54,977 nucleotides of DNA from Ignavibacteriae bacterium HGW-Ignavibacteriae-1 (GTDB taxonomy: Bacteria; Bacteroidota; Ignavibacteria; Kapaibacteriales; UBA2268). Positions within the stretch are counted from its first letter, which is position 1. Each line of letters opens with the position of its first letter. The notes under the pieces are model-generated. The model saw nothing but the letters and a program-made list of their open reading frames with translations. It ran no database searches and was not told the origin of the DNA. Shown here piece by piece: positions 1-54,977 of the stretch. Position numbers and translations under genes: made by a program. The stretch lies in contig PGYU01000002.1 in assembly GCA_002839825.1 (NCBI GenBank), forward strand, positions 133,962 through 188,938, in the 5' to 3' direction.

Positions 1-181
1 AATTTTGTATAAATCTATAAATCTAAAATAATTAAAAAAATTGTGATTTAAGGGTGTGGAAAAGTATAATTTTTTTTATAAAATAATATGCGTAATTTTA
101 TTTCTATGTATGTCACCGAAAAAATATTTTTTGTGATAATCAGGGCAGTGCAAAATAATTTTTTAGTATCAGCTATTTTTT

Positions 182-211
182 TTGCTTATTTTCAAATTAT
201 TTCTTAATTTG
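182..211 (+). promoter_or_regulatory. Possible imperfect promoter for nrdJ
   Basis: A TTG at 182-184 is followed after 20 nt by TAATTTG at 205-211, one T short of the Bacteroidota -7 consensus TAnnTTTG. Transcription would start near 218 and leave a leader of about 125 nt that includes the hairpins at 251-300. The match is imperfect and the region is AT-rich, so this is tentative. Confidence 0.3.
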
Positions 212-250
212 CATATAAGCATAAAGACAAAGTCACAAAAGATACGAATT

Positions 251-300
251 ACAGTAAACGGGGGAATCGCAGATTCACACTACATCATTACACCCCTGTC
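251..300 (+). promoter_or_regulatory. Predicted structured 5' leader of nrdJ
   Basis: A perfect hairpin GAATC-GCA-GATTC lies at 264-276. It sits inside a GGGG (260-263) / CCCC (293-296) pairing, and ACA (251-253) can extend that stem by pairing with TGT (297-299). The nested pairs stand out because the surrounding DNA is almost pure A/T. It lies 42 nt before the nrdJ start, so a cis-acting RNA element is plausible. Pairing was read by eye and no known riboswitch family is assigned. Confidence 0.35.
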
Positions 301-342
301 TGAACTTAGCAACTTATAATATATTATAAATATGGATGTTCT

Positions 343-3300
343 ATGAAAATCTTAAGAAGATTTACAAAAGAAGGGACAAGCCCCTTCGACATGTTCACAT
401 ACACAAAACGAGCTTCTGTTTTGCGTAATCCTGACGGTTCATTAGTATTCGAAATGAACGACATCGAAGTGCCATCTCAATGGTCGCAGCTTGCGACTGA
501 TATTTTGGCACAAAAATACTTCCGCAAAACAGGCGTTCCGCAATTAGATATGGACGGCAAGCCTTTACTCGATGCCAAAGGCGTTGCTGTACTTGGACCC
601 GAAAAATCGGTCAAGCAAGTGGTGCACCGTTTGGCTGGTGCTTGGAGACATTGGGGCGAGAAATATAAATATTTCGATTCCGAAAAAGATGCTCGCATTT
701 TTTATGATGAAATTGCGTTCATGCTCTTGAAACAGATGTGTGCTCCAAATTCGCCGCAATGGTTCAACACTGGTTTGAATTTTGCTTACGATATCACAGG
801 AAGCAAGCAGGGTCATTATTACATCGAACCTGAAACAGGTCAATTGACCGAATCAACCGACGCATATACACGTCCGCAGCCGCACGCTTGTTTCATCCAA
901 TCCATTGATGATGATTTGCTCGGCGAAGGTGGTATTTTTGATTTGGCAACTCGTGAAGCACGTATTTTCAAATATGGCAGCGGAACAGGCACCAATTTTT
1001 CTAATCTCCGCGGAGGTGGCGAAAAACTCTCCGGCGGTGGTTATTCATCCGGGCTGATGAGTTTCCTCAAAATATTTGACCGTGCTGCAGGTGCGATTAA
1101 ATCCGGTGGGACTACTCGCAGAGCAGCTAAAATGGTCATCGTTGACATTGACCATCCGGATATCGAAGAATTTATCGAATGGAAAGCTAAAGAAGAAGAA
1201 AAAGTTGCCGCATTGGTGGCAGGTTCGCGGATTAATGCTCAATTCATGCAAGCAATCATGGAAGAAGCAATTACCAATGGCGCTGATATCAACACTAATA
1301 AAGTACTTCGCGACTTAATTCAAAAAACGCTTAATCGCGGTACACCGTTAAATCATATTCAACGCGTTTTGGATTTGGTCAATCAAGGTTTCACTTCGCT
1401 TGATTTCCCCGTATTCGATACGCATTACGAAGGCGAAGGCTATATAACTGTTAGCGGACAAAATTCAAATAATTCCGTCCGAGTAACTAACCAATTTATG
1501 TATGCCGTTGATAACGACGAAATGTGGGAACTCAAATGGCGTGCTAAGAATGATACCGCTAAAGTTGTTCGTGCAAGAGATTTGTGGGATAAAATCAATT
1601 TATCGGCTTGGAAAAGTGCTGACCCGGGCTTGCAATTCGATACTACAATCAACGAATGGCACACCTGCCCTAATTCGGGTAGAATCAATGCGAGTAACCC
1701 TTGCAGCGAATACATGTTCCTCGATGATACGGCTTGTAATTTGGCTAGTTTGAATTTGATGAAATTTTATGATGAAGAAACTTCAACTTTCAAAATTGAA
1801 GATTTCCGTCACGGTGTCAGACTTTGGACGATCGTGCTCGAAATTTCTGTATTGATGGCGCAATTCCCGTCTGCTCGAATCGCTGAATTGAGCTACAAAT
1901 TCCGCACTTTGGGTCTTGGATATGCCAATCTGGGTACATTGCTCATGGTCAACGGCATTCCTTATGATTCGCCTGAATCATTGAGTTGGGCTGGCGCTAT
2001 CACTGCAATTTTGACGGGGCAATCTTATGCTACATCAGCCGAAATGGCTAAAGAATTGGGTGCATTCCCGGGATTTGAAGAAAATCGCGATGCTATGCTC
2101 AGGGTAATCAGAAACCACCGCCGTGCCGCTTATAATGCTCCTCCGGCTGAATTCGAAGATTTGACTGTTCGCCCGATGGGAATCAATCCCAAATATTGCC
2201 CTGCTGAATTGGTAGAAGCTGCAAAGCTATCATGGGACGAAGCATTAGAAATCGGCTCAAACTTTGGCTTCCGTAACGCTCAAGTAAGTGTTATCGCTCC
2301 GACCGGAACTATTGGTCTTGTGATGGATTGCGATACTACAGGTATCGAACCTGATTTTGCAATCATCAAATACAAAAAACTTGCGGGTGGCGGTTACTTC
2401 AAAATCGTAAATCAATCCGTCCGCAAAGCTTTGGCAAAACTTGGATATTCCGAACAACAAATTGAAGACATCGAAAAATACAGCAAAGGTAGCGGAACTT
2501 TATTAGGTTGCCCTGCAATTAACAAAAAATCGCTAAAAGAAAAGGGCTTCACAGACGAAAAAATCGAAGTAGTCGAAAAGCAACTCGACAATGTGTTCGA
2601 TATTAAATTCGCCCTGAATAAATGGGCTTTGGGTGAAGATTTCTTACAAAAAATCGGCATTACGAAAGATGAATATGATGATGCAGGATTTGATTTGCTG
2701 AAACGAATCGGATTTACAGAATCTGAAATTGACGCTGCAAATGATTATGTTTGCGGTACGATGATGATTGAAGGCGCTCCTCACTTGAAAAATGAACATT
2801 TGCCGATATTTGATACTGCAAACAAATGTGGCAAAAAAGGCACGAGATATATTGACTATATGGCGCATATCCGTATTATGGCAGCAGCACAGCCATTTAT
2901 CTCCGGTGCAATATCGAAAACTGTCAATATGCCGGCACATGCAACCGTTGGTCAAATCAGCGAAGTGCATGTCAAATCATGGAGAATGATGCTCAAAGCA
3001 ATTGCGATTTATCGCGATGGCTCGAAATTGTCCCAACCGCTAAATTCGTCTAATTATAAAGGCTTAGATGAAGTCGTCACATTAGGCGACGAATATACTC
3101 TTGATGAAACGAAAGGACCTAAAGAAGTTCAAGAAATCATTGCCGATAGCCAAAGATACAAACTTGTGAGACATAAATTGCCTAAAAAACGCGACGGTCA
3201 TATTCGTGAAGCGGTAGTTGGTGGTCACAAAGTTTTCTTGCGTACAGGCGAATATGAAGACGGAAAAATCGGTGAACTTTTCATTGATATGTACAAAGAG

Positions 3301-3870
3301 GGAGCTTCGTTCCGAGGATTGTTGAATAGTTTTGCGATTTTGGCATCGAAGGCGCTGCAATACGGCGTTCCTTTGGACGACCTCGTGGATACATTCACAT
3401 TCACAAGATTTGAACCGGCGGGAATCGTCGAAGGTCACGAAGCGATTAAAAATTCAACTTCCATTCTGGATTACGTTTTCCGTTCACTCGGCTATGATTA
3501 TCTCGGCAGAAATGATTTTGTTCACGTCAAAGCAATTGACGAAGTGCCGGAACCGAACGGTGGAAATAAAAATTTGCCCTTAGAAAGCAAAAGCAATCCA
3601 ACTGAAGATATTATCGAAGCAAAGCCGGAAATTGCTACCAATAATACTGATCCGTCACCGGAAATGTCGGATATAGCAGTTGGGGTAAGCGGAAATACAA
3701 TTTCAAATGGCAATGGCTCCATGCTCAAAATGAAAGTCGCCACTGTCTCGGAAGCCCAATCCTTTGGCTATACAGGCGAACATTGCTCAAATTGCGGCTC
3801 GATGAGAGTCAAACGAAATGGCAGTTGCACGGTTTGTGAAGATTGTGGTTCGACAAGCGGTTGCTCCTAA
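343..3870 (+). CDS. nrdJ: Adenosylcobalamin-dependent (class II) ribonucleoside-diphosphate reductase
   Basis: Reduces ribonucleotides to deoxyribonucleotides using adenosylcobalamin, independently of oxygen. The 1175-aa protein has the N-terminal MCAPNSPQWFNTGL motif, a glycine-rich stretch (GSGTGTNFSNLRGGGEKLSGGG), active-site cysteines in NPCSE (C454) and DDTACNL (C465), and the finger-loop sequence APTGTIG near residue 650. A TSCPD-type domain follows at about 942-1055. After an acidic, low-complexity linker comes a Cys-rich tail (1148-1175) with CxxC pairs, likely Zn-binding or redox-shuttling. Length and domain order match the large NrdJ type. The ATG at 343 has no clear Shine-Dalgarno. 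It appears monocistronic, with a terminator at 3910-3943. No thioredoxin or class I nrdAB gene is in the window. Confidence 0.96.
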   Translation: MKILRRFTKEGTSPFDMFTYTKRASVLRNPDGSLVFEMNDIEVPSQWSQLATDILAQKYFRKTGVPQLDMDGKPLLDAKGVAVLGPEKSVKQVVHRLAGAWRHWGEKYKYFDSEKDARIFYDEIAFMLLKQMCAPNSPQWFNTGLNFAYDITGSKQGHYYIEPETGQLTESTDAYTRPQPHACFIQSIDDDLLGEGGIFDLATREARIFKYGSGTGTNFSNLRGGGEKLSGGGYSSGLMSFLKIFDRAAGAIKSGGTTRRAAKMVIVDIDHPDIEEFIEWKAKEEEKVAALVAGSRINAQFMQAIMEEAITNGADINTNKVLRDLIQKTLNRGTPLNHIQRVLDLVNQGFTSLDFPVFDTHYEGEGYITVSGQNSNNSVRVTNQFMYAVDNDEMWELKWRAKNDTAKVVRARDLWDKINLSAWKSADPGLQFDTTINEWHTCPNSGRINASNPCSEYMFLDDTACNLASLNLMKFYDEETSTFKIEDFRHGVRLWTIVLEISVLMAQFPSARIAELSYKFRTLGLGYANLGTLLMVNGIPYDSPESLSWAGAITAILTGQSYATSAEMAKELGAFPGFEENRDAMLRVIRNHRRAAYNAPPAEFEDLTVRPMGINPKYCPAELVEAAKLSWDEALEIGSNFGFRNAQVSVIAPTGTIGLVMDCDTTGIEPDFAIIKYKKLAGGGYFKIVNQSVRKALAKLGYSEQQIEDIEKYSKGSGTLLGCPAINKKSLKEKGFTDEKIEVVEKQLDNVFDIKFALNKWALGEDFLQKIGITKDEYDDAGFDLLKRIGFTESEIDAANDYVCGTMMIEGAPHLKNEHLPIFDTANKCGKKGTRYIDYMAHIRIMAAAQPFISGAISKTVNMPAHATVGQISEVHVKSWRMMLKAIAIYRDGSKLSQPLNSSNYKGLDEVVTLGDEYTLDETKGPKEVQEIIADSQRYKLVRHKLPKKRDGHIREAVVGGHKVFLRTGEYEDGKIGELFIDMYKEGASFRGLLNSFAILASKALQYGVPLDDLVDTFTFTRFEPAGIVEGHEAIKNSTSILDYVFRSLGYDYLGRNDFVHVKAIDEVPEPNGGNKNLPLESKSNPTEDIIEAKPEIATNNTDPSPEMSDIAVGVSGNTISNGNGSMLKMKVATVSEAQSFGYTGEHCSNCGSMRVKRNGSCTVCEDCGSTSGCS

Positions 3871-3909
3871 GGAATTTTAAAAAATTAAGTAATTTCTTCG
3901 TAATTTTGT

Positions 3910-3943
3910 AATCGGTATTTGTGCTAAAAACACAAAACCGATT
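3910..3943 (+). terminator. Stem-loop terminator after nrdJ
   Basis: AATCGGT-a-TTTGTG (3910-3923) pairs with CACAAA-ACCGATT (3931-3943) across a 7-nt loop, with one bulged A. A T-rich run follows. It separates nrdJ from the aminotransferase gene. Confidence 0.65.
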
Positions 3944-3969
3944 ATTTCTTTTTATATTGGAGAAACAAA

Positions 3970-5172
3970 ATGGCTTTGAAAAAAATTATTCCCGCACACA
4001 AGACTAATGATGTTAAATATGCGATTCGTGATATTATTGCTCTGGCTGATACGGTAGCAAAAACCGGCAAGCAAATGTATTATCTAAATATTGGCGACCC
4101 GAATATTTATGATTTCGTCACTCCTGATACTGTTGTAAATGCTACTTGCGAGGCTATCAGAAGCAATAAAAACGGTTATGCACCCTCATCAGGCATCAAA
4201 GATGCTCTCGATGCTATCAGGCTGGATGCTAACAATAAGGGCATTTTCAATATTCTTGACGCTTTTGTTACAAATGGCGCGAGTGAAGCAATCGAGATTT
4301 GCTTGACAGCATTGCTCAATCAAGGCGAAAATTTCTTGATGCCTACACCGGGCTATCCGCTTTACACGGCTGTCCAAAGCAAATTGGAATTAGAACCAAA
4401 TCCATACTACTTGGACGAATCTAACGGCTGGCAACCGGATGTAGAAGACATCAGAAGCAAAATCAATTCGCGCACTCGTGCAATTGTGCTTATCAATCCG
4501 AACAATCCAACCGGCTCGATTTGCAAACCCGAGACTTTGCTCGAAATCGTAAAATTGGCTAAAGAGCATAATCTTGTGATACTTGCAGATGAAATTTACG
4601 ACAAATTGATTTTTGACGGCAAAAAAATGACTTCGATTGCTGCACTTGATGATGAAGTTTCTTGCATCACTTTTTCGGGCTTATCCAAAAATTATGTCGC
4701 TCCCGGATTTAGAATCGGCTGGGGTGTTGTAAGTGGCAAGCAAGAAATTTTGGGCGATTATGTAGAAGCTATCAATAAATTATTGCGCTCGAGAGTTTCG
4801 TCCAATCATCCCGAACAATATGCAATCGTGCCCGCTCTTCAAGGCGACCAATCGCATCTCGTTGAAATGGTTTCAAGACTTGAACGCCGACGCGACTTGA
4901 TGATTGATGCCTTGGCAAAAATTGACGGAATTGACCTTGTGCCACCCGAAGGCGCCTTTTATGCTTTCCCGACAATCAAAGTGCGTGATGATAATCACTT
5001 CGTGACTCAATTAATCAAAGAAACAGGCGTAATCGTGGTTCCGGGCTCAGGATTTGGGCAACGTCCGGGCACGTCGCATTTCAGAATCGTTACTCTTCCG
5101 CAAGAAGAAGTGCTGACAAAGGCTTTCGCGCTAATAGCAGAATTTTATTCTTATTACCGTAATAACGACTAA
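3970..5172 (+). CDS. PLP-dependent aminotransferase, AlaA-like (class I/II)
   Basis: A fold-type I aminotransferase of 400 aa that probably interconverts alanine and pyruvate with glutamate/2-oxoglutarate. Visible signatures are LNIGDPN near residue 38, INPNNPTGS (substrate/PLP Asn), ADEIYDKLIFDG with the PLP-pyridine Asp, and the Schiff-base lysine in SGLSKNY (K240). A C-terminal Arg in HFRIVTLP should bind the substrate carboxylate. The YDKLIFDGKK region and overall length are close to E. coli AlaA, but aspartate- or aromatic-type specificity cannot be excluded. The start is supported by GGAG 8 nt upstream of the ATG, one of the better ribosome-binding sites here. It has its own transcription unit between the nrdJ terminator and the palindrome cluster. 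Confidence 0.85.
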   Translation: MALKKIIPAHKTNDVKYAIRDIIALADTVAKTGKQMYYLNIGDPNIYDFVTPDTVVNATCEAIRSNKNGYAPSSGIKDALDAIRLDANNKGIFNILDAFVTNGASEAIEICLTALLNQGENFLMPTPGYPLYTAVQSKLELEPNPYYLDESNGWQPDVEDIRSKINSRTRAIVLINPNNPTGSICKPETLLEIVKLAKEHNLVILADEIYDKLIFDGKKMTSIAALDDEVSCITFSGLSKNYVAPGFRIGWGVVSGKQEILGDYVEAINKLLRSRVSSNHPEQYAIVPALQGDQSHLVEMVSRLERRRDLMIDALAKIDGIDLVPPEGAFYAFPTIKVRDDNHFVTQLIKETGVIVVPGSGFGQRPGTSHFRIVTLPQEEVLTKAFALIAEFYSYYRNND

Positions 5173-5620
5173 TTTAATTAGACAATTCAACCTCACCCCG
5201 ACCTCTCCAAAGGAGAGTGAGAAAGACAAATAAAAAACCCCAAAAGCCTTGCCCCCTCTATCAAGAGGGGGTTAGGGGGTGTGTTGTTTTTTACTCGTCT
5301 TGCACAAACATAGCCCACGGTTTTAACCGTGGGAAATGGATTTTGTAGGGACAGAACAGCATTCTGCCAAAACATAGCCCACGGTTTTAACCGTGGGAAA
5401 ATGGAAATGAAAATCAAATTTGAACCATTTTAATGGTTTTAATAAATGAAAACCTACACGGTTAAAACCGTGTTTAATAGTAAAAAACATAAACAGTATC
5501 CCACGAATGAATTCGTGGGCTATGTTTTCATTAGGACAGAACGCTGTTCTGACTAATTTTTATACAAAAAAAAAACTGCAACCCTTCAAGAGTTGCAGCT
5601 TTAAGTATATTGGGAGGGAG
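5173..5620. repeat. Intergenic cluster of short palindromes (REP-like)
   Basis: This gene-free stretch is packed with hairpins. They are CTCTCC-AAA-GGAGAG (5203-5217), CCCCCTCT-N4-AGAGGGGG (5252-5271), CCCACGGTT-TT-AACCGTGGG twice (5314-5333 and 5378-5397), AACCATT-TT-AATGGTT (5423-5438), CACGGTT-AA-AACCGTG (5457-5472), CCCACGAAT-GA-ATTCGTGGG (5500-5519) and CAGAAC-GCT-GTTCTG (5537-5551). The two CCCACGGTT copies sit in a direct repeat of about 34 bp. AAACATAGCCCACG (5306-5319) and its complement (5514-5527) bound the core. The layout resembles dispersed REP/BIME-type intergenic repeats; no transposase is nearby. The last part holds the hcp terminator. Confidence 0.7.
5566..5598 (-). terminator. 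Rho-independent terminator of the hcp operon
   Basis: Read on the minus strand, CTGCAACTC pairs with GGGTTGCAG around a TTGAA loop (9 bp, one G-U wobble; 5576-5598). A run of nine or more Ts follows. It lies 23 nt past the hcp stop codon. Confidence 0.8.
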
Positions 5621-7252
5621 TTATCCCAATATTTCTTGTAGGTCTTGTTCTACCGTTGTTATCGGCTGAATATTGAAGTTTTGGACTAAAAATTCCAAGA
5701 CTTCCGGCTCAATAAATTGAGGCAAAGTCGGACCCAAACGAATGTTCTTGATTCCTAATGAGAGCAAGCTCAGCAAGATTGCCACAGCTTTTTGCTCGTA
5801 CCATGATAAAATGAACGACAGCGGCATAGAGTTGACATCTGTATCGAGTGCTTCAGCTAATGCTGTTGCGATTTTGATTGCGGAATATGCATCATTGCAT
5901 TGCCCGACGTCCATCAATCGCGGCAATCCTGCTACTTCGCCAAATTCGAGTTTGTTAAAGCGATATTTGCCACAAGCTAATGTCAATATAATGCTGTCTT
6001 TGGGCACTGATTGTGCGAAATCTGTATAGTAATTGCGTCCGCTACGAGCACCGTCGCATCCGCCTATTAAAAAGAATCTGCTAATTTCACCGGATTTCAC
6101 TTTTTCGACAATCGCGTCCGCATTGCTCAATACCGCATTATGTCCAAATCCTGTGAAGATGAATTTTTCAGCTGAATCTTCTTGGAATCCCGGTGCTTCG
6201 AGTGCAACTTGAATTAATTCCGAGTAATCGCCGTTGGAAATGTGCTTAATTCCTTGCCAAGCGACCAAACCTGTGGTAAATAGACGCTCTGCGTATGTAT
6301 GCAATGGGAATTGGATGCAATTTGTAGTCATCAAAATCGCACCGGGGAAATGGTCGAATTCCATTTGTTGGTCTTGCCAAGCGCCACCGTAATTACCGGC
6401 AAGGTGTTTGAATTTCTTTATTTCGGGGTAACCGTGAGCAGGTAGCATTTCACCGTGAGTGTAGATGTTGATTCCTAAGCCTTCGGTTTGTTGGAGCAAA
6501 TTGTACAAATCGTTCAAATCATGTCCCGAAACTAAAATCGCTTTCCCTTTGATAGGTGTAATTCTCACTTTTGATGGCTCAGGATTACCAAATCGGCTCG
6601 TGTGAGCCTTGTCGAGTAATTCCATCACTTTTAGATTTTGCCGTCCAACGTCTATTGACATTTTGAGCAAAACAGTAGGGTCGTCGGATATGCTTACTTT
6701 CGAGAGCGTTTCATGGAAGAATTTATAGACTTCTTCATCTTTGAATCCAAGCAACAGAGCATGGTCTAAATATGCAGCTACACCTTTCAAGCCGTATATC
6801 ACTAACTCCTGCAATCCGGTAATTGTTTTGCCGAATGCTGCTTGTTTTGCAGGAATTGAAGTTTTGAGCCAAGCTTCTTGAATAAATTGATAGTTATCAA
6901 CAAAATTGAAAGTAGCGTAATCCGGTAGAATTGTTTCTTCGGCAATATTAGCTTGAAGTGCGATGTGCTTAGCTTCATCACGAGCCTTGCAAACTTCTAC
7001 CACCATATCTTTAATTCTTAATGCATCGAAATTGACATTAGTCATAGTTGTAAATAATGCTTCTATGACATATTTATCATATTTTTCGGTATTGATATTG
7101 TTGTGGTTGAGTTTGGTAGTGTAATATGATAAGCCCTGAGTCGCATACAGCAAAATATCCTGCAACTTGGATGTCAAATCGTCTTTACCACACACACCCA
7201 TCTGGTCCAGACATCTGAATCGTACATTTTGTTCACATTGATAGCAAAACAT
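5621..7252 (-). CDS. hcp: Hybrid cluster protein (hydroxylamine reductase / NO reductase)
   Basis: A cytoplasmic hybrid-cluster enzyme of 543 aa, linked to nitric oxide and hydroxylamine detoxification and to protein S-nitrosylation in other bacteria. The N-terminal cluster ligands are C3, C6, C14 and C21. All hybrid-cluster ligands are present: H244 (SGHD), E268 (HGEM), C312 (TTNC), C399 (GGCDGA, the persulfide position), C427 (ACGKY), C452 (GQCND), E486 and K488 (WYEQK). The first three fall at the same numbers as in the Desulfovibrio protein, so the enzyme should be intact. It is the last gene of a three-gene minus-strand operon (ferredoxin-like, cupin, hcp) with small gaps of 9-15 nt after the start correction. 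Regulation is probably by the divergent Rrf2 protein. Confidence 0.97.
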   Translation of the reverse strand: MFCYQCEQNVRFRCLDQMGVCGKDDLTSKLQDILLYATQGLSYYTTKLNHNNINTEKYDKYVIEALFTTMTNVNFDALRIKDMVVEVCKARDEAKHIALQANIAEETILPDYATFNFVDNYQFIQEAWLKTSIPAKQAAFGKTITGLQELVIYGLKGVAAYLDHALLLGFKDEEVYKFFHETLSKVSISDDPTVLLKMSIDVGRQNLKVMELLDKAHTSRFGNPEPSKVRITPIKGKAILVSGHDLNDLYNLLQQTEGLGINIYTHGEMLPAHGYPEIKKFKHLAGNYGGAWQDQQMEFDHFPGAILMTTNCIQFPLHTYAERLFTTGLVAWQGIKHISNGDYSELIQVALEAPGFQEDSAEKFIFTGFGHNAVLSNADAIVEKVKSGEISRFFLIGGCDGARSGRNYYTDFAQSVPKDSIILTLACGKYRFNKLEFGEVAGLPRLMDVGQCNDAYSAIKIATALAEALDTDVNSMPLSFILSWYEQKAVAILLSLLSLGIKNIRLGPTLPQFIEPEVLEFLVQNFNIQPITTVEQDLQEILG

Positions 7253-7261
7253 GTTTACTCC

Positions 7262-7594
7262 TTAATTTGATCTTTTCATCAACAACAACGCTTTGGATTT
7301 TTCCAAAGTCTTCAACGAATGCGGAGCCTTCGACGGGATAATAAGCATATCGCCAGTTTTGAGATGATTAACTTCCCCGGAAACCGTGAAATCAACTTTA
7401 CCTTCGATTACATAGAAAAATGCTTCGTAAGGTGCTGAGTGCTCGCTGATGTATTGGTCTGTATCAAATGCGAAAAGAGTAACTTTTAAATCGTCAAAAT
7501 GTTTGATAATTTTGCTCACGATAGAGCCTTCGTTGTAATCCACCATTTCTGCGAATGGGAATACTGATGCTTTTTGTTCTGAATTGTTTTCCAT
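7262..7594 (-). CDS. Small cupin-domain protein in the hcp operon
   Basis: A single-domain cupin of 110 aa. The core EHSAPYEAFFYVIEGKVDF and the later GDMLIIPSKAPHSLKTLE match cupin motifs 1 and 2, with H and E residues that could bind a metal. The exact ligand set is incomplete compared with the classical G(X)5HXH pattern, because only one His is visible in motif 1. It may bind a metal or a small ligand, or act as a sensor or scavenger accompanying Hcp. It lies 9 nt upstream of hcp and 15 nt downstream of the ferredoxin-like gene, so it is surely co-transcribed. No specific substrate can be named. Confidence 0.82.
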   Translation of the reverse strand: MENNSEQKASVFPFAEMVDYNEGSIVSKIIKHFDDLKVTLFAFDTDQYISEHSAPYEAFFYVIEGKVDFTVSGEVNHLKTGDMLIIPSKAPHSLKTLEKSKALLLMKRSN

Positions 7595-7609
7595 TTTCTA
7601 ACCTTTTTA

Positions 7610-8479
7610 TTAGTTTATATATTTGATTTTGGCACTGCTGCCATTGATTCCAATTGTATGTTCTTCGATTGGTAATTGAAGCCCTGCTGAATTGTATGCT
7701 TTTTTAAGTATATCTGTAAGTCCTGAGCAACATGGCACTTCCATTCGAAGTACGATTATTTTTTCAAGATTAGCCGTCGCAATAATTTGAGCTAATTTGT
7801 TCTGATAAGGCTCTGTATAATCTAATTTAGGACACGCAAGAACGACGGCGTTATTTTTTATATAATCTTGCTGTATATTGCCATATGCCACTGGAGCACA
7901 CGTGGACATTAGAATGAGTGTTTTGCCTTGCAAAAATTCAGAGCCGGGATTAACTAAATGCAATTGCACGGGCCAATGTTCCAATTCGGAATTATTGTCC
8001 GATTTCTTTTGGTTGCTTGATTTATCTTCGATTACATTCAATGGTTTGAATATTTTTTTCTGTGCACTGCCCGGGCATCCGCCACCACTATTTGCTGTCG
8101 GCATATCGTGTCCTCCGCCCTTGTTTATAATATTGATTTTTATACCGATTTCCTCAAGATAATGCACTGCTAAATTGAAATTATCCAAGTCGCCCATATC
8201 AAAAAGATGCAACAAATGAGCTTTGATATCGGCATCCGGTTCGTGGAGCAATCTCTCAAGCACTTCGATTTCGTTATATTCTTCAGTTTCGCGTTCTTCA
8301 AAAGTAATTGCTCCCAATGGACATTCTCCAATACACGCTCCAAATCCATCACACAGGGAATCTTTTACAAGTTTTGCTTTGCCATTGATTATTTGAATAG
8401 CACCTTCGTGGCATGAGGGAATGCAAATTCCGCATCCGTCACACTTTTCTTCGTCAATTTTTATTACTTTTCTAATCAT
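7610..8479 (-). CDS. Dicluster ferredoxin-domain protein of the hcp operon
   Basis: A 289-aa iron-sulfur protein likely to supply electrons to Hcp. Residues 13-23 form a complete CxxCxxCxxxC [4Fe-4S] motif (CDGCGICIPSC). The second motif (43-53, CDGFGACIGEC) has Phe in place of the second Cys. This is a substitution I associate with this family, so the second cluster may be [3Fe-4S] or differently ligated. After a Gly/Cys linker (GGGCPG), the C-terminal half has HWPVQLHLV, CAPVAY, ACPKLDY and EVPCCSGL, with further cysteines that may bind another cofactor. The start is placed at the ATG at 8479 (MIRKVIKI). The upstream extension to 8533 would run through the promoter and has no homologous character. 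It is the first gene of the operon. Confidence 0.85.
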   Translation of the reverse strand: MIRKVIKIDEEKCDGCGICIPSCHEGAIQIINGKAKLVKDSLCDGFGACIGECPLGAITFEERETEEYNEIEVLERLLHEPDADIKAHLLHLFDMGDLDNFNLAVHYLEEIGIKINIINKGGGHDMPTANSGGGCPGSAQKKIFKPLNVIEDKSSNQKKSDNNSELEHWPVQLHLVNPGSEFLQGKTLILMSTCAPVAYGNIQQDYIKNNAVVLACPKLDYTEPYQNKLAQIIATANLEKIIVLRMEVPCCSGLTDILKKAYNSAGLQLPIEEHTIGINGSSAKIKYIN

Positions 8480-8519
8480 TTTGTGTAATCTTTTCTTAAT
8501 CAGACAAAAAACTCTGAAA

Positions 8520-8550
8520 CAAAAATAAGACAAAATTTTCTTATTTGCAA
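8520..8550 (-). promoter_or_regulatory. Promoter of the ferredoxin-cupin-hcp operon
   Basis: On the minus strand a TTG (complement of 8548-8550) is followed after exactly 20 nt by TATTTTTG (complement of 8520-8527), a full match to TTG-N20-TAnnTTTG. The expected start near 8513 leaves about 34 nt before the ATG at 8479. The palindrome 8523-8546 lies within it. Confidence 0.6.
8523..8546. promoter_or_regulatory. Palindromic operator, probable Rrf2/NsrR-like site
   Basis: AAATAAGA-N8-TCTTATTT is a 24-bp dyad with perfect 8-bp arms. It fills the spacer between the -33 and -7 elements of the hcp operon promoter and lies 50 nt before the regulator's own ATG. A bound regulator would block hcp transcription and could autoregulate. 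The size fits an Rrf2 dimer site, but the match to any published NsrR consensus was not tested. Confidence 0.5.
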
Positions 8551-8559
8551 ATATTTTTT

Positions 8560-8567
8560 TATTTTTG
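8560..8567 (+). promoter_or_regulatory. -7 element for the Rrf2 regulator gene
   Basis: TATTTTTG matches TAnnTTTG and lies 28 nt before the ATG at 8596. No TTG is found at the usual spacing, so only the -7 element is supported. Confidence 0.35.
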
Positions 8568-8595
8568 TCATAATATTTTTATAGGAAAATTAAAA

Positions 8596-9033
8596 ATGAC
8601 TGTCATCTTCTCAAAAAAATGCGAGCTGGGGCTTCAAGCAGTCTTATATCTTTCGGCATTCCCTAAGAATACTCTTTTTTCGGCTTTGGAAATATCAGAA
8701 AAAATAAATGCTCCAAAAGAGTTTGTTTCTAAAATTTTGCAAACCCTTACAACATCAGGGATTATTGGCTCGAAAAAGGGTAACAGCGGTGGCTTTTTTC
8801 TCAAGATTGACCCGGGTTCTGTCCGACTGATTGACGTTGTATCGGCAATTGACGGATTAGACTTGTTTCGCAACTGTGTACTTGGTTTTCCCGGATGCAG
8901 TGTGGATGAGCCCTGCCCCGTGCATGAAACTTGGGGGAAATTACGTAATGAGACATATACGATGCTTAGCAACCAAACATTAGCAGAATTACGCGATATA
9001 ACTGTAAATAAAATTAATTCTCTAAAGAAATGA
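8596..9033 (+). CDS. Rrf2-family Fe-S transcriptional regulator, NsrR-like
   Basis: A 145-aa Rrf2-type winged-helix repressor. The N-terminal helix-turn-helix covers about residues 8-55, followed by the wing GSKKGNSGGFFL. Three cysteines, C94, C101 and C107 (spacing C-x6-C-x5-C), are placed to bind an iron-sulfur cluster as in NsrR and IscR, so it should sense NO or redox state. Its position between hcp and nrfHA supports an NO/nitrite role rather than Fe-S biogenesis. The start is set at ATG 8596 (MTVIFSKKCE). An upstream start at 8545 would add 17 non-conserved residues and lie within the palindrome. Likely targets are the adjacent hcp operon and perhaps nrfHA. Confidence 0.88.
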   Translation: MTVIFSKKCELGLQAVLYLSAFPKNTLFSALEISEKINAPKEFVSKILQTLTTSGIIGSKKGNSGGFFLKIDPGSVRLIDVVSAIDGLDLFRNCVLGFPGCSVDEPCPVHETWGKLRNETYTMLSNQTLAELRDITVNKINSLKK

Positions 9034-9034
9034 T

Positions 9035-9065
9035 TTGTCCCATTAAAGATTTTTTCATACATTTG
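9035..9065 (+). promoter_or_regulatory. Promoter of nrfHA
   Basis: TTG at 9035-9037, 20-nt spacer, then TACATTTG at 9058-9065: a full match to the Bacteroidota consensus, starting directly after the Rrf2 stop codon. The predicted start near 9072 leaves about 30 nt before nrfH. The -7 box overlaps ATTTGATAAGAGAT (9061-9074), a sequence almost repeated before the porin gene at 11212. Confidence 0.55.
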
Positions 9066-9101
9066 ATAAGAGATATTGGTGTCTGATTATAAAAAAGATA
9101 T

Positions 9102-9689
9102 ATGCAAACTAAAAAAATAACAAGGGCTCTTATTCCACCCTATAATTGGCGAATGGCAGTAGCTATCGCCTTTGGCGTGTTAGTAGGTATCGGAGCTACT
9201 GCAATTCATTTGTCAAATTTTACTTCATATTTGTATGATGACCCCGCGACTTGTGTGAATTGCCATTTGATGACACCGCATTATGCTACGTGGATGAAGG
9301 GCAGCCATGGCGGCAAAGTTACTTGTAATGATTGCCATGTGCCGCACGATAATATTTTCAACACCTATTATTTCAAGGCAAAAGATGGCACAAGACACGC
9401 ATATGTGTTCACAACGCGTACTGAACCAGAAATAATTGCTATCAAAGAAGCCGGCATTGCAGTCGTTCAAGAAAATTGCAAACGCTGCCACGACCACCAA
9501 ATCAATTCAGTTACTGCAGGAATTTTTTCAGAACGTAGTTTCAGCCATGGCGGAGACAGACTTTGTTGGGATTGCCACAGAGAAATCCCCCACGGTAGAA
9601 TCAACAGCCAGACGGCTACGCCTTATGCTACAATTCCCGACCAAAACACTGCCATTCCCGAATGGATAAAAAATTTGCAAGTTAAATAA
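9102..9689 (+). CDS. nrfH: NrfH-type tetraheme quinol dehydrogenase subunit
   Basis: The small membrane subunit of the ammonia-forming nitrite reductase. It takes electrons from menaquinol and passes them to NrfA on the periplasmic side. The 195-aa protein has one N-terminal transmembrane helix (about residues 16-40, an uncleaved anchor) and four CxxCH heme sites at C51, C75, C126 and C155, as expected for the NapC/NirT family. It lies 14 nt before nrfA, so the two should be translated together. The start ATG at 9102 gives the usual short cytoplasmic tail before the helix. Confidence 0.95.
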   Translation: MQTKKITRALIPPYNWRMAVAIAFGVLVGIGATAIHLSNFTSYLYDDPATCVNCHLMTPHYATWMKGSHGGKVTCNDCHVPHDNIFNTYYFKAKDGTRHAYVFTTRTEPEIIAIKEAGIAVVQENCKRCHDHQINSVTAGIFSERSFSHGGDRLCWDCHREIPHGRINSQTATPYATIPDQNTAIPEWIKNLQVK

Positions 9690-9703
9690 TATCGAGGTTT
9701 AAA

Positions 9704-11194
9704 ATGTCAGAACAACCAAAAAGAAAACATTGGGTCAATTGGGCATTATTTGGTGCCACAGTTGTTGTCGTATTCCTTGTAGGAATTTTCACCGCTCAAA
9801 TCATGGAACGTCGTGCAGAGAAAGTAGCACGATTCCAAATTATCAACGAATTACCCGAATACGAGCCTCGTAACGAGGTTTGGGGCGAAAATTTCCCCAG
9901 ACAATGGGAAACTTATCGCCAAACTTTGGACACAAATTTCACAAGTGCTCACGGTGGCTCATCAAGAATTGATTATCTCGAACAATTTCCCGAACTTGTG
10001 ATAATGTGGGCTGGTTATGCTTTTTCAAAAGAATATAACCAAGGGCAAGGTCACGCCGGTGCTATTAATACTATACGCAACATTTTGCGTACAGGTGGTG
10101 TTGAAGATTCTGTTATGCCTGCTACTTGTTGGACATGCAAAAGTACAGACGTTCCGAGAGTAATGGCAGAAATCGGGGTTAAAGAGTATTACGATAAAAA
10201 ATGGATAGAAGTTGGGCAAGAATTTGTCAATCCTATCGGTTGCCAAGATTGTCACGACCCGAAAACAATGAGTTTGCGAATTACAAGACCTGCATTGATT
10301 GAGGCATATGAACGTCAAGGCAAAGATATTAAGGAATTTTCGCACCAAGAAATGCGCTCGCTTGTATGTGCTCAATGCCATGTTGAATATTATTTCAAAA
10401 AGCCCGGTAATTATCTGACTTTCCCATGGGACAAAGGTTTCTCGGCTGATGATATGGAAGCATATTTTGACGAAATCGAATTTAGCGATTGGACTCACAA
10501 ATTGAGCCGCGCCCCCATGCTCAAAGCACAGCACCCGGATTACGAATTATTCATGACAGGTGTTCATGCTGAAAGAGGTGTGTCATGTGCGGATTGCCAT
10601 ATGCCATACAAAATGGAAGGCGGCGTTAAATTCACCGACCACCATTTAAGCAGTCCACTTAGAAACGTGGCGGCTTCGTGCCAAGTATGTCACCGCGAAA
10701 GCGAAGCACAATTGGTTAAAGATGTGACTTCTCGCCAAGATAAAGTATTAGAACTCAGACGTTTGGCTGAAAAGTCACTCGCGGCTGCACATATCGAAGC
10801 AAAAGCATCATGGGATGCAGGAGCCACAGAAGCTCAAATGGCGCCGGTTCTCAAACTTATCCGCCACGCTCAATGGAGATGGGATTGGGTTGCTGCTGCT
10901 AATGGCGTAGGATTCCACTCGCCGGTTGAAGCTCTTAGAGTGCTTGGAACTTCCATCCAAAAAGCTGAACAAGCCCGCGCTCAAAATGCTCTTGTACTCG
11001 TTAGATTAGGTGTTCAACTTCCAATCCCGATGCCCGATATTTCAACAAAAGCATTGGCTCAAAAATATATCGGACTGGATATGGATAAATTGAGAAATGA
11101 TAAAATCATACTTTTGGAAACTGTAGTAAAAGAGTGGGATAAACAAGCTCTGAAAAGACAAGGCACTTTGATTGATTATAAATTGGACAAATAA
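9704..11194 (+). CDS. nrfA: Ammonia-forming cytochrome c nitrite reductase, catalytic subunit
   Basis: A periplasmic pentaheme enzyme that reduces nitrite to ammonium with six electrons; it can also act on NO and hydroxylamine. The 496-aa protein has an N-terminal hydrophobic segment (about 12-31) for export or anchoring. Its catalytic heme site is the diagnostic CWTCK (C142-K146), where Lys replaces His as axial ligand. Four CxxCH sites follow at C180, C222, C295 and C326. The sequence after heme 3 includes a Tyr-rich stretch, and HAERGVSCADCH and DHHLSSPL are typical of the active site and distal His ligands. All parts look intact. Together with NrfH it forms the respiratory complex, next to the Hcp/Rrf2 genes. 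Confidence 0.97.
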   Translation: MSEQPKRKHWVNWALFGATVVVVFLVGIFTAQIMERRAEKVARFQIINELPEYEPRNEVWGENFPRQWETYRQTLDTNFTSAHGGSSRIDYLEQFPELVIMWAGYAFSKEYNQGQGHAGAINTIRNILRTGGVEDSVMPATCWTCKSTDVPRVMAEIGVKEYYDKKWIEVGQEFVNPIGCQDCHDPKTMSLRITRPALIEAYERQGKDIKEFSHQEMRSLVCAQCHVEYYFKKPGNYLTFPWDKGFSADDMEAYFDEIEFSDWTHKLSRAPMLKAQHPDYELFMTGVHAERGVSCADCHMPYKMEGGVKFTDHHLSSPLRNVAASCQVCHRESEAQLVKDVTSRQDKVLELRRLAEKSLAAAHIEAKASWDAGATEAQMAPVLKLIRHAQWRWDWVAAANGVGFHSPVEALRVLGTSIQKAEQARAQNALVLVRLGVQLPIPMPDISTKALAQKYIGLDMDKLRNDKIILLETVVKEWDKQALKRQGTLIDYKLDK

Positions 11195-11253
11195 ATTTCA
11201 TAAAATTTTGAATTTGATAAGAAATTACGAACTACTTTTTAACAGAGGGTTAG

Positions 11254-12456
11254 ATGAAAAAATTTACTGTATTATTTTTATTGATTATTTTTCCTTATGT
11301 CTTGAATGCTCAAGATTGGGGAATAAGATTTACCGGATTTGTCAAAACTGATGCGATGTTCGACACTCGCCAAAATGAAGCTGCTCGCGAAGGGCATTTC
11401 CTTCTATTTCCTTTAGACGAAAAGCAAGTGGAAGGCGGCGATGTCAACGAGACAATGAATTTTAATATGCTGTCCATCCAAACGCGTCTTACCGGCAAAA
11501 TCACAGCACCCGACTTTCTGGGAGCGAGAACCACAGGTATGATTGAAGGGGCATTTTTTGGGCATACTAATCCCGATGTAAACGGCTTTAGGTTACGCCA
11601 TGCAACATTGAAATTAGATTGGGGCACATCGGAACTGTTGATTGGGCAATATTGGACGCCACTTTTCATTGAAGAAGCATTTGCCAAATCAATTTCGTTC
11701 AACACAGGTACACCATTTCAGCCATTTTCTCGCAATCCGCAAATCCGATATACAATCAAAGCCGATAAGTTACATATGAATGTAGCTGCCTACTCGGAAC
11801 GCGATTTTGCATCGAAAGGACCTGACGGCGAAACCTCAACTTATTTGCGTAACGCGGTTCTCCCTGTTCTGAATCTTGGTTTGAAATATAATACCGGAAG
11901 TTTGCTTTTTGCAGCCAATGCAAATTACAAATCACTCCGCCCAAGATTGTTAACCGAAAAGAATCATATTGACGAGAACAAAATTAATGCAATGACTTTC
12001 AATGGTGCGATTAAATATTACGAAGAGGATTTCTTCGTCACATTGCAAGGCTTATACGGTCAAAACACTTCGGCTCTCACTATGCTCGGTGGTTACGGCG
12101 TATCGGCGATTGACGAAACAAGCGGCATGTGGGAATACACTCCTTTGAACACTTTCTCCGGTTTTATTGACATGGAATATGGTAAAGTTTGGAAAATCGG
12201 CTTTTTGGGTGGATATACTAAAAACCTTGGTGCTGATAATGATATCGTTGGTTCTGTTTATGCTCGCGGTACAAACATTGACAACGTCCTCCGCATATCG
12301 CCAAGACTTTCATATCGTACGGGCATGACACAATTCTCCACTGAATTTGAAGTAACTCAAGCTTCATACGGAACGCCAGATTCAAAAGGTGTTGTCGAAA
12401 ACACACACAATGTAATGAACATTCGCGTACTTTTAGCGGCAATATTATATTTCTAA
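11254..12456 (+). CDS. Porin-like outer-membrane beta-barrel protein
   Basis: A 400-aa secreted protein with a signal peptide (cleavage after LNAQ, about residues 1-20). It is followed by alternating hydrophobic/aromatic strands such as GIRFTGFVKTDAMFD and ATLKLDWGTSELLIGQYWTPLF, ending in a terminal Phe (ILYF) as expected for Bam-dependent barrels. It resembles DcaP-like or phosphate-selective porins in architecture, without a confident family call. It is placed 59 nt after nrfA and before a strong terminator, so it may be co-transcribed with nrfHA and let nitrite or another small anion into the periplasm; that role is inferred from position only. Confidence 0.72.
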   Translation: MKKFTVLFLLIIFPYVLNAQDWGIRFTGFVKTDAMFDTRQNEAAREGHFLLFPLDEKQVEGGDVNETMNFNMLSIQTRLTGKITAPDFLGARTTGMIEGAFFGHTNPDVNGFRLRHATLKLDWGTSELLIGQYWTPLFIEEAFAKSISFNTGTPFQPFSRNPQIRYTIKADKLHMNVAAYSERDFASKGPDGETSTYLRNAVLPVLNLGLKYNTGSLLFAANANYKSLRPRLLTEKNHIDENKINAMTFNGAIKYYEEDFFVTLQGLYGQNTSALTMLGGYGVSAIDETSGMWEYTPLNTFSGFIDMEYGKVWKIGFLGGYTKNLGADNDIVGSVYARGTNIDNVLRISPRLSYRTGMTQFSTEFEVTQASYGTPDSKGVVENTHNVMNIRVLLAAILYF

Positions 12457-12479
12457 TCGAAATTCTTCTACTCAAAATG

Positions 12480-12516
12480 AAATCAACCATTTCGACAATG
12501 GTTGATTTTTTTTTAT
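12480..12516 (+). terminator. Rho-independent terminator after the nrfHA-porin unit
   Basis: AATCAACCATT (12481-12491) pairs perfectly with AATGGTTGATT (12497-12507) around a 5-nt TCGAC loop. Nine Ts follow. It is a strong canonical terminator. Confidence 0.88.
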
Positions 12517-12533
12517 TAATTATTACAAATAAT

Positions 12534-12570
12534 TTGCATAATTGAACAATGTTAATTACTTTTGCATTGT
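12534..12570 (+). promoter_or_regulatory. Promoter and possible autoregulatory site of the TetR gene
   Basis: TTG (12534-12536), 20-nt spacer and TACTTTTG (12557-12564) match the Bacteroidota consensus. An inverted repeat ACAATG (12546-12551) / CATTGT (12565-12570) straddles the -7 box and could be the TetR operator, although its arms are short. Confidence 0.5.
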
Positions 12571-12609
12571 AATATTATTTATAGTGTAAAAAATATAAAA
12601 GGTGTTAAG

Positions 12610-13200
12610 ATGGATAAGAAAGAAATACAGGAGCAAAGAATGAGGATGTACTTCATCAATGCTACAAAGGAGTTGCTGAAAGGCGAAGGGCTTAAAAGCA
12701 TCAGCGTTCGGAATATTGCTGAAAGAGCCGGTTACTCATTTGGAACACTGTACAATTATTTTGACGATGTTAAGGAGCTGATTTTTATATGTGTGGAAGA
12801 TTTCCAAGATGAATGCAGAGAATTTATCGAAGAACGCACTAAAACTCAATCACAGGGAAAAGATAAACTTCGCAGCATTGTCAAATATTATATGTACTAT
12901 TTTGTTCAATATCCGGGAATTTTCGAGTTATTCTTTTTGGAACGTGCTAATGATGTCGGCAACAAAAAGCCTACTTTCGAGATGATTTATTCATTTTTGG
13001 ATAAATTATGCCGTGATGAATGGAAGTATTTAGTTGAGCAAGGTTCTTTGAGTAAGCAGCAAGCCCGATTGAAAGCCGAAATCACAAAAAACATGGTTGT
13101 TGGAATGTTGATTTTTTATCTCAATCGGCATAATCCGCAATCATTTGATGAATTTTCGCAAAGAACTGAAGCATTATTAGATGAAATTCTGAATTTTTAA
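12610..13200 (+). CDS. TetR/AcrR-family transcriptional regulator
   Basis: A 196-aa one-component regulator. The N-terminal DNA-binding helix-turn-helix is clear at about residues 22-53 (ISVRNIAERAGYSFGTLYNYF). The rest is an all-helical ligand-binding and dimerisation domain without a recognisable effector. The start is set at ATG 12610 (MDKKEIQEQ), which follows GGTGTTAAG. The alternative at 12562 lies inside the predicted promoter. The gene immediately precedes the ZIP transporter, its most likely target besides itself, so a metal or metal-stress signal is possible. Confidence 0.88.
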   Translation: MDKKEIQEQRMRMYFINATKELLKGEGLKSISVRNIAERAGYSFGTLYNYFDDVKELIFICVEDFQDECREFIEERTKTQSQGKDKLRSIVKYYMYYFVQYPGIFELFFLERANDVGNKKPTFEMIYSFLDKLCRDEWKYLVEQGSLSKQQARLKAEITKNMVVGMLIFYLNRHNPQSFDEFSQRTEALLDEILNF

Positions 13201-13259
13201 TTCAAAATTATTGTCATTTGAAATATTTGTATTACGTTGCAAAAAAAACTGGTGAAGAT

Positions 13260-14072
13260 ATGTTAGAATGGGCAAGTCGTCAAGACCCGGTGATGTTGGC
13301 ATTGTACGCATCACTTTTCACATGGAGCGTTACAGCTTTGGGTGCAGCAACTGTATTCTTTTTCAAAAGTATTAACAAGCGCGTATTGAATGCGATGCTG
13401 GGTTTTGCAGCCGGAGTAATGATAGCTGCATCATTTTGGTCATTACTCAACCCCGCAATCGAAATGGCTGAAGCAATGGGGATGATTCCTTGGGCTCAGG
13501 CTGTAGCCGGATTTCTAAGCGGAGGTTTGGCACTCTTTTTAATTGATAAAATTTTGCCCCACTTACACTTAGGTTTGCCTCGAACCGAAGCCGAGGGTAT
13601 AAAAACTTCGTGGCACAGAAGTATATTGCTTGTTCTGGCAATTACTCTGCATAATATCCCCGAAGGACTTGCAATCGGGGTGGCTTTCGGAGCCTTGGCA
13701 ACGGATATGCCGGGCGCTTCAATGACAGGCGCTTTTGCTTTGGCTTTGGGTATCGGATTGCAGAATTTCCCGGAAGGCGCTGCGGTGTCAGTTCCATTAC
13801 GTCGCGAAGGTTTTTCACGTCTCAAAGCTTTCATGTATGGTCAATCATCTGCCATTGTCGAGCCCATTGCCGCCGTGATTGGCGCTTATGCTGTTATTGC
13901 TTTTTCATCAATACTGCCTTTTGCATTGTCATTTGCAGCAGGGGCTATGATTTTCGTTGTTGTGGAGGAATTAATTCCCGAATCGCAACAAGGGCATGAC
14001 ACTGATACTTCGACGATCGGCGCTATGCTCGGATTTGCCATAATGATGCTTTTGGACGTTGCATTGGGGTAA
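13260..14072 (+). CDS. ZIP-family divalent metal transporter (GufA-like)
   Basis: An inner-membrane metal carrier, probably for zinc or other divalent cations. The 270-aa protein has about eight hydrophobic helices and the two metal-site helices typical of ZIP proteins, ITLHNIPEGLAIG and GIGLQNFPEGAAVSVPL, followed by VVEELIPESQ. A short His-containing loop (HLHLG) lies between helices 3 and 4. I chose ATG 13260 because MLEWASRQDPVMLALYASLFTW matches the start of GufA-type proteins. A TTG at 13218 would add 14 residues. It lies 59 nt downstream of the TetR gene and probably shares its transcript. It converges with the Fic gene with only 3 nt between stop codons. Confidence 0.87.
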   Translation: MLEWASRQDPVMLALYASLFTWSVTALGAATVFFFKSINKRVLNAMLGFAAGVMIAASFWSLLNPAIEMAEAMGMIPWAQAVAGFLSGGLALFLIDKILPHLHLGLPRTEAEGIKTSWHRSILLVLAITLHNIPEGLAIGVAFGALATDMPGASMTGAFALALGIGLQNFPEGAAVSVPLRREGFSRLKAFMYGQSSAIVEPIAAVIGAYAVIAFSSILPFALSFAAGAMIFVVVEELIPESQQGHDTDTSTIGAMLGFAIMMLLDVALG

Positions 14073-14075
14073 GGC

Positions 14076-15179
14076 TCAATCTATAAGCTCGTAACTTGTT
14101 GATCTACCACTTTTTTCGGATTTTCTTAGAATATTTTTCGTAATCAAATCTTTTATATCTCGCAATGCTGTGTCGGATGAGCATTTTGCAATTTTCGCCC
14201 ACTTTGAAGTAGTCAGATTGCCTTCAAATTTATCTAATAGCATATTAATTATTAATCGTTGCCGTTCGTTCAAACTTTCAACAGCAAATTTTGCTTTATA
14301 ATTATGTTTTCGGACAACCAAATCAATCGTCGCTTCAGCTTCAATTAGTGATTCCATCAAGCAATTCAAAAACCAGACGAGCCAATCAGTGATTTCTGAA
14401 TCAGATTTTTGCGTTGCCTCGAGCATTTCGTAATATTGCTTCCTTTGCTTCCGAATTTGCGAAGACATGCTATAATATCTTTGCGTTAAGCCATCCGCAG
14501 ATGTTAGCAACATATCGGTCAAAGCTCGCGCAATCCGACCATTCCCATCTTCAAATGGATGTACGGTCACAAACCAAAGATGTGCAATGCCAGCTTTGAT
14601 AACTAAATCTAAATTCTTAGCATTGTTAAACCAGCTAATAAATGCATCCATCTCGGAATCTAAAACCGCCGAATCCGGTGCTTGGAAGTGAATTCTTTCT
14701 TTACCGTATGGACCCGAAACAACTTGCATCGGTCCTGTCGTATCTAATCGCCATTTACCGGAAATGATTTCATACGAGCCGCTTTTGCTTTCCGGAAAAA
14801 GAGCCTTATGCCAATCAAATAATCGTTGCTTTGTTAGGGGTAAGGAATGATTTATCGTGGCGTCAACAGTCATTTCCACTACACCGTCAACGTCTCTATC
14901 AGACGGAATCAAACCTGAAATATCGAAACCTAATTTTCGTGCGATTGATGAGCGAACTTGTTCCGGATTGAGCAATTCTCCCTCAATTTCAGAACTTTTC
15001 AGCACATCAGCTGTTAGGTTATTCAAAGCTGCTTCATTTTTCAGCTCAAATCCTATTGATTCCATTTTCCCGACAATTCGCCCTTGCAAATTTCGGACTT
15101 TACCGAGCAGTGGCGAGATTTCCTTATCATCCCAAGTAAAATCAGTCCACCGCTCTCGCTCATAAATATATAAACTCAT
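14076..15179 (-). CDS. Fic-domain protein with N-terminal DUF4172-like region and winged helix
   Basis: Probable AMP-transferase (or deAMPylase) of 367 aa. Order: DUF4172-like N-terminus (1-50), an inhibitory-helix motif S-x3-E-G at 62-67 (SSEIEG) typical of class II Fic proteins, the Fic core with the full catalytic motif HPFEDGNGRIAR (H207), and a C-terminal winged helix-turn-helix (about 305-367). Catalytic and inhibitory residues are intact, so the enzyme should be active but self-restrained. The C-terminal DNA-binding domain, together with repeated palindromes around its own promoter, suggests direct autoregulation. Its target is unknown. It lies downstream of the brnTA pair on the same strand, from which a separate promoter divides it. 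Confidence 0.93.
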   Translation of the reverse strand: MSLYIYERERWTDFTWDDKEISPLLGKVRNLQGRIVGKMESIGFELKNEAALNNLTADVLKSSEIEGELLNPEQVRSSIARKLGFDISGLIPSDRDVDGVVEMTVDATINHSLPLTKQRLFDWHKALFPESKSGSYEIISGKWRLDTTGPMQVVSGPYGKERIHFQAPDSAVLDSEMDAFISWFNNAKNLDLVIKAGIAHLWFVTVHPFEDGNGRIARALTDMLLTSADGLTQRYYSMSSQIRKQRKQYYEMLEATQKSDSEITDWLVWFLNCLMESLIEAEATIDLVVRKHNYKAKFAVESLNERQRLIINMLLDKFEGNLTTSKWAKIAKCSSDTALRDIKDLITKNILRKSEKSGRSTSYELID

Positions 15180-15181
15180 TT

Positions 15182-15260
15182 AATCTCCGCAAATTATGCG
15201 GCAAATATAATCAATATTCTCCGCATAAACAAAATAATCTCCGCAAATTATGCGGAGATT
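15182..15260. promoter_or_regulatory. Operator array around the Fic promoter
   Basis: Three related sites. Site A (15182-15201) reads AATCTCCGCA-AATTA-TGCGG, 2 nt before the start codon. Site B (15217-15225) is a half-site, TTCTCCGCA, inside the promoter spacer. Site C (15236-15260) is a perfect dyad AATCTCCGCA-AATTA-TGCGGAGATT with 10-bp arms, upstream of the -33 element. The same arm and the same 5-nt centre recur in A and C, so these are repeated binding sites and not a single terminator hairpin. No T-run follows. Confidence 0.65.
15202..15232 (-). promoter_or_regulatory. Promoter of the Fic gene
   Basis: On the minus strand TTG (complement of 15230-15232), exactly 20 nt, then TATATTTG (complement of 15202-15209). 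Transcription would begin near 15195, inside operator site A, giving a very short leader before the ATG at 15179. Confidence 0.55.
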
Positions 15261-15291
15261 ATTTATGATTTAAATAGGGAATTAAATGCTT

Positions 15292-15522
15292 TTACTCTTG
15301 CAATTGTCTTTCTAACTTGTCTGCAAGCCATACTTTGATTATTGATTGGCGAGTTACTCCGAGCCGATTTGCTTCATCATCGAGTTTAGCAATCATCCAA
15401 ATAGGCAAATCTACATTAACTCGTTTCATCTCGCGAGATAATTTTTTAGACTTTTTAATGTCCAAATATGGCGTTAGGTCTTCCCCATCGTCAAATTTCT
15501 TATCGAATTCTTGAGCTTTCAT
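15292..15522 (-). CDS. BrnA-like antitoxin (ribbon-helix-helix)
   Basis: A 76-aa protein with a C-terminal ribbon-helix-helix fold (KRVNVDLPIWMIAKLDDEANRLGVTRQ, about residues 33-60), characteristic of BrnA/CopG-type antitoxins that bind the toxin and repress their own operon. The N-terminal acidic segment (EFDKKFDDGEDLTPYLD) also fits BrnA. It overlaps the 3' end of the upstream BrnT-like gene by 23 nt, the normal toxin-then-antitoxin order for BrnTA. Both parts appear complete. Confidence 0.85.
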   Translation of the reverse strand: MKAQEFDKKFDDGEDLTPYLDIKKSKKLSREMKRVNVDLPIWMIAKLDDEANRLGVTRQSIIKVWLADKLERQLQE

Positions 15523-15775
15523 ATATTTTAATCTCCTCTATTCTTGAACGTCTTACTGATATTATCCTAACTCGATTAATACGATATGTTATTACCGCTG
15601 ACCAATGTACACCCTCAATTTTTCCTATAATCAAAAATCTTGGTTCGTCCACTGTAATTGCTGGTATCTCTATTGCATCAGCATCTGCCCATAATTCTTT
15701 CGATTTTTCGAAATCAATATTATGCTTGGCAAAGTTACTGATACTTTTTGATACATCGTATTCGAATTCAAACAT
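15500..15775 (-). CDS. BrnT-like toxin (DUF497)
   Basis: A 91-aa ribonuclease-fold toxin, RelE-related, expected to cleave RNA and arrest growth when free of its antitoxin. FEYDVSKSISNFAKHNIDFEKSKELW (residues 3-28) matches the start of BrnT proteins (F-x-W/Y-D-x-x-K-x-x-x-N-x-x-K-H). The later segments GVHWSAVITYR and RVRIISVRRSRIEE contain the conserved basic residues near the C-terminus. No frameshift is seen. It is the first gene of the pair. A -7 box (TATATTTG, complement of 15821-15828) lies 46 nt upstream without a well-placed -33 element. Confidence 0.87.
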   Translation of the reverse strand: MFEFEYDVSKSISNFAKHNIDFEKSKELWADADAIEIPAITVDEPRFLIIGKIEGVHWSAVITYRINRVRIISVRRSRIEEIKIYESSRIR

Positions 15776-15856
15776 TTTAAAAACAATTATTTAATGTGTA
15801 AAAAAGATATACTTTCTACTCAAATATAAAACGTTAGTTTTAAATTTATATTTGAA

Positions 15857-16762
15857 TCAACTTTTCCGCCGTTTTTCAAAGAAACCACCGATTTCGGAAA
15901 TGAAAAGTCCTGCCATCATGATGGAAGCGCCGATGTATTCGCGAATGTTTAAATATTCGGATAACGTGAGTGCTGCAATGAAACCTGCGATTACCGGTTC
16001 AAGGGAGAATATCAATGCCGCTTTGATAGGTGTTGTGTATTTCTGGACGCCGGTGTGGATGAATGTCACGAAAAATGATGCAAGAATGCCATTGAATGCG
16101 AGTGCTATGAAGAGGTCTTTTGAGGGATTGAAATAAATATCGCCAAAATCGAGTATGAAAAAGGAAATTACTGCAAGCGGTGTTGCAGCAACGAATTGCA
16201 TTACTACATACGCAGCCGTAAGATTGAATCCTCGACTGTTCTTGGTGTATTTATCCATCAAAGTGATGTAAAATGCCCAGAAGAATGTAGATAGCAGCGT
16301 CAAGACATCGCCGAAATTGATGTTGTCTAAACTTGGGTCGGTGAAAATGTATAAGCCGATTGACGACACTCCGACACCGATTTTTGACCATAATTGGATT
16401 GGTTTGCGTTGAATCAGGTAAAATACGAATGGAGTAATTGGTACGGTCATACCGGTAATAAATGCGGATTTAGAAACGGTTGTATAGCTCAAACCATATG
16501 TTTGGAGCAAAAATCCTCCTCCGAAGAGCAAACCAAGAATTGCGCCCCGTTTGAATATTACGCGGTCAATTGATTTGAGATGCTTGCCGAAAAATGCTAA
16601 TGATAGCAGCAGTGCTATGCAAAATCGCAAAATTACAAATAGTGATGGAGGGCAATCCTCGAGTCCAACCTTCGTGAAAATAAATGTAGCTCCCCAAATA
16701 AAGGTTGCCGAGAATAGCATCAATTCTGCTTTCCAAGATTTCACTAATTGTAGTTTCCGCAA
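15857..16762 (-). CDS. EamA/DMT-family transporter
   Basis: An inner-membrane permease of 301 aa with about ten predicted helices in two EamA halves (residues 12-140 and 150-290). The first half carries the family signature FIWGATFIFTKVGLEDCPP near the N-terminus, and KYTTPIKAALIFSLEPVIAGFIAALTL is typical of the second half. Members export amino acids, nucleosides or other metabolites; the substrate cannot be read from the sequence. It ends 82 nt upstream of brnT and is separated by 27 nt from the L,D-transpeptidase gene on the same strand, so it may be the last gene of the POT/L,D-transpeptidase transcript. Confidence 0.87.
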   Translation of the reverse strand: MRKLQLVKSWKAELMLFSATFIWGATFIFTKVGLEDCPPSLFVILRFCIALLLSLAFFGKHLKSIDRVIFKRGAILGLLFGGGFLLQTYGLSYTTVSKSAFITGMTVPITPFVFYLIQRKPIQLWSKIGVGVSSIGLYIFTDPSLDNINFGDVLTLLSTFFWAFYITLMDKYTKNSRGFNLTAAYVVMQFVAATPLAVISFFILDFGDIYFNPSKDLFIALAFNGILASFFVTFIHTGVQKYTTPIKAALIFSLEPVIAGFIAALTLSEYLNIREYIGASIMMAGLFISEIGGFFEKRRKS

Positions 16763-16789
16763 AAATTGTAAACTACAAAAGTAAGCATT

Positions 16790-17974
16790 TTATCTAACTG
16801 AATTAGTATCCGATGATTGCCGGTTAAATTCAGGGTCTGAGTCATATTTTGAATCAGCTTCTTGGGTTTCTTTTGCTTTCTCTGCGTCGCTTTTTAGTTT
16901 TGCAGCTTTCTTCTTGCGTCTTACTTCGTTGAAGTCAACCGATTCTGTCAATTTTACGCCTTCACGGATGTGTCCTCTGGCTCGCAAAGTATCTTCGGCA
17001 ACAACATATCTGTGCTTGTCCGGCAAAATCCCGCGTGAAGTTTTCGGAATTTGCTGTATCGGAATATATGCCTCTTCGAATTCCATCGGGTTTTCGGGTA
17101 CTTCAATCACAAAATCTTTATTGGATTTGAGTGCAAACCATGGTCCGGTTTTTGGACGAGTAAAATCAAAAACATCAAGAATCAGAACGGGCGTTCCGGT
17201 CAAGTGAATGAAATGATCATTTGAATCCAATTTGCCGCGTTGCCCCCAATTATAGAGCCATTCGGCATCATCAAGAAATTGCCTTACACATGAGTGCGAA
17301 GCAGCATAGCCGGGCATATCAAATTTATGAAAAGCACTACCTGAATAACGATGAAAATTCCATGTGAATGGCATTATCCAATTGCTATCTAAAGATGATT
17401 TCCGAACTAATTGTTTCCAAACTAAAGCATATCTTCCCGGAAACGTTGGAGTTTTCTCTTTGCCTGTATTTGCAGCAGCAAACCTTACTTGCACACCGTT
17501 TTCATAACATGCATAAGCTTGCCAACGATTGGATACCAAAATTAACTTCGGTACATCGCGAGCGCCATGATAATACTGAGGAAAAATCGAATATGCACAC
17601 ATATCATCGAAATATTCCTTAGGGACGACAATTGTATCACCAACTTTGACAAAGCGTCGCTCTTTTCGATTTATCGTCAAGAATGCTTTGTTTTTTGAGG
17701 GATTTTCCTTGTCCAATTTGAACTGTTCACGAATTTCACCCAAATGCTTATTGTCGCGAATCACAACATGCTCATATTCGATAAGAGGAAATCTATCGTG
17801 TTTAGCAATTAATTCAGCTAATTCAACAGAATCCCTATGAGCTTTGTCAATTTTTTCGCTAATTTCATCTTCATATTCACCCGATTCCGGTTTACGATTT
17901 TCGTAACATGATGAAAGAATAATGACAATTGATATGACAAGTACAAATTTTATTAAAATCAAGCTATTACCCAT
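16790..17974 (-). CDS. L,D-transpeptidase (YkuD) lipoprotein
   Basis: An outer-envelope peptidoglycan-modifying lipoprotein of 394 aa. The signal peptide ends in the lipobox LSS-C23. A segment at about 88-118 (NRKERRFVKVGDTIVVP) looks like a degenerate LysM-type wall-binding motif. The YkuD domain carries the catalytic His (H216) and the nucleophile C229 in ASHSCVR, equivalent to the usual HGxx(S)HGC pattern. The C-terminus is basic, then acidic and low-complexity. The enzyme would form 3-3 cross-links or attach lipoproteins. The start at 17974 lies 1 nt after the POT gene stop and gives a proper lipoprotein signal. A start at 18004 would overlap that gene. Confidence 0.85.
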   Translation of the reverse strand: MGNSLILIKFVLVISIVIILSSCYENRKPESGEYEDEISEKIDKAHRDSVELAELIAKHDRFPLIEYEHVVIRDNKHLGEIREQFKLDKENPSKNKAFLTINRKERRFVKVGDTIVVPKEYFDDMCAYSIFPQYYHGARDVPKLILVSNRWQAYACYENGVQVRFAAANTGKEKTPTFPGRYALVWKQLVRKSSLDSNWIMPFTWNFHRYSGSAFHKFDMPGYAASHSCVRQFLDDAEWLYNWGQRGKLDSNDHFIHLTGTPVLILDVFDFTRPKTGPWFALKSNKDFVIEVPENPMEFEEAYIPIQQIPKTSRGILPDKHRYVVAEDTLRARGHIREGVKLTESVDFNEVRRKKKAAKLKSDAEKAKETQEADSKYDSDPEFNRQSSDTNSVR

Positions 17975-17975
17975 T

Positions 17976-19391
17976 TTAAAAGTTAGATGAATCACGTGCA
18001 CCAATAAATTTTTGATACAAAAGTAAACCTATGATGCAAAATACACCTATTCCGCTGAAAAGCAACCATAATTCTGCTGTATGTGCATGTGTTGAAACCT
18101 GATCTTTCGTTATTCCGGCACCTTCGGCTATTGCTATCAAATCCGGGATTTTTATATCATCGCTTATAATCGCATCAGGCACACTATTACGAACGAATGC
18201 AATCATCGGATTGTCAACTAACTTAACGTACAGCCATGCACCTAAATAACCACCGACGAATGAACCGAAGAATCCGTACAAAAATCCGAATCCCATATAA
18301 GTAGCTTTTTTGTCTTTGGGTGCAATCAGCCCCAAATAAGATATATATTTTGGATGTGCGGTCATTTCGCCGATTGAAAACAAGATAATTCCCGCTAAGA
18401 AGACCCAAATATTATTGCTGAAAGCCAATATTGCCATTCCAACTGTTCCCATAGAAATACCAACGATTAGGGTGGGAAGCGCTTTTGTATTTTTAACTAT
18501 AGATGAAACCAACAGTTGCAGCACTATAATTGTAAAAGCATTTACCACGGTAACGTGTTCGACGTCGAATTTCCAATCCAATCCTGTCACAGAACTTACG
18601 AAATTATTTAGTGCCGTAGCGTCAACAAATTGTTGAACGTACCATAAGACTGAATCAAACATTTGGAAGTATAAAATCCAAAACCACGAATAGATAAAGA
18701 TGAAAAGCATAAAGCGCCAATCCAAGAAAACTAAGCCAATTTTTTTGCCAATATCGCCGAAAATTGCGAATATAGAATTCTCCGAATCGTCAATTTTTTC
18801 TCTTTCGGGCTCTTTATACAAGAATAATGTTGGTATAAGCATCAATGAAGTTACAATTGCCGCCATAATCAATACATAGGACCAATCCATAGATTTGAGC
18901 CAGGGCACAACTACTAACGGAAAAATAAAAGCTCCAAGATTGATTGACCAATAAAAAATTCCAAATCCAAGCCCACTGTTGCTTTCATCTGTGACTTTAG
19001 CAATTGTACCAGAAATAATCGGTTTAAATGTACCGGCACCGAAAGCCATTATGAGCAAGAATACGAACACAGCGAGATAATCAGTAACCTGCGAAGTGAG
19101 ATAGTATCCGATTCCAAGTAGCGAAAATGCCACCATCAATGTTTTGCGATAGCCCAATCTGTCAGCGATTGCACCCGATAAAATCGGCAAAAAGTAAAGT
19201 AAGGGCTGGATTGTACTTTTAATTGTCCCGACTTCGGTTTTCGAGAAACCGAGCATATCAGTCAAATATACTGATAAAATACTCATAACGCCGTAATAGG
19301 CGCCGCGTTCGAAAAATTCAAATACTATAACAATCCAATATGTGGGCGGGAAATCCCGGAATGAAGCCTTCTTTTTTAATTCTGAATTCAT
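17976..19391 (-). CDS. Major facilitator superfamily transporter, POT/oligopeptide-like
   Basis: A 471-aa, roughly 12-helix permease. FEFFERGAYYGVMSILSVYL near residue 25 corresponds to the ExxERFxYYG region of proton-dependent oligopeptide transporters. GTFKPIISGTIAKVTDESN and FGIFYWSINLGAF fit POT signature motifs. The E-x-x-E-R-x-x-Y-Y proton/peptide motif is partly kept (EFFERGAYYG). It is likely to import di- or tripeptides, and its 1-nt separation from an L,D-transpeptidase gene suggests a link to murein peptides, though that is inference. A terminator for the upstream queG gene lies just before it. Confidence 0.82.
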   Translation of the reverse strand: MNSELKKKASFRDFPPTYWIVIVFEFFERGAYYGVMSILSVYLTDMLGFSKTEVGTIKSTIQPLLYFLPILSGAIADRLGYRKTLMVAFSLLGIGYYLTSQVTDYLAVFVFLLIMAFGAGTFKPIISGTIAKVTDESNSGLGFGIFYWSINLGAFIFPLVVVPWLKSMDWSYVLIMAAIVTSLMLIPTLFLYKEPEREKIDDSENSIFAIFGDIGKKIGLVFLDWRFMLFIFIYSWFWILYFQMFDSVLWYVQQFVDATALNNFVSSVTGLDWKFDVEHVTVVNAFTIIVLQLLVSSIVKNTKALPTLIVGISMGTVGMAILAFSNNIWVFLAGIILFSIGEMTAHPKYISYLGLIAPKDKKATYMGFGFLYGFFGSFVGGYLGAWLYVKLVDNPMIAFVRNSVPDAIISDDIKIPDLIAIAEGAGITKDQVSTHAHTAELWLLFSGIGVFCIIGLLLYQKFIGARDSSNF

Positions 19392-19410
19392 AATTTTACT
19401 AATTTTTTAT

Positions 19411-19441
19411 AAAAAAAAGCCGATTCCAAAATTTACGGCTT
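19411..19441 (-). terminator. Rho-independent terminator after queG
   Basis: On the minus strand AAGCCG pairs with CGGCTT (arms 19436-19441 and 19417-19422) around a 13-nt loop, and eight Ts follow. It lies about 45 nt past the queG stop codon and ends the MBL-Rieske-queG operon. Confidence 0.68.
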
Positions 19442-19486
19442 ACTAAATTAATAAAAAGTGTGAAATCAAGAATTAAATATTTTTGA

Positions 19487-20458
19487 TTATTTTGAATTGT
19501 TGGCTGAATTCAATGCTTTTGAATTTCGTTTCAAACCGGGCAGTTTTAACCTTTTGATTGGCGATTTCCGAAATCTCTCGCTGAATTGGACTTGTGTCAT
19601 CTGTGCCACAGCGTCATGATGCAATACTGTACTGCCTTCGCGTGGCAAAAACGATGCAAAGTCCGTTATTTTGGGCTTGTTTTTATTCCAAGGGCAAACT
19701 TCCTGACAAATATCACATCCGAAAATCCATCCTTCCATTTTTTCGGAAATTTCTGCCGGAATATCTATATGATGCTTTGCTTCGATTGTCCAATAGGACA
19801 AGCATTTCCGCGAGTCAATGACTGCGTTGGCGATAATTGCATCTGTCGGGCAGGCTTTTATACATTTGACGCATGTTCCGCATTTGTCAGCAATTGCTGT
19901 GTCCGGCTCGAATTCGATTGTAGAGATTATGACACATAGAAAAAAATATGAGCCGTAATCGGGCGATAGCACAAGGCTGTTTTTGCCTTGCCAACCGATT
20001 CCTGCTCGTACAGCCCATTGCTTTTCGAGTATTGGACCTGTATCTATGTAACAAAGATTTTTGGAATCCGGGAAATCCTGGCTTATGAGCGATTCGATAG
20101 CTTTAAGTTTCGGCATTAAAACATCGTGATAATCATCGCCCCAAGCGTATCGAGAAATTTTTCCTGCTTTGCCTTCTTCGATTTCGGATTGTGGGTAATC
20201 AATTCCTGTGAAATAAGAATGGTTCAATACGATTACAGATTTTGCATTTTCGAGCACAAACCCAATGTTGCGTCTCTTGTCTTGGTTTCGTTCGAGCCAC
20301 TGCATATCGGCGTGCTTGCCCTCGTCTAACCATTTTTGCATATTCGCCGATTCTGCGATTAATTCTGTAGCTTGTGCAATTTTCAAATCCAAAAAACCAA
20401 GTTCGGTAGCGTGAAACTTTAGCTTGTTTTTGAGTATTTTAGAAGTTTCGAGCGACAT
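19487..20458 (-). CDS. queG: Epoxyqueuosine reductase
   Basis: Catalyses the last step of queuosine synthesis in tRNA, reducing epoxyqueuosine, with cobalamin and two [4Fe-4S] clusters. The 323-aa protein has the ferredoxin-like motif CGTCVKCIKACPTDAI, an isolated Cys (DSRKC) and CDICQEVCPWN, as in QueG. The N-terminal domain contains HSYFTG and the cobalamin-binding region. The ATG at 20458 overlaps the stop of the Rieske gene in a TAATG arrangement, preferred over a start 12 nt earlier. It is the last gene of a coupled three-gene operon with a Rieske protein and an MBL hydrolase, which is not its usual company. It is the second B12-dependent enzyme in the window after NrdJ. Confidence 0.94.
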   Translation of the reverse strand: MSLETSKILKNKLKFHATELGFLDLKIAQATELIAESANMQKWLDEGKHADMQWLERNQDKRRNIGFVLENAKSVIVLNHSYFTGIDYPQSEIEEGKAGKISRYAWGDDYHDVLMPKLKAIESLISQDFPDSKNLCYIDTGPILEKQWAVRAGIGWQGKNSLVLSPDYGSYFFLCVIISTIEFEPDTAIADKCGTCVKCIKACPTDAIIANAVIDSRKCLSYWTIEAKHHIDIPAEISEKMEGWIFGCDICQEVCPWNKNKPKITDFASFLPREGSTVLHHDAVAQMTQVQFSERFRKSPIKRLKLPGLKRNSKALNSANNSK

Positions 20459-20853
20459 TATCTGCGCCAAAGTGGAATTTGGAAACTTGGTTTTTGGACA
20501 TAAATCATGTCGTCAATAATTTCGACTTTATAAGTATTCAAATTCTTGATGCCTTGCCGTATATCAACGTTTCGCCCTGTATCGAGCGAATATGTCCATC
20601 CATGCAGTGGGCACATCACTGTCAAATCTTTGATGATTCCTTCGTGGATACGGTCGGCATGGCGATGTGGGCAAATGTTATCAACGCAATAGTAAATTCC
20701 GTCAATCTTGAATAGTGCGAGTTGGAAATCATCGTCGCCCGTAAATTGGATTTTTCTGCCCTTGTTGTCCATCAATTCATCAACGGGGCAAATCTCAACG
20801 TAGCTTTCTCCACCGATGTTAACAGTTTTTGGGTGATTCAGTTCGATATCCAT
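20458..20853 (-). CDS. Rieske [2Fe-2S] ferredoxin-like protein
   Basis: A soluble 131-aa Rieske protein. The cluster motifs are CPHRHA (C-x-H) and CPLHGW (C-x2-H), separated by about 17 residues, so all four ligands are present. No signal peptide or transmembrane helix is seen, pointing to a cytoplasmic electron carrier like those of aromatic oxygenases or nitrite reductase small subunits. The ATG at 20853 overlaps the upstream MBL stop by one base (TGATG); a TTG one codon earlier is less likely. Coupling to queG invites the idea that it donates electrons to QueG, which is untested. Confidence 0.88.
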   Translation of the reverse strand: MDIELNHPKTVNIGGESYVEICPVDELMDNKGRKIQFTGDDDFQLALFKIDGIYYCVDNICPHRHADRIHEGIIKDLTVMCPLHGWTYSLDTGRNVDIRQGIKNLNTYKVEIIDDMIYVQKPSFQIPLWRR

Positions 20854-21704
20854 CAAAATCCTTGCACTTTTTCTCTTACCACGAATCCTTTGGGTCCATT
20901 TTCGATTCTGACCGCTTGGGTGAATGCGTCGTGCTCAAAAAATATAATCCAGTTTTCCTCAGCCGCTTGAGTAAAGTATTTCTTTTTTTCTTCGATTGTA
21001 GTTAGCGGGAAATTATCGTAGCCCATTCCGTATGCAATACCCAAATGAGCCGTTGTAGGAGCTAAGTCAGCACAATAGAGAAGGGTCTCGCCCCCATCGG
21101 AAATTTTTATCATCTGCATAAAACTTGTATGCCCATGAATTGGTATTACGCTGATTCCGGGGAAAATTTCCCCTTCGCCGTCAGTAAATTCCAAGACATT
21201 TTCATTTATTAAGGGTTGGTAATTTTCGGGCATGAATGAAGCTCTATCTTTAACCGATGGTGATTTTGCCCATTCGAGATGCTTTTTCTGAACGTAGTAT
21301 TTGGCATTTGCGAATACAGGCTGAGCCGCACCATTTACCATTTCAGTCGAACCGCCACAATGGTCGAAATGTAAATGGGTCAGAATAACATCGGTGATTT
21401 CTTCGGGCTTGATGCCTGTGGATTGGGTTAGCGTGTTGCGGATTTCAGATTTACCAAGGTCAATGTTGTACATAGAAACGAACTTATCGTCATATTTTGT
21501 GCCGTTACCATTGTCAACTAAAATTTTCTTATCGTCGAATGTGATGACTAACGGGCGAGATGCGAGTGGAATGCGATTGAACTCGTCGCCCGGATTGTAT
21601 TTCTTAGACCAAAGATTTTTTGGTATCACTCCGAACATAGCCCCGCCATCTAATGCAAACAAGCCTGTATCAAGTGACTTTATTTCAAATTTGCCTATTT
21701 TCAA
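20853..21704 (-). CDS. MBL-fold metallo-hydrolase
   Basis: A 283-aa metallo-beta-lactamase-fold enzyme with the metal motif HLHFDHCGG, a later HGHTSF His, the bridging Asp in LLYCADLAPT and a C-terminal His (FFEHD). It resembles the quorum-quenching/lactonase-like cytoplasmic subgroup, for example AttM/AiiA-type or uncharacterised hydrolases, but no substrate can be assigned. It is the first gene of the operon with the Rieske and queG genes, joined by single-base overlaps. The region before it (21705-21860) has no clear promoter beyond a lone -7-like box, CAAATTTA on the plus strand at 21754-21761. Confidence 0.87.
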   Translation of the reverse strand: MKIGKFEIKSLDTGLFALDGGAMFGVIPKNLWSKKYNPGDEFNRIPLASRPLVITFDDKKILVDNGNGTKYDDKFVSMYNIDLGKSEIRNTLTQSTGIKPEEITDVILTHLHFDHCGGSTEMVNGAAQPVFANAKYYVQKKHLEWAKSPSVKDRASFMPENYQPLINENVLEFTDGEGEIFPGISVIPIHGHTSFMQMIKISDGGETLLYCADLAPTTAHLGIAYGMGYDNFPLTTIEEKKKYFTQAAEENWIIFFEHDAFTQAVRIENGPKGFVVREKVQGF

Positions 21705-21765
21705 TTTGGTTCTCGATTGGTTAACAAATATGTATAGTACAACGAAACAATCTCAAATTTATCAT

Positions 21766-21817
21766 ATAAAAAGAGAAAACCGTACAGCACTCATCATTTG
21801 ATTTTGTACTGTACGGT
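21766..21817 (-). terminator. Stem-loop terminator for the 22103-23377 gene
   Basis: ACCGTACAG and CTGTACGGT (arms 21809-21817 and 21779-21787) form a 9-bp stem around a 21-nt loop, followed on the minus strand by TTTTCTCTTTTT. It would end the minus-strand transcript of the T9SS gene after the repeat element. Confidence 0.5.
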
Positions 21818-21886
21818 AAATATTTTATAAGAACAAATGTAAATCTACAAAGGGATTTCTATTCAACTATTACAAGAAATAAAAAA

Positions 21887-22096
21887 CCGCATAGTATTCT
21901 GTAATAGAGAAAAAAAGCAAATACGTAAAACAAAATCCAAAAAAATGAAACATAAATATAGAAAAATGAAACATAAATCTAAAAACATGAGACATGATTC
22001 AAAAATACATAAACAAAATTCTAAAAATATGTGAAACATAAATCCAAAAAACGTAAAACATAAATCCAAAAAGTCTGAACCCAAAATACTATGCGG
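21887..22096. repeat. 21-nt tandem repeats enclosed by a 12-bp inverted repeat
   Basis: CCGCATAGTATT (21887-21898) and its exact complement (22085-22096) enclose seven imperfect tandem copies (21923-22073) of a 20-22-nt unit, roughly ATGAAACATAAATCCAAAAA. Copies begin at 21923, 21945, 21966, 21987, 22007, 22029 and 22051. It starts 6 nt past the stop codon of the T9SS gene, so in RNA it would be a long 3' UTR loop closed by a 12-bp stem. It could also be a small mobile (MITE-like) unit; no target-site duplication was found by eye. Confidence 0.65.
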
Positions 22097-22102
22097 CGAT
22101 TT

Positions 22103-23377
22103 TTAATTAGCTACTATAAGTCTAGTGCTGAAAGCTCTCGAATCAATAATCATTTGCAAAACATAAACGCCGTTACTTAAATTCGATACGTTAAAACTAA
22201 CCTGTTTTGAGCCCGGAGCTGAATACTCATTTACTATTACAGCCTCCTCATGACCAACACATGAATAAACACGAATCACGATTTGAGATATTGTTTCAAC
22301 TTCATAAAAAATATTTGCGACCGAAGAAGCAGGATTGGGACTGACTCTCAGGTAAACCTTCTCAATATCGTTTTCGATTTGCGAAAATTTTTCGACCATC
22401 GCCAATTGTTCCGACGAGAATTGTGATTTGATTGCCTCTTCAATCATCTCTCTACAAAGTAGGAATTCGCTTTTAGTGATTGCTAAAGGCGTTTCAAACG
22501 CACTGCAATACAAATGTTTGAAATCTTGGTCGTTGAGATTGAAAGCAAATATATTGTAAACGCCAAATTTGCTCTCGTCGAACCCGTTTTTCATGAATGA
22601 TGCAAAGTCAATGTTAGCGAGATTGAACTCAAATTTCGATTTTTCAAGGAGCTTTTCAAATTCATCAATACTTTTGGTTTTGTAAAAATCGGTAAAGTCA
22701 ATACGTGAAAAGTCAAAATGAATCCCGCTTTGCCGCGAGTTCATTTCGTAGAATTCATCATAAATATGTTCTAGAAATGTGTAGTCTTTATCGTATAACA
22801 GCTCGAATTCTTGCTCTTCAAATGTGATTGAATTGCCTTTGTTGTTCGGAACGTAGTAGTCAAATTCGTAATGCTCGGTGTAAAATTGTAGGAAATTTTG
22901 TTTGGACAAGTCAAAATCGGAATTGATGAAATCTTTTCTTAAATCGAGATTCATCGAATAATTCGGGAATTCGGTCAAATCTATTTCCATAATCCCGAAG
23001 TTGATTTTAGTTTGATCGTTAAAACTGAAAAGTGTAGTTGGCTTAATTAAAAAATAGTTCATAACTTCATTATAATCAAGCATTGCTAAAGGTTCACCAT
23101 CAGAATCATAAAATATAATAGTATTATACTCAGGTTTCAGGTGAACTTTTTTATGTTTGAAAATGCCTAATTTGTCAAGAACATCTACTTTCCGGGGATT
23201 GCCATTATCATCGACACCCTCTATAGCGTCTGCGAATCCGTCATTGTTTTGGTCTAAAAAGTATGAAGATTGTGTTTCGTTGATTGTTATTCGCTCTTGG
23301 CTGTTTAGTGCCAAAGTCAGAACTAAGCTAAGTGCTATTGCAAGTATAGTTTTCAGTGCATACATAGAGATTTTCAT
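22103..23377 (-). CDS. T9SS-secreted protein with C-terminal sorting domain
   Basis: A 424-aa exported protein of unknown function. An N-terminal signal peptide (residues 1-26) is followed by a Ca-binding-like repeat (DQNNDGFADAIEG, D/N-rich). The middle region is rich in Phe, Asp and Glu with no recognised fold. The last 80 residues form a T9SS type A sorting domain: VSPNPASSVANIFYEV, then YSCVGHEE, then NLSNGVYVLQM and a basic C-terminus. It should be carried across the outer membrane and attached or released. Its 3' end directly adjoins the tandem-repeat element. A -7-like box lies on the minus strand at 23427-23434. Confidence 0.82.
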   Translation of the reverse strand: MKISMYALKTILAIALSLVLTLALNSQERITINETQSSYFLDQNNDGFADAIEGVDDNGNPRKVDVLDKLGIFKHKKVHLKPEYNTIIFYDSDGEPLAMLDYNEVMNYFLIKPTTLFSFNDQTKINFGIMEIDLTEFPNYSMNLDLRKDFINSDFDLSKQNFLQFYTEHYEFDYYVPNNKGNSITFEEQEFELLYDKDYTFLEHIYDEFYEMNSRQSGIHFDFSRIDFTDFYKTKSIDEFEKLLEKSKFEFNLANIDFASFMKNGFDESKFGVYNIFAFNLNDQDFKHLYCSAFETPLAITKSEFLLCREMIEEAIKSQFSSEQLAMVEKFSQIENDIEKVYLRVSPNPASSVANIFYEVETISQIVIRVYSCVGHEEAVIVNEYSAPGSKQVSFNVSNLSNGVYVLQMIIDSRAFSTRLIVAN

Positions 23378-23506
23378 TTCTGTTCCTCCACTTATTGAGC
23401 TTTTGTTTTCTGCTAAAAGTAATATACAAAATTATTTTATATTATCCAAATAAATTTTCAGATTAACTCAATTTAAATATTTTTTTGCGATTTAGTCTAA
23501 TAACAA

Positions 23507-23537
23507 TTGGTTATTAAGCTACTATGTATTAGTTTTG
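23507..23537 (+). promoter_or_regulatory. Promoter of the PpiD-like gene
   Basis: TTG (23507-23509), 20 nt, then TAGTTTTG (23530-23537): a full match to the Bacteroidota consensus in the divergent intergenic region. The transcript would start near 23544, about 60 nt before the ATG. Confidence 0.5.
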
Positions 23538-23604
23538 TAGATTGAATTAAAATGCTTTTGTTAGAAAGATTATAAAATTATTATAAAATGGAGATAACGA
23601 GCTG

Positions 23605-25803
23605 ATGGGAACGTTACAAAACATAAGAAGAATGTCGCCGTACGTATTTGGGGTTTTTGCGGTTTTACTTGTTGCCTTTTTTACTATCGGTGACCCTACA
23701 ATTATTGAAGGTGTCAGAGGTACAACCGGTGACCCGAAGACTCAAGTTGTTGCAACCATAAACGGGACACCTATTTATTACCTTGAGTATGAACAGAGAG
23801 TCAAAGACGAGGAAGAAAGTGCAAAGCGAGAAGCCGAAAAATCAGGTCAACCGGTGGATGCTACTGCTATTCGCCAACGTGTATGGCAATCCTTAGTTGA
23901 TGAAGCGCTACTCGAGCAACAAATCGAAAAATTCGGTATAATGATTACTGACAATCAAATTAAAGAACAATTGATTGATAATCCTCCGGATTTCCTAAAG
24001 GAAATGTTTTCGGATAGTGCCGGCAATTTCATGCGTTCTACATATCTTGAATTGATTACCAAACCGGAAAATTATGTAAACTATATGGGTGGCGACCCTT
24101 CCAAAATTCCGATTGAAGAAAAGAACTTGGCAGTAAGCAACTTCCGCAAGGATTTGTTCCGTATAGAAAAATACGTTGCTCAAGTTTTGAAACAAGAGGA
24201 ATTGACTGCTGCAGTAGCTGCAAGTAGTTCCGTTATTTCTTCGGAATATGCTCGTATGAAATTCGTCCAAGAAAACAGCACTGCTGATTTGAGATTTTTC
24301 CCATTGACACTCAGAGATTTGCCCCAAGAAGCTATGGAAGCCAAAAAAGAGGAAATCGAAGAGTATTACAACAAGAACAAAAAATTATACAAACAGAAAC
24401 CACAACGCAAAATTAAATATATTACGATGCCTTTAGTTCCTTCGACTGAAGATTCCGCTCGTTCGGAACGCAGAGCTAAAAACGTATCTGATGAATTGAT
24501 GGCAGCCGCTACTGATGCAGCAAAAGATAGTATATTTGATATTAAATTGAGCGAGTATAACGGTATGACTCACAACTATTTGATGGTCGAAGAAATTGAC
24601 CCACAAGTTTATAGCATATTGAGCATACTCAAACCCGGTCAAGTTGCCGGTCCGATTAATCGCCCTGACGGAACTTATTTCTTAAGAGTAGATGATGTCC
24701 GTAGTGGCGAAAACGAAGTGGTCAAAGCAAGTCATATTTTGATAAGTTTTGACAATAATAAAGATAGTGCAAGAGCTGAAGCCAATCGTATCTTACGTGA
24801 AGCAAAAAGCAACCCTAATAATTTCGCAATTCTTGCGATGCAATATTCTAAAGACCCGGGCTCCGGACAACGTGGCGGCGATCTTGGATTTTTCGGCAAA
24901 GGACGTATGGTGCCTCCGTTTGAAGAAGCTGCATTTGCTGCTAAAGTCGGTGATATTGTTGGTCCGGTAGAATCAGATTTCGGATTCCACATAATCAAAG
25001 TGGACGATAAACGCTCAGAAGAACTCAAATATAGCGAGTTGAGATTGTCGCCAACATTGAGTACAGCCACAAAATCCCAATTATTCCGTGACGCTCACTC
25101 AATCAAGAGCCAAGTCCAAGAAGGGCTTACATTCGATACAGTGGCTGCAAGGTTAGGATTGGAAGTGAAGGAAAGCCAATATTTTGATGCCAACATTCCT
25201 GTGTTAGGTTCAAAACGCTTATCCGATATCGCTTTCTCTGAAGAAGTGGGATTTGTTTACGAACCTGTCGAAATGGAAAGATACGGTGTTGTTTTGGCAC
25301 AAGTTGCTGATGCTAAGGAAATCGGAATCAAAGCTTTGGAAGACGTTCGCGAAGAAATTTCACGCAAGATTATCAAAAAGAAACAATTAGATATGCTTGG
25401 CGAACAAATCGCTCCATATTTTGACAGAATTAAAGCTCTCGGCGGGCTTCAAGCGGCTGCCGAACAAGATACCGAATTAGCAGGTAAAATTCAAACTTTG
25501 AGTGCATTCAATAACTCTCCGAACATCCCCGGATTTGGTCAAGATGCGGCTTTTGCAGCTACAGTCTTTAATTCCGAAACGAACAAACTCATTGGACCTT
25601 TCCGCGGCGAAAACGGCTATTATATTATCTCTGTCGAAAATGTAACCAAGCCAACAGACGAAGAAATCACAGCGGCAATGAAAGAATACAAAGCTGAATT
25701 GAAAGTAGCTACAAAGGGCGCAGTGTTTTTCCAATGGTTCCAAAAAGTCAAAGAAGACGCTAAAATTGTGGACAGTCGTAGCAAATTCTATCCCGAATAT
25801 TAA
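23605..25803 (+). CDS. PpiD/SurA-type periplasmic peptidyl-prolyl isomerase
   Basis: A membrane-anchored foldase of 732 aa that helps outer-membrane and periplasmic proteins fold. One N-terminal transmembrane helix (about 10-28) is followed by a SurA_N/PpiD-type chaperone region (about 40-210). A full parvulin domain lies at about 374-472, beginning VKASHILISF and containing YSKDPGSGQRGGDLGFFGKG and VESDFGFHIIKV. Partial parvulin-like segments at about 260-365 (KPGQVAGPINRPDGTYFLRV) and 600-690 suggest three tandem folds, the outer two degenerate. Length and order fit PpiD more than SurA. It is monocistronic, with a promoter at 23507-23537 and a strong terminator at 25831-25866. Confidence 0.88.
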   Translation: MGTLQNIRRMSPYVFGVFAVLLVAFFTIGDPTIIEGVRGTTGDPKTQVVATINGTPIYYLEYEQRVKDEEESAKREAEKSGQPVDATAIRQRVWQSLVDEALLEQQIEKFGIMITDNQIKEQLIDNPPDFLKEMFSDSAGNFMRSTYLELITKPENYVNYMGGDPSKIPIEEKNLAVSNFRKDLFRIEKYVAQVLKQEELTAAVAASSSVISSEYARMKFVQENSTADLRFFPLTLRDLPQEAMEAKKEEIEEYYNKNKKLYKQKPQRKIKYITMPLVPSTEDSARSERRAKNVSDELMAAATDAAKDSIFDIKLSEYNGMTHNYLMVEEIDPQVYSILSILKPGQVAGPINRPDGTYFLRVDDVRSGENEVVKASHILISFDNNKDSARAEANRILREAKSNPNNFAILAMQYSKDPGSGQRGGDLGFFGKGRMVPPFEEAAFAAKVGDIVGPVESDFGFHIIKVDDKRSEELKYSELRLSPTLSTATKSQLFRDAHSIKSQVQEGLTFDTVAARLGLEVKESQYFDANIPVLGSKRLSDIAFSEEVGFVYEPVEMERYGVVLAQVADAKEIGIKALEDVREEISRKIIKKKQLDMLGEQIAPYFDRIKALGGLQAAAEQDTELAGKIQTLSAFNNSPNIPGFGQDAAFAATVFNSETNKLIGPFRGENGYYIISVENVTKPTDEEITAAMKEYKAELKVATKGAVFFQWFQKVKEDAKIVDSRSKFYPEY

Positions 25804-25830
25804 GATTTGGATAGCTTTTCAAAATACAAA

Positions 25831-25866
25831 AATGGGGTTGATTCAAATCAACCCCATTTTTTTTTG
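25831..25866. terminator. Bidirectional terminator between ppiD-like and lipoprotein genes
   Basis: AATGGGGTTGATT (25831-25843) pairs perfectly with AATCAACCCCATT (25846-25858) over a 2-nt CA centre, followed by nine Ts. A short A-run on the other side lets it serve the converging gene too. Confidence 0.9.
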
Positions 25867-25876
25867 GTTAATAGTC

Positions 25877-27157
25877 TTAATAATTCATCATCTTTTTGAT
25901 AGATACTTGGTCAAGTGGTTGCGAGATCATATAAAATTCATCTAATTTGCCTCTGAAATATGAAGTGCCGTCGTCGCTACCGCCGATTATCAATGGCAAG
26001 CCCGATTTTTGCGGAAAGCCCTCTACAATTTCTGATACCATATTTCCATTTATATACAATACCATTTTACCCATATTCGAAACTATTGCAACATGAGTCC
26101 AAATAGCTTTTGCAGGAATAGCCGTGCTTACACTACTGCTATAATCTTCACCATCACACACTCTGAAAATGAATGTATTTATATTGTAAATGTAGAATAC
26201 ATAGCTTGCATTAGCGGGTGCTATCGGTCCCCATTTCCCAAAGATATTGTTATCGGTCTTATTAGTTTTACCCATAGAGACATCGGGATTAATCCAAAAC
26301 ATAATGGTATAGTCCACTCCAATATTTGTCAAATCACTTGGTATTGATATTTTCGCCGTTGACCCATTAAAATAGACTGCATTATTTTCCACACCGTCGC
26401 GGTCTTCGGTAAATTGAATATTGTGGGGGGCAGTTTGGAGAAGATACTTGCCTTGGTCTAAAGTATGACCGTCGAATGAAAGGTACAATTCGATGTCATC
26501 TAAAGCAACTTGCGTTCTGAACTTTGTTGTGAAATGCGAGACGTCGCTTTCCGTCACAGCGTCGTAAATGTCGTAAGCTACAATTCTAATGTAATATTTC
26601 ATCGAATCTTTAAGATTTTCCACATGAAATTCGCTTTTGCTTATCCTGTTTGCCACTTTGTAAATAGGAGGATTAACCGTGTCGCAATAGACATCATATG
26701 TCAATTTATCACCATCAATATCGCTGCAACTCCAAACAATATTTGTTGTGTCGTCATAGACCAAGTCCCCACTTGCCGGAAATTCGATGATTGGCAGTTC
26801 GGGAGCATTATTTGCATCCACTTTAGCCGTCAGCTTCACGAAGGCGCGAGTTTCCTTGTCGGATTTGACACTAATACTGACATTGCCAAGGTAGTAAGCT
26901 TCCTTAGTCGCGATAATTCTATATGTTCCGGGACTGGCATTGCCCAGATAAAAATAACCTTCGCTATCAGTCAGAACCGATTCTGTTGCCGGCTCCGAGG
27001 ATACTAAGGCATTTGCGAGCGGTTCCAGAGTTTTATTATCGTGCACGTAGCCAACAATCTTGCCATCGGCAACAATAGGTGCTTCTACAACAGGCTTATC
27101 AATACACGATGTCAGATAAAGGCAAGTTACCATTACGATTGTATAAAATTTTCTCAT
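25877..27157 (-). CDS. Lipoprotein with CarboxypepD_reg-like, Fn3-like and LamG-like domains
   Basis: A surface or periplasmic lipoprotein of 426 aa. The signal peptide ends with the lipobox LTSC (C18). A carboxypeptidase-regulatory-like beta domain covers about 30-110 (GKIVGYVHDNKTLEPLANALV, then GYFYLGNASPGTYRI). It is followed by a fibronectin III-like region (about 118-212, ending in VSHFTTKF). A concanavalin/LamG-like lectin domain spans about 225-420 (YLSFDGHTLDQ, AVYFNGSTAKISIP, WTHVAIVSNMGKMVLYINGN, GKLDEFYM). Such architecture suggests binding to glycans or other surface polymers. No enzymatic residues are seen. Confidence 0.82.
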   Translation of the reverse strand: MRKFYTIVMVTCLYLTSCIDKPVVEAPIVADGKIVGYVHDNKTLEPLANALVSSEPATESVLTDSEGYFYLGNASPGTYRIIATKEAYYLGNVSISVKSDKETRAFVKLTAKVDANNAPELPIIEFPASGDLVYDDTTNIVWSCSDIDGDKLTYDVYCDTVNPPIYKVANRISKSEFHVENLKDSMKYYIRIVAYDIYDAVTESDVSHFTTKFRTQVALDDIELYLSFDGHTLDQGKYLLQTAPHNIQFTEDRDGVENNAVYFNGSTAKISIPSDLTNIGVDYTIMFWINPDVSMGKTNKTDNNIFGKWGPIAPANASYVFYIYNINTFIFRVCDGEDYSSSVSTAIPAKAIWTHVAIVSNMGKMVLYINGNMVSEIVEGFPQKSGLPLIIGGSDDGTSYFRGKLDEFYMISQPLDQVSIKKMMNY

Positions 27158-27328
27158 ATAAAATCCCGTAAAAATATGTTTGAATCCAACGTTCCTTTCA
27201 AATATAATGAATATTTTGATTTAGACTATTTAGTAAACTCGAATTACATTATATTTCAAAAAAACAATCAGCTATCTATACACTATGACACATGAACAGC
27301 AAAAAAATCTCAGGGTTGGAAAAAATAA

Positions 27329-27386
27329 AAATCCCCCTGCTCGCAAGCTCGCTTTCCCCCTTTCAAAGGGGGATTAAGGGGGATTT
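27329..27386. repeat. Intergenic nested hairpin repeat
   Basis: AAATCCCCCT (27329-27338) pairs with AGGGGGATTT (27377-27386), enclosing GCTCGCAAGCTCGC and an inner hairpin CCCCCTTT-C-AAAGGGGG (27356-27372). The style (C-run, inner hairpin, G-run, TTA spacer, second G-run) parallels 5252-5280, pointing to a dispersed intergenic repeat family. Confidence 0.6.
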
Positions 27387-27421
27387 GTATTTAGTTTTTG
27401 TCAACTTATTTTAGGACAATC

Positions 27422-28345
27422 CTACCCTTTCCTCAGCTGCTCGAAGAGTTCTTTTTGTTTGCTTGTGAGGTTTTCGGGTAATTTGACTTGCAATTTGACA
27501 AATAAGTCGCCCTTTGTGGCTGGGTTGTCATATTTGGGCATCCCGAGACCTTTGAGCTTGAGCGTTTTTCCGGATTGTGATTCTTTGGGTATCGTGATTT
27601 TGATTTTCCCGCCGAATGTATCAATATGGGATTCGCCGCCCAAAATCATTGTATATAGGTCAACGACTGCCTCGATGTACAAATCATCGCCTTTTCTTTC
27701 ATATTTTGCGTGGGGCTTTACTTTCACTTTTATGAGCAAATCTCCCGGGACGCCACCGTGAGATGCGACATTTCCCTTGCCGGGGATTTTGAGGATTTGT
27801 TCATCTTTTGTGCCGGGTTTGAATTTAACTTCCATTTTCTCGCTCGAGGTGCCGATTAATTTGCTTGTGCCGGCGTACGCTTCTTCGAGCGTGATTTCAA
27901 TCTCCAATTCTGCATCTTTCCCTTTTTGGGCTGTTGGTGCTTGGGTTTGGGCTTGTGTGAATGGATTCCGCCTACCGAATCCACCGAAAACTCTATCAAA
28001 AAAGTCCGAAATGCCTCCGGTATCGAATTGGTCCCCTGCGGAATTGCCTGTGCGTCGGGCTTGCTGCTTTGCCATCCATTCTGTCCAATCGAAGTCATCA
28101 CCGGTGCCTCCGGTTTCGCGATGACGATTCCAAGTGCTGCCAAGGTTGTCGTATTTTCTTCTTTTTTCGGGGTCGCTCAATACTGCGTATGCTTCGCTGA
28201 TGTCCTTGAATTTCTTGTCGGAATCAGAACCCTTGTTTGCATCGGGATGATGCTTTTTAGCCAAATCGCGGTAAACCTTTTTGATTTCAGCCGCTGATGC
28301 CTTTTTGTCCACACCAAGTATTTTGTAATAATCTTTGAAATCCAT
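27422..28345 (-). CDS. CbpA-like DnaJ-family co-chaperone
   Basis: A cytoplasmic Hsp40 of 307 aa that stimulates DnaK. The J domain (1-70) contains the essential HPD (33-35). A Gly/Phe-rich linker (about 80-135, GGISDFFDRVFGGFGRRNPF) follows, then two C-terminal substrate-binding domains (LEIEITLEEAYAGTSKL to the end). The Cys-rich zinc finger of DnaJ is missing, so this is type II, CbpA-like. No dnaK or grpE lies nearby. The start ATG at 28345 is clear (MDFKDYYKILGV). Confidence 0.92.
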   Translation of the reverse strand: MDFKDYYKILGVDKKASAAEIKKVYRDLAKKHHPDANKGSDSDKKFKDISEAYAVLSDPEKRRKYDNLGSTWNRHRETGGTGDDFDWTEWMAKQQARRTGNSAGDQFDTGGISDFFDRVFGGFGRRNPFTQAQTQAPTAQKGKDAELEIEITLEEAYAGTSKLIGTSSEKMEVKFKPGTKDEQILKIPGKGNVASHGGVPGDLLIKVKVKPHAKYERKGDDLYIEAVVDLYTMILGGESHIDTFGGKIKITIPKESQSGKTLKLKGLGMPKYDNPATKGDLFVKLQVKLPENLTSKQKELFEQLRKG

Positions 28346-28461
28346 TGCTTTTTCTCATATTTTTCAAGTAACAATTTATTTACGTATTTTTGTAATATTT
28401 ATTACTATTATTGGTTTTGGCTGATATTTTTTTGCAAATTCGAAGGAATCCGGCGCATAGA

Positions 28462-29787
28462 ATGTTTGTTTATAGGTTTATATATAATATCATAATCCAT
28501 ATCGGGAACTTATTTTTGGCTTTCAAAGGGCGAACTGACCCCAAAATCGCCGAACGCAAAGACAATGTCGGCAAGTTGTTGGCTCAAATGCCGATTAAGG
28601 CAAATGGTGAAAAGCGAATTTGGTTTCATGCCTCATCAATGGGCGAATTCGAGCAAGCAAAGCCGATTATCGAAAAAATCAAAGCACAAGCTCCGAAAAT
28701 CAAGATATTTTGCTCATTTTTCTCGCCCTCAGGATATTTGAACCAGCGACAATACGAATTTGCAGATTATGTTTTTTATATGCCGATTGATATTAAATCC
28801 AAAGCAAAATCTGCTATCGCCAAGATTCAGCCGGACTTGGTAGTTTTTGTTCGATATGATGTTTGGTTGAATCATCTCGGAATTTTGAAAAAGCTTAATA
28901 TTCCCACTTTTTTAATTTGTGCATCGTACCCAAGCAATGTAAAATTAGCGTCGAGCGCATTTCTCAAACCATTTACGCGATATATTTATTCGCATTTCAA
29001 TAAAATTTATGCCGTTAGCAAATTGCACGGGGATTTGTTCAGAGGTATTGGCATCAAAGCGGAAATCCTTGATTCGAGCGATACAAGGCTCGACAGAATC
29101 AGTTCGCAAGTGGCAAAAGCACGGAGCAAACCGATTATTCCGATTGAATTTACTAAGGCTACGATGACTCTTGTGGCTGGGAGCACTTGGGAAAAGGACG
29201 AGAATTTGCTAATTGAAGCAGTCGAAAGTGTGAATAAGTCTCGTTTCCGAATTCGGATGATTCTCGTTCCACATGAGCCAAGGATTGAAAACATCGAGCG
29301 GCTCCGGAAAAGTTTAAAAAATCATGTTTTACTCAGTTCGCTGAATTTAAATATTGAAGATTTCAAAAAGCTTGGTAATAATCACATAATTGTTGATAGT
29401 ATCGGGAAGTTGTTGTTTTTATATGCAAATGCAGATTTTGCGTACGTTGGGAATGGCTTTGGAAAATGTGTGCATAGCACTTCCGAGCCCGCCGGATATG
29501 GATTGCCAATTGCCACCGGACCAAATATTTCGGGTTCGCCGGATGCAACTGAATTGCACAGAACCGGTGCTTTGGAAGTGATTGAAAATGTTGACGATTT
29601 GTATAATTGGTTAATTCTGATGTTGGAAAATCTCGAAAGAAGAAGCATACAAGGCGATTCTGCGCTGAAATATGTAAATCAGGGCAAGGGCGAAGCCGAT
29701 TTAATTTCAAAAGATATTCTTGGTTTAATCGCCAATAAAAAGTACGATTCAGGTTTGGATAAAAAGGTTGTGGAAAATGAAAAATAA
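28462..29787 (+). CDS. waaA: 3-deoxy-D-manno-octulosonic acid (Kdo) transferase
   Basis: Adds Kdo from CMP-Kdo to lipid A precursor at the inner membrane. The 441-aa protein has an N-terminal hydrophobic anchor (MFVYRFIYNIIIHIGNLFLAFKG), then WFHASSMGEFEQAKPI (acceptor domain). The GT-B donor half contains AGSTWEKDENLL, LVPHEPR, FAYVGNGFGKCVHSTSEPAGYGLPIATGP. The start at ATG 28462 places the membrane anchor at the very N-terminus as in the family; a TTG at 28411 would add 17 residues. Whether it adds one or more Kdo units cannot be read. It is first in an operon with kdsB (11-nt overlap) and a fucosyltransferase. Confidence 0.92.
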   Translation: MFVYRFIYNIIIHIGNLFLAFKGRTDPKIAERKDNVGKLLAQMPIKANGEKRIWFHASSMGEFEQAKPIIEKIKAQAPKIKIFCSFFSPSGYLNQRQYEFADYVFYMPIDIKSKAKSAIAKIQPDLVVFVRYDVWLNHLGILKKLNIPTFLICASYPSNVKLASSAFLKPFTRYIYSHFNKIYAVSKLHGDLFRGIGIKAEILDSSDTRLDRISSQVAKARSKPIIPIEFTKATMTLVAGSTWEKDENLLIEAVESVNKSRFRIRMILVPHEPRIENIERLRKSLKNHVLLSSLNLNIEDFKKLGNNHIIVDSIGKLLFLYANADFAYVGNGFGKCVHSTSEPAGYGLPIATGPNISGSPDATELHRTGALEVIENVDDLYNWLILMLENLERRSIQGDSALKYVNQGKGEADLISKDILGLIANKKYDSGLDKKVVENEK

Positions 29788-30526
29788 AGTTGTTGCGCTA
29801 ATTCCTGCAAGATATGACTCTAAGCGGTTTCCGGGCAAATTAACGGCATTGCTCGGCGAAAAAAGCGTCATAGTTTGCACTTACGAAAATGTGCTAAATA
29901 TGGGGATTTTCGATGAGGTAATCGTCGTCACCAATAGCAATATTATCCGCGACGAAATTGACAATGTTGGCGGCAAAGTGATCTTCAACGATAGTATTCA
30001 TCCGTCCGGCACTGATAGAATAGCCGAAGTTGCCAAGGATTTGGATTATGATATTGTTATTAATGTGCAAGGTGACGAACCATTCATCGGGAAGAAATCT
30101 CTCGAAGATTTGATTAAGGCTTTCGATTCCGATGATGTCAGCGTTGCGACTTTAGCTCAAAAGCTTGAAAGCGAGGAGGCAATCTCCAATCCGAATAATG
30201 TGAAAGTGATTTTGGATGCCGAGAATATGTCGCTATATTTTTCGCGTTTGCCTATTCCATTTGCTCGGGACAAAGGCACCGAAGTAGAGCATCTGAAGCA
30301 CATTGGAGTCTATGCTTTTCGCAAGGAATCTTTGCTCAAATTCGTTTCTCTACCTGTCGGGAAATTAGAGCAAATCGAAATGATAGAATGTTTGCGTTTT
30401 ATCGAAAATGGAATAAAATTGAAAGTGATTTTGACCGAAACAATTGGTATCGAGATAGATACCGAATCAGATTTGCAAAAAGCAAATGAATATTTAAAAA
30501 AAAGTAATAGCAAAGTGGGAAAATGA
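29777..30526 (+). CDS. kdsB: 3-deoxy-manno-octulosonate cytidylyltransferase
   Basis: Makes CMP-Kdo from Kdo and CTP, the donor used by the gene product just upstream. The 249-aa protein starts MKNKVVALIPARYDSKRFPGK, with the nucleotide-binding ARxxSxRxPGK signature. It also has NVQGDEPFI, RLPIPFARD, KHIGVYAFRKESL, and LEQIEMIECLRFIENG, all hallmark KdsB motifs. The ATG at 29777 overlaps the end of waaA by 11 nt and is preferred over a TTG three codons earlier. The stop overlaps the next gene by 4 nt (ATGA). Confidence 0.95.
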   Translation: MKNKVVALIPARYDSKRFPGKLTALLGEKSVIVCTYENVLNMGIFDEVIVVTNSNIIRDEIDNVGGKVIFNDSIHPSGTDRIAEVAKDLDYDIVINVQGDEPFIGKKSLEDLIKAFDSDDVSVATLAQKLESEEAISNPNNVKVILDAENMSLYFSRLPIPFARDKGTEVEHLKHIGVYAFRKESLLKFVSLPVGKLEQIEMIECLRFIENGIKLKVILTETIGIEIDTESDLQKANEYLKKSNSKVGK

Positions 30527-31431
30527 TAATAGTTAAAATGATGGGTGGGCTTGGCAATCAGATGTTCCAATGGGCTTTGGGCAGAACGCTTGCTCTCAAA
30601 AACAGTTCAGAATTCAAAATTGATGTGTATTTTTTGATTGAAAGGCAACCTCGCAAAAATTTTACAATCCGGACATACGATTTAGATATTTTCAATCTGA
30701 ATGCTGAATTTGCTACGAAAAACGAAATAGCAAAATATCCCATACCAATGTTCGGGAAATTTGGTGTTATTCTCGTTCATTTGAAGCAGATGTGGCGCCG
30801 CCGCATTAATACTAATGGCTATAATTACTTGATTCAGACAAGATTTGATTATGACGAGCAAATTGATAATGCTCCTGTGAACAGCTATTTGGAAGGCTAC
30901 TTCCAGACCGAACGTTATTTCAAACCATACGAGGACATTATCCGAAAGGATTTTGAATTTCGGGACCAACTGAGCGGAAAAACATTCGAAATGTCTCAAT
31001 TGATAAAAGAAAAGCAATCTGTGGCGGTTCATATTCGGCGCGGCGATTACGTTTCAAATGCGAAGGCAAATAAAACTCATGGCGTTCTGGGGAAGGAATA
31101 TTACGACAAAGCGATGGAAACGATTGCCTCAAAAGTCGAATCTCCTCACTATTTTATTTTTTCTGACGATAACGAATGGTGCAGGGATAACTTTGCCTTT
31201 GGGGAGAATATGACCATAATTGAAGATGACATCAAGGGAAATAAATTTCAATTCTCGCTCAATTTAATGTCTCAATGCAAACACGCTATCATTGCCAATA
31301 GTTCGTTCAGTTGGTGGGGTGCGTGGCTTTCTACCAATCCGGATAAAATCGTAATCGGTCCCCAAAATTGGTTTCGGAACCCTAACTTGAACACTAAGGA
31401 CATAATGCCTGAAAGCTGGCTCAAAATCTAA
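30523..31431 (+). CDS. GT11-family alpha-1,2-fucosyltransferase-like glycosyltransferase
   Basis: A 302-aa glycosyltransferase that likely adds fucose (or a related deoxyhexose) to lipopolysaccharide or O-antigen. GT11 motifs are complete: MMGGLGNQMFQWALGRTLA at the N-terminus, the HIRRGDY motif at 170-176, and IANSSFSWWGAWL near 260. It starts within kdsB (ATGA overlap), so the Kdo and fucosyl steps are translationally coupled, an unusual pairing. GDP-fucose synthesis genes (gmd, fcl) are not in this window. The stop codon directly abuts the stop of the converging 31432 gene. Confidence 0.88.
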   Translation: MIIVKMMGGLGNQMFQWALGRTLALKNSSEFKIDVYFLIERQPRKNFTIRTYDLDIFNLNAEFATKNEIAKYPIPMFGKFGVILVHLKQMWRRRINTNGYNYLIQTRFDYDEQIDNAPVNSYLEGYFQTERYFKPYEDIIRKDFEFRDQLSGKTFEMSQLIKEKQSVAVHIRRGDYVSNAKANKTHGVLGKEYYDKAMETIASKVESPHYFIFSDDNEWCRDNFAFGENMTIIEDDIKGNKFQFSLNLMSQCKHAIIANSSFSWWGAWLSTNPDKIVIGPQNWFRNPNLNTKDIMPESWLKI

Positions 31432-31869
31432 TTATAAGGGATACTTCGAATACATATAGAGTATTACTTTGTTGAAAATTTTATTCAATCTTTTCATAGA
31501 ATTATTGATTTCATCTGAGTAAGAAGCTCTATTGTCATCAAGAAATTTGTCTAAATATACTTTTTGGGCTAATTTGAACAAATTGCTCATGAATCTGCCA
31601 CTTTTCCCGTATTTACTATCGTAAATGCCATCCACAGATGAATGCTTTTTAAAAACAAAGTATGCTGCCTCATCATAATCAGCTTTTTTGTCGCCGTAAT
31701 ATGACTTCAAGATTTTGTAAACAGCTTCTTCGTGCAATACATCTGAACTAATCAAATAGTAGTATTCATCAGCGATTTCGATTAGCAATTTGTCAATTTT
31801 TTTGCCGAAAGATTTAATTCTGAAAATGAATAGCTTTAAGTATAAACTATAAAATATGCCTCTCATCAT
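31432..31869 (-). CDS. Hypothetical helical protein
   Basis: A 145-aa protein I do not recognise. It is rich in Lys, Tyr and Phe, appears all-helical, has no signal peptide or convincing transmembrane helix beyond a weakly hydrophobic start (MMRGIFYSLYLKLFIFRI), and has no catalytic motif. It overlaps the upstream aldehyde dehydrogenase gene by 4 nt, so it is translated from the same transcript. Its length, frame and coupling support a real gene. Composition (low Gly/Pro, many K/Y/D) is unlike the neighbouring enzymes. Confidence 0.6.
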   Translation of the reverse strand: MMRGIFYSLYLKLFIFRIKSFGKKIDKLLIEIADEYYYLISSDVLHEEAVYKILKSYYGDKKADYDEAAYFVFKKHSSVDGIYDSKYGKSGRFMSNLFKLAQKVYLDKFLDDNRASYSDEINNSMKRLNKIFNKVILYMYSKYPL

Positions 31870-33299
31870 AATGGTTTACGTTTTATTATAATCATTTTTT
31901 CTTCAACAAGGTCGTTGATTGAATATTTGATGCCGCCAACTTTGAACCCAGATTCTTTCGAACCGCCAAAGGGCATCCAATCAACTCGGAAAGCGGTTGA
32001 ATCATTGATAATTACAGCTTTGGAATCGCTTAAAATGGCATAATTCATTGCCAAATCAATATCTTGCGTGTAAATTGCATTCTGGAACGAAAATGGAGTT
32101 TGGTTGCATTGTTTGATGATTTCGGAAATATCATCGAAAGGATTGATATTTATCACCGGACCAAAAACTTCCAAACGCATGATTGTCATATCGTAATTTG
32201 TGTTTTCGATTATAGTCGGTTCGATGCAATTCTTACCGATTTTGTTTGAACCTAACAAAACTTTGGCACCCATTGACTTGGCTTCTTTAATCCAATCCAA
32301 AACTCTGGTCAATTCATCCGGGGTTATTATAGGTCCGACGTCGGTTAAATCGTGGTTGGGGTCGCCGGTGATGAGATTTGATGCTGATTTGACCAACAAA
32401 TCCTTGACGTTTTCATATATTTCGCGGTGAATGAAGACATTTTGGGTCGATACACAGACTTGTCCGGCGTGATAAAATCCACCTTTGATAATTCCGGGAA
32501 TTGCACGAGATAAATCCGCAGATTTGTCAATCACAGCAACTGCCGTACCGCCATGTTCAAGCGAATATCCTACTCCCGGAGCAATAAGTTTTGGGATTCT
32601 CCATCCAATTTCTCCACTCCCGATAAACGTCACAAATCGAATACGCGGGTCGCTAATGATTTTCTCGATTTTACTGCCTGCGACGGGCAACACATTAATG
32701 ATTCCGTCCGGAAGTCCTGCTTTAGTGAAGTAATCGCAAATCGTAAGGCACGATAATGGTGTTGTTGATGCAGGTTTGACAATCACAGTATTACCGGCTG
32801 CGAATGCAGTCGCAACTTGATGACAAATCAAATTGACGGGATGATTGAAGGCGCTAATGGCAAGTACGGGACCTAGTGCTTGTTTGATCGTAAAAGCGAT
32901 GTGGTCTTCGGAGCCTTTTGCTCTATCCATCGTAAGTTGTTCGCCATTTAAGTTTAGTGCTTCGTCGGCTGACATTTTGACTGTATTTGCGGCTCTCGAG
33001 ACTTCGATTCGAGCATCTTTTACGGGCTTTCCGCCTTCCGCAGCTATTAAATGTGCCAACTCTTCATGATTGCTCTGAATTAATTGTGCTACGCTATATA
33101 AAATTTCCGCTCTTTGATAAGCAGGCATTTGCTTCATTACATTATCAAAATTGAATTTTGCATTAGCAACAGCTTTCTCGATTGCCTTCTCGTCAGGCAC
33201 TTCTATTCGCCCGACGATACGACCGTCATATGGGCTGATAACATCTCTAAAGTTGTTGCTGGGCTCGGCGCCGGAAATCTTTATTTTAAATTCGAACAT
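31866..33299 (-). CDS. NAD(P)-dependent aldehyde dehydrogenase family protein
   Basis: A 477-aa aldehyde dehydrogenase. It has the NAD-binding FNHPVNLI (N152), VKPASTTPLS, FTFIGSGEIGWRI, the catalytic cysteine in GQVCVS (C282) and a general-base Glu in SLEHGG (E248), where most relatives read ELGGK. It resembles the phosphonoacetaldehyde, lactaldehyde or non-phosphorylating glyceraldehyde-3-phosphate dehydrogenase subgroup, but the substrate is uncertain. I start at ATG 33299 (MFEFKIKISG). The open frame extends 67 residues further without homology and would cover the preceding gene's end. It is 1 nt after a CoA-binding protein gene and is followed by the 145-aa orphan. Confidence 0.9.
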   Translation of the reverse strand: MFEFKIKISGAEPSNNFRDVISPYDGRIVGRIEVPDEKAIEKAVANAKFNFDNVMKQMPAYQRAEILYSVAQLIQSNHEELAHLIAAEGGKPVKDARIEVSRAANTVKMSADEALNLNGEQLTMDRAKGSEDHIAFTIKQALGPVLAISAFNHPVNLICHQVATAFAAGNTVIVKPASTTPLSCLTICDYFTKAGLPDGIINVLPVAGSKIEKIISDPRIRFVTFIGSGEIGWRIPKLIAPGVGYSLEHGGTAVAVIDKSADLSRAIPGIIKGGFYHAGQVCVSTQNVFIHREIYENVKDLLVKSASNLITGDPNHDLTDVGPIITPDELTRVLDWIKEAKSMGAKVLLGSNKIGKNCIEPTIIENTNYDMTIMRLEVFGPVININPFDDISEIIKQCNQTPFSFQNAIYTQDIDLAMNYAILSDSKAVIINDSTAFRVDWMPFGGSKESGFKVGGIKYSINDLVEEKMIIIKRKPL

Positions 33300-33300
33300 C

Positions 33301-33750
33301 TTATGCCTTATTTTTATCAATTCGTAAAATATTATGAATAGCAGAATGGAATTTGTGAATTCCACTGACTGATGGTAGATACATGAGTACGCACCTGCCA
33401 CTGATGAAATTCTTATTCCGGCTTTTGAGCAAATCCAAGACTTCGGGAGTGTCAGAACCTTGGTAAATCCAAAAGTTCTCCAAATCCTTGTCAAGAGCAT
33501 CTTGTACTGCTTGCATTGTTTGCTCTTTAGGCGTCATGATAACTACTGATTTTACTTGCGGAGGCAAATCTGCTACACTCGGGAAATAGTTGTCATCTTT
33601 GGTAAATTTGGGATTGATACCATAAACACGGTGCTCAAGTGCGAGAAGTTCTTTCTCGATTTCACGGCTGAAAGCTTTCTTATCGGTGGACAAACCGACT
33701 ATTGCTAATTCCTTTTCATTCAGAAAATCATTAATCCTATCAGTCAACAT
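33301..33750 (-). CDS. CoA-binding-domain protein (YccU-like)
   Basis: A single Rossmann-like CoA-binding domain of 149 aa related to the N-terminus of succinyl-CoA synthetase alpha and YccU. Features: LAIVGLSTDKKAFSREIEKELLA (nucleotide loop), HRVYGINPKF, and GRCVLMYLP near the C-terminus. It probably binds CoA or an acyl-CoA, but no activity is established. It is the first gene of a minus-strand operon and lies 1 nt ahead of the aldehyde dehydrogenase gene, suggesting shared CoA-linked metabolism. Confidence 0.87.
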   Translation of the reverse strand: MLTDRINDFLNEKELAIVGLSTDKKAFSREIEKELLALEHRVYGINPKFTKDDNYFPSVADLPPQVKSVVIMTPKEQTMQAVQDALDKDLENFWIYQGSDTPEVLDLLKSRNKNFISGRCVLMYLPSVSGIHKFHSAIHNILRIDKNKA

Positions 33751-33819
33751 AATTTACTCCATAAATTGAATCAATTTTTAAGTGATTTACAATTGCTAAA
33801 ATACAAAAGAACTCACAAA

Positions 33820-34638
33820 CTAAACCACAATTTTGCGAATTGAATCGGGCAATTCATCGTGAATCATTTGCCAATTTGACTCTGGAGCTTTTTTGATTAT
33901 TACTAATCCCGAAGTGTCTGTCATTTTCATCATCGGGATATCGCCGAAAGAATCGCCGCAAGTTAGCATAATTTTAGAATTCGGATACACAGCTTTTAAT
34001 AATTCTACTTTGCCATGATTCCAAGTAATCGGTGGTATTAGCTGCGAATCGAGATATTCGGTATAATTATCGTCCACAATCAAATGGCTCTTTATTCCGA
34101 AGGCGTTGTCGGGATTGATTCCCAGATAATTATTCGCAATATATCGTACCGAATAATGTGCCGATGCCGACACGACTGCTACCTTGAATCCAGCTAATTT
34201 AAGTACGGTCGCCAAAGCATACATGTTTTGATTGACTTTTGGAGCCTTGAATTTGAATATTTCGCCTTCGATATTGTATTCAATTTCATCTTCAGGGTGA
34301 TTGAGCAGATAATCGCACGTGCTATAAATGTTGTCAAGTGTTATGCCTGCCATCGCTTTGATGATTTCTGAATAAGCGTTCAGATGGTCCCCTGCTTGCA
34401 GCATCTCATTATATTTTTTCCAAGATAATGGCAAATCCTTCCCTTGGCTTAAAAAATGCAGATAAAGCGATTCGCAAATATCGCCATCGAGCAATGTCCA
34501 ATCCATATCAAATACAGCAAGTGGCGGATTTGCCTCATCAAATGTGGTGTCCTTGATTAATAACACAATTGATACTGCGATTTCATAAGGCAATTTTTCG
34601 AGAATTTTGTCTATATAAAGCTGTTTTGATTCAATCAT
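33820..34638 (-). CDS. HAD-superfamily phosphatase (SerB-like subgroup)
   Basis: A 272-aa haloacid dehalogenase-type hydrolase. Motif I is VFDMDWTLLDGD (D-x-D-x-T, nucleophile Asp and acid-base Asp), motif II VVSASAHY (Ser), motif III a Lys in the HGKVELL region, and motif IV CGDSFGDIPMM (GDSxxD). The helical cap after motif I fits phosphoserine-phosphatase-like members. The substrate is unknown. It is separated from neighbours by 69 nt and 149 nt and appears to stand alone. Confidence 0.87.
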   Translation of the reverse strand: MIESKQLYIDKILEKLPYEIAVSIVLLIKDTTFDEANPPLAVFDMDWTLLDGDICESLYLHFLSQGKDLPLSWKKYNEMLQAGDHLNAYSEIIKAMAGITLDNIYSTCDYLLNHPEDEIEYNIEGEIFKFKAPKVNQNMYALATVLKLAGFKVAVVSASAHYSVRYIANNYLGINPDNAFGIKSHLIVDDNYTEYLDSQLIPPITWNHGKVELLKAVYPNSKIMLTCGDSFGDIPMMKMTDTSGLVIIKKAPESNWQMIHDELPDSIRKIVV

Positions 34639-34737
34639 TTTATTTTCATTTCGATTTATTTAATTTTTGTAGCTAACGAAGAAAGCGTTTTTAGCTTGTA
34701 ATTTTCCCAAAAATTCATTCTAATTAGACCATAAATA

Positions 34738-34770
34738 CAAAAGCTCCCGGAAAAATCGCCGAGAGCCTTT
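34738..34770 (-). terminator. Terminator after the S8 peptidase gene
   Basis: On the minus strand AAGGCTCTCGG pairs with CCGGGAGCTTT (11 bp with two G-U wobbles) around a short loop, and a T-run follows. It lies about 20 nt past the peptidase stop codon. Confidence 0.65.
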
Positions 34771-34787
34771 GTCGAATTTAATTATAA

Positions 34788-37700
34788 TTATTTCTTAATG
34801 ATTTTGGTGGTTGCTTTGTCCGAATCGCTTTCGACAACTATCAGGTATGTTCCTGAAGCTAAGTTGTTGATTTCGAGCTGAGTTTCAATGTTCCAAACCG
34901 AATGGAACAATACTTGGCTAAGTATATTTCCACTAAGATCAATCACCGATACAGTAGCGTTTGTTTCTTCTGCAAAATCAGCCACAACGTTCACTAAATC
35001 TGTTGCGGGATTTGGGAATGAAGCCATAACCATATTGCCATTGTCACCGGCAATGAATTCTTCGTCAATAGCCTCTTTGCGAAGTGAAACGACTACCATC
35101 ATTTGCTTTGTTTCGCTCAAGCAACCAGTCTCATCGGTACAATTTACATTAAATCGGTGGACACCGATTTTTGCTAACCAATTTTGAGATTCCGATTGAC
35201 TTAATGCTCCGCCTTTGTCGGTGGACCAAAAGTAAGTGTTATTCGGGTCGTAATCCAAAACAAAATCATCCAAATTGATAACAGTATTGCGTTTTACAGT
35301 TCTCACGTATGGCACATATACCAAGGGTGGTTGAGTGACTGTCAGTTTCAAAAACTCGCTATGCTTAAGTCCTGACATATTATCAGTAACAGTCAGCTTA
35401 TAATTTGTATTGTATGATGGGCTTATTACGGTAGGCGTTAAAACATTCGGGTTGGATAGCCCGTATGCCGGATGCCAATTGTAAGTGTAATTGCCCGAGC
35501 CACCTGTAACGGTGAGATTGCCGTAAGAACCACTTTCGCAATCGCTCCCCCAATTATTGCCTAATTCCACAGGGATAGTCTTGCAAGTAGTCATATCAAT
35601 CAAATCAATTTTCAATGGCTTAACCAATCCGAAAAAGTCGAGAATTTTTGCCATCGCAACGTCGCGAGTTGAGGGGCAAGACGCATCAACTAAGTGCCCT
35701 ATTGAATATGAAGAAGTAACCGTGCGGTGTCCCGCCGGACTACTGCAAGCTATCATAGTATTGCCCCAACCAAGATTTTCAAATAAGGCAAAACCACCTG
35801 CCGAAGCATTAGGGAATAATTTGTCTGTCATTGTGGTAAGCGGTTGCGTTGTATTGAAATAGGTCAAACCGTCTGCAAAAGTACCTGAAACGCCTTTAAA
35901 CTGATTGATTGGGTTTGCTCCGGATGAATATGATGCTGACTGTAGTCCGAACATATAGCCCATGTATGAGCCTAATCCCATTGAGCCGAAAAACTTTTGT
36001 GAAAAGTGTGAAGATGCTTCTACATAAAGACGTCCGCCTGTAGCAATATAATTATAAATAGCATTGAAGTTGGCTGTTGTCGGTGTATATACCGGCGATT
36101 CCGAATGGTGACCATAGCTAATGAAAGCAGCTTTAAATCCGCTCAAAGATGGAGGTAAAGTGTTGGTGTAAACAGCATCGTAATTATTTGCTTCGAGGTA
36201 TTGCTTAATATAAGCTCCACTTTGGAAATTTGAAGCAGGATTCGGTTCATAGACAAGCACTCCACCGGCGACAACAATATCGAAATAAATTTTGTCCGGA
36301 TTGAGCATTTCTTCTTCGGTTTCAATTTGAATATAAACTTTACTAATTTTGGGTTTTGCTTGCGGTTTCGCTTGTGCAAGCATTCTATTTTGCAAAATGA
36401 CTATATCATCACCAACAAGTTTGTGTATTTCATAAGAATTATAAGGAATATGTATATCAGGGTCATCGCTTTTCAAGCTGAAGGTGACTTTGTCCGACCC
36501 GTTGAATTCGTTAAAATTAACCATGTAAACCTTGATTCTGAACATTTCGCCCGGCTCTACCATATTATTGGCGTTATCGTCAATAATTTGCGAACTAAGC
36601 GGATACAGTCGTAATGGCTTACGGAAATTAAACTCATCATCTGTTAGAGCACGGTAGGCATTGATTCTGCCTTCGCCCAATTTGTTTACAAACTGAGGAT
36701 TCAAATGGTCAATCGGATCTGAAGTCCCGACAATCCTTCTTTTAATCTGATTTGGAGCCAAATTAGGATAATAAGATTTCACTAAGCCTGCTAGCCCTGC
36801 GACCATAGGCGAAGCCATTGATGTACCTTGAAATTTTGCATACGAATTAACAGGAACAGCCGCAAGAATACCGCCATCAACCGTTACATCGCCACCCGGA
36901 GCCGAGACATCAACTGCATGACCGTAAGTCGAATAATATGTTTTTTTGTCCTTTGAAGTTACTGATGCTACAGAAAGCACATTCGGATAAGAAGCAGGGA
37001 GAAAATGATTGTCGTTGTTGCCATTTCCCGAAGCGGCTACAAGCGTTATACCTAAAGAGTTAAGGTATCCGAATATATCAATCAACGAAGGCGAAAATCC
37101 GCCGCCGCCCCAGCTCATATTGATTACATCAACTCCGATGGCTCCCATATAGAGCAAACCTTGGTCAACATTATAAAGCGATTGACCCGAGCTGTTGTGG
37201 CTGTGTTTTGTACCTACAAACTTCACATTCCAACTGATTGATGCAACGCCGATACCATTATTTGTGGCGCCTGCTGCAATACTTGCTACGTGAGTGCCAT
37301 GTCTGTTTTGAGCAGAACCATTAGGGTCGTTGGGTGCAGTGCCGTCAGCAGTGTAGAAGTTGAATCCAATTACATCGTCAATGTAGCCGTTCCCGTCCGA
37401 ATCTTTGCCGTCAATAGCTGCGGGATTGATAACTAATCTTCCGCTTTGTTCGATTAGAATCGGCTCGTCTTTGTTAGTCCATTCGGCTTCGTTTATCTTA
37501 AGATTGGGCAATAAATCGGGGTGATACCATTGAACGCCCGTATCATGAATCCCAATTAATACTTCACGAATGCCATTTTCCCCTTTGTGCACTGCCCAAG
37601 CAGCTTCGGCTTGAACTTGTGCAAATTGGAACATTTGGCTGTATGACTCGTCGTCCGGCATATCGAAAGCGTCATAAACCCAGATTGGTTCAGCAGATTC

Positions 37701-38111
37701 GATGTTTTCATCACGAAGCAAAGCAGTAATTACACGATTGTGGTCAATAGTTTCATCAATATATATCGTATAATAACGCTCCAATTCTTGGACGTATTCT
37801 TGCACCATTGGTACATCTGCATTAGGCAATTTGTAGTTGGGATTGATTTCACCAAACGAGCGTTCGGTTTTATATGTCCCGAATGAGCGCAGTGTATTGT
37901 CCAAATTTGCCACACCAAAGAATCCGTTTAATGAGTTCGGCGCCGATTGCATAATCATAGCTCGGGCGGATGCTTCGTCAGTCAGCTTTACTTTGATAAT
38001 TCCGCGTATAAACCTGTTCCCGGATTGGTCATATCCTATATTATCGTCCATTCCGTAAATAGAATTGCCTGCAAAGAGCATAAGAAAAAGCAATAGTAAT
38101 GAAGTTTTCAT
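34788..38111 (-). CDS. Secreted S8 (subtilisin-like) serine peptidase with T9SS domain
   Basis: An exported protease of 1107 aa. Signal peptide 1-20; propeptide-like region about 30-145; catalytic domain about 165-485 with an intact triad D190 (IGIHDTGV), H271 (HGTHVA) and S431 (GTSMASP), and oxyanion Asn N363 (SGNGNN). D-rich segments (DSDGNGYIDD) look like calcium sites. Beyond it lies a region of unknown role (about 500-870), a PKD-like segment (SGNYTYNWHPAYG near 900), and a C-terminal T9SS type A sorting domain (SFPNPATDLVNVVADF ... NLASGTYLIVVES, about 1030-1107). It should act at the cell surface or outside, probably digesting proteins. Confidence 0.93.
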   Translation of the reverse strand: MKTSLLLLFLMLFAGNSIYGMDDNIGYDQSGNRFIRGIIKVKLTDEASARAMIMQSAPNSLNGFFGVANLDNTLRSFGTYKTERSFGEINPNYKLPNADVPMVQEYVQELERYYTIYIDETIDHNRVITALLRDENIESAEPIWVYDAFDMPDDESYSQMFQFAQVQAEAAWAVHKGENGIREVLIGIHDTGVQWYHPDLLPNLKINEAEWTNKDEPILIEQSGRLVINPAAIDGKDSDGNGYIDDVIGFNFYTADGTAPNDPNGSAQNRHGTHVASIAAGATNNGIGVASISWNVKFVGTKHSHNSSGQSLYNVDQGLLYMGAIGVDVINMSWGGGGFSPSLIDIFGYLNSLGITLVAASGNGNNDNHFLPASYPNVLSVASVTSKDKKTYYSTYGHAVDVSAPGGDVTVDGGILAAVPVNSYAKFQGTSMASPMVAGLAGLVKSYYPNLAPNQIKRRIVGTSDPIDHLNPQFVNKLGEGRINAYRALTDDEFNFRKPLRLYPLSSQIIDDNANNMVEPGEMFRIKVYMVNFNEFNGSDKVTFSLKSDDPDIHIPYNSYEIHKLVGDDIVILQNRMLAQAKPQAKPKISKVYIQIETEEEMLNPDKIYFDIVVAGGVLVYEPNPASNFQSGAYIKQYLEANNYDAVYTNTLPPSLSGFKAAFISYGHHSESPVYTPTTANFNAIYNYIATGGRLYVEASSHFSQKFFGSMGLGSYMGYMFGLQSASYSSGANPINQFKGVSGTFADGLTYFNTTQPLTTMTDKLFPNASAGGFALFENLGWGNTMIACSSPAGHRTVTSSYSIGHLVDASCPSTRDVAMAKILDFFGLVKPLKIDLIDMTTCKTIPVELGNNWGSDCESGSYGNLTVTGGSGNYTYNWHPAYGLSNPNVLTPTVISPSYNTNYKLTVTDNMSGLKHSEFLKLTVTQPPLVYVPYVRTVKRNTVINLDDFVLDYDPNNTYFWSTDKGGALSQSESQNWLAKIGVHRFNVNCTDETGCLSETKQMMVVVSLRKEAIDEEFIAGDNGNMVMASFPNPATDLVNVVADFAEETNATVSVIDLSGNILSQVLFHSVWNIETQLEINNLASGTYLIVVESDSDKATTKIIKK

Positions 38112-38399
38112 GAGGGTTCCTCTATATAATTTTCAAAAAAGCATTGTATTTGATTTTGTTTGTATTCATAATGTTGATAGGTTAATGTTATGATTCAACT
38201 AAGGATGTTGAAGCATTATGATGGAAATTTAATCATATTTCGTAAATATTTTTAATTTTTAACTCGAAATTTCATATTAATCAAACTTACAAAAAAAAAT
38301 CTTATACCCAAAAATTAATTTAATTCGTCAGATAGAGTTGTGCAGTTAAACTGTTTTATTCATTATCTTGTTTTGTTTAATTTGAATGGAGTTTTTGAA

Positions 38400-39407
38400 A
38401 TGCTTACAATACGTACTTTAATTTTCGTTGTGGTATTATTTGCTATGGAATATACCGCATTTTCTCAATCCCCCTTTTATCGCAGATATGAAGGCAAATA
38501 CGGAAAACAACACATGGTGGTAAACTTTTCATATCAAGCCGGAGGGCTTAGTGGAAATTATTATATCAAAGATAACCCTGTGGTTAAAGAGTTTGGCGGA
38601 AAGAGTACGCTTGCCGGTACTTATGCATATTTTGAAATTTTGAGCGATTCTGCTCAAGTAGGCACTTCTGCTATCGAAACATTGAGCGGAGTTCTTGCAG
38701 GTCCAAAATTTGACGGGTCACACCGAATTGCAGAAACGAATCAGTCAACTCAATTTTCGCTCAGAGAAGGCTATAAGGACGCGACAGAAATCAAGCTCAA
38801 TACAATTCGTGATGACGTCCGGAAATCCGACTACGGGATGGTATTGTACATTACAATCAATTACCCACTGATTGGCGAAAAAGTTTTCGATGACGCTGTT
38901 AAAGTTTATACAGATTCCTTTATTGGCTCCGGCAAAAAACCCATGATGGATTATCTCGACGAGACGATTGCAAATTACAAGAAAATCGTATCCGATACCA
39001 ACAACACTGCTCCTCCACGCAAAAACTATCGTATAATGACTGATGTTCAGATGAACGACCGCAATATTGTTTCGGTTCATTTGGCAGGAACTATCAAAGA
39101 AGATGAAAAGGATGAGATAAAAAGCGACTTTATCTTGAATTATAACAAAGAGTCAAACTCCGTAATTACAACCGATAATATTTTGAAGGGAGAATGGACA
39201 AAGTTAGTTAACGAAAGATTTAAAGATACTTTCAACGATGAGAAAATAAATTATCAAGCATCTAATACAGTTGGCAAACAAAATTTTATCGTCCAAGCTG
39301 ACGGAATTAAATTTCTGATAACCGATTCCAAACATGTTCCAATTCATCAAATTAAGTTAACTTACAATGAATTGAACGAGTTTTTGACAGGAAGTTTGCC
39401 CTTATAA
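38400..39407 (+). CDS. Secreted hypothetical protein with DUF3298/PdaC-like region
   Basis: A 335-aa exported protein. The ATG at 38400 gives a good signal peptide (MLTIRTLIFVVVLFAMEYTAFSQ); a GTG at 38340 would add a spurious hydrophobic prefix. Residues about 25-115 form an unrecognised beta-rich domain (FYRRYEGKYG, GGLSGNYYIKDN). The C-terminal 200 residues (ITINYPLIGEKVFDDAVKVY ... FILNYNKESNSVITTDNIL) resemble the DUF3298/DUF4163 region of RsiV/PdaC-type proteins, a weak match read by eye. It is monocistronic, with a strong terminator after it. Confidence 0.72.
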   Translation: MLTIRTLIFVVVLFAMEYTAFSQSPFYRRYEGKYGKQHMVVNFSYQAGGLSGNYYIKDNPVVKEFGGKSTLAGTYAYFEILSDSAQVGTSAIETLSGVLAGPKFDGSHRIAETNQSTQFSLREGYKDATEIKLNTIRDDVRKSDYGMVLYITINYPLIGEKVFDDAVKVYTDSFIGSGKKPMMDYLDETIANYKKIVSDTNNTAPPRKNYRIMTDVQMNDRNIVSVHLAGTIKEDEKDEIKSDFILNYNKESNSVITTDNILKGEWTKLVNERFKDTFNDEKINYQASNTVGKQNFIVQADGIKFLITDSKHVPIHQIKLTYNELNEFLTGSLPL

Positions 39408-39424
39408 TCTTTACAAAAAATAAT

Positions 39425-39464
39425 AAACACTCCGAATCATTCTTGGGCGATTCGGAGTGTTTTG
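39425..39464. terminator. Bidirectional terminator
   Basis: AACACTCCGAATC (39426-39438) pairs perfectly with GATTCGGAGTGTT (39449-39461) around a 10-nt loop, with TTTTG on the plus side. It lies between the converging genes 38400-39407 and 39483-39824 and can serve both. Confidence 0.85.
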
Positions 39465-39482
39465 TTTAATACCTCAACAATG

Positions 39483-39824
39483 CTATTGGTCGAGTGCTGC
39501 TAAAGCTTCTTCGATTGTCGGATAAAACTCAAAAACTTCGTCTATCTTGGTCATTGACATCAAACTTTTTACAAATCCCTTAACTCCTACTAAAATTACA
39601 GGAATTGCGTGCTCGCGAAGTTGTCTGTTAGCAAGTAACAAGGCACCAAGCCCGGAACTGTCCACCGCATCTACGTTCGACATATTCACGATTAGAGCTT
39701 CGATGTCCGGTTGCGCCAATACGAGCAGCTTTGCTTTGAGTTCGGCAGAAACATCAGATTCGACTGATTTGTTTTTCATGTCAAGAATGACAATGTTATC
39801 TTTATATTCAACTGTATAATGCAT
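39483..39824 (-). CDS. STAS-domain anti-sigma factor antagonist-like protein
   Basis: A 113-aa single-domain STAS protein of the SpoIIAA/RsbV type. It has the phosphorylatable Ser motif VDSSGLGALL near residue 56 and the preceding VNMSNVDAV strand. Such proteins are switched by phosphorylation and regulate anti-sigma factors or larger signalling proteins. No partner kinase or sigma factor gene is adjacent, so the target is unknown. It is monocistronic and converges with the upstream secreted-protein gene. Confidence 0.9.
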   Translation of the reverse strand: MHYTVEYKDNIVILDMKNKSVESDVSAELKAKLLVLAQPDIEALIVNMSNVDAVDSSGLGALLLANRQLREHAIPVILVGVKGFVKSLMSMTKIDEVFEFYPTIEEALAALDQ

Positions 39825-39876
39825 AAAAATGCTTAAATTTGTTTTGGAAAATTAGCAAAAAATACATATACAATAT

Positions 39877-40923
39877 ATGAAATCATTGAGTAATCCCAAA
39901 ATATTTATTATAAGATTGAGTTCGATTGGCGATATTATTCTCACGACGGCTCTAATCAGAATCATTCGGAATTCACATCCCGAACACGAACTGTATTATA
40001 TCACCGATAAGAAATATAGCTCGATACTTAGATATAATCGCCATTTGAACGGAACAATCGTTTATGATAAGTCAATGAATGTCGCCGAGTCAATTAATTT
40101 TAGTAGGCAACTAAACCCCGAAATGACCAAAAAAGATATTGTGATTGATTTGCATAATAATTTGCGAACTTCGCTTATCAAATTTTTTCTGAAGGCAAAA
40201 AAGGTATCCGTCTCCAAAAATCGAATTTTCAAACTTGCACTGACCACATTTCAGAAGAATATTAGCGGCAAACATTTGAGTATTCCGCAGCTTTATTTTG
40301 ATACTGCCGCAAAAGCGATGAAGCTTGAAGATGACGGATTAGGCTTGGAATTTTGGCTCGAATCTGACAAAGCCGCCGGCAAATACCTTCCACATGAACG
40401 ACAGAAATCAGTTTCGGATACGCCTAAAATTACGATTGCACCCGGGGCGACATACTTTACAAAACGCTGGCTCCCTGAAAATTTCCTTGCAGTAGCTCAA
40501 ATGCTGCATAAAAAATTTAACGCAGAAATTTCGTTGGTTGGTGGCGAGTCCGATATCGAATTATGCCAATATATCGAAGAAAACTTCAAGCAAGGTTCAA
40601 TTTCCAATCATGCCGGAAAATTAGACCTTGTCCAAAGTGCCACGCTCATTCGCGAGAGCGATTTGCTTCTGACTAACGACACAGGAATGATGCACGTTGC
40701 CGCAGCCATGCAAACGCCCGTCGTTGCGATATTCGGCTCATCTGTCAAAGATTTGGGATTTGAGCCCTATCGCACTCCAAATATTGTGCTTGAAAGCGAG
40801 TTAGATTGTCGCCCATGTTCGCACATTGGCAGAAAATCTTGTCCAAAGGGACATTTCAATTGTATGAAATCAATTTTACCTCAACACGTTGTTACAAATA
40901 TTGCTCAATTACTCGGAAAATGA
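39877..40923 (+). CDS. Glycosyltransferase family 9 (heptosyltransferase-like)
   Basis: A GT-B glycosyltransferase of 348 aa, likely adding a heptose or related sugar to lipopolysaccharide core. Signatures: IFIIRLSSIGDIILTTALI (N-terminal acceptor motif), APGATYFTKRWLPENF and DTGMMHVAAAMQTPVVAIFGSS (donor-binding). A Cys-rich stretch, CRPCSHIGRKSCPKGHFNC near residue 308, is common in GT9 proteins. It is complete, and its substrate is inferred from family. It lies 52 nt after the STAS start in the divergent orientation. Confidence 0.9.
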   Translation: MKSLSNPKIFIIRLSSIGDIILTTALIRIIRNSHPEHELYYITDKKYSSILRYNRHLNGTIVYDKSMNVAESINFSRQLNPEMTKKDIVIDLHNNLRTSLIKFFLKAKKVSVSKNRIFKLALTTFQKNISGKHLSIPQLYFDTAAKAMKLEDDGLGLEFWLESDKAAGKYLPHERQKSVSDTPKITIAPGATYFTKRWLPENFLAVAQMLHKKFNAEISLVGGESDIELCQYIEENFKQGSISNHAGKLDLVQSATLIRESDLLLTNDTGMMHVAAAMQTPVVAIFGSSVKDLGFEPYRTPNIVLESELDCRPCSHIGRKSCPKGHFNCMKSILPQHVVTNIAQLLGK

Positions 40924-41033
40924 TAGCAAAAGAGACTTTTTTGAAAAATATTTCTATTAGAGGTTATTTTCATATTGCTTATCATGCGGAATTTCACGAT
41001 ATTTGTAAATAATTTGATAATTCGGAAAAGAAG

Positions 41034-42035
41034 ATGAAAGAAGTTAAAATTGGATTAATTGGTTCGGGGGAAATCGCTCAAAATTTCCACTTGCCGATTC
41101 TGCACCGTTTGCCAAATGTAAAAGTTGTTGCCATTCATGACAAAAACATCACAAAGGCTAAGCTAATTGCTGAAAAATATGATATACCTTATGTATGTGA
41201 GACTTTGAACGATATTCTCGCAATAGATGAATTAGATGCCGTTGATATTTGCACATCTACCGATGCTCACTGCGATATTGCTTTAGCAGCGATTGCTGCC
41301 AAAAAGAATGCACTAATCGAAAAGCCGATTGCTCGAAATTACGAAGAAGCCAAAATGATTGAAGATGCTCTCGTGGGCTCGAAATGCAAAGTCATGATTG
41401 GCACAAACCAACGATTCCGTTATGATGCTAAAATGCTCAAAAACTATGTCCAAATGGGCGAAATTGGTGAAGTATTCTATGTGCAAGGCAGTTGGTTGCA
41501 ACAAAAACGCGGTTCGGAATGGAGACATCAAATCGAAAAATCGGGCGGCGGTGTTTTAGTTGATTTGGGTATTTCGTTGATTGATTCCTTGCTTTGGATT
41601 ACGGGATTTCCCGAAGTCGAGGCTGTTAATGCTTCGATGTTCAAACACAAAACAAAAACAGTCGAAGACGTTTGCATTGCTAATGTCAGATTCAAAAATC
41701 AGAGCATTGCTACTTTGGAAATCAGTTGGTCGCTCTTCAGCAGCCGCAGCAATTTTGCATTTAACGTGTACGGAAGCCAAGGCGCTGCAAAAATTAATCC
41801 CTTGAGATTGTTCAAGAGCGATGGTGACGTTTTCGAGCCGATTGGCAATGCCGAGACACTTTCAAATATTACAATTCATCGAAAATCATTTGATAGCGAA
41901 ATCAAACATTTCGTAAATTCGATTTTGGGCTTAGGTCCAATAATTTCAACAGTCTCTGAAGCTGTTCAAACTATGAGAATTATTGATGCAATGTATTTGT
42001 CGGCACAAACGAACCAAGAAATCAAACTAAGCTAA
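41034..42035 (+). CDS. Gfo/Idh/MocA-family oxidoreductase
   Basis: An NAD(P)-dependent sugar-type oxidoreductase of 333 aa. The Rossmann motif GLIGSGEIAQNFHLPIL lies at the N-terminus and the catalytic EKP motif in LIEKPIARN near 96. The C-terminal half contains GGGVLVDLGISLID and a beta-sheet domain. The substrate (sugar, inositol, biliverdin-like) cannot be inferred. It may be co-transcribed with the heptosyltransferase-like gene upstream (110-nt gap). Its stop abuts that of the giant converging T9SS gene. Confidence 0.9.
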   Translation: MKEVKIGLIGSGEIAQNFHLPILHRLPNVKVVAIHDKNITKAKLIAEKYDIPYVCETLNDILAIDELDAVDICTSTDAHCDIALAAIAAKKNALIEKPIARNYEEAKMIEDALVGSKCKVMIGTNQRFRYDAKMLKNYVQMGEIGEVFYVQGSWLQQKRGSEWRHQIEKSGGGVLVDLGISLIDSLLWITGFPEVEAVNASMFKHKTKTVEDVCIANVRFKNQSIATLEISWSLFSSRSNFAFNVYGSQGAAKINPLRLFKSDGDVFEPIGNAETLSNITIHRKSFDSEIKHFVNSILGLGPIISTVSEAVQTMRIIDAMYLSAQTNQEIKLS

Positions 42036-45000
42036 TTACTTCGCAATCATGATTTGTTGCGTTTCGGAGTATGGTCCTGATTGAATTTCGATAAAATATA
42101 CACCCGAGCTGATGTCCTTGAGATTGATATTCAGTTCGTATTCACCTTTCGATAAATAGCTATCAAGTGGCGTTTCAATTACTTTGCCCAATGAATTTGT
42201 CAATTTAATTGTTGTATGAGCATTAATTGCCACAGTGAAATTCAAGACCATCGAATTGTTTGTAAAGGGATTAGGACTGACGCTTGAGAATTTATATCTG
42301 AGGTCGGACATTTCAAATTGTCTCAAATCATCAACACAAACCGGTTTGATATTGATTTTAGCCGGTGTTGACTCCAATTCAGCGCAATGATTATTTATAG
42401 GGAGCACTTCGATTTCGATTAGCGAATAAGTCATAATGCTATTTGGATAATAGGCATCGAATGACATTTGGAATAATTCTCCTGCGCCGGTCAAAGAATA
42501 CGCACCCAAGGAACGCACTTTAAATTGGTATTGTCCCGCAGTTGAAACGCCCGGAACAGCTTGAATTTCAAATCTTCCCTTCAATAAATCCGATGGAACG
42601 ATGAAATTTTCTGTCGGTTTCAGAATTTGAGCGTCATAATTGATACTGACAATGAATTCGTTCAAATCTGCTTTTTCGAAATCAATATTTGAATTGAAAT
42701 TAGCTTTTACAGTAAATTCTGAACCGATATCCACAGATTGCTCAATCGGCGAAATTTTTATATTGGCAGTATAAAGTATCACTTCGCCAAATAATTTGGC
42801 AGATTTCGCATTTGTCAAATCATTCAAATCAGCATAAATAATTTCTGCAACTGAATTTGAACTTGTTGTTGGAGTATATAAAACCTCTACCGAACGCATC
42901 TCACCGGGCGACAGATTGAAACCATCTACATCTGAAGCATTCGCAAAGGTAAATTCGGCAACGGCTTCCTTAAAGCTAAGCGGCGCAATTTGAACGTCTT
43001 GAGTGCCATTATTGCGTACAGTACTGATTATTACATCTGACGAATTTGAACAGGCTTTGCCCGAACCGCCTTGTACGCTTATTTCTTTGCTTAATCCATA
43101 TCCCAAAAGAGTGATTAAACCATTATCTATTGCATCGCCCACTAATATAATTTCAGAACTGTACGAACCTTCGTTTTCGGGTACGAAATGAACATCAATC
43201 AATATAAATTCACCCGGAGCTAACTTTGTCGGGATTGGAACTAAATCCATATCAATATTGAAACCATTTGAGCCGTATTCATTTTTCATCGTCGAAATTT
43301 CATCGCTGTCGAATTGAAAATCGTAAATCATCAATGTATCTGCAAATTCCCATTCGGAATAGCCCAAATTTTCGACTTTCAATTTGATTTTCTTAGGTGT
43401 AGCATAGCTTCTGACCGGAACAGTATCAAAATCCAAAATCGTATTGCGAATTTTAGGCGCCACACCGAATCCGGCTAACTCCGACTTAGTTTGATTGCCG
43501 AATGTGTCGGTGAAAATCAATGTCAACTTATGATTTCCTAATGTTTCGGGGCGGAATCTGACATCAAACACATGTTCAGAGCCTGCATTAATTGTCAAAT
43601 TGTTGAATTGCAAACGGTTGAACTCGAAAGCTTCGCCATTTAGCTCATCAATTTGCTCAACTTTGCTAATTGTTATTGGTGCATCGCCAGTATTGCGGAT
43701 ACTTAAACCACCGGATTCATTTTCTACAGCATATGGACCAGCCGGAAAATCGAATCTGTGAATGCGGCGTTTGTTCCAATCGAATGATTCTGCCACCAAA
43801 CCGGGTTTCACGCCTCTAGTGTTGATTATCCTGCAAATGCTGTCCTTGGTTGTGGCATCACTCGAAAATATTATTTCATCGCCGTAAGTAGCGTCAGCAA
43901 TTGGAGTAAAGTGAATTGTGAACGAATATTGCTGATTTGGAGCTATAATTAGCGCCCCTTGTGCAAAATCATGTGCGATTTCGACTTCAAAAACATCATT
44001 GACGGGTTGAGTAAATCCAAAAACTTGCAAATCCGAAACGCCTGTATTATTGATTGTCGCCGTAATTGTTTTGGTTTTGCCCATTGTTACATCGCCAAAA
44101 GTTACATCCGGAACTTCGATAACGGGATTACCCACTACAGCTTCGAGATGAGCCAAATAAACAGCACCGCAATTGCCAACATATCCGATTGAATCTACAA
44201 AAACACCATTTGCTGACGCTGTAAATAATACTTCTACCTCAAGCTCTTGCTTCGATTGAATATCTGTAGGCATATCGGGTTTAGTCGTGATTTCAAAACC
44301 CATTGTACCGGATTTGAGCTTGATGTCTTTTATCGCGAATGCAGAATCGGAATTGTTCTTAATTTTAATAGTTCTGCGGCTTGTTTCATATTGCTTCATC
44401 GAACCAAAAAATTCAAGAGCCGGTTTGGCTGCAATTTTTGGAGCAGTATATCTTATGACAACACTGCGCGTATTCACAGCTTGGTCCCAAAAAGTAAGTA
44501 CAGCGGTAGCATCTTCGTTAATATTTTGAACTCTTAATTTCCAATTCATTTCCGATGTAATTCCCGGAATGATTTTGTCAAATTCAGCGTTGATAATATT
44601 ATCAGATTCATTGGAGTGATAAATTAAACCTGCAAGATTCGACCTCACTGAAGCATCCTTTGGCAAATCTGTAGACTTGCCGGTTATGACTCCCATGCAA
44701 TCTATGCTCCACGTAACTTCGGGTGCAAGAGTGTCTTCGGGATTCAATCCTGACGCAAGCTTGAGCCCGGCGGGATAGCCGTATGATTCTTTTTCGTTGT
44801 TGCCAATCAAATAAGCCATAAATTTATGTTCATCAGAACTGACATCAAAAGTGCCGTAATCGGGCAACTTTACCGTAATTTGCATTTTATCTTTTTCGCC
44901 ATCGGAATTGAAATCGCCTGTAATAACGGGATTCATATCCTTGATTCTCGACTTTTGGAATTGGGTTCCGTCATAATGCCCCACGTAAATATCATCGGGG

Positions 45001-46247
45001 ATTGTTGATTCTACATTGGTTTCGGTAACTAAAGTCAAATAATTGGAATTGAATTTTGAATCGTTTGGCAATCCGGGCAAAATGAAACGCACATTACTTT
45101 GGGAATGAACGTCAGCACCCAAAATTGACATAAAAGGAGCACCCGAAGGCAATGGCAAACCGTCTTCGACGACGCCGGTATTGTACATGATGACCATAGT
45201 CGGCTTGTCGGATTTTAAGTTGTCGCCTTTTCCGGTTTTGAAATCACTATCAGGGCGAATCTCGATAAATCCTTCGCCCAAAATACCACCGGCAGTATTA
45301 ATCGTTGCCGCAGGAATTCCGTTTATGTTGATATTTGTGTTGTTTTGCGATGCAAACACCCGCAGCAAAGGACTATACTTTCGCCCGGGGAATTTTGAAA
45401 TCATGTAATTTGTAGCCCAAAATTTTGTGGGCAGCATTTGTTCCAAAATGTAACCACAATGCTTATTTTCCATCGGAACATTAGAGCATTGGTTTGCTGT
45501 AAGCACCGAAACAGGGAAATTGGACGAGACTTTGCTTCCGCTCAAATCGCTATTTCGACCCATAGATGAAAATAGCCATACGTCGCCGCTGTTTAATGTT
45601 TTCTTAACTGTTTGTCCTGCTGTAAGCCCATCAGATGTAGATGAAGATGCCGTTCCACCCATTTCAAAAGTAACTTCAGTTCCATCGAAAGGTGCTACGA
45701 TTCCCGCAAGAGACGGGAATGAATTATAAGTTGGATAGTATTGCGAAGCATCGCCATATGATGCAATTTGATATTCTGTTCCTAAAGCTGAGGTCGGAAG
45801 TGCCAAACAACCTTCTGAAGATTGCTTATATCGTACAACAACAAAAAGCGTAATCGGATTATCGGAAATCACCTTGATGGCACTATTTCGGAAAATATTG
45901 CTCTCGACTACAGGGTCAAATGCGGTTTTTAGATATGGTTGAGCGATTTCGGGTAAAATTGAAATAACATCAGGAGTGTTAGCTGCTAAGTTGATATTGC
46001 GAGTATAGCCTTTGCCGGCGACAGTTACAGTGATTTTGCTGTCCCAAGGCGATGAAATGAATAATTTGACAAAATCATCCGTACTTGAATTTTCTGTCAA
46101 ACCCGGAGGAATTGTCAGCCAAAACTCAGTGCCGTAGTTACTGCCTTTGACAAATTCGGGCAATGACTGCAAAAGCTCCTCATCAGTCTGTGAAAAGACA
46201 GAATTGAACCCGCAGAAAATAATCAAAAGTGTAATAATTTGCTTCAT
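42036..46247 (-). CDS. Large T9SS surface protein with IgGFc-binding-like and choice-of-anchor domains
   Basis: A 1403-aa exported protein. The signal peptide (1-19) is followed by a domain at about 35-400 like the N-terminal IgGFc-binding region of mucin-related proteins (NYGTEFWLTIPP, ILEQMLPTKFWATNY, VRFILPGLPNDSK). Beta-rich ASH/choice-of-anchor-like repeats (about 600-1120) contain repeated L-x-F/I-x-NTG motifs. A cohesin-like fold may occupy about 1160-1280 (ISPIEQSVDIGSEFTVKANF, YQFKVRSLG, GELFQMSFDAYYP). A T9SS type A sorting domain ends it (SPNPFTNNSMVLNFTV ... DISSGVYFIEIQS). It probably acts in adhesion or matrix binding. I start at ATG 46247 (MKQIITLLII); an ATG 21 nt upstream is less signal-like. 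Confidence 0.88.
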   Translation of the reverse strand: MKQIITLLIIFCGFNSVFSQTDEELLQSLPEFVKGSNYGTEFWLTIPPGLTENSSTDDFVKLFISSPWDSKITVTVAGKGYTRNINLAANTPDVISILPEIAQPYLKTAFDPVVESNIFRNSAIKVISDNPITLFVVVRYKQSSEGCLALPTSALGTEYQIASYGDASQYYPTYNSFPSLAGIVAPFDGTEVTFEMGGTASSSTSDGLTAGQTVKKTLNSGDVWLFSSMGRNSDLSGSKVSSNFPVSVLTANQCSNVPMENKHCGYILEQMLPTKFWATNYMISKFPGRKYSPLLRVFASQNNTNININGIPAATINTAGGILGEGFIEIRPDSDFKTGKGDNLKSDKPTMVIMYNTGVVEDGLPLPSGAPFMSILGADVHSQSNVRFILPGLPNDSKFNSNYLTLVTETNVESTIPDDIYVGHYDGTQFQKSRIKDMNPVITGDFNSDGEKDKMQITVKLPDYGTFDVSSDEHKFMAYLIGNNEKESYGYPAGLKLASGLNPEDTLAPEVTWSIDCMGVITGKSTDLPKDASVRSNLAGLIYHSNESDNIINAEFDKIIPGITSEMNWKLRVQNINEDATAVLTFWDQAVNTRSVVIRYTAPKIAAKPALEFFGSMKQYETSRRTIKIKNNSDSAFAIKDIKLKSGTMGFEITTKPDMPTDIQSKQELEVEVLFTASANGVFVDSIGYVGNCGAVYLAHLEAVVGNPVIEVPDVTFGDVTMGKTKTITATINNTGVSDLQVFGFTQPVNDVFEVEIAHDFAQGALIIAPNQQYSFTIHFTPIADATYGDEIIFSSDATTKDSICRIINTRGVKPGLVAESFDWNKRRIHRFDFPAGPYAVENESGGLSIRNTGDAPITISKVEQIDELNGEAFEFNRLQFNNLTINAGSEHVFDVRFRPETLGNHKLTLIFTDTFGNQTKSELAGFGVAPKIRNTILDFDTVPVRSYATPKKIKLKVENLGYSEWEFADTLMIYDFQFDSDEISTMKNEYGSNGFNIDMDLVPIPTKLAPGEFILIDVHFVPENEGSYSSEIILVGDAIDNGLITLLGYGLSKEISVQGGSGKACSNSSDVIISTVRNNGTQDVQIAPLSFKEAVAEFTFANASDVDGFNLSPGEMRSVEVLYTPTTSSNSVAEIIYADLNDLTNAKSAKLFGEVILYTANIKISPIEQSVDIGSEFTVKANFNSNIDFEKADLNEFIVSINYDAQILKPTENFIVPSDLLKGRFEIQAVPGVSTAGQYQFKVRSLGAYSLTGAGELFQMSFDAYYPNSIMTYSLIEIEVLPINNHCAELESTPAKINIKPVCVDDLRQFEMSDLRYKFSSVSPNPFTNNSMVLNFTVAINAHTTIKLTNSLGKVIETPLDSYLSKGEYELNINLKDISSGVYFIEIQSGPYSETQQIMIAK

Positions 46248-46356
46248 AATTCTTTCCAAAATCGTCATTTAGCTCACAATTAATTAAAAATACGAAAAAA
46301 ATATCGTATTCCTATATATAATGACACATGAAAAGGCAAAATGTTCCGAAAATATT

Positions 46357-47145
46357 TTATTTTTTTTGCGATCTGAAAATAAAATACAAGCCAATCAATA
46401 CCAAAGGTATGCTCAAAAACTGTCCCATCTTGAATGAATCGTCTGTTTCGAAGGATGCTTGAGCAGTTTTGAAATATTCCCAAAAGAATCGTGAGCCGAA
46501 AATCGTTGTCAAAAATATTCCAAATAATAAACCCTTGGGAGTATTTTGTTTGTACTTGTTGTACAGAGCATATAAGAATACAAATATTGCCAGATATGTA
46601 AATGCTTCATAAAGTTGGACTGGATGTCGCGGGATATTATCAATATTGCTGAAAATTATCGCCCAAGGCACATCTGCCGGCAATCCGAGTATTTCGGAAT
46701 TGAAAAAATTGCCCATACGAATAAAAAATCCTGCCAAAGCAATGACAATAACGATTCTATCCAAAATCCACATAATATCTATGTCTGCTCGCTTACGAGC
46801 GTAAAGCCAAAGAGCAAAAACAATACCCACAGCCGCACCGTGACTTGCTAATCCACCTTGCCAAATAAACAGAATTTTAATAGGGTCTGCAAGGTAAATC
46901 TCAGGTTCGTAGAACAGGCAATGCCCCAACCGTGCACCGATTATAGTTGACAAAATCATCGTTATAGACAAAGCATCAAGGTCTTGCTGAGTTTTGCGTT
47001 CGATTTTGAAAATTCTTGCCATTATGAAATAGCCAATTACAAATCCCATTGCAAATAATAAACCGTACCATCTTGGTGCAACCGGACCTAATGAAAAAAT
47101 CTCGGGAGATATACTCCAGTCAATATACGCTAAAACATTCATCAT
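46357..47145 (-). CDS. lgt: Prolipoprotein diacylglyceryl transferase
   Basis: Transfers a diacylglycerol from phosphatidylglycerol to the lipobox cysteine of prolipoproteins at the inner membrane. The 262-aa protein has about seven membrane helices. Diagnostic segments are HGAAVGIVFALWLYARK, DRIVIVIALAGFFIRMGNFFNSEILG and PRHPVQLYEAFTYL. The start is ambiguous between two adjacent ATGs (47145 and 47142). It lies 4 nt after nadK. Its substrates are likely the lipoproteins encoded elsewhere in this window. Confidence 0.93.
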   Translation of the reverse strand: MMNVLAYIDWSISPEIFSLGPVAPRWYGLLFAMGFVIGYFIMARIFKIERKTQQDLDALSITMILSTIIGARLGHCLFYEPEIYLADPIKILFIWQGGLASHGAAVGIVFALWLYARKRADIDIMWILDRIVIVIALAGFFIRMGNFFNSEILGLPADVPWAIIFSNIDNIPRHPVQLYEAFTYLAIFVFLYALYNKYKQNTPKGLLFGIFLTTIFGSRFFWEYFKTAQASFETDDSFKMGQFLSIPLVLIGLYFIFRSQKK

Positions 47146-47149
47146 TAAT

Positions 47150-48028
47150 CTACGTAATTTTTGTTGTATTTAAAGTATTAGCTGCCCAAAGCATCTTAGT
47201 GCGTAAGACATCATAATATGAGCTGTCGTGTGGTTTGATTAATTTAACGCGTGATTCGGATAAAGAAATTTTCACATCGTCATTGACATCAAGCATCGTA
47301 ACTGTTTCGCCATCCGCTACAAGGATTGCTCCGCCGCCGGCTTCGGTAATATGGCAGGAAATGCAGTTATTATCGGGGATTACCAATGGTCGCAATGTCA
47401 AAGTATGTGGCGAAATCGGGGTAATGCAAATCACTTTTGCCGATGGTGCGATAATTGGTCCCGAACAAGACAAGGAATAAGCGGTCGAACCGGTTGGCGT
47501 AGTGATGATAATTCCATCTGCACGATAGTCGCCGACAAAGTGTTCGTCGGAAAAGACTTTTGCAGTAATCATTTTTGAAGTGTCTTTCTTTTCAATCACA
47601 AAATCATTGATAGCGTAAAAAATCTTTCCTCCGATTGAAGTTTCGAGCACAGAGCGGTCAACTACTCTATAGTTACCGTCCAACAAATCTTTTATTGACT
47701 TTTCTAAATTCTCGACAGAATACTCGGCTAAGAAACCCAATTTCCCAACATTAAAACCCATTATCGGGATATTAGCATTCAACAGTAATCTGGCAATCGT
47801 TAGTAGCGTGCCATCGCCTCCGAAGGAAATAATCATGTCGGCGTGTTTTTCATATTCGCTTATGTCATGCAACTTCACTTTCGACTTGACATCGGGGTCA
47901 AGTGTTATATAAAGTTCATTTCTGACGATACAATCAGCACCGCTGTTGATGATTAAATCTACAGCCCTACGTGCATGAAATTTTGCCTCAGGCTTGTCTT
48001 TGTTTGCATAAATAGCGATTCTTTTCAT
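47150..48028 (-). CDS. nadK: NAD kinase
   Basis: Phosphorylates NAD to NADP. The 292-aa protein has the kinase motif SFGGDGTLLTIARLL near residue 67, the NE/D loop (NDFVIEKKD), and TTPTGSTAYSLSCSGPIIAP, which binds the nucleotide, followed by ITPISPHTLTLRPLV. The length is normal. It sits between pfkA (20 nt) and lgt (4 nt) on the minus strand, in what looks like one operon. Confidence 0.96.
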   Translation of the reverse strand: MKRIAIYANKDKPEAKFHARRAVDLIINSGADCIVRNELYITLDPDVKSKVKLHDISEYEKHADMIISFGGDGTLLTIARLLLNANIPIMGFNVGKLGFLAEYSVENLEKSIKDLLDGNYRVVDRSVLETSIGGKIFYAINDFVIEKKDTSKMITAKVFSDEHFVGDYRADGIIITTPTGSTAYSLSCSGPIIAPSAKVICITPISPHTLTLRPLVIPDNNCISCHITEAGGGAILVADGETVTMLDVNDDVKISLSESRVKLIKPHDSSYYDVLRTKMLWAANTLNTTKIT

Positions 48029-48048
48029 TAGCTAAACTTCATATAATT

Positions 48049-49008
48049 TTATGCCAAAATATCGGCAAGTTCGTGGAAATAAGACTTCAAAGGCTTAACT
48101 TTCGACCACGTGTCTAAAAGTGGAGTATTAGTAATTTCGTTATGAATTCTACCTATCATAATGTCTGTTTTGCCATCAAGAATTGCATCAACCGCTGCTA
48201 CACCAAGATGACTTGCGAGCACTCTATCGCGAACGCCCGGGCTGCCACCACGTTGAATATGCCCCAAGATTGTGACTTTAGTATCCACTTCGTATAAATC
48301 ATGCAATTTCTTGGCAATTTCTGTTGCTCCGCCTTCTTCATCACCTTCTCCAACGAGAATGATTGTGCGTCTTTTTTTGCCTTGCTTTAAAATTCTCTGA
48401 TAAAGCATGTCCATGTTTGTTACAGTTTCAGGGACTGCGATATATTCTGCGCCGCATGCAATACCTACATCCATAGCGATGAAACCTGCATGACGCCCCA
48501 TAACTTCAATCAGGAACACTCTTCCGTGCGAATCCGCTGTATCGCGTATCCGGTCAATAGCTTCGGTAGCAGTATTAACCGCAGTATCGTAACCGATTGT
48601 ATAGAATGTGCCGTACAAATCATTGTCAATAGTGCCCGGAGTGCCTATCACTTGGATTTTATGTTCTTCCCATAAAGCGTGTAGCCCTCTGAACGTGCCA
48701 TCACCACCGCAACCGATTAATCCTTCTATGCCATTTTCTTTCATTCGTGCTGCCGCAGCTGCTCTGCCACCCGGATTCATAAATTCTTTTGAACGAGCTG
48801 TCCGAAGGATTGTCCCACCGCGCGAAATTATGTTTGCAGTAGATTTTCTGTCCATCTTGATAAATTCGCCGTCAATTAGCCCCGAAAAGCCATTCTCCAC
48901 GCCATAAATTTCGAGCCCGTGATGCAATGATGCTCGGACTACTGCTCTGATATGAGCATTCATTCCGGGCGCATCTCCACCACTTGTTAATAATGCAATT
49001 CTTCTCAT
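48049..49008 (-). CDS. pfkA: ATP-dependent 6-phosphofructokinase
   Basis: Phosphorylates fructose-6-phosphate in glycolysis. The 319-aa protein matches the short bacterial type: TSGGDAPGMN, GCGGDGTFRG with Gly104 (the residue that favours ATP; the pyrophosphate-type enzymes have Asp there), PGTIDNDLYGT with catalytic Asp128, and VMGRHAGFIA. It should be the ATP-dependent, allosteric enzyme. It is the first gene of the pfkA-nadK-lgt cluster. Confidence 0.95.
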   Translation of the reverse strand: MRRIALLTSGGDAPGMNAHIRAVVRASLHHGLEIYGVENGFSGLIDGEFIKMDRKSTANIISRGGTILRTARSKEFMNPGGRAAAAARMKENGIEGLIGCGGDGTFRGLHALWEEHKIQVIGTPGTIDNDLYGTFYTIGYDTAVNTATEAIDRIRDTADSHGRVFLIEVMGRHAGFIAMDVGIACGAEYIAVPETVTNMDMLYQRILKQGKKRRTIILVGEGDEEGGATEIAKKLHDLYEVDTKVTILGHIQRGGSPGVRDRVLASHLGVAAVDAILDGKTDIMIGRIHNEITNTPLLDTWSKVKPLKSYFHELADILA

Positions 49009-49088
49009 TTTTTATTTCTTATCTGATTTTAATTTATTTTTAAAACTAATAATAATTTTATTATTATAAAAATCCAATTTGTGTTAAT

Positions 49089-49976
49089 TTAGTAACCGAA
49101 ATTCTTCAATTTAGATTTATCATTTCGCCAATTTTGCCTGACTTTGACGAAAAGTTCAAGATAAATGTTGGTTCTCAAATGGTCTTCTATCATACGACGA
49201 GAAGTTTCTCCAATTTGTTTGATTTTGTTTCCGTCAGTACCCACAACGATTTTCTTTTGTGATTCACGTTCCACCACGATATCGGCGGAAATGTACCATT
49301 TGCCGTTTTCTCGCTCTTTGAATTCATTGATTTGAACTTCGGTAGAGTAGGGAATTTCGTCTGCAAAAATAGTGAAAACGTTTTCGCGGATTAGTTCGGA
49401 AACAAAAAATCTTTCGGGCAGGGTGCTCAAAAGGTCGGAATCAAAATAGAAGGGGCTTTCGGGCAATAATTCCTTGATTACCTGAACTAATTTCTTAATG
49501 TTATCCTTGTACAATGCGGACATTGGGACAATATCGTTGAAAATGCCCATCTTGTGATACTTTGCAATCATTGGCAAAGCCGCTTTTTTCGTGCTTAATG
49601 AATCAATTTTATTAAGCACAAGAATTGTTTGCCCTTTGAAATTTTTGACAATTTCGAGCAATTTTTCGTCAATTTCTTCCGGTTCTTGTTTTTCCAAATC
49701 AGATACAAGCACCAAAACATCGCTTTCGGCGACAGATTCGGCAACATAATCCATCATGAATTCTTGCATCATGTAGCGTGGCTTAAGCAATCCCGGAGTA
49801 TCAGCAAAGACTATTTGGTAATCATCTTCGGTCAAAATGCCCAAGATTTTCCGCCTCGTAGTCTGAGGCTTGGGATTGGTAATAGAGAGTTTAGTACCCA
49901 GCAATGCATTCAACAGGGTGGATTTCCCTGTGTTTGGTTTGCCGATAATCGAAACAAATCCGGCACGTGTTTGCAT
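49089..49976 (-). CDS. era: GTPase Era
   Basis: A ribosome-assembly GTPase of 295 aa that binds the 3' end of 16S rRNA. G1 is GKPNTGKST, G2/switch I the TTRRK region, G3 DTPGLLKP, and G4 NKID. The C-terminal KH domain (about 200-295) includes VVGTDGNKIKQIGETSR, the RNA-binding GxxG-type loop. It is preceded by a small DUF3098 gene 7 nt upstream. Confidence 0.96.
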   Translation of the reverse strand: MQTRAGFVSIIGKPNTGKSTLLNALLGTKLSITNPKPQTTRRKILGILTEDDYQIVFADTPGLLKPRYMMQEFMMDYVAESVAESDVLVLVSDLEKQEPEEIDEKLLEIVKNFKGQTILVLNKIDSLSTKKAALPMIAKYHKMGIFNDIVPMSALYKDNIKKLVQVIKELLPESPFYFDSDLLSTLPERFFVSELIRENVFTIFADEIPYSTEVQINEFKERENGKWYISADIVVERESQKKIVVGTDGNKIKQIGETSRRMIEDHLRTNIYLELFVKVRQNWRNDKSKLKNFGY

Positions 49977-49983
49977 AGTGGTA

Positions 49984-50262
49984 CTAATTTTCTGTTTGCT
50001 TGTTGCCGAATTGCTTCAGTAACGCAAATGGTATCAACACAAAATATCCGATTACAAGAAGCATCGGTGCTACTTTCACAGCCCATGGGTTGTTCCATTT
50101 GCCGTCAATCGTTGCCGGGTCTTCAGTTATACCCGTTGCCATCAACAGATAACCTAATACAATCACGCCAATTGCAATCGCAAACAGCTTGAAGTTTCCT
50201 GCTTTAAGCGGGAATTCCCAAATTACTTTTTTAGCTGTACTTTTAATTACCTTTTTTGCCAT
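49984..50262 (-). CDS. DUF3098-type small membrane protein
   Basis: A 92-aa protein with two predicted transmembrane helices (about 26-43 and 62-84) joined by a short loop (TEDPATIDGKWNNPWAVKVAP), matching the DUF3098 family found in Bacteroidota. Function is unknown. In many relatives a DUF3098 gene lies between ftsX and uppP; here it precedes era instead. Confidence 0.8.
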   Translation of the reverse strand: MAKKVIKSTAKKVIWEFPLKAGNFKLFAIAIGVIVLGYLLMATGITEDPATIDGKWNNPWAVKVAPMLLVIGYFVLIPFALLKQFGNKQTEN

Positions 50263-50415
50263 AGCTCAATCCGTATTTTTCCAAAGTTCAAAGATAATAA
50301 TATTTTATCAAATGCAAGTATATTTTCACATTTACAAATATAAATGGGCTCTATCAAATTATTTTTTCGTTTATTTGCTGTTTGGGACTTTTACGTTATT
50401 ATAAAACAATAGGTT

Positions 50416-51855
50416 ATGGAAAGTAAAGAAAAACGGGGCAAATTGATTTTAGTTTCAACCCCAATCGGCAATAAGGACGATTTCACTATCAGAGCAATTG
50501 AAGCTCTCAAAATGAGCGATTTCGTTATTTGCGAAGAATTAAAAATGGGCGCCAATATCTTAAGGCAAATCAATCTTTCGAAGGAATTTTACACTTTGAA
50601 TGAGCATAATGAAGAAGAAAATGCAGCTGAACTGATTGAAATTATCAAAACCGGCAAAACTGCCGCTCTGATTTCTGATGCAGGTACACCACTTTTCGCT
50701 GATCCGGGAAGGATTTTGCTCAAGTTGGCTCTCAAATCGGACATCGAAATTGAGGTTGTTCCGGGTGCATCGAGTATAATGACAGCGATAGTAAGATGTG
50801 GATTTGATTTGCACGAATTCGTCTATGCAGGCTTTTTGAGCCGCAATTCAGATGACAGAGTCAAAAAAATCAAAGAATTATCCTACGAACGTCGTACCAT
50901 TATTCTGATGGATACACCGTACAGGCTGCTAAGTCTGCTCGAAGATTTGAACAAAGTGATGCCCGAAAGAAGTGCCTATTTGGGCATGAATTTGACGATG
51001 CACTACGAAACGCATCATTACGGCACATTTTCCGAGCTATACAACAAATTGAAAGATGAGAAAATCAAATCTGAGTTTGTGATTTGTTTTGAAGGCAATT
51101 TCAACACTGCATATAAAAAACAAAGCTCCGAAAGAGGCGAATACTCTTCCGATAACCGCGATAGCCGTACAGAAAGCGGTGGCGACCGTCCACCTCGCAG
51201 AGATAACGATGACCGTCCTCCTCGTAGAGAATATGAAGACCGTCCACCACGACAGGATTACGGCGACAGACCTCCACGCAAAGATTACGGAGACAGACCT
51301 CCTCGCAAAGAATACGGAGACAGACCTCCCCGCAAGGAATACGGAGACAGACCTCCCCGCAAGGAATACGGTGACAGACCTCCCCGCAAGGAATACGGTG
51401 ACAGACCTCCTCGCAAAGAATATGGCGACCGACCTCCACGCAAAGAATTTGGTGATAAGCCACCACGCAGAGAATGGAGCGACAAACCACCACGCAGAGA
51501 ATGGAGCGATAAGCCTCCTCGCAAGGAATACGGCGACAGACCTCCTCGTAAAGAATTTGGTGACCGTCCTCCACGCAAAGAATGGAGTGACAAACCACCT
51601 CGCAGAGAATGGACAGATAAACCACCTCGCAGAGAATGGAGCGACAAACCACCACGCAAAGAGTACGATGACAGACCAAAAAGAGATGATGGTGATTCAA
51701 GAGGAAGAAGTTCGTGGTCTAACGACAGCGAAAGACCGCCACGTAAGGAATTTGGCGGCAAACCAAAAGCTTTTGGTTCGGGTGTGAAACCATTCAGACC
51801 CAAAAAAGCCGGTGGTGATTTCCCCAAGAAAAATCGTTTCACGAAAAGGAAATAG
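50416..51855 (+). CDS. rsmI: RsmI-like 16S rRNA 2'-O-ribose methyltransferase with nonapeptide-repeat tail
   Basis: The first 230 residues form an SAM-dependent tetrapyrrole-methylase-fold protein like RsmI, which methylates C1402 of 16S rRNA. Key segments: LVSTPIGNKDDFT, EELKMGANILRQ, ISDAGTPLFADPG, VPGASSIMTAI, and YAGFLSRNSDDRVKKI. RsmI usually ends near 280-300 aa; this one is 479 aa. From residue 256 to 417 it contains 18 near-identical nonapeptides of the form [GS]D[RK]PPR[KR]E[YFW], then a degenerate unit and a basic Gly/Lys-rich C-terminus. The tail is presumably disordered and RNA-binding or condensate-forming. The repeat is in frame with no stop, so the fusion is real in this sequence. 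Confidence 0.85.
   Translation: MESKEKRGKLILVSTPIGNKDDFTIRAIEALKMSDFVICEELKMGANILRQINLSKEFYTLNEHNEEENAAELIEIIKTGKTAALISDAGTPLFADPGRILLKLALKSDIEIEVVPGASSIMTAIVRCGFDLHEFVYAGFLSRNSDDRVKKIKELSYERRTIILMDTPYRLLSLLEDLNKVMPERSAYLGMNLTMHYETHHYGTFSELYNKLKDEKIKSEFVICFEGNFNTAYKKQSSERGEYSSDNRDSRTESGGDRPPRRDNDDRPPRREYEDRPPRQDYGDRPPRKDYGDRPPRKEYGDRPPRKEYGDRPPRKEYGDRPPRKEYGDRPPRKEYGDRPPRKEFGDKPPRREWSDKPPRREWSDKPPRKEYGDRPPRKEFGDRPPRKEWSDKPPRREWTDKPPRREWSDKPPRKEYDDRPKRDDGDSRGRSSWSNDSERPPRKEFGGKPKAFGSGVKPFRPKKAGGDFPKKNRFTKRK
51181..51666 (+). repeat. 27-bp tandem repeats within rsmI tail
   Basis: Eighteen contiguous 27-nt units encode the nonapeptide tail. The units from about 51286 to 51420 are nearly identical at the DNA level (synonymous changes only), while outer units diverge (KEY to REW, GDR to SDK). 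This indicates recent expansion by slippage or unequal exchange in the middle of the array. It also keeps other frames open, which explains the overlapping spurious ORFs. Confidence 0.9.
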
Positions 51856-51956
51856 TTTGATTTTCGATTTATAATTTTTCAAAAAATTATAAAAAAGTAA
51901 ACCATATCTTTCACTTTTTCGTTTTGAAGTGTTTAGAATTTTTGGAGTCGCATTTG

Positions 51957-53594
51957 ATGAAATCTTTCGAACTCGAAGGGAAAATCGTTGACATTCACAA
52001 TGAAAGGATTTTCCCGGGCAAAGTTTTTGTAAAAAATGGCATTATTGAAAAAATTGAAGAAATCGAAGATTCAATCAATTTGCACTATATAATGCCGGGC
52101 TTTGTAGATGCTCACGTTCATATAGAAAGTTCAATGATAGTGCCTTCCGAATTTGCTCGTTTGGCAGTTGTGCATGGCACTGTTGCAACAGTTTCCGACC
52201 CACATGAAATTGCAAATGTGCTCGGTATCGAAGGCATTCGCTTTATGATTGAAAATGGCGGCAAAGTGCCCTTCAAATTTAATTTCGGGGCTTCTTCATG
52301 CGTTCCTGCCACTACTTTTGAGACTGCAGGAGCAACGATTAGCGCAGATGAAATCGAGCAACTTTTAGCTGACGACCGCATCAAATATATGTCCGAAATG
52401 ATGAATTTCCCGGGTGTGATTTATGATTTTCCCGATGTTATGGAGAAAATCAAAATTGCTCACGCGAGCGGCAAACCAATTGATGGTCACGCTCCGGGTT
52501 TGCGTGGCGATGGGCTACAAAAATACGCATCTGCCGGTATTACGACAGACCACGAAAGTTTTACTTATGATGAAGCGAAAGAAAAAATCGAATTCGGGAT
52601 GAAAACCTTAATTCGCGAAGGTACTGCAGCAAAAAATTTCGAAGCGCTGCACGCCTTAATTTCCGAGCATAATGATATGGTGATGTTTTGCAGTGATGAC
52701 AAGCATCCCGACGATTTGGTACTCAATCATATAAATAAAATTGCATCTCGAGCGATAGCCAAAGGGCATGATTTGTTCGATGTTTTGAGAGTTTCTTGTG
52801 TCAATCCTGTCACGCACTACAATTTGGATGTCGGATTATTGCGTGAAGGCGACCCCGCAGATTTGGTATTAGTCAATAATTTGACCGATTTCGATGTTTT
52901 CCGCACTTATGTAGATGGCGTTTTGACTTCGGAAAATGGGAAATCACTTATTGAGCGAGTAGAATTTGCAAATTTGAATCAGTTCAACTGCTCGCCAAAA
53001 TCAGCATCAGATTTTGAAATTAAATCGAATGGCAAAAGCAATCTCAATGTTATCGAAGCTTTGGATGGCGAATTGATTACCAAAAGAATTGTATTTCCTG
53101 CAAAAATTGAAAATAATTTACTTTTAAGTGATGTCGAAAATGACGTACTCAAACTAACTGTGGTCAATCGTTATGAAGATGTCAAGCCGGCTGTGGCTTT
53201 CATCCGAAACTTCGGCTTGAAACGCGGTGCTATAGCCTCGAGTGTCGGACATGATTCGCATAATATTACAGCTGTCGGCGTTGACGACGAATCCCTTGCG
53301 ATTGCAGTAAACGCTGTAATCAAGCTCAAAGGCGGAATGGTACTTTACGACGGAAGCGAAACTTACGAAATCCCCTTGCCTGTTGCCGGTTTGATGAGCG
53401 ATGGCGATGGTTATATCGTTGCCGAGCAATACGCTACAATCTCTCGCAAGGCGCGTGAATTGGGTTCGCCGCTTCATTCTCCATTTATGACGTTATCATT
53501 TATGGCTTTGCTCGTCATTCCTTATATCAAGTTGAGTGATAAGGGTTTATTCGACGGTGAAAAATTTGAATTTAAGGAATTACAAGTATTATGA
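51957..53594 (+). CDS. ade: Adenine deaminase
   Basis: Converts adenine to hypoxanthine and ammonia in purine salvage. The 545-aa amidohydrolase has the metal motif GFVDAHVHIESSMI (about 46-59), SDPHEIANVLG, GHAPGL and CSDDKHPDDLVLNH. The C-terminal half (from about 345) is the usual adenine-deaminase C domain (ASSVGHDSHNITAVG). I start at ATG 51957 (MKSFELEGKI). A TTG at 51924 would add 11 residues. It is first in an overlapping operon with dut, tauE and fmt. Confidence 0.95.
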   Translation: MKSFELEGKIVDIHNERIFPGKVFVKNGIIEKIEEIEDSINLHYIMPGFVDAHVHIESSMIVPSEFARLAVVHGTVATVSDPHEIANVLGIEGIRFMIENGGKVPFKFNFGASSCVPATTFETAGATISADEIEQLLADDRIKYMSEMMNFPGVIYDFPDVMEKIKIAHASGKPIDGHAPGLRGDGLQKYASAGITTDHESFTYDEAKEKIEFGMKTLIREGTAAKNFEALHALISEHNDMVMFCSDDKHPDDLVLNHINKIASRAIAKGHDLFDVLRVSCVNPVTHYNLDVGLLREGDPADLVLVNNLTDFDVFRTYVDGVLTSENGKSLIERVEFANLNQFNCSPKSASDFEIKSNGKSNLNVIEALDGELITKRIVFPAKIENNLLLSDVENDVLKLTVVNRYEDVKPAVAFIRNFGLKRGAIASSVGHDSHNITAVGVDDESLAIAVNAVIKLKGGMVLYDGSETYEIPLPVAGLMSDGDGYIVAEQYATISRKARELGSPLHSPFMTLSFMALLVIPYIKLSDKGLFDGEKFEFKELQVL

Positions 53595-54043
53595 AAATAA
53601 AAATAACAAGAATTAACGAAAAAAACGACTTACCATTACCAAGCTATGCAACCGGTGGCTCTGCCGGAATGGACGTTTATGCTGATATTTATGAATCAAT
53701 TACAATTGCTTCGCAGCAAACGGTAATGATTCCAACAGGATTGGCAATCGAATTACCCGATGGATATGAATGTCAAGTCAGGTCGCGTAGCGGTCTTGCG
53801 GCAAAATCCGGAGTTTTTGCGTTAAATGCTCCGGGCACGATTGACCCCGATTATCGTGGTGAAATCAAAGTAATTTTATCGAATTTCAGCGACAAGGATT
53901 TTGAGGTCAAACGTGGCGATAGAATTGCACAATTAGTAATAGCACAATTTGTTCGGGCAGAATGGAATTTGGTTGACGATTTGAACAATACAGAACGCGG
54001 AAGCGGAGGCTTCGGGAGTACGGGGATTGAGGGTAGGAAGTGA
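53591..54043 (+). CDS. dut: dUTP diphosphatase
   Basis: Hydrolyses dUTP to dUMP, keeping uracil out of DNA. The 150-aa trimeric dUTPase shows all five motifs: GSAGMDVYA, RSRSGLA, GTIDPDYRGEIKV, RIAQLVI, and the flexible C-terminal RGSGGFGSTG. It overlaps ade by 4 nt (ATGA) and the next gene by 4 nt. Confidence 0.97.
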   Translation: MKIKITRINEKNDLPLPSYATGGSAGMDVYADIYESITIASQQTVMIPTGLAIELPDGYECQVRSRSGLAAKSGVFALNAPGTIDPDYRGEIKVILSNFSDKDFEVKRGDRIAQLVIAQFVRAEWNLVDDLNNTERGSGGFGSTGIEGRK

Positions 54044-54813
54044 TTGAAATCATCAAAATTGGAGTCATTGCATTAATTTCGGGTTTTGCTTCAAGTATGT
54101 TCGGCATTGGTGGTTCGGTAGTTTCGTCGCCGATGTTAGCGGAATTCACCAAAATGACAGCTATTCAGGCATTTGCTACACCACTTTCTACGGCATTTTT
54201 CTCATCTGTTGCGGGCAGTTATGTCTTTTTCCGCAAAAAAATGATTCATATTAAAATCGCCTCTCTTACGCTCATCACAGCAATACCGGTTAGTTTGATT
54301 ATCACAAATTTGACGCAATATATGAATGCGGAATGGCTTCTGACGGGAAAGACTTTTTTGTTGCTATTTATCGGTTTGCAGGTGCTGTTTGTTCGCTATT
54401 TTCCGCAAAAAGATTTTGGTGGCAAAGTCAAAGATGGCACTTTATTATGCCTTAGCACAGGTGTTTCTGCGGGAATTATTAGCGGTTTATTTGCTATCGG
54501 CGGCGGCATCATTTTCGTGCCTTTGTTTGGTATGATTCATGGGCTTAAATTCAAAAATGCGGTGGCGACCTCACTTTTCGGAGTAGTTTTCATTTCCCTA
54601 TTCAACTCCATTTATCATTACTTTTTGGGAAATATTCACTTGCCGACTGCAATTTTACTCGCAATATTCGTGCTTCCGGGTTCATTAATTGGAGCGCGAA
54701 TTTCATCGGAAATGAAATCAGGATTTTTGAGTAAGTTATTTGGCTTCTCAGTGATTATTTTTGCATTATATTTTATTGGTAACCAATTTTTCACGAATCT
54801 ACTATGGAATTAA
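54040..54813 (+). CDS. TauE/SafE-family sulfite/anion exporter-like permease
   Basis: An inner-membrane protein of 257 aa with about eight hydrophobic helices in two repeats. ISGFASSMFGIGGSVVSSPML at the N-terminus and GVSAGIISGLFAIGGGIIFVPL in the second half are the paired TauE/SafE signatures. Family members export sulfite, sulfoacetate or other organosulfur anions; the substrate here is unknown. It starts at GTG 54040 inside dut (GTGA overlap) and overlaps fmt by 10 nt. Confidence 0.9.
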   Translation: MIEIIKIGVIALISGFASSMFGIGGSVVSSPMLAEFTKMTAIQAFATPLSTAFFSSVAGSYVFFRKKMIHIKIASLTLITAIPVSLIITNLTQYMNAEWLLTGKTFLLLFIGLQVLFVRYFPQKDFGGKVKDGTLLCLSTGVSAGIISGLFAIGGGIIFVPLFGMIHGLKFKNAVATSLFGVVFISLFNSIYHYFLGNIHLPTAILLAIFVLPGSLIGARISSEMKSGFLSKLFGFSVIIFALYFIGNQFFTNLLWN

Positions 54814-54977
54814 AAATTGTATTCATGGGCACTCCGGAGTTTTCAGTTCCGGCGATGGAAGCCGTTTACGAGAAGTATGGCTTGAGTGCTGTGGTGACTG
54901 TGCCGGATAAGCCGAGCGGACGCGGACTGAAACTTGGCGAATCTCCCGTCAAGCGAACGGCTCTCAAATACGGGGTA
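54804..54977 (+). CDS. fmt: Methionyl-tRNA formyltransferase (5' part, cut by window end)
   Basis: The first 58 codons of Fmt, which formylates initiator Met-tRNA. The ATG at 54804 opens MELKIVFMGTPEFSVPAMEA, followed by VPDKPSGRGLKL, the conserved N-terminal formyltransferase signature. The start overlaps the end of tauE by 10 nt, indicating translational coupling. The rest of the gene, including the catalytic N-x-H-x-D region, lies outside the window. Confidence 0.95.
   Translation, partial: MELKIVFMGTPEFSVPAMEAVYEKYGLSAVVTVPDKPSGRGLKLGESPVKRTALKYGV

Follow-up and report, generated by a model that had tools for sequence, protein, structure and literature searches.

A second RsmI-type methyltransferase with a repeat-built, predicted disordered tail in the Kapaibacteriales

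Introduction

Why does a gene that reads as an rRNA methyltransferase end in a long run of charged, aromatic nonapeptides, and what might such a tail do? The question is raised by a 54,977-nucleotide stretch of DNA from Ignavibacteriae bacterium HGW-Ignavibacteriae-1 (class Ignavibacteria, order Kapaibacteriales), which as a whole we call the window. An earlier note on this DNA took the gene for RsmI, the 16S C1402 methyltransferase, fused to a disordered tail that could grip RNA in the manner of helicase RGG tails. RNA enzymes with disordered, Arg-rich tails are familiar, and RGG tails on DEAD-box helicases are known RNA-gripping arms. Our literature search, which covered titles and abstract openings with most subscription journals outside its scope, brought up no tailed RsmI paralogue that we recognised; the methyltransferase as tail bearer and the order-wide turnover of the tail look new.

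Results

The gene and its parts

The gene, which we call p2, is an ATG-initiated open reading frame of 479 aa at 50416–51855 (+). Profile matches, alignment, AlphaFold and Foldseek together place its catalytic TP_methylase/RsmI-type domain at residues 1 to about 228 (50416–51099, +). The Pfam TP_methylase model matches the protein at 99.7 bits, and the NCBIfam equivalog TIGR00096 does so at 173.3 bits, which passes the cut-off of 167.9 narrowly; the remaining p2 members score on either side of it. AlphaFold gives block pLDDT values of 87–98 over residues 11–230, except for one block at 72, and Foldseek lists the RsmI structures 3kwp, 9pzg and 5hw4 at the top, with 1wyz next. By domain match and fold, p2 belongs to the TP_methylase superfamily of class III methyltransferases, and in this sense the earlier description of an RsmI-like enzyme was right. 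No match to the RsmI_C helix-turn-helix (HTH) model was found in the window protein by Pfam search.

The remaining 251 aa (51100–51852, +) are predicted to be disordered, both from composition and from the AlphaFold block pLDDT, which drops to 34–55 from residue 231 on. Arg makes up 0.19 of the tail, Lys 0.12, Asp and Glu together 0.21, and Phe, Tyr and Trp 0.10, while Ala, Val, Ile, Leu, Met and Cys together account for only 0.02. The disordered, charge-patterned and aromatic-bearing character that had been proposed for the tail thus agrees with its composition and with the model. TRF and translation show 18 contiguous in-frame nonapeptides at residues 256–417 (51181–51666, +), with the consensus GDRPPRKEY and Y, W or F in the last place; coordinates and frame had been given correctly before. 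A degenerate 19th unit, DDRPKRDDG, can be read from the frame and its translation at 51667–51693 (+). Comparison of translations shows an isolated unit, SERPPRKEF, at 51727–51753 (+), which is found also in both congeneric species. The protein ends in a basic C-terminus, GGKPKAFGSGVKPFRPKKAGGDFPKKNRFTKRK (51754–51852, +), near-identical across the three congeneric species by sequence comparison. We took three shadow ORFs at 51089–51787 (+), 51101–51700 (−) and 51285–51842 (−) as by-products of the repeat.

Variation and selection within the array

TRF reports four long rows on the array, with periods of 27, 54, 81 and 108 and scores of 320–397. Across the 18 units, positions 2, 4, 5 and 6 (D, P, P and R) are invariant, position 3 is R or K and position 8 is E or D throughout, and position 7 is R or K and position 9 aromatic in 17. 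The remaining changes are mostly conservative (R/K, E/D, Y/W/F), and the change from Y to W takes two bases. RG and RGG motifs are absent from the window array, which has PPRKE and PPRRE instead; RGG-rich p2 tails are found in other genera.

The DNA of the units is much less uniform than the peptide. The near-identity of the central units in DNA, stated earlier, applies to units 5–9 and does not extend to all 18, whose pairwise pS is 0.62. Over the same pairs pN is 0.18, whereas a neutral star simulation gives a pN of 0.57 at a pS of 0.60 and a consensus match of about 3.1 of 9 positions, against the 7.28 of 9 observed. The window array is therefore conserved as a peptide and not as DNA alone, and selection acts on the peptide. 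A filtered pN/pS comparison over 15 arrays, the window's included, was uninformative: its median of 0.40 does not differ from the 0.41 of a neutral simulation under the identical identity filter. Because this control gave an equal ratio, we dropped the argument for purifying selection from the 15 arrays.

The two other congeneric species that we searched carry 14 and 17 contiguous units. The expectation of a variable repeat number is borne out to this extent, with the counts referring to species and not to strains. Since the array recurs in both species with differing counts, an assembly or frame error, which by the earlier note would refute the fusion, is very unlikely; in view also of the in-frame tails across the order, we rejected it. 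A further copy of the repeat was not found in the same genome, by a search that could miss low-complexity matches.

An ordinary RsmI elsewhere in the same genome

The source genome holds two RsmI-type genes, p2 in the window and an ordinary RsmI of 229 aa elsewhere, which we call p1. The latter reaches 243.7–245.8 bits with the RsmI model and adjoins genes that, from reading their translations, we take to be deaminase-like and thymidylate kinase-like. We had considered the window gene as the sole RsmI of its genome, and the presence of p1 rules this out. Judged by sequence, p2 is a diverged second RsmI-type paralogue beside an ordinary RsmI that persists elsewhere in the genome. Open frames of p1 in the order are mostly 227–287 aa, so the 280–300 aa previously quoted as the normal RsmI length does not describe them, and the window gene is not an ordinary RsmI. 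Ordinary-length RsmI in close relatives had been held to speak against the fusion; the point does not apply here, as both genes, the ordinary RsmI and the paralogue with a tail, are present in the relatives.

We recovered p2 in 55 of 60 genomes of the order, the source genome included. In the other genomes, three have p1 alone and two are fragmented assemblies with no readable p2, one of them with a short second match. A class-wide search added three order p2 genes, along with four further order genomes that gave a single match in that search. The apparent absences fall in seven genomes (G036, G045, G052, G135, G142, G149 and G191) from two genera of one family, with p1 present wherever read; from these sequences, p2 appears to have been lost there.

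The TIGR00096 cut-off passes many p2 proteins, and automatic annotation may therefore call two C1402 methyltransferases per genome. Gene products labelled in this way in these genomes may be the second enzyme, with another target.

Altered active-site positions

We compared signatures between 91 p2 and 71 RsmI sequences, the latter comprising 31 p1, 25 from other phyla and 15 from Bacteroidota. At positions that are 97–100% fixed in RsmI, p2 differs: E-D-T-R becomes E-E-x-K, and in R-E-L-T-K the E and K are mostly N and M. The D and R of the first signature and the E and K of the second are present in 100% of the 71 RsmI sequences, whereas the majority of the 91 p2 proteins have other residues there. 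The window protein has E41, K43, N192 and M195 at these places, and its EExK, LNExNE, TPYR and NLTM positions differ from RsmI. Because these RsmI-invariant charged residues are altered in most p2 proteins, methylation of C1402 by p2 is improbable.

PMC5053481 gives the AdoMet contacts of E. coli RsmI as I21, T95, I98, D100, A124, Y169, E170, L198 and M228, most of them through the main chain, and has R174 contacting phosphate. Mapped by alignment, I21, T95 and D100 are kept in the window p2 as I17, T91 and D96, and four of the seven mapped contacts are altered (I98 to F94, A124 to S120, Y169 to M165 and E170 to D166); L198 and M228 lie outside the mapped set. F144 and R174 of E. coli RsmI are kept as F140 and R170. 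Compared with RsmI (5HW4, 9PZG and 3KWP), p2 thus has the fold, the domain length and the equivalents of Asp100, Phe144 and Arg174. It differs in belonging to a paralogous clade, in its altered EDTR, YHxHNE and RELTK signatures, and in having a tail and no RsmI_C HTH match. Catalysis by p2 is plausible, although four altered AdoMet contacts weigh against taking activity as assured; its substrate probably differs from that of RsmI, and it probably does not methylate C1402.

A probable old second branch and the PDB 1WYZ family

In our trees p1 and p2 form separate clades. The class-wide tree unites p2 as one clade of 49 sequences with support of 100; the order's p2 has 97, and the order together with its sister family f13 has 98. 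When we added a single protein of the type of PDB 1WYZ, a putative SAM-dependent methyltransferase of Bacteroidota, p2 received 93 and p2 plus this protein (L183) 97. With 31 such proteins, p2 and the 1WYZ type form one clade with support of 100, in which p2 alone is not monophyletic and branches are long. This non-monophyly may be due to long-branch attraction.

At a threshold of at least 136 bits, the 1WYZ type is present in none of the 36 class genomes sampled, as against 61 of 112 from other groups. Given the common clade and the presence of the 1WYZ type outside the class, the Bacteroidota probably have an old second line of RsmI-type enzymes, of which the window gene would be a member. 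L183 has the residue of p2 at L61, N62, S120, T167 and Y169; unlike p2, it has the D and R of RsmI at the places of E41 and K43. The 1WYZ family also differs in being far more diverged than p2 and in lacking a tail, with 0–4 aa after the domain in all 30 proteins read.

Tails across the order and the class

Across the order the tail goes with the p2 paralogue, and it is not a private fusion. There are 58 p2 genes in the order, 52 of them with a complete 3' end; of the complete genes, 48 have a tail of at least 25 aa, 29 one of at least 100 aa, and four one of less than 25 aa. Such short tails, together with the seven genomes from which p2 appears to be absent, indicate that the lineage can do without the tail and without the gene. 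In 43 of the 48 tails, R+K reaches at least 0.2 and AVILMC stays below 0.2 (five fail this criterion), and these 43 are built from unrelated units at loci whose G+C runs from about 0.26 to 0.60. Among 28 long tails without unreadable letters, 21 are repetitive (z >5), with 13 different best periods of 5 to 30 residues. Units vary from genus to genus, and the charged and aromatic, hydrophobe-poor make-up is mostly kept; several tails are short, Lys-rich and not RGG-like. Net charge has a median of about +0.1 per residue, acid offsetting much of the base, and three tails are net negative. Tail length bears no relation to locus G+C (Spearman p 0.50), and a weak increase with G+C is seen in R/(R+K) (p 0.048).

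Among the sequences read, only p2 of the order and of one sister family bear tails. We read 32 p1 loci (those given for the best matches, plus two fetched by place), and 1–15 residues follow the domain in 31, one locus being unreadable. Outside the order, we read 52 class loci from 127 genomes, a non-random set of best-scoring matches and longest open frames, of which 28 were placed in the tree. At 47 of the loci no more than 18 residues follow the domain, and one is unreadable. Family f13 has tails of the order-p2 kind in four loci, from four of its five genomes in the class search, one of them cut by a contig end. RsmI proteins of other phyla often run 50–60 residues further past the domain. 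We tested two of them against the C-terminal HTH model, and one gave a match, with a score under the cut-off.

Similar segments on helicases and other proteins

Among 558 crude gene calls, taken from the window and from the surroundings of the p2 loci, a stretch of 60 aa rich in R/K and poor in hydrophobes is present in 36. Thirty-three of these are RsmI-like, and the other three are a pseudouridine synthase, a ribosomal protein S2 and one without a name at a locus end. DEAD-box helicases of related genomes satisfy the same R/K criterion in six of 14 cases read. A strong Helicase_C match was obtained in 36 of 60 relatives and a helicase frame read in 33 genomes; by a looser criterion that ignores Arg/Lys content, the C-terminus is hydrophobe-poor over at least 30 aa in 28 of the 33 and over at least 60 aa in 19. 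The likeness to helicase RGG tails that had been suggested thus has a counterpart on helicases of the same order, but not in the window genus, where none of three genomes has a comparable tail on its DEAD-box helicase; this counts against the reading of the tail as an RNA arm. The p2 tail resembles RGG-type helicase tails in its C-terminal repeats of Arg, Gly, aromatic and acidic residues, and differs in sitting on a methyltransferase and, in the window, in an array of the DRPPRKEY type without RGG motifs. PMC6821194 describes an enrichment of Arg in low-complexity regions of bacterial proteins that bind or process RNA.

RGG-like or related repeat C-termini are seen on the helicases of L296, L298, L301, L303, L306 and L309, and also of L341 and L346. 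One genome pairs a (GEKSY)n helicase tail with a (GDKKF)n p2 tail. The ribosomal protein S2 at L073:167-1252 (−) has an Arg/Gly-rich C-terminal extension, and its genome has a tailed p2 and one tailed helicase. The pseudouridine synthase at L042:3703-4836 (−), near a tailed p2, contains a Lys/Arg-rich hydrophobe-poor region. None of 21 pseudouridine synthases read was flagged as a tail bearer, an anchored frame being absent at two additional loci. In the source genome, three matches to pseudouridine synthase have open frames of ordinary size (364, 274 and 278).

Discussion

We consider it somewhat better than an even bet that the p2 tail is an RGG-like arm for RNA binding or ribosome tethering on a diverged RsmI-type methyltransferase, a reading in which we infer RNA binding, tethering, catalysis and substrate. 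The tail would bind RNA weakly and multivalently, Arg contacting phosphates and bases and the aromatic residues stacking, with the acidic residues limiting its stickiness. It could in this way hold p2 on nascent or immature ribosomal particles and, by analogy with helicase RGG tails, concentrate locally a methyltransferase that is weak or promiscuous. Expansion and contraction of the repeat would be free to alter the length of the tail if what matters is how many grips there are and not their exact sequence. In favour of this reading stand the two separate genes per genome, the spread of repetitive tails over the order's p2 and their absence from readable p1 loci, selection on the window unit, the predicted disorder, the published Arg enrichment, the kept D96, F140 and R170, and similar segments on helicases and other RNA proteins. 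Against it stand the offset of base by acid, the short tails and the genomes with p1 alone, the Lys-rich tails and those outside the composition criterion, the four altered AdoMet contacts and the helicase of the window genus.

An alternative that we regard as improbable is that p2 modifies another RNA, such as a tRNA or a different rRNA site, and that its tail docks onto proteins instead of binding RNA. Pocket residues unlike those of RsmI are consistent with another RNA, and acidic residues make up roughly one fifth of the window tail, as might suit docking; most tails, however, are net positive with Arg and aromatic content, and the presence of similar regions on RNA and ribosome proteins favours RNA.

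We give similarly low credence to a condensate scaffold, in which p2 and tailed DEAD-box helicases of one cell would demix together to form a body for ribosome assembly, with an enzyme part that may be dead or of minor importance. A composition of Arg, aromatic and acidic residues, as in these tails, is of the phase-separating type. Further, in the 21 genomes with both a p2 and a helicase segment, the two share more k-mers within a genome than between genomes (permutation p of 0.0014 for 2-3-mers, 0.0013 for 3-4-mers and 0.0078 for composition). This resemblance weakens to 0.005–0.046 when stratified by G+C, about five genomes carry the signal, and a genome's own pair lies above the mean of the others in only 12–14 of 21. 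We treat it as a lead only, which shared amino-acid usage or phylogeny may explain, and the window genus has no helicase tail at all. For Bacteroides, PMC13269538 describes condensation of Rho, the transcription terminator.

It is tempting to go further and imagine a shared tail code, in which, within one cell, p2 and the DEAD-box helicases would maintain repeats of Arg, aromatic and acidic residues that match each other and change fast, and would co-assemble with immature ribosomes in a nucleolus-like condensate, p2 writing a 2'-O-methyl mark; we would call this a long shot.

No better placed is the reading suggested by the automatic family name, that p2 is the organism's own RsmI (the 16S C1402 2'-O-methyltransferase) with a tail added. 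It has on its side the RsmI fold and the TIGR00096 cut-off, and against it the higher-scoring ordinary RsmI in the same genome, the altered EDTR and RELTK residues, and the separate clades of p1 and p2. The earlier assignment of the window gene as the C1402 enzyme is accordingly not supported.

Selfish or neutral repeat DNA, built by slippage and tolerated by a dispensable C-terminus, is already disfavoured and has little chance of being right: units that turn over between genera, unit numbers that vary among three species, a few nearly tail-less p2 genes and a filtered pN/pS at the neutral value would suit it, but the unfiltered test places the contiguous window array far from neutrality, the same R/K-rich, hydrophobe-poor make-up recurs with unrelated units across a wide range of G+C, and no tail occurs at the 31 readable p1 loci.

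The order offers a natural experiment in which one enzyme, in about fifty genomes, carries tails of unrelated sequence and similar chemistry. Together with the tail-less orthologues across the class, this allows a test of which part of a disordered RNA-binding tail selection sees.

Operon context led nowhere as a clue to function. The largest neighbour cluster after p2 itself (26 loci) is one of ORFs, and its representative lies over p2 on the opposite strand. The best real neighbour is a DUF3098 protein, near p2 in 12 loci; in the window it lies at 49984–50262 (−), divergent from p2. Rfam gave no match at the gathering threshold anywhere in the window. Far from the gene, at 21928–22072, lies a degenerate, A-rich tandem repeat of 6.8 copies of a 21-base unit, with no ORF of at least 120 aa over it.
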